DNA of 25,901 bases from IMG/VR virus record IMGVR_UViG_3300013005_000146, positions 1 to 25,901 of that record. One strand, 5' to 3'. Of the stretch, positions 1-25,901 are shown in pieces. The notes under the pieces were generated by a model that searched no databases, had not been told where the DNA came from, and saw nothing but the letters and a program-made list of their open reading frames with translations. Each line of letters starts with the position of its first letter. Position 1 is the first letter of the stretch. The stretch is from a virus. The position numbers were made by a program, and so were the translations under genes.

Positions 1-958
1 CGGAAATGATTGGAGGTGTGATAACGCAAGTGGTTGCATTGGTCACGCTCACAACACGGAAAGTCTTGGAGAATCCAGTACCTTGTTTGGTGATGTGATG
101 GACAGCCTCAACGCCTTCGATCTCGATGGGTGTTCCTGCTGGCAAGTCGGTAGTGCTGGACACGGTAATCGTTTGGAAACGATTGTCCACGTTGGCAGTT
201 TCACCAGTTACCGCAGTTGAGGTGGCAACAGGCACATAGTAGTTATTTGCCGAAGCCAAAGTGCTCATCGTTGGGTCAGAACCAGTTGCCGCTGCAATGC
301 GGTTTGCGTAGTCCAGTTTGTAGGTCTCAAAACCTGCGACCATACCAACGTAAGAACGCTCAAACGCATTGTTTGACTTGTTACCAGCAAAACTGCGAGA
401 TGCAGTTCCTGACAAAGCAGTACCACCAGCAATATTGCCAGCGATGCCGTTGTAGTCACGGCTGGACAATGCCAAGTAACGGTCAAAGGCTTGTACGCCT
501 TGCTCGTTCATGATGCTGTCGCACAAAGCGATATCGTCATAGTCACCAGCGGCTGTGCTGACAGTGACCACCAACGAACCGAGGTTTGCGGCAGTGTTCA
601 TGATGGCGATGTTGATGTCGGATGCCAATTTCTGCTTTGCGGCTTCGCCCAAGCGACCCTCTTGCAGTGCATCACGCAATTCCAAAGCGTCCAGAATGAA
701 CGGCACAGACTTTTGAAAGCCGAGTGTCGCTGGGACTGAAAGCTGGGTGTATGCGCCAAAGTTGCCAGTCTGGTCCATGCCATCATACGACTGTGCGATG
801 TAAGGCTGTGGACGATAGATGACGTTGTTAGTGCGTTCCATCATCGAGCCATCTGTGTTGTAGATGGACACGTTGCGGGACAGCACTAAAGCATCGTTAA
901 AGCCTTCGAGGATGTCCTCGAACGCTACGCGCTCTTCTTTACTGAATGAATTGCTCAT
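1..958 (-). CDS. Major capsid protein, P22 coat-like (partial, C-terminus off the left edge)
   Basis: This frame stays open to the left window edge, giving 319 codons without a stop. It would form the icosahedral shell together with the scaffold and portal encoded just upstream. Residues after the N-terminus resemble P22 gp5, with a conserved early AxxLGSLV stretch. Near the edge, a VDNRFQTITVS segment followed by a beta-rich FRVVSVTNATT region closely parallels the P22 coat segment VDNRFATVTLS...FSVVRVVDGTH. The ATG at 958 follows a good AGGAG ribosome site. It sits 18 bases after the scaffold stop, the usual portal-scaffold-coat order. What is missing is the C-terminal part, so full length cannot be judged. 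Family assignment is confident; exact fold details are inference. Confidence 0.9.
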   Translation of the reverse strand, partial: MSNSFSKEERVAFEDILEGFNDALVLSRNVSIYNTDGSMMERTNNVIYRPQPYIAQSYDGMDQTGNFGAYTQLSVPATLGFQKSVPFILDALELRDALQEGRLGEAAKQKLASDINIAIMNTAANLGSLVVTVSTAAGDYDDIALCDSIMNEQGVQAFDRYLALSSRDYNGIAGNIAGGTALSGTASRSFAGNKSNNAFERSYVGMVAGFETYKLDYANRIAAATGSDPTMSTLASANNYYVPVATSTAVTGETANVDNRFQTITVSSTTDLPAGTPIEIEGVEAVHHITKQGTGFSKTFRVVSVTNATTCVITPPIIS

Positions 959-976
959 GGAAAACTCCTAATTGGT

Positions 977-1822
977 TTATTTAGTAGCTGATCGTTTTTG
1001 CGCTTTGTAGGCAATGACTTTCGTCATGTTGCCAGTACGAGCCGCATCTTCTCTCAGCCGTTCAAGTGTTGAGTCCACCGCACCAGAGGAACGCCCAGTT
1101 CCTGTAACGATTCTTTCGGGTGCGGGTGCTTGCCTGCGATTTGTAACTTTCAAGTCTTTCTCCAGTTTTGCTACCGCAAAGGCAAACTTTACGGGGTCTT
1201 TGATTTCAGCCAACTCTTTAGCCTTTGCCGGGTTCTTTCCGAGTGCGTAAACAACGAGTGCAGGGTTATCTGCACCTTGCAGCAAAACGCCTTGCTGGGT
1301 GATAGAAAAAACTTGTTGAGCAACTTCTTCAGCATCTTCAAAGTCTTTCACTCTTAGCTCGGCTTTCGCCTTGCCGTAACCATCCAACTTGGCTTGCCAT
1401 GCTTTCTGCTGGTTCATAACTTCAGCTTCTTGCTTGGCGTTAGCATCATCAGCCTGTCGCTTGCGCTCAAACCAATTTGCCAATGCTTCCTCGTACTTGT
1501 CAGCGTCATAGTCGTGATCTTCTAGCTTGGGCTTATTACCTATCACCACTGGCTTGGTCTCAGGTGGTGCGGCTTGTAGCCTGCCTTGCAATTCACGATT
1601 CTGCCGTTGCAGTTCTCGGTTCGTCTTACGCAACTCTTTTACCCATTCAGGCGCAGGAGTATGTTCTTCGGGAGGTGGCGCTTCCTCACCAATGCTGACA
1701 ACAACTTCTTCGGTATCTTCTGGTTCAATCTCTTCAACGGGTTCGTTGACTTCGATTTCCTCTTCTTCTACTTCTGGTTCATTATCTTCAATTACTGCCT
1801 TTTGATTCATCTTTGACCCCAT
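977..1822 (-). CDS. Capsid scaffolding protein
   Basis: The product is 281 residues with a very acidic N-terminus (Glu-rich over about residues 12-55), a central coiled-coil and charged helical part, and a basic Lys/Arg-rich C-terminal helix (last 30 residues, LERLRED and KAQKRS). Acidic-helical bodies with a basic coat-binding tail are typical of phage scaffolds such as P22 gp8. The position between portal and coat supports the role: it would fill the procapsid during assembly and leave before DNA enters. Two ATGs are possible, at 1822 and four codons later at 1810. The second has GGGG six bases upstream and may be the true start. Sequence recognition rests more on composition and gene order than on a conserved motif. 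Confidence 0.8.
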   Translation of the reverse strand: MGSKMNQKAVIEDNEPEVEEEEIEVNEPVEEIEPEDTEEVVVSIGEEAPPPEEHTPAPEWVKELRKTNRELQRQNRELQGRLQAAPPETKPVVIGNKPKLEDHDYDADKYEEALANWFERKRQADDANAKQEAEVMNQQKAWQAKLDGYGKAKAELRVKDFEDAEEVAQQVFSITQQGVLLQGADNPALVVYALGKNPAKAKELAEIKDPVKFAFAVAKLEKDLKVTNRRQAPAPERIVTGTGRSSGAVDSTLERLREDAARTGNMTKVIAYKAQKRSATK

Positions 1823-1884
1823 TCAACTCACCCACTTTGAACGGCTGGGTGGTAACCGTTGTTTTGATTGTCGTACTTTTTTTC

Positions 1885-3945
1885 TTACCTGACAACAGGC
1901 TGAACAATCTGCCCTTGCAGAATTTGCTGAACAGCCTCGGTATTTGTCAATGCCATGTTTTGTGCGTTCTCTTGGACTTTGCCCAAAGTTTCCAGCGTCT
2001 GAGCACGTTTAAGCTCTGCCGCCGCCACAGTTTCCACAGTATCCGCTCTGGCTTTGGCTGCTTTGGCGATTGCTTCTTCAGCCGCCGCTTGCAAGAATAC
2101 AGCGTTCGGGTCTTGGGTCTGCCCTTGCATCTCGGCCATCATTTCCTGTGCTTCTTGTTCGGTTGCCTGAACAACACCCATACGCAGTAACTTCTTGCGG
2201 AAATAAGCATTTGCATCTCCAACGCCCTCGCCTTCCATGTTCATCATGGCCATTGCAGTCAGAACTTGCTGGGTCTCAGGGTCTTGGGTGATTTGCAGCA
2301 TCCCAGTCAACGCCCTGACCGTGGCCGCACGTTTGCTACTGGATGATGGTCCAACCTCGGCAACCACATCAAATGTGGCACTGGAAAGGTCATTTGCCAT
2401 CACCACAGCACCAGTCTCGGTGTCAATCGTGGGTTGCATCAGCTCGACCATGCCAGCCTCACCAGTAGGCGCGATGGTTTTCATCTTGCGCTTGTCCTCG
2501 GTGTAGATTTCCTTTGCCATGCCAAGCCATATCTCGCCGCATCGCTTCATACCCTTGGCAAAGTTGCTCATGTAAATGAACGTCTGCATATCTACACGGG
2601 TTTGAATCATCTCTACGGCTTTGCCTGATACGCCTGAAACCATCTTGTCAGCCCCTTGTGGGTTGCCCAAAATGTCCTGCATATCCTGCTCGGTAATCTG
2701 CAACAGTGCCGCCATTGCAGGCGGGATTGCTGCCGACTTGGTGTAAGCCAATGGCCCAGTCACCTGCGTATTACCATCAGGCCCAGTAATCGGATTGACC
2801 AGCAGATAAGGGTAATCCCGCAGATTGTCTTCAGCCCACATCACTTGATGCCCTGCTACTTGCTCAGGGGTCATGATGGGCTTTTCGATACTCGACAGTG
2901 CGCTGATCTCGCCCAGCTTGGACAGTTGCATATTCTTGAGGCGTTGAGCATCTTTAGCCAGGCGCACAGCACCCATGCAACGCTCGATGTTGTCCACAAA
3001 CCACCGCTTGCCGTAGACCACCACGATAGGGATGTTTCGGCCTGCAATGTAGCCTGCATCTTCCAGCACTTTGCCGCCCGACATGATGTATTTGCGAACC
3101 CGCATCCGCTTGATACGCTTTTGGCGCACCTCACGAGTGCCGACTGCCATCAGGGTTTCCTCTAGCGTCTCATCGTTCGCAAAGTCCGTTTGGGTGTAGC
3201 GTTCCTCAGTTCCATCAATGGCTTCAAATATGCGGATAACCTCGGTCTTTTCCTCGACCTTGTAATACTCAGCCACAAACACAATATCAGGAGTTGCCCA
3301 GTCAAACTCGTACTGGTGAATGATCTTCGGCCAGTCCGTTGGGTCATCGTTGTAGGTTTCTTTGTAGCTTTCACGGGTCATGCTGGTGACCACAAAGGCA
3401 TACTTGGCATCCGACTTATCTTGCCGCTTGGCATTCAAGTCAAAGAACACGCTGGAGTCAGCATCAAAGATTGGCTCAAATCTGATGCGCTGACGTTCGT
3501 TCTCTGGGTCTTCCTCGTCCTCGTAGACAGTACGCAAACGCCATGCGCCAATACCACCGCCCACAGCTTCCTCAAAGGCGTTGTCGTAAGCCTCATCAGC
3601 CACCGATGCTTGTTCATCAGCACGATACAGACCATCGCAGACTTCTGCCAGCTTGTCGTTCTCAGTCCCGTCTTTGCTTACATAATCAACGGTGATGCGG
3701 TTATTGCGGTATTCGTTAACGATGCGAATAACCGCCAACATGATTTTGTTGACCTCAAACTTGGGCTTGTTTTCGTACTGATCCCATAATGGGCCTTCCC
3801 ACTGTGCGCCGCAGAGAGAATAAAACCGTCTGTCTTGCAGGCATTGCAGGCGTTCATCCCGCAGCGCAGTTTGTATGTCGTTGAACTGCCGCAGTGCTTC
3901 AGCGTGCAGATTGGCAAGGCGTTGGTCATTGGGTATTCGTGCCAT
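1885..3945 (-). CDS. Portal protein, P22-like
   Basis: The product is 686 residues, close to P22 gp1 (725). It would form the dodecameric ring at one capsid vertex through which DNA is packaged and ejected. The N-terminal third carries the P22-portal style segment with FEVNKIM, RNNRITVDY and an acidic turn before ADEAYDNAFEEAV. The middle has GGKVLEDAGYI and the IPIVVVYGKRW strand. The C-terminal part is Ala/Gln/Glu-rich helical, matching a crown or barrel helix. The ATG at 3945 has AAGGA six bases upstream. It lies 23 bases after the large terminase stop, as expected for a packaging-head operon. Confidence 0.92.
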   Translation of the reverse strand: MARIPNDQRLANLHAEALRQFNDIQTALRDERLQCLQDRRFYSLCGAQWEGPLWDQYENKPKFEVNKIMLAVIRIVNEYRNNRITVDYVSKDGTENDKLAEVCDGLYRADEQASVADEAYDNAFEEAVGGGIGAWRLRTVYEDEEDPENERQRIRFEPIFDADSSVFFDLNAKRQDKSDAKYAFVVTSMTRESYKETYNDDPTDWPKIIHQYEFDWATPDIVFVAEYYKVEEKTEVIRIFEAIDGTEERYTQTDFANDETLEETLMAVGTREVRQKRIKRMRVRKYIMSGGKVLEDAGYIAGRNIPIVVVYGKRWFVDNIERCMGAVRLAKDAQRLKNMQLSKLGEISALSSIEKPIMTPEQVAGHQVMWAEDNLRDYPYLLVNPITGPDGNTQVTGPLAYTKSAAIPPAMAALLQITEQDMQDILGNPQGADKMVSGVSGKAVEMIQTRVDMQTFIYMSNFAKGMKRCGEIWLGMAKEIYTEDKRKMKTIAPTGEAGMVELMQPTIDTETGAVVMANDLSSATFDVVAEVGPSSSSKRAATVRALTGMLQITQDPETQQVLTAMAMMNMEGEGVGDANAYFRKKLLRMGVVQATEQEAQEMMAEMQGQTQDPNAVFLQAAAEEAIAKAAKARADTVETVAAAELKRAQTLETLGKVQENAQNMALTNTEAVQQILQGQIVQPVVR

Positions 3946-3968
3946 ATTTGTCCTTTTGGGGCGATTAT

Positions 3969-5195
3969 CTACCAGCGTTTGACATTGGGCAATGGCGTAA
4001 ATGTAGCTGATTTTGTGACCGCTGACCGCCTGATGCCCTCACACGCATATCGCAAAGCATCAATAACATGGTTCTTTTTATCCTCAAGCTGGGGCAGGAT
4101 TCGCCCCGTCAATGGGTCTGATTTGTAACTGTACAGGCTCAATTCGTCAATGGTGTGAATACAGCGAGGGTGAACCACGATGTCGTAATTCTTCAAGAAT
4201 TCGATGCCTTCCTCAACAGACTTTGGCCCTTTGACAGCTGTCATGATCTTGGGAAAGCCGTTGCGCTTCATGTGGCTGATGGTCTCTGGTCGGGCTGAGT
4301 CGGCAACGATCGGCCACTTCTCGGCCTCTGGCACTTGCATGAACAGTTCAGGCGTATTGACAATCTCACAGCCCACCATATACGCCTCATAGTCAATGTA
4401 AAGGATTCGCCCGATTATGTGGCATCGCACCAAAACTGTCGGGTCAACCGAGAATCCCCAGTCCGCACCCAGTCGGTGAATGGCCTCTGCTGGCGCTTCG
4501 AAATCGTCAATCTTCCAGTTTCTGAATACCCTGCTGTTACTGTTTCGCAGGTATTGACCCATCCAAACGTGCTGATATTTGTCAGGGTCACGCCGTTTGT
4601 CGTACTCCATCTCTTCCCGTAGGACATCAGGAAACCACGGGTTTTCCCCAAAGTTCACCTTGATGACTGTTGCGCTGGCTGGAGGTTCTGGCCCACGCAG
4701 TAGAAAATCTACTGGGTCGGATTCTTGGCGAGGATTCCATGTAAACCACAGTTCGCTGTTGGGCTTGCGGATTGTTGGCCTAAGTAGGTCAAGGCTGGTC
4801 TGGCTTAATGACTGGGCTTCTTCTACCCAAGCGCAGTCGTACCCTTCCAGCGACTTAATCGAGTCGGCGGTGTGGTTCTGCATCCCTTGGAAAATAATCG
4901 CCCCATCGCCCTTTTTGGACTTGATGACCGAATCTTGGACTTCAAAGTACGCCCCTGCATTCATGGCCTCAATCTTGGTCTCTAGCAGGCGTTTGACCGA
5001 TTGGTTAAGGGACTTCTGTATTTCACGGACGCAAACGCTACGATGCTTTTGGTTCATTATGTGGGCTTCGATCATCATCTCAGCAAATAGATGTGACTTT
5101 CCTGAACCTCGACCACCCCATGCGCCTTTGTAACGAGACGGTTGCAACAATGGCAAAGCCCATTCAGGTGTGGCAATGCTTAAGGTTTTACCCAT
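3969..5195 (-). CDS. Terminase large subunit (PBSX-like family)
   Basis: This is the DNA-packaging motor and headful nuclease, acting at the portal vertex. The N-terminal ATPase shows a Walker A GGRGSGKS at residues 27-34 and a Walker B ending in CAWVEEAQ near residues 121-128. A coupling motif LWFTWNP follows around residue 149. The C-terminal RNase H-like nuclease shows three spaced acidic residues in context: GADWGFS (D245), VADSARPE (D299) and HVIDALRY (D379). At 408 residues it is typical for the PBSX-like group. The start overlaps the small subunit stop by 8 bases and has only a weak ribosome site, suggesting translational coupling. Confidence 0.95.
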   Translation of the reverse strand: MGKTLSIATPEWALPLLQPSRYKGAWGGRGSGKSHLFAEMMIEAHIMNQKHRSVCVREIQKSLNQSVKRLLETKIEAMNAGAYFEVQDSVIKSKKGDGAIIFQGMQNHTADSIKSLEGYDCAWVEEAQSLSQTSLDLLRPTIRKPNSELWFTWNPRQESDPVDFLLRGPEPPASATVIKVNFGENPWFPDVLREEMEYDKRRDPDKYQHVWMGQYLRNSNSRVFRNWKIDDFEAPAEAIHRLGADWGFSVDPTVLVRCHIIGRILYIDYEAYMVGCEIVNTPELFMQVPEAEKWPIVADSARPETISHMKRNGFPKIMTAVKGPKSVEEGIEFLKNYDIVVHPRCIHTIDELSLYSYKSDPLTGRILPQLEDKKNHVIDALRYACEGIRRSAVTKSATFTPLPNVKRW

Positions 5196-5622
5196 GCTTT
5201 ACAACAACACGCTCAATCTTGGCAAATTCAAGTGGCTGACCATCCGCGCCAGTCAGTTCATGGCGTTGGGTTTCTCTCCAACCCATTTGTGATTTTGACC
5301 ACCAAATTTGTGCAGTCGTATCACCAGCCATGGCTTTTTGGAAAATACCTTTGCCAACTTGTGCATTTGCTTTGGCTTTGCCGTTAATTAGTTCGGATTT
5401 AAAGTGCTTTCTCAGTGTGTCAATGTCAATGCCGTCACGGGTTAATGCGGCTATTTGGTCAAAAGGCACACCATAACCCGACATTGCTTCAACTTGTCTG
5501 CGTTCAGCATCAGTAGGTACAAAGGGTTTTCTGCCAGCACCTTCACGTGCCCCACCGTTCTGTTTTGGCTTATCTGCCTCTTTTTTAGGCAGTTGGGTGG
5601 AAATTTCAGTGGTTTTTTTCAT
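5188..5622 (-). CDS. Terminase small subunit
   Basis: The product is 144 residues with a Lys/Gly-rich N-terminus (NGGAREGAGRKP) followed by helices. A helix-turn-helix-like segment runs from about residue 45 to 75 (MSGYGVPFDQIAALTRDGI then LRKHFKSEL), and the KAMAGDTTAQIWW segment is typical of small terminases. It would recognise the packaging site and load the large subunit. The gene overlaps the terminase large subunit by 8 bases and precedes it in the same operon. The ATG has a very strong GGAGG site, part of which can fold into a short hairpin (listed separately). Confidence 0.88.
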   Translation of the reverse strand: MKKTTEISTQLPKKEADKPKQNGGAREGAGRKPFVPTDAERRQVEAMSGYGVPFDQIAALTRDGIDIDTLRKHFKSELINGKAKANAQVGKGIFQKAMAGDTTAQIWWSKSQMGWRETQRHELTGADGQPLEFAKIERVVVKHG

Positions 5623-5626
5623 AAGT

Positions 5627-5643
5627 AACCTCCGCGAAAGGTT
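5627..5643 (-). promoter_or_regulatory. Hairpin overlapping the terminase small subunit ribosome site
   Basis: On the minus strand the arms AACCT and AGGTT form a perfect 5-bp stem around a 7-base loop, and the second arm includes the AGG of the GGAGG ribosome site. The hairpin could limit terminase translation until it melts. The stem is short, so this is a weak inference. Confidence 0.35.
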
Positions 5644-5683
5644 GGTTTGCTGCGTGTTTTGTCATTACAACTTACATTGTGCC

Positions 5684-6589
5684 TTATTTCACAGTGCTTG
5701 TAATGCGTGATAGAACTCTTGGTTTACGATGTGATTCGTCAAGTATTTTTGGCACTGCATATTTCCACATGACCTGATGATGTATCCGCCTATCAGTAGT
5801 ACCAACTTCTGATATTTTTACGCATGATGGTGCATACATGACCGTATAGAATGATTTTGTATATGTGCCAAGGTCAAGATAGATTTCAGTCAATCCACCA
5901 GAATTTTGTTGTGTTACCACTTGCTGTAATCTCAACTGAGGTGAAGTCATAAACAATATGCCTCTGCGACCCCATTCAACATACATATTCACATCTTCAT
6001 TGATTCGTCCCATAAACTGCACAGGACGATCAACACGGAACAAAAACGAATTCATTACTTTGCGATAGATTTCATCTTTACGCATTCTGCTTAACAGTGT
6101 GCAACCTTCACCGCCTATGAAGTCACCGCCTTGTGCAAATGCGATGGAGTGAAATGGTGTTGTATCCATAAAATCCATCATTGCTTCAAGCAAATCATCC
6201 AATTTGCCGATTTTGTTGTTGGATGTTGTGTACTGCATTTCCGCATTAAGTGAATAATCAAAGCGTGTGTAATCGTCATCCAGTTGCCAAAAATGGGTCA
6301 AACCCATATCGCTTGCTATTTCGAAGTTCCAGTTTCGTGCAAATACAACACTATTGCGCTTTTTGAAGTTATCCCCGCTATCAGTAATGTCTATCGCATC
6401 CTGTTTCTTGAAAACGATGACAGTATCTTCTCCGTACAGATTTTTGTACTTGGCAATTTGCTTGTCTTCGTCATCGCACAGCAAATAAATTTTTCCTGTA
6501 TATCCTTGCTGTCGTAGAGTTTTGAACGTATAGACTGAATCAGCTCTGCCATGGGTCAAAATGAATACGGCAAAATTGCGATCGGTCAT
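5684..6589 (-). CDS. TET-associated-type glycosyltransferase (GT-A fold), candidate DNA-base glycosyltransferase
   Basis: The product is 301 residues. It starts with a GT-A-like first strand (FAVFILTHGRAD, residues 6-17), has a nucleotide-sugar metal motif WQLDDDY at 101-107 (DDD 104-106), and a later GRINEDVNMY segment (194-203) that fits the catalytic acidic position of GT-A enzymes. The overall pattern matches the phage family named TET-associated glycosyltransferases, which are predicted to add sugars to oxidised pyrimidines in phage DNA. Its ATG overlaps the ParB-like gene stop by 4 bases (ATGA), so the two are translated together. No TET/JBP dioxygenase or cytosine methyltransferase is visible in this window, so the acceptor base is unknown. 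Confidence 0.78.
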   Translation of the reverse strand: MTDRNFAVFILTHGRADSVYTFKTLRQQGYTGKIYLLCDDEDKQIAKYKNLYGEDTVIVFKKQDAIDITDSGDNFKKRNSVVFARNWNFEIASDMGLTHFWQLDDDYTRFDYSLNAEMQYTTSNNKIGKLDDLLEAMMDFMDTTPFHSIAFAQGGDFIGGEGCTLLSRMRKDEIYRKVMNSFLFRVDRPVQFMGRINEDVNMYVEWGRRGILFMTSPQLRLQQVVTQQNSGGLTEIYLDLGTYTKSFYTVMYAPSCVKISEVGTTDRRIHHQVMWKYAVPKILDESHRKPRVLSRITSTVK

Positions 6590-7356
6590 TGTTCAGTACC
6601 TTTTTCGCTGGTATAAATATTGCCAATGACTTGCGAAAGCTTTACATATCCACCAGCAATAGCTTTTTCAAAGTCCACAATTACCAAAGCACTGTCTTCC
6701 ATCAGTTGCTGTATGTCTGGCGGTGCATGAGCATAAAACTCAGCAATTTGCTCAAAATCAAAGCGGATATGTCTTGCCGCCGCCGCAAGCAAAAAGTCTT
6801 TTATCTCTGAGTCAATACTATCCTCTTGGTATATTTTTGCTGTAAGTTCTTCGTATTTGGTTTTATCGTAAAGCTCTAAAATTGGCGGGCAATCCCCAGT
6901 TGGTTCATAAACAGGGGCATCAATTTTTTTACTGTATTTGCTATCGTCCTCATCATCTTCAGGCGAAAGCAATTCTGCAATTTCATCAGCCGCAAAACCA
7001 GTTATATCAAGATCAAAACCCATGTCCCCAAGTTCAGCAAGTTCAAGTGCCAATATTTCATTGTCCCAATCAGCATTTAATGCCAATTTATTGTCAGCAA
7101 TGATGTATGCCTTACGCTGAGTCTCGGTCAAGTCTTTTAGTTCAATGGTTGGTACTTCGATATACCCTAGTTTCCGAGCCGCCATCAGCCGACCATGGCC
7201 TGCAATGATGCCGTTCTCTCCGTCAACCAATATTGGGTTTGTCCACCCGAATTCCTTAATGCTTGCGGCAATCTGCGCCACCTGTGAATCACTGTGGGTG
7301 CGACTATTATTGATGTAGGGTATCAATGTATCCACAGGTTTTTGCACAATTTTCAT
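6586..7356 (-). CDS. ParB N-terminal-domain protein with phage-specific C-terminal domain
   Basis: From this start the product is 256 residues. Residues 1-100 are a ParB/Srx-type domain: NNSRTHS, IAASIKEFGWTNPILVD, then the GHGRLMAARKLG nucleotide-binding box and ADNKLAL. After an acidic linker, a second domain (CPPILELYD, FLLAAAARHI, YAHAPPDIQ, DSALVIVDF) has no name I know but recurs in phage ParB-like proteins. Such domains bind DNA or CTP, or sit beside DNA-modifying enzymes. I chose the ATG at 7356 because it makes a 4-base ATGA overlap with the HNH gene and begins at the conserved MKIV. A longer start at 7425 has a good AGGAAAGG site and cannot be excluded. It is coupled to the glycosyltransferase downstream. 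Confidence 0.85.
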   Translation of the reverse strand: MKIVQKPVDTLIPYINNSRTHSDSQVAQIAASIKEFGWTNPILVDGENGIIAGHGRLMAARKLGYIEVPTIELKDLTETQRKAYIIADNKLALNADWDNEILALELAELGDMGFDLDITGFAADEIAELLSPEDDEDDSKYSKKIDAPVYEPTGDCPPILELYDKTKYEELTAKIYQEDSIDSEIKDFLLAAAARHIRFDFEQIAEFYAHAPPDIQQLMEDSALVIVDFEKAIAGGYVKLSQVIGNIYTSEKGTEQ

Positions 7357-7691
7357 GGTATCGGCACTCCCACTGGCCATTGGTCTTGCAGTGCTATTAC
7401 TGTCTTTTGATGCGCCTTTTGCCATAAGTCTTGCCTTTCCTGTTTGCTAAGTGTTTTCCCTTGGTCAATCTCGTAATGGCATTTCAGGCATAAAGCCGCC
7501 ACCAGATTGTCATCCGCTTTGATTCCTCTGCCCTTGCCGCCGCCCCAATTTGTGTGTGCGGCTTGGACCATGTGACCCGACCCGCAGGCTTGGCAGTCAA
7601 GGCTTGCCACCATCTTCAGCAGTTTTTTGCTTCTGACGTATTGGTGTTTTTCTATCAACGATTGTCTCCAGTGTTGTAAACCTGTGCTCAT
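7353..7691 (-). CDS. HNH-type putative nuclease
   Basis: The product is 112 residues from this ATG. A zinc-type HNH pattern is visible: CQACG (C33, C36), AAHTNW (H46), a KGRGIKADDN loop, then CLKCHYEID (C68, C71, H72). Small phage proteins of this pattern are often near RusA and recombination genes and may nick DNA or process junctions; activity is inferred. The conserved RSKKLL segment lies before the zinc site, so the start must be upstream of residue 20. Alternatives are a GTG at 7697 and a TTG at 7658 with GGAG seven bases before it. The 5' end overlaps the zinc-ribbon gene by up to about 95 bases; the TTG would shorten this. Confidence 0.72.
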   Translation of the reverse strand: MSTGLQHWRQSLIEKHQYVRSKKLLKMVASLDCQACGSGHMVQAAHTNWGGGKGRGIKADDNLVAALCLKCHYEIDQGKTLSKQERQDLWQKAHQKTVIALQDQWPVGVPIP

Positions 7692-7782
7692 TTGCACATT
7701 CCATGCGCCTGCGCCTTGTGTTACCTGTTGATGTTCGGGTCTCTTTTACGATTGTCCATGTCCCGCAAACTGGGCATTTCAC
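7597..7782 (-). CDS. Small NrdR-like zinc-ribbon protein
   Basis: The product is 61 residues starting at GTG 7782. The start MKCPVCG, the basic RRRRMEC and the RFTTLET motif match the N-terminal zinc ribbon of the NrdR repressor (MRCPFCG, RRRR, RFTTFE), but the ATP-cone domain is absent. Metal ligands appear to be C3, C6, C29 and H33, a CCCH variant of the usual four cysteines. It could bind DNA or act as a small transcription factor like phage Ogr-type zinc proteins. The GTG forms a 4-base GTGA overlap with the upstream gene and has AGGG eight bases before, so the longer upstream ATG (7830) is unlikely. Confidence 0.7.
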   Translation of the reverse strand: MKCPVCGTWTIVKETRTSTGNTRRRRMECANEHRFTTLETIVDRKTPIRQKQKTAEDGGKP

Positions 7783-8108
7783 TGGTGCGCCCTGTCTTGG
7801 TTTCTGTTGGTTGCTTCCCGTGAACGCCAAATCTCAATGTCCAGCCGTGCCGCCTCAATCTCCCATTTCAGCGTTTCCTCTTTTTCAATCGCTTCAGCCA
7901 AACCACGAATAAGCTGTTGATAACTTGGGTGTGCATACGCTTCTCGTTCCTGTGCGTTTGCCGCTTCAATGCCCAATGTTAAGGCATCTTTCATCAGCAA
8001 GGCTTTTTTGGATTTGCGGAATTCCTCAAGATAAACACGTTGGGCTTTGGCTTCCCCAAATGCTGGAGCTTTATCTCTGATGGCTTGCGCCGCATCTTCT
8101 GGTCTCAT
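7779..8108 (-). CDS. Helical phage protein of unknown function
   Basis: The product is 109 residues, almost all predicted helix, rich in Ala, Glu, Lys and Arg (for example FGEAKAQRVYLEEFRKSKKALLM and later LIRGLAEAIEKEE). It has no transmembrane segment and no catalytic motif. The composition suggests a coiled coil or a small dimeric protein. It overlaps RusA by an ATGA and the zinc-ribbon gene by a GTGA, so it is a true member of the operon. Similar short helical proteins are often seen beside RusA in phages, but I cannot name a function. Confidence 0.7.
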   Translation of the reverse strand: MRPEDAAQAIRDKAPAFGEAKAQRVYLEEFRKSKKALLMKDALTLGIEAANAQEREAYAHPSYQQLIRGLAEAIEKEETLKWEIEAARLDIEIWRSREATNRNQDRAHQ

Positions 8109-8524
8109 CTTGCCTCCATGATTGCCACATCCACCCCAGCCACCGCTGAGTAGACCTTTTTGATGTTCAGTTCTACCACTTGGGTATCGTCAAGGTAAAC
8201 CGTTCCGTTCATTGCATCCAAAAATGCCTTTGCCACATTGTCAATGTCTGGCTTCTTTGCTGGTCGTTCAGAACCGCTTAAACAAGTCTCTGTGCGCTTT
8301 TTTGAGTACGACTGGGGAATTGATACCCTGATGTACAAATAAACGCTCACAGGCGTTTCTAGGGGTTTGCTTGCCCCCATTGCTTTGCTGGCATACAGTT
8401 GGATTGCAGTTTCGTAATCAAGTGTTGCTTGGTCGGTGTAAACCTTGGTGAACTTCCCATGTCGGGAAAACCTCGGCCTGCCTTTGCCCTTGGGTTCAAG
8501 TGGCACATCAAAAACGATTGACAT
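8105..8524 (-). CDS. rusA: RusA-type Holliday junction resolvase
   Basis: The product is 139 residues, usual for RusA. It would resolve branched DNA made during replication and recombination, which helps packaging. The N-terminus has the typical VPLEPKGKGRPRF motif. The active-site region has KKPDIDN followed by LDAMNG and LDDTQV, supplying the acidic residues (Asp) that hold magnesium in this family. I chose the ATG at 8524 (MSIVFDV) since it overlaps the stop region of the upstream gene; an ATG at 8548 would add eight unrelated residues. It shares the operon with the helical protein and YdaU. Confidence 0.93.
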   Translation of the reverse strand: MSIVFDVPLEPKGKGRPRFSRHGKFTKVYTDQATLDYETAIQLYASKAMGASKPLETPVSVYLYIRVSIPQSYSKKRTETCLSGSERPAKKPDIDNVAKAFLDAMNGTVYLDDTQVVELNIKKVYSAVAGVDVAIMEAR

Positions 8525-8783
8525 CACGTTGTCTCTCCATTTCTGCAATCAAGGTATCGAGACCATCCTGGCCACGCCGCTTCTTTAGGCTCATCTTTAC
8601 ATCCAGCCACCATAACTGTGTCTGTTGTTGCCCGAGTTCTTTTGCTTTCAATCTGTATCGGCGAATCCAGTCTCTCGCTTCTGTCTGGCGCAAGGTCTCC
8701 AGCATCTTGCAACGCTCTGTTGATGTCAGCAAGGCTAAATTCTTGGCCTTCCCGTCTTCTGTCCAGTAAGGATTTGTGGTCAT
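8508..8783 (-). CDS. Small charged phage protein of unknown function
   Basis: The product is 91 residues: NPYWTEDGKAKNLALLTSTE followed by a Trp-, Arg- and Lys-rich helical part and the tail RGQDGLDTLIAEMERQRD. It lacks membrane segments and known catalytic motifs. The tail resembles short helical proteins often encoded just before RusA. The ATG at 8783 has GAGG about 11 bases upstream. A competing frame (8524-8787) is neatly coupled to both neighbours by TGATG but reads less like protein; see the findings. The 3' end overlaps RusA by 17 bases. Function unknown. Confidence 0.6.
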   Translation of the reverse strand: MTTNPYWTEDGKAKNLALLTSTERCKMLETLRQTEARDWIRRYRLKAKELGQQQTQLWWLDVKMSLKKRRGQDGLDTLIAEMERQRDVNRF

Positions 8784-8786
8784 ACA

Positions 8787-9011
8787 TCAGAATGCCTCAT
8801 CATCAGTCCAGTGCTTTACAGGGGCATTGGGTAAAAGTGTGGCAATATCCCTTGCTGTTGCTGGTTTTTTATCTGACCATTGATGGTTAGAACACATTGG
8901 TCTTTGACCTTCCATGTGAACTGCCCATCGTTTTGAGCATCCAGCCACAGAACACATCAGATAGTCAAAATTTTCTTGCGGTTCATCTTTTTTGAACTTA
9001 GTGATTGCCAT
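8787..9011 (-). CDS. Small zinc-binding-type protein
   Basis: The product is 74 residues with a probable metal site: CSVAGC, then WAVHMEG and MCSNHQW, giving four or more Cys/His ligands. The C-terminal ends with acidic DDEAF. I chose ATG 9011 (MAITKFKK), which has AAGGAAA upstream and overlaps the YdaU stop by 14 bases. The next gene begins 3 bases after its stop. The shape suggests a DNA- or protein-binding helper in the replication operon, but the function is not known. Confidence 0.68.
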   Translation of the reverse strand: MAITKFKKDEPQENFDYLMCSVAGCSKRWAVHMEGQRPMCSNHQWSDKKPATARDIATLLPNAPVKHWTDDEAF

Positions 9012-9765
9012 GGTATTTTCCTTCAATGATCTTTGCAAAATTGCTTGGTTTCAAAATCCACTCAAGATCGGCAGTAAATGCTCGACCATCCTTGCTGTTA
9101 ACTTTTCCAGTCAGGAATTTACTTTTGCCAATGTGCTGGAAAAAATCACCCCACCAATTCAAAACATGGGCAGTATCAATCGGCTTTTCTTGCGCCAGTT
9201 CTTCAGCTACTTCCCGCCATCTTTGCCGCAAATAACCTTGTCTTGTTGCGTTCCAGACCTCGACCTTTCGTAGGGTCGGTAACCATTGGTGGTAAAGTTC
9301 AATTACCCCTTTGTGTTCACAATCTGGTAATTTTTTTGCTGACTCAGATTTGTCGTCAGACAAATAAATATCTATTGTGTTTTGTGTAATGTGTTCTGTG
9401 TCTTGTGTAGCATTGGGTTCGGATTGCGACTGCAATGCGTTCGCATCAGAAGTCTTATGCCATCGAACTTTGGCACTGGCACTTGCCTTTTGAGACCTAT
9501 CGCCAGCCTTCAAAATCTCAGCATTTGCCCTGTGATGTATCCATCCATCCGCTGTGCGCTCAAAGTACTCTTGCAATACCAACGCAATGCAATCGCCATG
9601 CGAACGCATACGAATTTGTCTTGCTGTTTCATTGCTGTCAAGTGGGATGGGTTTTTCGTGTAGATAGTACCAATCGAGCAATCGCCGATAGGCCAAATCT
9701 TCCATTTCGGAAAGGTGTTCAGTATGACTTTTGTAGTCACCTATATTGAACTGATAGTAATGCAT
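8998..9765 (-). CDS. DUF1376/YdaU-type putative replication protein
   Basis: The product is 255 residues. The N-terminus (HYYQFNIGDY, EDLAYRRLLDWYY, residues 2-40) is the conserved start of DUF1376, the YdaU family, found at the replication position of many phages and prophages and thought to act as a replisome organiser or initiator. A winged-helix-like N-terminal domain is followed by a variable middle rich in Ser, Asp and Gln, then a helical C-terminal part (TRQGYLRQRWREVAEEL, ADLEWIL). A TGTGAGG site precedes the ATG. It heads the minus-strand replication operon with RusA. Confidence 0.85.
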   Translation of the reverse strand: MHYYQFNIGDYKSHTEHLSEMEDLAYRRLLDWYYLHEKPIPLDSNETARQIRMRSHGDCIALVLQEYFERTADGWIHHRANAEILKAGDRSQKASASAKVRWHKTSDANALQSQSEPNATQDTEHITQNTIDIYLSDDKSESAKKLPDCEHKGVIELYHQWLPTLRKVEVWNATRQGYLRQRWREVAEELAQEKPIDTAHVLNWWGDFFQHIGKSKFLTGKVNSKDGRAFTADLEWILKPSNFAKIIEGKYHGNH

Positions 9766-9860
9766 AGAACCTCACATCATTGGTCATCATCACAAAAAGA
9801 AACATCGGCAGGACGGTGATGAATCGCCTTTTCCCCCGCTAAAGGTAGCCGTGTTTCAAC

Positions 9861-9888
9861 TATATATCAATAACAGTTTGTGTTGCAA
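9861..9888 (-). promoter_or_regulatory. Candidate leftward promoter for the YdaU-to-terminase operon
   Basis: On the minus strand a TTGCAA element (9888-9883) is followed by a 16-base spacer and a TATATA element (9866-9861). It lies at the 3' end of the small secreted protein gene, about 95 bases before the YdaU start. It fits a sigma-70 type promoter, but the -35 is imperfect, so confidence is modest. The approximately 100 bases between 9766 and 9866 show no convincing gene. Confidence 0.35.
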
Positions 9889-10016
9889 TTATTTCCGTAG
9901 CAACAGGTGGTGCAGGTGACATATCTTCCATTGGCATAGTAGGTGTGCGTTGAGCAAGCCGCCCAGACCGTTGTGGTTGATGCTGCTATCCAAATTGCAA
10001 TCAGTGCTTTTTTCAT
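9867..10016 (-). CDS. Small secreted Cys-rich protein
   Basis: The product is 49 residues: a Lys-Lys start, a hydrophobic core (ALIAIWIAAS) and a likely signal peptidase I cut after VWA. The mature part has six cysteines, with the cluster CTTCCYGNNC and a Tyr/Asn-rich tail. It would be exported to the periplasm and possibly cross-linked by disulfides. The ATG at 10016 has an excellent GGAGGAAAC site and overlaps the Cro-like stop by 4 bases (ATGA), so the two are co-translated. The long version from 10064 lacks sense. I recall similar small exported Cys-rich proteins in other environmental phages but know no function; superinfection control or an envelope effect are guesses. Confidence 0.78.
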   Translation of the reverse strand: MKKALIAIWIAASTTTVWAACSTHTYYANGRYVTCTTCCYGNNCNTNCY

Positions 10017-10177
10017 GTTTCCTCCGTTAAAAACCATTGTGGGCGAATGGCCCTGAGTTGCCAAAGTCTGCCTTCAGGTATCTGCCGCCATTGATTCACA
10101 GCCGCCCTGGTGATACCCAAAATACGTGCTAGCTCACTCTGTGAGCCTGCCAATCTGATAATCTGTTCTTTTGTCAT
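10013..10177 (-). CDS. Cro-like (YdaS-type) transcriptional regulator
   Basis: The product is 54 residues. The region SQSELARILGITRAAVNQW is a Cro/C1-type helix-turn-helix, followed by IPEGRLWQLRAI, a motif common after the helix-turn-helix in YdaS/Cro-like phage regulators, and a PQWF end. It would bind operators between itself and the divergent early promoter. No ribosome site precedes the ATG, while a TACAAT -10 lies only six bases upstream, so the transcript may be leaderless like lambda cI from PRM. It is joined to the secreted Cys-rich gene by ATGA. No CI-type repressor is present, so this looks like a lytic timing switch. Confidence 0.85.
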   Translation of the reverse strand: MTKEQIIRLAGSQSELARILGITRAAVNQWRQIPEGRLWQLRAIRPQWFLTEET

Positions 10178-10180
10178 ATG

Positions 10181-10193
10181 AACATTGTATGTT
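10181..10193. promoter_or_regulatory. Palindromic candidate operator over the Cro-like gene -10
   Basis: AACAT-TGT-ATGTT is a perfect 5-bp inverted repeat with a 3-base centre. On the minus strand its middle reads TACAAT (10189-10184), a -10 element placed six bases before the Cro-like ATG. Binding here would repress the gene itself. Confidence 0.5.
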
Positions 10194-10210
10194 AAGCAAC
10201 CGAAACATTA

Positions 10211-10235
10211 AAGTCCACACAAAATAGTAGGACTT
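10211..10235. promoter_or_regulatory. Inverted repeat AAGTCC-13-GGACTT, candidate operator
   Basis: Two 6-base half sites (10211-10216 and 10230-10235) face each other across 13 A/T-rich bases, between the Cro-like gene and the early promoter. One half extends to TAGGACTT, and its reverse complement AAGTCCTA recurs at 11578-11585 ahead of the second early promoter. It is a plausible site for a shared early regulator. Confidence 0.4.
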
Positions 10236-10247
10236 AAAATAATCACA

Positions 10248-10276
10248 TTGACGATTCGTATAGAACCCTTTACAAT
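10248..10276 (+). promoter_or_regulatory. Early rightward sigma-70 promoter 1
   Basis: TTGACG (10248-10253) is followed by a 17-base spacer and TACAAT (10271-10276), close to consensus in both boxes and spacing. It drives the plus-strand 66-residue gene and the DUF932 gene and diverges from the Cro-like gene. Confidence 0.8.
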
Positions 10277-10317
10277 GCAACCATTCCCCAGCAATTCCGC
10301 ATAGGGTACTTTAAGGA
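10261..10317 (+). repeat. Promoter-leader module, copy 1
   Basis: The -10 region and 5' leader are repeated at 11619-11674: the 16 bases TAGAACCCTTTACAAT are identical, then both have CCC, AGCAATTYCGCA, GGG and TTTAAGGA in order. The CCC and GGG can pair across the conserved AGCAATT loop to make a small hairpin just before the ribosome site. Confidence 0.75.
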
Positions 10318-10323
10318 AAAACG

Positions 10324-10524
10324 ATGAAACCTCAAGACATTCACAAAGGTATGAAAGTGGTGGCAACCGATCTGCCTGATGCCACTGTTTACACAGTAGA
10401 AGCAATCAACAAATTTATTGTTGAACTTCGCTACACCACACCCTCTGGTCAGGTAGTTGATGCAGGCGTTTTAGATGCTTGCTTTTTAAACATCCCCACC
10501 AACGAACAACTCACAAACGCTTAA
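10324..10524 (+). CDS. Hypothetical early protein
   Basis: The product is 66 residues, MKPQDIHKGMKV then alternating beta-like strands (ATVYTVEAIN, FIVELRYTTPSGQVVDAGVLD). No signal peptide, membrane segment or catalytic motif is seen. It could be a small SH3- or OB-like beta barrel that binds protein or nucleic acid; this is a guess. It is the first gene of the early rightward transcript, with TTTAAGGA before the ATG, followed after a hairpin by the DUF932 gene. Early first-gene placement suggests host takeover or regulation. Confidence 0.7.
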   Translation: MKPQDIHKGMKVVATDLPDATVYTVEAINKFIVELRYTTPSGQVVDAGVLDACFLNIPTNEQLTNA

Positions 10525-10533
10525 TCAACCCAC

Positions 10534-10547
10534 GGGGCTTCGGCCCC
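10534..10547 (+). other. UUCG-capped intergenic hairpin
   Basis: GGGGC-TTCG-GCCCC is a perfect stem with the extra-stable UUCG tetraloop between the first early gene and the DUF932 gene. No T-run follows, so it is more likely an RNA-stability or partial attenuation element than a full terminator. The same stem with a TTTT loop forms the true terminator at 11539. Confidence 0.7.
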
Positions 10548-10564
10548 ATCTTTAAGGAAAAATC

Positions 10565-11533
10565 ATGGCTCACTTAATCGAAAAAAACACAATCACAGGT
10601 AAAGCAGAAATTGCTTACGCAAACAAAACCCCTTGGCATGGCCTTGGTCAACAGTTGACCCAAGATGCACCCATTGATGTATGGCGCAAAGAGGCTGGTC
10701 TTGACTGGGAGGCACAGGTCTCTCCAGTCATGTTTTGGCCTGAAGGTCATGGCGCACCGCAAATAGTTAAAAACAAAAGTGTCATTTACCGCAATGACAA
10801 CGATACGCCTTTGGGTGTGGTATCTGATCGTTACAAAATCCACCAACCAGCAGATGTTTTGGATTTTTTCAATACCTTGGTGCAATCGGCTGGATTCACA
10901 TTAGAGGTTGCTGGCGCAATCAAAGGCGGCAAGCGTATTTGGGCATTGGCAAATGTCAACAAAGAAGCTGTGGTTTTACACGATGATGCGGTCAAGGGTT
11001 ACCTCTTACTGAGTACATCCTTTGATGGTTCTGCCGCAACGATTGGTCAATTCACCAGCATCAGGGTTGTGTGCAACAACACACTTTCGGCGGCTGATAA
11101 CGAGGAAACTCCAAGTCGTGTCATGTTGACCCATGGCACAGATTTTGATTCAAGCCTGATGCGTGAAAGACTGGGCATTATCGTTGGTGGATTTGACGGA
11201 ATGATGGACAAATACAGGTCATTTGCCCGACAGGATGTTTCATCGGCATACGCAAAAGACTTTTTTAGCCAATTATTTCCACCATCCTTTGACCCAGAGA
11301 CCCAATCATTGAAAGAATCAAGAGGTTTCAAAAGAGTGCTTGATCTGTTTGATGGTGCTGGCATGGGTTCAACCAGACAAGGTGTTTACGGCACACGCTG
11401 GGGTTTGCTCAATGCGGTGACTCAATACATCGACCATGAACGTGGTCACAATGTTGACAGTCGTATGAACAACGCATGGTTTGGCAATGGCAATCGACTG
11501 AAAACCGAAGCCGAATCACTTTTATTGGCATAA
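10565..11533 (+). CDS. DUF932 phage/plasmid-like protein
   Basis: The product is 322 residues and matches the family called DUF932 or phage/plasmid-like protein TIGR03299. Visible marks are TPWHGLG near residue 22, VSDRYKIHQP, GKRIWALANV, LLLSTSFDGS, TSIRVVCNNTL and the C-terminal GTRWGLLNAVTQYIDH with NAWFGNG. Its role is not known; members lie in phage early regions and plasmids and may help DNA replication or defence. It has TTTAAGGA before its ATG and is followed by a strong terminator, so it closes the first early transcript. Confidence 0.9.
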   Translation: MAHLIEKNTITGKAEIAYANKTPWHGLGQQLTQDAPIDVWRKEAGLDWEAQVSPVMFWPEGHGAPQIVKNKSVIYRNDNDTPLGVVSDRYKIHQPADVLDFFNTLVQSAGFTLEVAGAIKGGKRIWALANVNKEAVVLHDDAVKGYLLLSTSFDGSAATIGQFTSIRVVCNNTLSAADNEETPSRVMLTHGTDFDSSLMRERLGIIVGGFDGMMDKYRSFARQDVSSAYAKDFFSQLFPPSFDPETQSLKESRGFKRVLDLFDGAGMGSTRQGVYGTRWGLLNAVTQYIDHERGHNVDSRMNNAWFGNGNRLKTEAESLLLA

Positions 11534-11538
11534 AACTT

Positions 11539-11564
11539 GGGGCTTTTGCCCCTTGTTTTTTTTT
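11539..11564 (+). terminator. Rho-independent terminator after DUF932
   Basis: GGGGC-TTTT-GCCCC (11539-11552) is a perfect stem, then TTG and a run of nine T. It ends the first early transcript 5 bases after the DUF932 stop. Confidence 0.9.
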
Positions 11565-11605
11565 GCAAACATAGGGAAAGTCCTAATAAAAGCAGCAAAA
11601 AGTTC

Positions 11606-11634
11606 TTTACAAACTGTTTAGAACCCTTTACAAT
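11606..11634 (+). promoter_or_regulatory. Early rightward promoter 2
   Basis: TTTACA (11606-11611), a 17-base spacer and TACAAT (11629-11634) make a good sigma-70 promoter just after the terminator. It restarts transcription into the recombination block. The -10 and leader copy promoter 1. AAGTCCTA lies 20 bases upstream at 11578-11585. Confidence 0.75.
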
Positions 11635-11674
11635 TCACTCATGCCCTAGCAATTTCGCAAGGGGTCTTTAAGGA
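11619..11674 (+). repeat. Promoter-leader module, copy 2
   Basis: Near copy of 10261-10317 with the same -10 block, the same AGCAATTTCGCA loop between CCCT and AGGGG, and the same TTTAAGGA ribosome site. Stem bases differ between copies but pairing is kept, which hints at a selected RNA structure. Confidence 0.75.
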
Positions 11675-11682
11675 GAAGCAAG

Positions 11683-11859
11683 ATGAACATTACACCAGTC
11701 ACCAATTCCAAAATTATTGGAACTGCACCCGACAACACTGCATTGCACTCATGGAATGAGGGCAGCCGCACATTCATTGAAACATGGACAACCTTTACCG
11801 CCACAAGCGGTACAGCCTACGGCTTGGTTGTCGTTGTTGAAACAACCCCAGCTGCATAA
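11683..11859 (+). CDS. Small Thr-rich hypothetical protein
   Basis: The product is 58 residues, rich in Thr, Ala and Val, with a beta-like pattern: TNSKIIGTAPDNTALHSW, SRTFIETWTTFTATSG, AYGLVVVVETTP. No signal or motif was recognised. The strong AAGGAG site and its place right after promoter 2 make it the leading gene of the second early transcript. It could be a small early regulator or a beta-sandwich protein. A longer frame that also crosses here (from 11717) is a shadow whose only real part is the next gene. Confidence 0.65.
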   Translation: MNITPVTNSKIIGTAPDNTALHSWNEGSRTFIETWTTFTATSGTAYGLVVVVETTPAA

Positions 11860-11869
11860 AGGAAAACCC

Positions 11870-11986
11870 ATGTTTGACATTGAACACTACAAAAAACCAA
11901 CCAACTGGGCAAATGTTGCCCTCTGGCTTGTATCTATTGCCGCCATCGTGGTGGTTGCCCTTGACGTATTTATTTGGAGACCTTAA
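11870..11986 (+). CDS. Small single-pass membrane protein
   Basis: The product is 38 residues: a short polar start (MFDIEHYKKPTNW), one transmembrane helix (VALWLVSIAAIVVVALDVF) and IWRP. The ATG follows AAGGAAAACCC. Such small membrane peptides are common early phage genes and may affect the host envelope; no specific role is known. It lies 10 bases after the preceding stop. Confidence 0.65.
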   Translation: MFDIEHYKKPTNWANVALWLVSIAAIVVVALDVFIWRP

Positions 11987-11988
11987 TC

Positions 11989-12258
11989 ATGTATGACGAA
12001 GAAGAAGGCGAATTCACCACTTTCCTAATTTGGGATGAAGTCACAGTCAAGTGGACTTGGTACGAAGATGAAGATTGCTATGCCGATGGTCACTTTGACA
12101 TCTTTGTTTTCAAAGATGGTGTCGACATCACTTACGACTTGCCCAAGCTGCACTATCAATGGATTGAAGAAGAAGTCAAAGAATACGCTGGTTACGAGCC
12201 GCCAAGCCGCCAGCGTGTGGGTCGGGCAATCAATGCACATTTCAACAAAACTTTTTAA
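11989..12258 (+). CDS. Acidic hypothetical protein
   Basis: The product is 89 residues and strongly acidic, with aromatic pairs (WDEVTVKWTWYEDED, FVFKDGVDITYDL, YQWIEEEVKEY). A beta-rich front and helical end are likely. No known motif is seen; acidic small early proteins can mimic DNA or bind host enzymes, but that is speculation. ATG 11989 has GGAGACC upstream, overlapping the previous gene's end; a longer TTG start at 11974 is less likely. It sits 9 bases before the ERF gene. Confidence 0.7.
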   Translation: MYDEEEGEFTTFLIWDEVTVKWTWYEDEDCYADGHFDIFVFKDGVDITYDLPKLHYQWIEEEVKEYAGYEPPSRQRVGRAINAHFNKTF

Positions 12259-12267
12259 GGGGTCAAC

Positions 12268-12837
12268 ATGAAACACATCGCAACCGCACTGGTCAAGGCA
12301 CAAAAAGCCTTTGGCCCTGCCCTGAAATCTTCCACCAACCCGCACTTCAAAAGCCGCTACGCCGACCTTGCCGCTTGCGTTGAGGCAGTCATCCAAGGCC
12401 TGAATGACAACGGCATTGCCCTGATTCAAAAGAATTACGACTGCAACGATGGGGTTATGGTTGAAACTGTATTCCTGCATGAATCGGGCGAAATGCTCGA
12501 ATGCGGCGTTCTCCATGTTCCCGCCGCCAAGCAAGACCCACAAGGGTTTGGTTCTGCCCTGACTTATGCCAGGCGGTACAGCCTGATGGCGGCTTGTGGC
12601 ATTGCACCAGAGGATGACGATGGCAACAGCGCCAGCCGCCGCACCGAGGTTAAGTCCGAGGTTAACGAGAACCAAATGGCTGACCTGCTGGCGGCAATGG
12701 ATGAAGTCACCACTATCGCAGAGTTGCAGAAAACCTATAAAACAGCCTATACCGCCACTAAAGGCGAACAGGCATGGGTTAGCAAAGTCATCGCCAAAAA
12801 AGACGCTAAAAAGGCTTTGCTGGAAGGGGCGAAATAA
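12268..12837 (+). CDS. erf: ERF-family single-strand annealing recombinase
   Basis: The product is 189 residues. The core NPHFKSRYADL (24-34) and GSALTYARRYSL (95-106), with HESGEML between, are the marks of the ERF family. These ring-forming proteins anneal complementary single strands made by an exonuclease, and support recombination-dependent replication and genome circularisation. The C-terminus (MADLLAAMDEVTTIAELQK) is a helical tail typical of ERF proteins. The stop and the exonuclease start overlap by one base (TAATG). Together with the exonuclease and SSB-like genes it makes a Red-like system. Confidence 0.92.
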   Translation: MKHIATALVKAQKAFGPALKSSTNPHFKSRYADLAACVEAVIQGLNDNGIALIQKNYDCNDGVMVETVFLHESGEMLECGVLHVPAAKQDPQGFGSALTYARRYSLMAACGIAPEDDDGNSASRRTEVKSEVNENQMADLLAAMDEVTTIAELQKTYKTAYTATKGEQAWVSKVIAKKDAKKALLEGAK

Positions 12838-13442
12838 TGGACCAAGGCACAACAGAATGGTTTGCCGCTCGATGCGGCAAGGTCACCGCCAGCAGGGTTG
12901 CGGACATCATCGCCAAGACCAAGGCGGGTTATAGCACCAGCAGGGATAACTACATGGCCCAGCTCGTGTGCGAACGCATGACAGGCAAACCAGCAGAGTC
13001 TTTTAGCAACTCAGCCATGCAATGGGGTACAGATACCGAACCCTTTGCGAGGGCTGCTTACGAGGCCAAGGCTGACATTTTGGTAACCGAGGTAGGGTTC
13101 ATTACCCACCCACGCATTGAGATGTCTGGTGCGTCTCCTGATGGCTTGGCAGACAAGGGTTTGGTGGAAATCAAATGCCCCAACACTGCCACCCATATTG
13201 CAACCCTGCTTGACCAAAAAGTGCCAGAAAAGTACATCACACAAATGATGTGGCAAATGGCCTGCACAGAACGCCCGTGGTGCGACTTTGTATCCTTTGA
13301 CCCACGGATGCCAGAAAAATACCAACTATTCATCAAACGCATCAACTTTGACAAACAACTGGTTGATTCGCTTGAGAATTCAGTCATCCAATTTTTGGGT
13401 GATGTAGACCTAAAAATCCAACAACTTGAAAGCCTTGCATGA
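12837..13442 (+). CDS. YqaJ-type (lambda-exonuclease family) recombinase exonuclease
   Basis: The product is 201 residues. The EWFAARCGKVTAS start, WGTDTEPFA (E68), GASPDG (D102) and VEIKCPN (E111, K113) match the catalytic set of YqaJ and lambda exonuclease. It resects double strands from 5' to 3', giving single strands for the ERF protein. The typical C-terminal helix QMMWQMACTERPWCDFV is present. It overlaps ERF by one base and the next gene by four, so the set is translated as a unit. Confidence 0.93.
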   Translation: MDQGTTEWFAARCGKVTASRVADIIAKTKAGYSTSRDNYMAQLVCERMTGKPAESFSNSAMQWGTDTEPFARAAYEAKADILVTEVGFITHPRIEMSGASPDGLADKGLVEIKCPNTATHIATLLDQKVPEKYITQMMWQMACTERPWCDFVSFDPRMPEKYQLFIKRINFDKQLVDSLENSVIQFLGDVDLKIQQLESLA

Positions 13443-13684
13443 AAAAGATCAAAGATATCACCGTGGTTACTGGCTCATACGTCAATAAGATGGGCGAGGA
13501 AAAGAAACGCTATCAAAACATCGGTTCGGTGTTTGAAGATAACGGCAACCTCAAAATCAAACTGGATGTGATACCCCTGCCCAAGGGCGGGTGGGATGGA
13601 TGGGCAAACTGTTACGACCTCAAGCCAACTGAACGCCAACAGCCAAAGGAGTTTGACGATGACGCTTCTTCAATCCCATTTTAA
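13439..13684 (+). CDS. SSB-tailed small DNA-binding candidate
   Basis: The product is 81 residues, with a beta-rich front (DITVVTGSYVNKMGEEKKRYQNIGSVF and LKIKLDVIPL, then GGWDGWANCYDL) and an acidic tail ending EFDDDASSIPF. The tail matches the tip of bacterial SSB (DDDIPF), which recruits host RecQ, RecO and exonuclease partners. The front could be a small OB-like fold. The place behind ERF and YqaJ, with ATGA coupling, fits a single-strand binding or adaptor protein. The assignment is an inference from the tail and context; the body is not a standard SSB domain I can confirm. Confidence 0.65.
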   Translation: MKKIKDITVVTGSYVNKMGEEKKRYQNIGSVFEDNGNLKIKLDVIPLPKGGWDGWANCYDLKPTERQQPKEFDDDASSIPF

Positions 13685-13973
13685 TCGGGCAAGGTCTCTT
13701 GACCCAGCCACCAGTCACGCCGCCGCAGACCAAGCACAAGACTTGGCTCGGCAGCACTTTGACCTGATAGTGGGTTGCCTCCAGCGTTTTGGCGCACGGG
13801 GCAAAGATGGCATCGCTGAGTTGACTGGGCTGGATGGCAATCAAGTCGCAAGGCGATTGCCTGAGTTGGCCAAGATTGGTTTGGTGGAGTTAACTGGTCG
13901 GGTCACCAAGTCCAAGTCAGGCAGGGCAGAACGTGAATGGTGCTTCGTGCCCATACAACGGGAGTTAATATGA
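13659..13973 (+). CDS. Winged-helix DNA-binding-type protein
   Basis: The product is 104 residues. The start RARSLDPATSHAAADQA is followed by FDLIVGCLQRFGARGKDGIAEL, DGNQVARRLPELAKIGLVEL and a basic wing (TKSKSGRAERE). This is the layout of a MarR-like winged helix used to block or bend DNA. The ATG at 13659 has AAAGGAG seven bases upstream and overlaps the SSB-tailed gene by 26 bases; the longer start at 13596 is unlikely. It may control the recombination operon or help replication. Confidence 0.72.
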   Translation: MTLLQSHFNRARSLDPATSHAAADQAQDLARQHFDLIVGCLQRFGARGKDGIAELTGLDGNQVARRLPELAKIGLVELTGRVTKSKSGRAEREWCFVPIQRELI

Positions 13974-14164
13974 CTGAAGAAGATGAAGCATTTGCCGAAC
14001 TGGAGCGCCAAAGCCTGTGGCGCAAACGTGCCGTGCAAAGCGTATCAACCAACCCTTACCGAGACCAAGTTATTGAGGAAGTTGCACAGCATATCGAGAA
14101 AATGGAGGGTTTTGGTCAGGACACACTGCACAGCTTTGCTATTTACATCAGGGGATTGAAATGA
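13970..14164 (+). CDS. Acidic-helical hypothetical protein
   Basis: The product is 64 residues beginning MTEEDEAFAELERQSLWRK, then NPYRDQVIEEVAQHIE and a Phe-rich end. It is soluble and helical with no motif known. ATG 13970 makes an ATGA overlap with the winged-helix gene, has GGGAG before it, and an ATGA with the next gene. It is an ordinary member of the early operon. Confidence 0.7.
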   Translation: MTEEDEAFAELERQSLWRKRAVQSVSTNPYRDQVIEEVAQHIEKMEGFGQDTLHSFAIYIRGLK

Positions 14165-14397
14165 CACAAGATAAAGTGATTGTGATGGCTAAACAGGCTT
14201 GGCACGAGGCTGGTGAAGGATGGGTCGCAAAAGAATGGTTTGATGACAGAGCAAAAGCATTTGAAGCCTTTGCCAAACTGGTAGCCGCCAAAGAACGTGA
14301 AGCCTGTGCAAAGGTGTGTGATGAGTTGCAGGATGTTCCAGCGACTGAGCCGCATCATTGTGCCGAAGACATCAGAGCCAGAGGAGAACAAGCATGA
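14161..14397 (+). CDS. Hypothetical phage protein, Cys-pair type
   Basis: The product is 78 residues: MTQDKVIVMAKQAWHEAGE, then AAKEREACAKVCDEL and CAEDIRARGEQA. The EREACAKVCD...CAEDIRARG pattern recurs widely in phage hypothetical proteins and may be a small Zn or disulfide-held helical protein. Function unknown. It overlaps its neighbours by ATGA on both sides. Confidence 0.75.
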   Translation: MTQDKVIVMAKQAWHEAGEGWVAKEWFDDRAKAFEAFAKLVAAKEREACAKVCDELQDVPATEPHHCAEDIRARGEQA

Positions 14398-14810
14398 ATG
14401 AAGTATTGAAACAGGCATATCAACTGCTGTTGACTGAGCCTCATGCGCCAACAGTTTGTGACCAGCTTGAGGTTATTTTTCGCCAAGCCATTGCAGAGTT
14501 GGAAAGCCAAGAACAAAACTTCTGCCCACGATGCGGCAAACGCACAAACGACATCCATACTTGCACACCACCACAGCGCACAGAGCAAGAGCCTGTCAAG
14601 TTGCCTTGTTGCGGGTACACGGATGCAAGTGCAGTCAAGTGGAATCCGTTTAACCGCGTTGTGCAATGCCACAACTGTGGGCAGACCTACACCCAGCCAC
14701 AGCGCACATGGGTAGGGCTGACGGATGAGGAAAAAGGATTTTGTGCTGCCCCGACTTATGTTGAAACGGTTGCAAGAATTGAAGCCAAACTCAAGGAGAA
14801 GAACACATGA
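14394..14810 (+). CDS. Zinc-ribbon protein
   Basis: The product is 138 residues. After a helical start, FCPRCGKRTNDIHTC gives one metal knuckle, then PCCGYTDASAVKW and CHNCGQTY give another; the pairs are spaced like a zinc ribbon. The end has WVGLTDEE, a short motif common at the tail of such phage proteins. It may bind nucleic acid or protein. ATG 14394 overlaps the previous stop (ATGA); the longer start at 14358 is not needed. It shares the early operon. Confidence 0.72.
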   Translation: MNEVLKQAYQLLLTEPHAPTVCDQLEVIFRQAIAELESQEQNFCPRCGKRTNDIHTCTPPQRTEQEPVKLPCCGYTDASAVKWNPFNRVVQCHNCGQTYTQPQRTWVGLTDEEKGFCAAPTYVETVARIEAKLKEKNT

Positions 14811-15019
14811 GTTGGATTGACCCAACGCTAAAATACCTCAAAGAGTTGACTAGGCCAAAGACCATCAACGAAATCATCGCCAAGGAACTGCGAGAGGCGG
14901 TCATTAAGAAACTGGAGGCTGAATCGGCAGTCGAGTATGCGGCCTCTATCGTCACATACAACGTAGAACGCATCGGTCGGTTACAGCGCAGGCTCAAAGA
15001 ACATGAGGGCGAAGAATGA
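14807..15019 (+). CDS. Helical small protein
   Basis: The product is 70 residues, nearly all helix (LKYLKELTRPKTINEIIAK, LREAVIKKLEAESAVEYAAS, ERIGRLQRRLKEHEGEE). It could be a coiled coil. No motif known. ATGA links it to the zinc-ribbon gene and to the next gene. Confidence 0.7.
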   Translation: MSWIDPTLKYLKELTRPKTINEIIAKELREAVIKKLEAESAVEYAASIVTYNVERIGRLQRRLKEHEGEE

Positions 15020-15216
15020 TATTTGACCGCTTACTTATTGCCGCTGTGTGCTGTTGGCTGGGCGTGGCGGGTTTATTGCCGAAAGACCCACCAGTTCCAC
15101 CAACTCCAGCACAAATGCAAATGCAGTACAAATTGAAACAACTCAGCAATATTTGCGACAAAAAGAAAAAGTCCCCCAAAGTACAGGAGATGTGCAAAAA
15201 ATGGAAGTCCTCATAA
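15016..15216 (+). CDS. Small membrane-anchored or secreted basic protein
   Basis: The product is 66 residues: a hydrophobic N-terminal stretch (LLIAAVCCWLGVAGLL) that can be a signal or anchor, a Pro-rich linker (PKDPPVPPTPAQ) and a Lys-rich tail with two Cys (NICDKKKKSPK, EMCKKWKSS). It may sit in the inner membrane with the basic end outside. Role unknown. ATGA joins it to the helical gene; the next small gene overlaps its end. Confidence 0.65.
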   Translation: MIFDRLLIAAVCCWLGVAGLLPKDPPVPPTPAQMQMQYKLKQLSNICDKKKKSPKVQEMCKKWKSS

Positions 15217-15293
15217 CCATCGCAGTTCTATTTGCTGGCGCAATCATCGGCATTGGCGTTTTATTGGCAATGCTGCATTTTTATTCCGATTAA
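15201..15293 (+). CDS. Very small single-pass membrane peptide
   Basis: The product is 30 residues, MEVL then one long hydrophobic helix (ITIAVLFAGAIIGIGVLLAML) and HFYSD. The ATG has AGGAG 11 bases upstream, rather far. It overlaps the end of the previous gene by 16 bases and ends tail-to-tail with the endolysin gene (4-base overlap). Its size is at the edge of what can be claimed, but the clean membrane segment supports it. Confidence 0.5.
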   Translation: MEVLITIAVLFAGAIIGIGVLLAMLHFYSD

Positions 15294-15754
15294 GCAACTA
15301 GCCCGTTCAGGTATGTAGTTTTACCCGCAACTTTGGTGGCGGTAAGCTCTTGCTTCTTGAGGTTGTTCGGGTCATAGCTGACATGGACCCAGCCGCTGTC
15401 TGGAATGCCTGGAGTGTAAAACTCCAGAATCAACTGGGTGTAGTCGAGGTTATCCATAATCCACTGAGCCAAGTCAGCATTGGCAACGCTTGGTATTTCA
15501 ATATCGGCTGCCATTCCTTTGCAATGGTCTGAGGTTTTAGACCCACCAACCGCCGCATTTGATTCAGGACTACGGTAAGCTGAGTTCACCTTAACGCCTT
15601 TGCCAAAGTGGTCACGCACGGGCTGGAGGACTTTCTCGCACAGCAAACGCAAGTTTTCTGTGGCCTGTTCATCAGGGGTATTGTCCAAGTCCAGACGCAG
15701 GGCTGTCTCAGATTTGGTGAGTTCATGTAGGGAAAAATTTGCAGTCAAGTTCAT
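15290..15754 (-). CDS. M15-family peptidoglycan peptidase, endolysin
   Basis: The product is 154 residues. The motifs SAYRS, SDHCKGMAAD (zinc ligands H77 and D84), LILEFY (E111) and WVHVS (H124) are those of the M15 L,D/D,D-carboxypeptidase fold used by many endolysins. It would cut the peptide cross-links of the host wall. The start FSLHELTKSETA is usual for this group. It overlaps Rz by ATGA and is the last gene of the lysis cassette. No signal peptide is seen, so it needs a holin to reach the wall. Confidence 0.92.
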   Translation of the reverse strand: MNLTANFSLHELTKSETALRLDLDNTPDEQATENLRLLCEKVLQPVRDHFGKGVKVNSAYRSPESNAAVGGSKTSDHCKGMAADIEIPSVANADLAQWIMDNLDYTQLILEFYTPGIPDSGWVHVSYDPNNLKKQELTATKVAGKTTYLNGLVA

Positions 15755-16212
15755 TTGATTTCCTTCTGTGATTCAACAGCTTTGTTGTATAAGTCTATAC
15801 AGACGTTGAGCTTTTCGATAGCCCTGTTGCCCTCATTTGTTATTGCGAAAATAGCTTTTCCAACCTCTGGGTCAAGTTCGGCTCGTGCTTCTCCTGCACC
15901 ACTTCCTGTGGCAAGGCTGGTATCTGTGGGGGTTTGTACGGGGCAGGACGCTTTGAGGCGCAACTTGAGAGTGCCAGAATCAATAGCAGCATCCCGCTGT
16001 TTTGCAACCAGTTTGGCCTTTTCATTTGATACCCTCAATGCAGTTGATGTGGTGGTTACAGCGGCTACCAAAGCCGCCTCCTTTGCCCTAGCTTGGGCAT
16101 TTAAACGATCTACTTCCTCTTGTTGAGCCTTGGCCTCGTAGTGCTGACCAGTACAGTAGCCACCACCAAAGACCAAGACCAGAATCAACAAGCCTCCAAG
16201 TATGTTACTCAT
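15751..16212 (-). CDS. Rz-like inner-membrane spanin
   Basis: The product is 153 residues with one N-terminal transmembrane helix (ILGGLLILVLVFGGGYCTG) and a long charged coiled-coil periplasmic part, including LRLKASCPVQ and AELDPEVGKAIFAITNE, which echo lambda Rz. It would pair with the outer-membrane lipoprotein Rz1 to fuse the membranes at lysis. A separate Rz1 frame lies inside it. It overlaps the holin candidate and the endolysin by ATGA. Cysteines near the middle could make a disulfide dimer as in Rz. Confidence 0.82.
   Translation of the reverse strand: MSNILGGLLILVLVFGGGYCTGQHYEAKAQQEEVDRLNAQARAKEAALVAAVTTTSTALRVSNEKAKLVAKQRDAAIDSGTLKLRLKASCPVQTPTDTSLATGSGAGEARAELDPEVGKAIFAITNEGNRAIEKLNVCIDLYNKAVESQKEIK
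15840..16025 (-). CDS. Rz1-like outer-membrane spanin lipoprotein, nested in Rz
   Basis: The product is 61 residues in another frame inside the Rz gene. It has a signal LLLILALSSC with a lipobox (LSSC, C22) and a short Pro-rich mature part (KRPAPYKPPQIPALPQ). This is the classic Rz1 architecture. The ATG at 16025 has GAGGG eight bases upstream. The nested arrangement matches lambda Rz/Rz1. Confidence 0.88.
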   Translation of the reverse strand: MKRPNWLQNSGMLLLILALSSCASKRPAPYKPPQIPALPQEVVQEKHEPNLTQRLEKLFSQ

Positions 16213-16535
16213 GGCTTGGGCGGCTCATCGTTGTCAGTAGCTTCAGCCTTGGCGGTTGCATTGGCAATAGCTTTGACACCAGAACGACCAGCTACACCAC
16301 CAAGAACGCCAGTAATGAACACCATGATGGTGCTGATTTGTTGGGTATAAACCTTGTCGATTGCCGCCATTGCGCCATTCATGGGTTGGGTAACAAAAGA
16401 AACTGAGTACAGGAACATACCCATTGAGGCCAGCAGAATGGTCACCAAGACCACGATAACGAATGCCCATACCCTGACTTCAATCTCGTCTGCGGTCAGG
16501 CGGTTGGTTGTTTTATAGGCAACAGTAGGCATCAT
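16209..16535 (-). CDS. Two-segment membrane protein, putative holin
   Basis: The product is 108 residues with two membrane stretches (VWAFVIVVLVTILLASMGMF, residues about 22-41; and STIMVFITGVLGGVAG) and a polar acidic-basic tail. Its position directly before Rz/Rz1 and the M15 endolysin suggests the holin that permits endolysin release, but no family motif proves it. ATGA links it with Rz and with the upstream lipoprotein gene. A second reading is a small accessory membrane protein of the tail operon. Confidence 0.6.
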   Translation of the reverse strand: MMPTVAYKTTNRLTADEIEVRVWAFVIVVLVTILLASMGMFLYSVSFVTQPMNGAMAAIDKVYTQQISTIMVFITGVLGGVAGRSGVKAIANATAKAEATDNDEPPKP

Positions 16536-16714
16536 TTTTTCTCCTGTTCAAGTTTGATTAACTGGTCTGGGCAAGTGCCAGTGGCAGTGCAGATTGGAGG
16601 TTTGCAATCAGCAAGTTCCCAATTTTTAGGGTCTTGGCATGGGTAGCGGAAACGGTCTTCGCACCCGATCAAATACAGGGTTATTAGAAACAGTATTGCT
16701 AGGCTTCTTTTCAC
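16532..16714 (-). CDS. Small lipoprotein
   Basis: The product is 60 residues from GTG 16714 with a signal MKRSLAILFLITLYLIGC and a lipobox (LIGC). The mature part has several Cys (PCQDP, ADCKPPIC, TATGTCPDQL). It would be fixed to a membrane by a lipid. The pattern FRYPCQDP...CKPPIC...GTCP recurs in small phage lipoproteins; function unknown. GGGAAAG precedes the GTG; a longer GTG at 16735 is possible. It overlaps the upstream membrane gene by about 89 bases in another frame. Confidence 0.72.
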   Translation of the reverse strand: MKRSLAILFLITLYLIGCEDRFRYPCQDPKNWELADCKPPICTATGTCPDQLIKLEQEKK

Positions 16715-16985
16715 GTCTTTCCCTTTCAATCTCACGCCTTAACCGTTCAACTTTTTCCACTTGTATTCTGACCTCTTGCTTTGCCTCCAGTATGTCCACA
16801 TACAAAAACCCAAGCAAAGGCAATAACAACCCGATCAGCACACAGCTAAAAATCCAGCCCATCATATCTGCCGCCAGCGACTTAACAGGAGGAGCCACAA
16901 CCACAGGTACAGGAGGAATATAGTAGTCGCTATTACTGCCGCCAGCTTTAGCTGGAGGTTTCTTTCCTCTTGCCGCCGTTGCCAT
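16626..16985 (-). CDS. Single-pass membrane coiled-coil protein
   Basis: The product is 119 residues from ATG 16985: a basic Pro-rich N-terminus (PPVPVVVAPPVK), one membrane segment (WIFSCVLIGLLLPLLGFLYV), a charged coiled coil (EVRIQVEKVERLRREIERERRE) and a Pro/Arg-rich end. GAGAGG lies eight bases before this ATG. A shorter start at 16865 (MMGWIFS) makes an ATGA overlap with the upstream gene and is the rule elsewhere in this genome, but its ribosome site is weak. If the long start is right, it overlaps the previous gene by 124 bases, both frames reading like protein. Confidence 0.65.
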   Translation of the reverse strand: MATAARGKKPPAKAGGSNSDYYIPPVPVVVAPPVKSLAADMMGWIFSCVLIGLLLPLLGFLYVDILEAKQEVRIQVEKVERLRREIERERREKKPSNTVSNNPVFDRVRRPFPLPMPRP

Positions 16986-17551
16986 CGCATTTGCCTCTCT
17001 TGCGCTTCTTTTGCAAGTCTAGCTTTTTCCTGTTCGCCTTGTATGACATCCCGCATCTTGTGGACTTCTGAGTACAGCGCACCCATTTCCTTGGGCGATT
17101 GATACACCATCGTCTCCCTAATTGTCACAACTAGCCTGTCCATCTCTTGCTGTGCCATGACCCGCTTGAGCGCCGCTTCCATCAAGTTTTGATCTGGGTC
17201 ATAAACTGTCAGGCTTTTCTCTTCCTCTTCTCTGATGTGTGCCGCCAACTGCTCTTGCAGTCTGAAAAACTCCGTCAGATTTTTAACAATGTCGATTTTG
17301 ACTTGCGTCTCGTTAACTGCGACATAGGTTGACTTCTTTTTCGCCACAGGCTTTGACGTTTGGGGCTTGGGTCTGAAAAACGCAAGTAATTGACCCCAAA
17401 AGCCATGCACTTCTTTGCCAATGGCGATAACCTCATCAGCAGTCTGCTTAATCTCGACGAAAGATTCTTTTGCCTGTTTGTACAGCTCACATCCAGCTTG
17501 TATTTGCTTAACAAGTCCTGCGGCAAGCAGACAAATGCTGATCGGGTCAAT
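16862..17551 (-). CDS. Membrane protein of the tail-lysis region, apparently ATT-initiated
   Basis: Only a GTG at 17410 is a standard start (182 residues), but the open frame continues 47 codons upstream without ATG, GTG or TTG to an ATT at 17551, placed immediately after the stop of the preceding gene. The extra part reads like genuine protein (DPISICLLAAGLVKQIQAG, then AKESFVEIKQTADEV) and GGGG lies six bases before the ATT. The whole is 229 residues: a hydrophobic start, Lys-rich PVAKKK linker, charged coiled coils (LAAHIREEEEKS, EGEQEKARLAKEAQ-like) and a C-terminal membrane helix (LAAVIATTIFLLYLWLWLLLL). A role in lysis or virion assembly is unknown. Confidence 0.6.
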   Translation of the reverse strand: MDPISICLLAAGLVKQIQAGCELYKQAKESFVEIKQTADEVIAIGKEVHGFWGQLLAFFRPKPQTSKPVAKKKSTYVAVNETQVKIDIVKNLTEFFRLQEQLAAHIREEEEKSLTVYDPDQNLMEAALKRVMAQQEMDRLVVTIRETMVYQSPKEMGALYSEVHKMRDVIQGEQEKARLAKEAQERQMRWQRRQEERNLQLKLAAVIATTIFLLYLWLWLLLLSRWRQI

Positions 17552-17749
17552 TTATAGCCCCAGTATTTTTTTGACCAACTCACCAGCAAAGCCTGGCCCC
17601 AGCAACACAGCCGCAATCACCACATAAAGCAAATACTCAATGCGGGTCATGCGTTGTGAACCCGAGACAAACGACTTTTCGATAGCGGCGTATCTTTCAG
17701 CGCAAACCGCCTCATGTACCGCCAGCCGTGTGTCAGTATCCTCGGCCAT
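17552..17749 (-). CDS. Small membrane protein
   Basis: The product is 65 residues from ATG 17749: a polar front (MAEDTDTRLAVHEAVCAERY), a short helix and a C-terminal membrane segment (YLLYVVIAAVLLGPGFAGELV). The layout resembles small hemolysin XhlA-like or holin-associated proteins. The TGATG joins it to the upstream structural gene by one base. Its stop is directly followed, in the same frame, by the ATT that seems to start the next gene. Confidence 0.68.
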   Translation of the reverse strand: MAEDTDTRLAVHEAVCAERYAAIEKSFVSGSQRMTRIEYLLYVVIAAVLLGPGFAGELVKKILGL

Positions 17750-18105
17750 CAAATGCCTTCGCCCTGAACGATGTAGACCGTTGATGCTGCCGCCGCCAAA
17801 CCGCTGAAAAACGTGTTTGTGTTAAAGCGCAAAATCTCCACACTGCCAGGCAATAACACAATAGCAGATGATGGGTTGCCAGCAGTCGGTGCTACAGCGT
17901 TTGTTTGTGCCAAAGCCGCAGTCGAACCAAAGCCCAAAAATACCGTGTTCACAGCACTGGCATTAATGACCCGATACTGCCCAACAGCCTGCCCATCAAG
18001 CCGCCCATGCACTGGTACTTGCACGCCCGTGGGTGCAGACGCATCAGCCGCCACGACAACAGTTTCGCCTAATGGCGCAAATGCAATTTGTGAATTTGTA
18101 GACAT
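17749..18105 (-). CDS. Small beta-rich structural-type protein
   Basis: The product is 118 residues, Ala/Val/Thr/Gly-rich with alternating strands (ETVVVAADASAPTG, GQYRVINASAVNTVFLGFG, SAIVLLPGSVEILRFNTNTFFSGLAAAASTVYIVQGEG). This composition is typical for a virion beta-sandwich such as a decoration or head-stabilising protein. No exact family recognised. GGGG precedes the ATG. It lies between membrane genes in the tail-lysis region. Confidence 0.7.
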   Translation of the reverse strand: MSTNSQIAFAPLGETVVVAADASAPTGVQVPVHGRLDGQAVGQYRVINASAVNTVFLGFGSTAALAQTNAVAPTAGNPSSAIVLLPGSVEILRFNTNTFFSGLAAAASTVYIVQGEGI

Positions 18106-18107
18106 AA

Positions 18108-18395
18108 TTACCCCTTAATAAAAACAAAGCCAAATGCTACACCGATTGGCGCAACCAAGTTCCAAAACCATGAGTGCGCATCCCACACTCGTTTATCAAA
18201 AGCGTTCCACCATTTCATGTTGGCGCGTTTGCCTCCACCTAAATGCTGAATCCACTTGTACTCAGCTTGTGCGTGTTCACGACCAGCATAAAAAGCCGAT
18301 GCAAGCGTAGCACCAACCAGCCCATAACCAAATCGGTCAAAAATTAAAACAATGATTAAAGCCATTGCTGAATGGATAAAATCAAATAGCTTCAT
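18108..18395 (-). CDS. Membrane-associated hypothetical protein
   Basis: The product is 95 residues, with an N-terminal hydrophobic part (ALIIVLIFDRFGYGLVGATLASAF), a central AGREHAQAEYKWIQ and a Trp-rich KWWNAFDKRVWDAHSWFW, ending in VAPIGVAFGFVFIKG. The AGREHAQAEY and RVWDAHSW pieces recur in phage proteins of unknown role near tail genes. It overlaps the tail gene by ATGA and precedes the beta-rich protein by 2 bases. Confidence 0.68.
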   Translation of the reverse strand: MKLFDFIHSAMALIIVLIFDRFGYGLVGATLASAFYAGREHAQAEYKWIQHLGGGKRANMKWWNAFDKRVWDAHSWFWNLVAPIGVAFGFVFIKG

Positions 18396-19960
18396 ATCAG
18401 CACTCGCTTTTCTTTGCGTCTCGTGTAAATTGTTTTACCAAGTTGAGCAAAGAAATCCCAGCCTAGATTGTTGCCAGCATTGACATTGCTGTTCACTGTA
18501 TACGCATTGAATGTTGCGCCACCTGTGGCATTTATATCTTTGATGGTTAAATAACCTGTGCTGACTATTCCGGTGGCTTGAGATAAAGTTGCTTGTGTTC
18601 CAGCAAGTGTTGATTGCAAGAACTTTTGATTTGTACTAGATGTTGTCAATGAACCGACTGTGCTAGTCACACCATTTTTAAGCTGAACCGTACCGTTAGT
18701 AATGGTAAACACCCGTGTCGAGCCTTGGGTCAAAGCATCCTGAAAAGCAAATGTGCCACCAACACCATTAAAAGCAATTGGCCTGTCAATCGTAATGTTG
18801 TGCGTCGTTATTGTCTTTGCTGATGTTGCGCTAAACGTTATAGGGTTGGCCCCAGCGGTATAGGTTTGCGTGTTAGAACCTAAAAAATTACCGTATATAA
18901 AAGTGTTTCCGGTCGCCGCTGTGCCGCTATAACCTGTGTAAGTTATATTGTTAAAATGCCCTCCGATACTTGTCGCATCAGACCCAGCGCTTATGTTTAA
19001 GTTTAACGCTAACGCGGCTGACCCGCCTGAAGTTGCCCCATTAAAAATAGTACGTGTTCCAGTAGACCCTGAATAGGTGCTGTTTACTGTCGGCGTTCCT
19101 GTGTAAGTTAAGTTTGTAGCTGTGGCAGTAGTAAAAACAGTTGCGCTATTACCTGTCACGGTAATATTACCTGTACCAAACGCAATAGATCGCACGTTGC
19201 TGTTGGTAGAGCTAAATAGCCCTGTGTTCAATGTCTGATTGTTCAGGTCCAACGTACCAGCCGTTAACGTAAAGGTACGAGTTGAACCCATCGTCAGGTT
19301 GTCTTGAAGCTGAAGGGTTGCGCCTGGTGAGTTTTGGTTAACTGAAAAATCAAAAGTTTTTCCCGCGCTGGTAAGTTCTTGCGTACCAGATGTTGCTGAA
19401 AATACAAACTGTGTTCCACCTGTGGGTAAAGTCATGCCGCTAGAAATCACTAAATTTCTGTATATTAAAGATTGAGCAGAGCTTCTTGTCCCTGAAAATC
19501 CAGTGTAGTCTTGAGTTCCATAATTTCCAGATGCTGTGCCAAGGGCAATCGTATCTGTTCCACCAGTAATATAAAAATCAAACACATTTGCTTCTGTGGG
19601 GAGCGCTGAGGTAATTGTTCTGGTTCCAGTTGACCCAGCGTAAGAAAACTCTATTTTAGGTGTACCCGTAACAGAATACCCAGTGCCGCCTGTAAATACA
19701 GTGGCGGCATTTCCAGCTATTACAATTTTATTTGTGCCAAAAGCAAAAGTTCCGGTAAACGCTGAAGCATTAAAAGTAAGGCAATTAACTGCTGCTGCGC
19801 CAATAGTGACTGTATCGGCTCCAGAACTACCGTCAAAAATAACTACGTCGGCAGCGGTAGGCACAGATTCGCCGCCTGCTCCTCCAGAAGTAGCCGACCA
19901 ATTTGTTGTGTTTGCGGCATCCCAAGTGCCAGTACCACCCACCCAAAATCTATTAGCCAT
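18392..19960 (-). CDS. Repeat-built beta-rich tail or adhesin protein
   Basis: The product is 522 residues, rich in Thr, Ser, Gly and Ala. The start FWVGGTGTWDAANTTNW is a motif seen in phage tail and adhesin proteins. The body is two copies of a unit of about 188 residues (see repeat), with strands ending in TGTRTI. The end GATFNAYTVNSNVNAGNNLGWDF resembles common closing motifs of such fibres. It is likely an exposed virion protein binding the host surface or a tail fibre; the lack of a tail-tip or enzyme motif leaves the exact role open. It lies next to the tailspike. Confidence 0.72.
   Translation of the reverse strand: MANRFWVGGTGTWDAANTTNWSATSGGAGGESVPTAADVVIFDGSSGADTVTIGAAAVNCLTFNASAFTGTFAFGTNKIVIAGNAATVFTGGTGYSVTGTPKIEFSYAGSTGTRTITSALPTEANVFDFYITGGTDTIALGTASGNYGTQDYTGFSGTRSSAQSLIYRNLVISSGMTLPTGGTQFVFSATSGTQELTSAGKTFDFSVNQNSPGATLQLQDNLTMGSTRTFTLTAGTLDLNNQTLNTGLFSSTNSNVRSIAFGTGNITVTGNSATVFTTATATNLTYTGTPTVNSTYSGSTGTRTIFNGATSGGSAALALNLNISAGSDATSIGGHFNNITYTGYSGTAATGNTFIYGNFLGSNTQTYTAGANPITFSATSAKTITTHNITIDRPIAFNGVGGTFAFQDALTQGSTRVFTITNGTVQLKNGVTSTVGSLTTSSTNQKFLQSTLAGTQATLSQATGIVSTGYLTIKDINATGGATFNAYTVNSNVNAGNNLGWDFFAQLGKTIYTRRKEKRVLI
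18611..19714 (-). repeat. Tandem protein repeat of about 188 residues
   Basis: In the 522-residue tail protein, residues 83-262 (19714-19175) and 270-450 (19153-18611) align: GNAATVFT/GNSATVFT, AGSTGTRTI/SGSTGTRTI, DYTGFSGT/TYTGYSGT, FSATSGTQ/FSATSAKT, LQDNLTMGSTRTFT/FQDALTQGSTRVFT. Offsets stay near 187-190, so this is a tandem duplication. Confidence 0.8.
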
Positions 19961-19962
19961 AA

Positions 19963-20043
19963 TTAACCTTTAATTGGTGCAGTGGGGTAGCGGTCATGCT
20001 TACCGGGAAAGTCAGATGACCAGCGCATTGGTTTATTGTCCAT
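19963..20043 (-). CDS. Possible 26-residue protein between tail genes
   Basis: The product is 26 residues, starting MDNKPMRWSSDFPGKHDR and ending in APIKG. GGAG lies eight bases before the ATG, inside the end of the tailspike gene, and the next gene has its own AAAGG. It fits tightly between two tail genes with no spare bases, which supports translation, but a peptide this short cannot be assigned a role. It may be only a spacer that re-initiates ribosomes. Confidence 0.45.
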   Translation of the reverse strand: MDNKPMRWSSDFPGKHDRYPTAPIKG

Positions 20044-20045
20044 AA

Positions 20046-21863
20046 TTAAGCTCCGAATAAAATACCTCTGTTTCCAGAAATGGTGTTGGGCACAATAGCC
20101 GCAGCATAACCACCAACAGCACCGTTAGCATGAATAATCGAGCCGTCGGTAATGTTGATGTCAGATGTGGTGTCTGTACCGGGTGTCCTTTGGGCGTTAC
20201 CATTTTGGAAATAAACTGTTCCTGAAATAACCCGCACACCTTCTGTCGTTGCGCTTTGAATAGTCGCACGGGGCGCTGACACTACAGCGTTTTGACACAA
20301 GATACCAATCGAACCCGCTGAATTAAACGTGGCATCTTGTGCAGAAACATTTGCCCCATCGCGGCATTCAATGGCTATTGTTCCAGCATTGTTACCAGTA
20401 GCCCCATCTAGGCTTACCCGACCACCGCCGACGCACTGGACAATCACGGATGTGCTTCCGGTTAATGTGGAGTTTTGAGCGTCAACCGCTGACCCTGCAC
20501 CCGTGCAAATAATGTTTCGGTCGTTACCTGTTATTGTTGAACTAATCGCTGACACAACACCAGCGTTAATGGCACGAACGCCTGCAACACCGTTTCCTGT
20601 CGCAGTCCCAAAATCAAAATCAGCGATTGATCCAGAGGCGACCAGAATACCAGAAGTCGCGTTGTTGTTGGCTTTCAACCCTGTAAGCGTAGCTTGTGAA
20701 CCTCGCGTAACAATTACGCCATCGTCGCCGTTATCGTTACATTCAGCAAGTTGAGGCCCAATGGCATCTTCCCGCCCTTGAAAATTAACGTAGCTACGAG
20801 TGCAAAAAAGACCAATAGACCCATTGTCATTAACTAAAGAGTTTGTAATATTTGCGCGAGACCCCCGTCTTACAGTTATGCCGAATTGTGTTGCATTAGA
20901 AAATGAGCTTTCTTCCGCGTCTAAAAAACTTGTGCGAGTGACCCAACCGCCATGCCTACCTGCGCCATTCCAAACCGTTCTAAATGCATTAACTATTGAC
21001 CCTGAATTTAGGTATAGGCAGTCTGTACCTGCGTTAATAGCACCAAAAGTTTCTTCAATTTTACCTGTGGCAGATTGGTATACATACGCCCTGCCGCCAA
21101 GTCCGCCAGCATCAACTTTAATCGCTACGTCTGGCGCGTGGCATTGTTCAAAACTTAAAACACTATTATTTACTGTAACAAACGTAAACCCAAGAGCAAG
21201 ATTAACAACCGCGTCATCAGATGAAATACGAAAATGCGAATAATCGCCAAATTTAAGCGATAGCCCTACTGTTAGTTGATGCCCTGCTTCAATAACAACA
21301 TTAATTAGTTGGTCTGGTTGTAACGTCACAGGAATTAAATGGTCAAAAGCATCTTGCAATGTTGGCGCGTCAGTCGGAACTCTGACAGTTATTGGTGCGT
21401 AGATTTGTATAACAAGATTACCTGCTATCGCTGCCGCAATAGCAGTTTGCAAATTGCCGCCGTAATCGGCTAGTGATACGGTTTGACGCAGCTTGGCTTG
21501 AACGGTAGTAGGCACAGCACCAATACCAGCAGGGTCATAAACAACGCCATCAGCATTTGGGCTTATCCCAGTCCCATCAGGGAAGTTATAGACCATCGTG
21601 CCTTTACTGTCCTGCACCAAGATACTGAAGTTCACCGCATCAACGTAAACCTGTGCTGGTGTGCCAGCGTTAGAGATAAAGCCATTGATTGTGCGTAGCG
21701 GCTGGGTTGCTTGGATAGTCAACGCCTCGTCAAAATAAACAGCAATCGGGTTGGTTATTGGGTATAAATTAGCCGTGCCAATCCACACATACCCATTGTC
21801 CAAAGGCAACCCATCCTGTCCTGAAAAGACTGGGTACGGTACGCTGATTGATAGTGCTGACAT
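20046..21863 (-). CDS. Tailspike with P22-type head-binding domain
   Basis: The product is 605 residues. The N-terminal 110 residues (YPVFSGQDGLPLDNGYVWIG, PIAVYFDEA, ATQPLRTINGFIS, YNFPDG) match the P22 tailspike head-binding domain that fixes the spike to the tail. From about residue 130 to the end the chain is a right-handed beta-helix-like repeat region with many Gly/Asn turns (GSRANITNSLVND, GSQATLTGLKANNN, GANVSAQDATFN). It would bind host surface polysaccharide; whether it cleaves it is not clear, as no obvious catalytic set was seen. The upstream gene's TAA touches its ATG. Confidence 0.85.
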   Translation of the reverse strand: MSALSISVPYPVFSGQDGLPLDNGYVWIGTANLYPITNPIAVYFDEALTIQATQPLRTINGFISNAGTPAQVYVDAVNFSILVQDSKGTMVYNFPDGTGISPNADGVVYDPAGIGAVPTTVQAKLRQTVSLADYGGNLQTAIAAAIAGNLVIQIYAPITVRVPTDAPTLQDAFDHLIPVTLQPDQLINVVIEAGHQLTVGLSLKFGDYSHFRISSDDAVVNLALGFTFVTVNNSVLSFEQCHAPDVAIKVDAGGLGGRAYVYQSATGKIEETFGAINAGTDCLYLNSGSIVNAFRTVWNGAGRHGGWVTRTSFLDAEESSFSNATQFGITVRRGSRANITNSLVNDNGSIGLFCTRSYVNFQGREDAIGPQLAECNDNGDDGVIVTRGSQATLTGLKANNNATSGILVASGSIADFDFGTATGNGVAGVRAINAGVVSAISSTITGNDRNIICTGAGSAVDAQNSTLTGSTSVIVQCVGGGRVSLDGATGNNAGTIAIECRDGANVSAQDATFNSAGSIGILCQNAVVSAPRATIQSATTEGVRVISGTVYFQNGNAQRTPGTDTTSDINITDGSIIHANGAVGGYAAAIVPNTISGNRGILFGA

Positions 21864-24239
21864 TTATTCATTCTCCTGTGTAGCTTGACCAGCTTGGATT
21901 GCGCTTTGTAAGAACTGAATTCTCGCATCAACATTCTTTGGCAAACCAACTGCATCTGCAAATTTACTGAATGCAGGCGATGCGGCGGCTCTGCGTAGAC
22001 TTGCGGCACTCTCACCTTTGGTCGCAGCTTCTATTGCAAGACTTTGGAAACTTTCATCAGCAAACAATTTGCCAGCCGATTTCAACGCATTTTCATTACC
22101 TTGGGTCAATGCACTTGTGATAACTGATGCTGCTCCAGCCAGAATAGGACCACCAGTAGCCGCCGCACCAGTCACCACGCCTTTTGCAAGAGTGCTTTCC
22201 ATGACCTTGCCTATCAGACTTTCAGCTTGCATCCCTTGTAACAATGCTTGATTGGCTTTACCTGTTGTCAAGACGTTTGCCCGTGCTTCTGTGACCCGCT
22301 TAGAGACCTCAAACAAGTCCCTGAGTACATCTGCCGAGTCTTTGCCAAGAGTGTCCACAATGGTCTTAAAAACAGGTGGGTTGGCTCTTAACTTGGGGTA
22401 TAGATCAGCAAACTCAGAGAATCCAAAGCCACCTTTTTCTGCGCCTCTTGCCGATCTGGTGACAGATGCCAATGCGGTTGCAAGTGTTTCTTTGCGTAAA
22501 TCATCGGGCACTGTTTTCAAAAGGCGGTTGAATTCACCAGCATCACCTTTGGCGGCACTGGTAATCGCTGTCCGCATCTTGTTGGCAACGCTGCCCTCAA
22601 TATCTTGACCAAACGCATTAACGATACGCTTGCCCAATGCTCTCTCTTTGGCATACAAAAGATTGGCGGCTCGTAGTTCTTGCCGCAATGTTTCACCACC
22701 AACATTTCCAACATTGGTCAGTTGATCGTCCGCTAAAGCCGCATATAGACGCTTTAAATCAGCTTCAGCCATACTGCCATAAGGTGATTCCAACTTATTG
22801 ATTGCGTTGCCAATTAACTGTTTTTCACGCTTCAATCGACCATAGGTCACATTGCCAGCCTCAATCATTTTTGACAAATTACGTTCTGCTACTGACATCC
22901 CAGCATCGCCGACTTCAGCTTTAACTGCATCGAGTGTTTCTCGCAGTTTTGGCAAATCAACCACAGTTGTCTTTGGCACTTTTTCATCGACCGAGTTATA
23001 TATTTTCCCTGCCGCAGTGTTAAGGTCTGAACGAGTCTTGGTCAGCGTATCTTTAATTTTTTGCGATACCACACCAGGCGCAACTGCACCCTCAACAAAG
23101 GTTGCATCAAACTGCTTGATTGCGTCATCTGCTTTGTCAACAGCTTGGGTTACTGTATTACGCCATGCGGCCTCTGCATCACCGCCAGCAACAGAACGGG
23201 TCAACCCAGCCGCCGCCCTGACTTGTGGGTTATCGCTGAATACATCAGCAGGCAATTGAATGCCAAGGCGGTCTGCGGCTTCTTTTGCCGCTACATTGAC
23301 TTGGGCAAGATCGGCCAGCCTGTCGCGCGCGCCAGCCGAGCCGAAGCCTGTGCCGGATGCCTTCTTGACCAGATTGCCGACTTCTTCCTCGGTGATCTCT
23401 GCCACGACTGGAGCCACTGCTGGTGCTGCGGCTGTCACTGGTGCTGCTGGAGGCGCTTCTGGAGCCATTGCTGTGCCCATTGGAGCGCCTGGTGCGCCTG
23501 CTGCTGGCGCAGGTGCTGGTGCGCGTCCAGTGACGCGCTGCACGCCCTTCTTGACCGCTTGGACGACCGGAGGTGCGACGCGCTGAATGATCTGCCCTGC
23601 TGGGCCTGTGGCGGTTGCTACGGCTATTTCTGTCGGACTTATCTCTCCGCCAGTTGCGGCTTGTGTGGCCTCGATTGCCGCTTGGGTTAATCCTGCCGTG
23701 CCAGCCGCACCAGCAAGAGTGGTTGCTCTGCCTGCTGGGGTAAAAGCTAATAAACCACCAACAGCACGGGGAATATCACCCATAGAAAAGCCAGGCGGGA
23801 TTACATATTCTTTTTGGTCAACCGATGACTTCAAGATGTAATTGCCCTTTGCATCCTGCCGCACACCAAGTTGTGGAAAGTTGGATTGCAAAATCTGCAC
23901 AGTTTCTTTTGGGTTGGACAGTAAACTGCCAAGCGCAGACTTAAAACTTGCCACACTCATTTGATTGAGTTCTGGCATTCCAGTCCATTCAGGCAATGCT
24001 TGCGTCTCTGGTGTAGTACGAGCACGACCAGTTACTGATTCAGCAATACCCTCAAAAAAGCCCATCTTTGGCGGTTCTTCTGGTGCTGGTGCGCCAGCCG
24101 CCTCTAATACACTTTCGGCAGGTTGCTGTCCAGCACGAATTGCCGCTACCCTTGCTTTCAGTTCAGGCGAATCAGCAGGTACACCATCAGGGATGTTGTT
24201 AATAGTGATACCGTCTTTTGTCGTTATTGAATATGGCAT
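21864..24239 (-). CDS. Large internal virion / ejection protein
   Basis: The product is 791 residues, mostly helical and Ala-rich, with a hydrophobic stretch (AVGGLLAFTPAG, about 159-170), a Pro/Ala linker (239-280) and another Gly/Ala hydrophobic part near the C-terminus (GVVTGAAATGGPILAGAASVIT). These are features of the P22 gp16/gp20-type ejection proteins stored in the capsid and injected with the DNA to form a channel across the cell wall. Its place between the other ejection gene and the tailspike supports the role. Sequence identity to a named family was not certain. Confidence 0.72.
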   Translation of the reverse strand: MPYSITTKDGITINNIPDGVPADSPELKARVAAIRAGQQPAESVLEAAGAPAPEEPPKMGFFEGIAESVTGRARTTPETQALPEWTGMPELNQMSVASFKSALGSLLSNPKETVQILQSNFPQLGVRQDAKGNYILKSSVDQKEYVIPPGFSMGDIPRAVGGLLAFTPAGRATTLAGAAGTAGLTQAAIEATQAATGGEISPTEIAVATATGPAGQIIQRVAPPVVQAVKKGVQRVTGRAPAPAPAAGAPGAPMGTAMAPEAPPAAPVTAAAPAVAPVVAEITEEEVGNLVKKASGTGFGSAGARDRLADLAQVNVAAKEAADRLGIQLPADVFSDNPQVRAAAGLTRSVAGGDAEAAWRNTVTQAVDKADDAIKQFDATFVEGAVAPGVVSQKIKDTLTKTRSDLNTAAGKIYNSVDEKVPKTTVVDLPKLRETLDAVKAEVGDAGMSVAERNLSKMIEAGNVTYGRLKREKQLIGNAINKLESPYGSMAEADLKRLYAALADDQLTNVGNVGGETLRQELRAANLLYAKERALGKRIVNAFGQDIEGSVANKMRTAITSAAKGDAGEFNRLLKTVPDDLRKETLATALASVTRSARGAEKGGFGFSEFADLYPKLRANPPVFKTIVDTLGKDSADVLRDLFEVSKRVTEARANVLTTGKANQALLQGMQAESLIGKVMESTLAKGVVTGAAATGGPILAGAASVITSALTQGNENALKSAGKLFADESFQSLAIEAATKGESAASLRRAAASPAFSKFADAVGLPKNVDARIQFLQSAIQAGQATQENE

Positions 24240-24240
24240 A

Positions 24241-25653
24241 TCAATAATCCACAGTTACATTGGGCTGACCAGCCGCTGGTGGGTTTGCTGGTGGTGGGTT
24301 TACTGGCCCCCTGCCGCCACCAACTGGTTCAGGACCAAATACGTTGTCAGGATTGAGTTTGTAATTTGTAACAACAGCACTCAAATCCTTTCTATCTTGA
24401 TCGGCTTTTTTCTGTGCCGCCTTAAGGTATTGCTGTGCTAAATCAACATACTCTTGACGCTGTTTAGAATCTAACGTGAATAATTGACCACTTTGCAATT
24501 TCTGCGAAGTGTTAAGTAGTCTTTCATAAAGACCAGCAGTATCTCTTGCTGTCGCAAATTCTGTTTCACGCACTACAGAGCCAGGGTCAAGCATCTTCAT
24601 AAACCCAGTAATCAATGCAATATCGCCTGGTCCAGTTTTAGCTTTTGCCGATGCATTGATATTGGAGAAAGTTGTGCCAAGTTCACCATAAACTTTTGTG
24701 CGAGTCTGAAATTCCTTGCGTAATTTTTCTTCTTGTTCAAAGATTTTTGCTGGGTCAGCGCCACCAGTTTTCTTAAAGTTTTCCAACTCTAAAACTGCTT
24801 TTTTAGTTTCGACTCCAAGTTTGTTTGTCCTTGCTAGCACTTCATTTGTCTGTGCTTTTGTCAAACCTAAATCTGAGGCACGTTTGACAATGGCATCAAC
24901 TGCTTCACGCTCTGCATATTTAGCTTTAACTGTTGCTTGTTGTGCATCAGCGGTGGCTTTTGCGGCATCAGCGGCAGCTTTTTTATCTGCGTTTTTGGCT
25001 GTGGCTTGTGCAGTTTCAGCATCCGCAAGTGCTTTATCAGCTTTAGCTTTAGCTTCAACTAATTCACTTGGTGCTTTTGCTTCTGCCCTGATTGTGCCAA
25101 GTGTCTTATCAACATTTTCAAGATACTCTTTGCCACCAGGCAACTGAGCCATCATCAATCCAATCGTGGTTTGTGCTCCAGTTGGATTCAGGTCAATCAG
25201 TTGCAAATATGTTTCTGCGGCTTTTGCATCGTTTTCACGACCAGAATTCCTCAACGCAACAGCTTGATCTTTTAAGAGATTTTTTGCAATCTCTGGTTGG
25301 CCCGCCTTCAGAGCAGAAAAAATTTGCCCTGACTGTGCAAGTCGTGTTTGTTGTTGCTCACCAGTCATCATGTTGAATGACTTAAGAACATTCTCAGCTT
25401 GATCTTTTGGCAAAAATGCAGTTACCCGCGCATAGTCTGCGGCTGTTGCATTTGGGTCTTTAAAAAGATTCTCTAATTCAGTTTGTTTTTCTTGTGCTTT
25501 CACTAATGCTTGACGTTCAAGCTCACGCTTTTGCTGTGTTGCTTGAATAGTCGCCACATCCGAACCGAGTTTAAAACCGCCCAAAGCCGCCTCAAACGGG
25601 CTTTGTACGTCAACTGAGTAATTGATCGGCTGTAATGGATTAATGGTTGCCAT
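24241..25653 (-). CDS. Ejection (DNA-transfer) protein, P22 gp20-like
   Basis: The product is 470 residues, highly helical and Ala/Lys/Gln-rich (LERQALVKAQEKQTELENLF, AKAKADKALADAETAQATA coiled coil at about 195-245). The later part GDIALITGFMKMLDPGSVV is a motif typical of phage DNA-transfer proteins, followed by a Pro-rich tail. It would be ejected with DNA through the tail. The ATG at 25653 has AAGGGA upstream. It lies one base from the large ejection gene in the same operon. Confidence 0.78.
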   Translation of the reverse strand: MATINPLQPINYSVDVQSPFEAALGGFKLGSDVATIQATQQKRELERQALVKAQEKQTELENLFKDPNATAADYARVTAFLPKDQAENVLKSFNMMTGEQQQTRLAQSGQIFSALKAGQPEIAKNLLKDQAVALRNSGRENDAKAAETYLQLIDLNPTGAQTTIGLMMAQLPGGKEYLENVDKTLGTIRAEAKAPSELVEAKAKADKALADAETAQATAKNADKKAAADAAKATADAQQATVKAKYAEREAVDAIVKRASDLGLTKAQTNEVLARTNKLGVETKKAVLELENFKKTGGADPAKIFEQEEKLRKEFQTRTKVYGELGTTFSNINASAKAKTGPGDIALITGFMKMLDPGSVVRETEFATARDTAGLYERLLNTSQKLQSGQLFTLDSKQRQEYVDLAQQYLKAAQKKADQDRKDLSAVVTNYKLNPDNVFGPEPVGGGRGPVNPPPANPPAAGQPNVTVDY

Positions 25654-25663
25654 TTTTTATCCC

Positions 25664-25901
25664 TTAAAACCCAAATCCAACACCTGCTTTGCCACCAGCA
25701 CCATATTGGAAACCAAGCATCTGAGCAGGCAAGTTGAAGAGTTGGCCATAAGCCTTGGCCTCTCCCAATGTGCCGCCAGCCCGTGCAGCTCCTTGTTGGG
25801 CAAGTAAATTCGACACATTTGTGCCTGTTTCGATGCCAGCCGCGCCAACTCCTGCGGCTGATGATTGCCCAGTTTTAACCAAACCGCCTAATCTTCCATA
25901 C
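25664..25901 (-). CDS. Internal virion protein, C-terminal part (cut by the right edge)
   Basis: The frame is open to the right edge and shows only the last 78 residues, Gly/Ala-rich: AAGVGAAGIETGTNVSNLLA then AYGQLFNLPAQMLGFQYG and a final GVGFGF. Gly/Ala-rich ends with alternating small residues are typical of P22 gp7-type ejection proteins. The internal TTG at 25882 is not a likely start as the frame continues. It is the first of the row of ejection genes reading leftwards. Confidence 0.65.
   Translation of the reverse strand, partial: YGRLGGLVKTGQSSAAGVGAAGIETGTNVSNLLAQQGAARAGGTLGEAKAYGQLFNLPAQMLGFQYGAGGKAGVGFGF

Follow-up and report, generated by a model that had tools for sequence, protein, structure and literature searches.

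The TAGT glycosyltransferase encoded in the window, a 25.9-kb IMG/VR virus record (25,901 nucleotides) that is a genome fragment, belongs to a linked two-part unit whose constant partner is a second domain of about 115 residues. In the window this domain is joined to a ParB-fold N-domain (ParB-N), an optional module that can be exchanged and that also occurs in fusions with DNA methyltransferases. Judging from sequence and genomic context, we consider it fairly likely that the pair is a self-contained phage DNA-glycosylation cassette, which probably adds sugar to viral DNA without the known preparatory enzymes. The genes are arranged on the minus strand in the order HNH-like endonuclease, ParB-type protein, TAGT, terminase small subunit (TerS), terminase large subunit (TerL) and P22-like portal:

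7353..7697, minus strand: HNH endonuclease-like gene, landmark upstream in the slot (phrog_131, 8.6e-25)
6943..7356, minus strand: ParB-CTPase-fold N-domain (fold matches to KorB, Noc and ParB)
6586..6942, minus strand: C-terminal 'TAGT-partner' domain of the ParB protein, helical, about residues 162-279 (alignment)
5684..6589, minus strand: TAGT glycosyltransferase, 301 aa, GT-A fold, catalytic subunit (PF20691, 3.7e-35; phrog_842, 1.7e-71)
5188..5622, minus strand: terminase small subunit, directly downstream of TAGT, a landmark of the slot and no part of the enzyme (phrog_309, 6.4e-14)
3969..5195, minus strand: terminase large subunit, landmark of the slot (PF04466, 7.4e-31; PF17288, 4.2e-14)
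1885..3945, minus strand: P22-like portal, directly after the terminase genes (profile matches)

The original prediction described two coupled genes immediately upstream of the terminase genes, and this arrangement was found: both minus-strand ORFs are present, the ParB stop and the TAGT start share an ATGA overlap (6589-6586), and TerS and TerL follow directly downstream. Read from its first ATG, the ParB-protein ORF spans 6586-7425 (279 aa); from the ATG chosen in the original prediction it spans 6586-7356 (256 aa). We prefer the 7356 start because the gene then also overlaps the HNH gene upstream of it by ATGA and the protein fits the homologues better. The pair is real and not a chance arrangement, since it recurs in the sufficiently long loci tested and the TAGT dN/dS is 0.03-0.07; TAGT is under strong purifying selection. 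The G+C content is 45.1% in ParB-N, 39.5% in the partner domain, 39.7% in TAGT and 50.6% in TerL, which places the composition break in the window at the joint between ParB-N and the partner domain. Elsewhere in the window, a small Cys-rich ORF (9867-10064, minus strand) has a signal-peptide-like start and six Cys among its last 30 residues.

The assignment of the 301-residue protein as a GT-A glycosyltransferase with a DDD motif is borne out by profile and structure searches. It matches PF20691 with 122.2 bits (cut-off 27.5, E 3.7e-35), and its AF2 model (pLDDT 90.7, pTM 0.87) aligns with the GT-A fold of GalNAc-T2 (6nqt; Z 14.5, rmsd 4.1, 229 aligned residues). The DDD motif corresponds to D104-D105-D106, the metal/donor motif; among 97 sequences D105 and D106 are invariant and D104 is conserved in at least 90%. 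A second motif is formed by N197-E-D199. A sequence search of the PDB with TAGT gave no match, and the nearest solved folds include the protein glycosyltransferases GalNAc-T and SunS/ThuS, a likeness that tells nothing of the acceptor. The T4-like TAGT was recovered by structure search with TM 0.62/0.66 and about 11% identity, so carrying over its substrate is weak. In NCBI, one E. coli homologue of TAGT bears the name 'GREB1-related protein'. Several loci (L091, L096, L105, L114, L118 and L130, the last with up to three) contain tandem divergent TAGT copies beside the partner, possibly for sequential sugar addition.

That TAGT enzymes form a family linked to DNA modification is already known. 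TET/JBP-associated glycosyltransferases of the base J pathway, reportedly described by Iyer et al. in 2013, are said to pair with a dioxygenase. These systems use the same glycosyltransferase family as the window, but the constant partner of window-type TAGTs is a helical domain, with or without ParB, instead of a dioxygenase. In phages T2/T6, a PF20691 family member adds glucose to DNA (PMC13216743, PMC13390438). This beta-glucosyl-HMC-alpha-glucosyltransferase combines PF20691 and a GT-A fold, as does the TAGT in the window, and acts after alpha-GT on hydroxymethylcytosine made by a hydroxymethylase; unlike for the window cassette, neither a partner domain nor a terminase slot is described for the T2/T6 system.

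For the ParB-type protein, which had been predicted to combine a ParB domain with a second domain, structure search confirms a ParB-CTPase fold. Its N-domain aligns with KorB (8qa9; Z 14.2, rmsd 2.7, 124 aligned residues) and Noc (7ng0; Z 13.7, rmsd 1.4, 90 aligned residues). In profile searches, ParB-N remains just under the Pfam cut-off (24.8 vs 26.3 bits), and the ParB protein matches the partition protein family TIGR00180 with 27.7 bits, under the cut-off of 58.45. The model of the protein shows an N-domain like those of ParB, Noc and KorB, a low-confidence linker and a helical second domain. R79 within a GHGR stretch sits where the essential P-motif arginine defined in a survey of phage ParB-CTPases would be expected (PMC12704722). 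The same survey found the ParB fold joined to accessory domains, often predicted DNA methyltransferases, and its main text contains no mention of glycosyltransferases (PMC12704722).

Comparison of 131 TAGT loci gathered from IMG/VR, GTDB genomes and reference phages revealed which part of this protein accompanies the glycosyltransferase. Every TAGT locus with 800 bp or more of upstream sequence also had the ParB/partner protein, in most cases with a short overlap of a few bases between the genes; in one exception, L115, the ParB part alone was recognisable. The few non-adjacent pairs are explained by an inserted second TAGT copy or methyltransferase, or by a broken or re-read start. At some loci the partner is a short protein of only about 135-150 residues, made up of nothing but the second domain. 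Counting the best-scoring loci, which makes the pairing counts valid for this clade and not for all TAGTs, TAGT follows directly downstream at each of the 78 loci with room that a partner-domain query blind to TAGT recovered, all 28 records of the phage collection that carry the partner domain also carry TAGT, and the partner across about 205 loci is fused to ParB in 167, stands alone in 28 and is cut by the contig end in 10. No adjacent ParB gene was found at the 28 stand-alone loci, which rules out ParB as a required partner of TAGT. The predicted coupling of a ParB-type protein to TAGT therefore stands, but the constant element is the second domain and not ParB. Natural fusions between the partner domain and TAGT were not seen in the roughly 205 loci, and the annotation of Vibrio phage 1.124.O, which has a divergent TAGT, shows no recognised partner.

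As judged from pairwise identities, TAGT distances appear to follow the partner domain more than ParB-N or TerL: with kinship ignored, the correlations are 0.59 for TAGT and partner, 0.39 for TAGT and ParB-N, 0.375 for TAGT and TerL, and 0.58 for ParB-N and TerL. Invariant residues of the partner are Y164, Y173, Y231, R218, E243 and D251. Searches of Pfam and NCBIfam with the partner domain gave only matches under the cut-offs, such as Phage_Gene47 at 0.006, and in fold searches with the ParB protein all matches were taken up by the ParB domain. Eight of 11 partner proteins weakly resemble PF23887 (mycobacteriophage L5 gene 47), also below the cut-off; in the A3 alignment, the PF23887-like stretch covers about residues 65-97 of the partner domain encoded by L006:5459-5878.

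DNA modification had been proposed as the role of the pair, and it is the most likely one, as the same slot hosts fusions of ParB to DNA methyltransferases. Sequence comparison indicates that the ParB domain is exchanged with DNA METHYLTRANSFERASES in the terminase slot. MW202867, the reference phage with the TerL closest to that of the window (TerL 79% and TerS 70% identical), carries in the same slot a single gene in which ParB-N (63% over 135 residues) is fused to N6_N4_Mtase. From this slot we conclude that the partner domain plus TAGT and the methyltransferase domain have replaced one another, in either direction. The composition break at the joint and the identity correlations agree with such a replacement. 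Psychrobacter phage pOW20-A, from the phage collection, encodes a 'DNA methylase' that is likewise a ParB-N6_N4_Mtase fusion; its N-terminal part is 72% identical to ParB-N of the window, and its gene lies directly upstream of a small gene and TerL. In both fusions the slot is the one directly upstream of TerS-TerL, and a methylation domain stands in place of the partner domain and glycosyltransferase. Xanthomonas phage PBR31, the next relative, is annotated with neither the TAGT pair nor the methyltransferase fusion. A candidate for another modification fusion in the slot is an 812-aa protein of Erythrobacter phage ZS04 (L219:2326-4764), which has a ParB-N-like start, an N6_N4 methyltransferase match and a domain of pyridoxal-phosphate enzymes (PALP) and lies upstream of terminase. 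Among the annotated genes in variable islands of cryoconite phages, methyltransferases are the most frequent, and one such phage with a ParB gene has a variable region between its integrase and TerL genes (PMC7468147).

In a survey of the pair beside terminases, 113 of the 150 loci with room had TerL no more than 3 kb downstream, at a median distance of 489 bp. The suggestion that modification marks the DNA for packaging did not survive as a main role: the neighbour of the pair in Vibrio phage pv27 is a helicase and not terminase, and Lactobacillus phage Ld25A, deposited as complete, retains its terminase genes after losing most of the pair. The annotated ParB nuclease of Ld25A (L134:90-515) includes a segment similar to TAGT residues 245-289, a structure that an internal deletion fusing ParB-N to the TAGT C-terminus would produce.

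The pair is carried by viruses of very different hosts. It adjoins terminase in Lactobacillus phages c5 and jlb1, Nocardia phage NTR1, enterobacterial lambdoid phages, a gut phage and a Porphyromonas phage; in HHTV-2, an archaeal virus (Haloarcula), about 3 kb lies between the pair and the downstream TerL. Vibrio phages are also among the carriers (pv27). A literature search on DNA modification in NTR1, HHTV-2 and L. delbrueckii phages found no direct data.

The original prediction allowed for a modification partner elsewhere in the genome. For hydroxymethylase and C5-methyltransferase this found no support in the carrier relatives in which we searched for precursor genes, the complete ones being 31-65 kb: the hydroxymethylase/thymidylate synthase family PF00303 was absent from 17 of 18 records and the C5-methyltransferase family PF00145 from all 18, with working positive controls in both cases. 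The sole PF00303 match, in pv27, is annotated as thymidylate synthase and lies beside a dihydrofolate reductase gene. In the complete 31.8-kb phage c5, no oxygenase or methyltransferase appeared among the 25 of 27 Pfam families displayed for 42 further proteins of this phage. TET/JBP (PF12851) gave no match in 18 phage records or 31 host genomes, in scans that had no usable positive control; cyanophage PSS2, chosen as a control, gave no PF12851 match itself. By these searches, none of the known routes to a hydroxylated base was found.

One possible, still tentative form of the cassette is that TAGT and the helical domain glycosylate an unmodified base or another native DNA group directly, that the sugar varies through adjacent genes, and that a ParB-fold NTPase, interchangeable with that of DNA methyltransferases, loads this enzyme on DNA. 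The normal bases of DNA lack a free hydroxyl group; to glycosylate them directly would take either an unusual acceptor or a hydroxylating step that has gone unseen. Such a step is the core of a classical pathway with a hidden beginning, in which TAGT would act on 5-hydroxymethyl-pyrimidines supplied by a divergent TET/JBP enzyme, a hydroxymethylase or a host enzyme. The T2/T6 chemistry, which targets (glucosyl-)hydroxymethylcytosine (PMC13216743), and the lack of a control for PF12851 speak for this pathway; the PF00303 and PF00145 results, the annotation of the pv27 match and the c5 inventory weigh against it and make it rather unlikely.

Dedicated enzyme-acceptor pairs suggest another reading, in which the sugar is placed on protein, the acceptor being the helical partner domain itself or a virion or host protein. 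A small protein that pairs one-to-one with a glycosyltransferase, the GalNAc-transferases and SunS/ThuS among the nearest folds, and the invariant tyrosines Y164, Y173 and Y231 of the partner are consistent with it. However, the invariant residues R218, E243 and D251 show that conservation is not confined to tyrosine, and at most loci the partner is joined to a ParB domain of the kind that in other phages carries DNA methyltransferases in this slot, so that we regard protein glycosylation as improbable. Phage glycosyltransferases often alter the host O-antigen, and some relatives have sugar-nucleotide genes, but a surface-sugar (seroconversion-like) enzyme placed by chance beside the ParB partition gene of a plasmid-like prophage is very hard to reconcile with the strict pairing with a ParB-family protein or its second domain, with carriers infecting Gram-positive, Gram-negative and archaeal hosts, with the DNA-acting members of PF20691 and with the adjoining packaging genes.

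The preferred reading, a cassette for glycosylation of viral DNA, raises the question of the sugar donor. Sugar-supply or tailoring genes adjoin the pair in only about 16% of loci (about one in six), and most of these added genes hold fixed positions next to it. Among 182 distinct TAGTs, the adjoining genes encode radical SAM proteins (8 loci), epimerases/dehydratases (6), cytidylyltransferase-like proteins (6), UDP-galactopyranose mutase (GLF; 5) and SAM methyltransferases (5). In one virus contig (L028:3444-5341), genes for a GDP-L-fucose synthase-like protein and a GDP-mannose 4,6-dehydratase (gmd; 509 bits, cut-off 415) lie just upstream of the ParB-TAGT pair. Other loci have GLF or a sulfotransferase near the pair, and in L186:6342-8087 an amidoligase (PF12224) and a class II glutamine amidotransferase-like protein follow directly downstream of TAGT. 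Together, these neighbours suggest that the sugar donor varies among phages. In the window no sugar gene adjoins the pair, which would therefore rely on host donors. The radical SAM proteins form a distinct phage family of about 320 aa with a CNNxCPYC motif, encoded directly between the TAGT and terminase genes, mostly in Clostridia-type loci (L008, L095, L103, L105, L114, L118 and L122, plus one further gene).

In the mechanism that we propose, the helical domain would be a subunit that TAGT requires, binding it and either activating it or presenting its substrate, and the ParB domain, where present, would load the complex on phage DNA through a nucleotide switch. TAGT would then move a sugar onto the DNA late in infection, drawing on the host UDP-glucose pool in the window phage and, in some relatives, on donors made locally, for instance GDP-fucose or UDP-galactofuranose. 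The sugar may hide the DNA from restriction or related nucleases. The proposal of DNA as the target draws on the slot swap and on family members with known DNA activity, and not on chemistry (PMC13216743, PMC13390438). A study published in 2026 found solitary TAGT homologues in 288 of 753 phage genomes without settling what they do (PMC13216743). Many of these solitary TAGTs, in bacterial and archaeal viruses, are given here a proposed partner of their own, a place in the genome and a likely role; earlier computational papers may already note the ParB neighbours of TAGT. Should DNA be the target, its glycosylation by a compact two-gene cassette would need no T4-type precursor pathway and would use exchangeable sugars.

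Most of the pair is present in 885 of 5426 complete E. coli genomes (about 16%). In strain ATCC 8739, TAGT is a full-length PF20691 member and ynaK is annotated as incomplete. In K-12 MG1655, no TAGT gene is annotated beside ynaK of the Rac prophage (L226:3378-3641, NC_000913.3 1425377-1425640), and its neighbour ydaY gave no match to TAGT. The 87-aa YnaK matches ParB-N over 85 residues at 53%, and this similarity suggests the cassette as the putative origin of the K-12 Rac protein.
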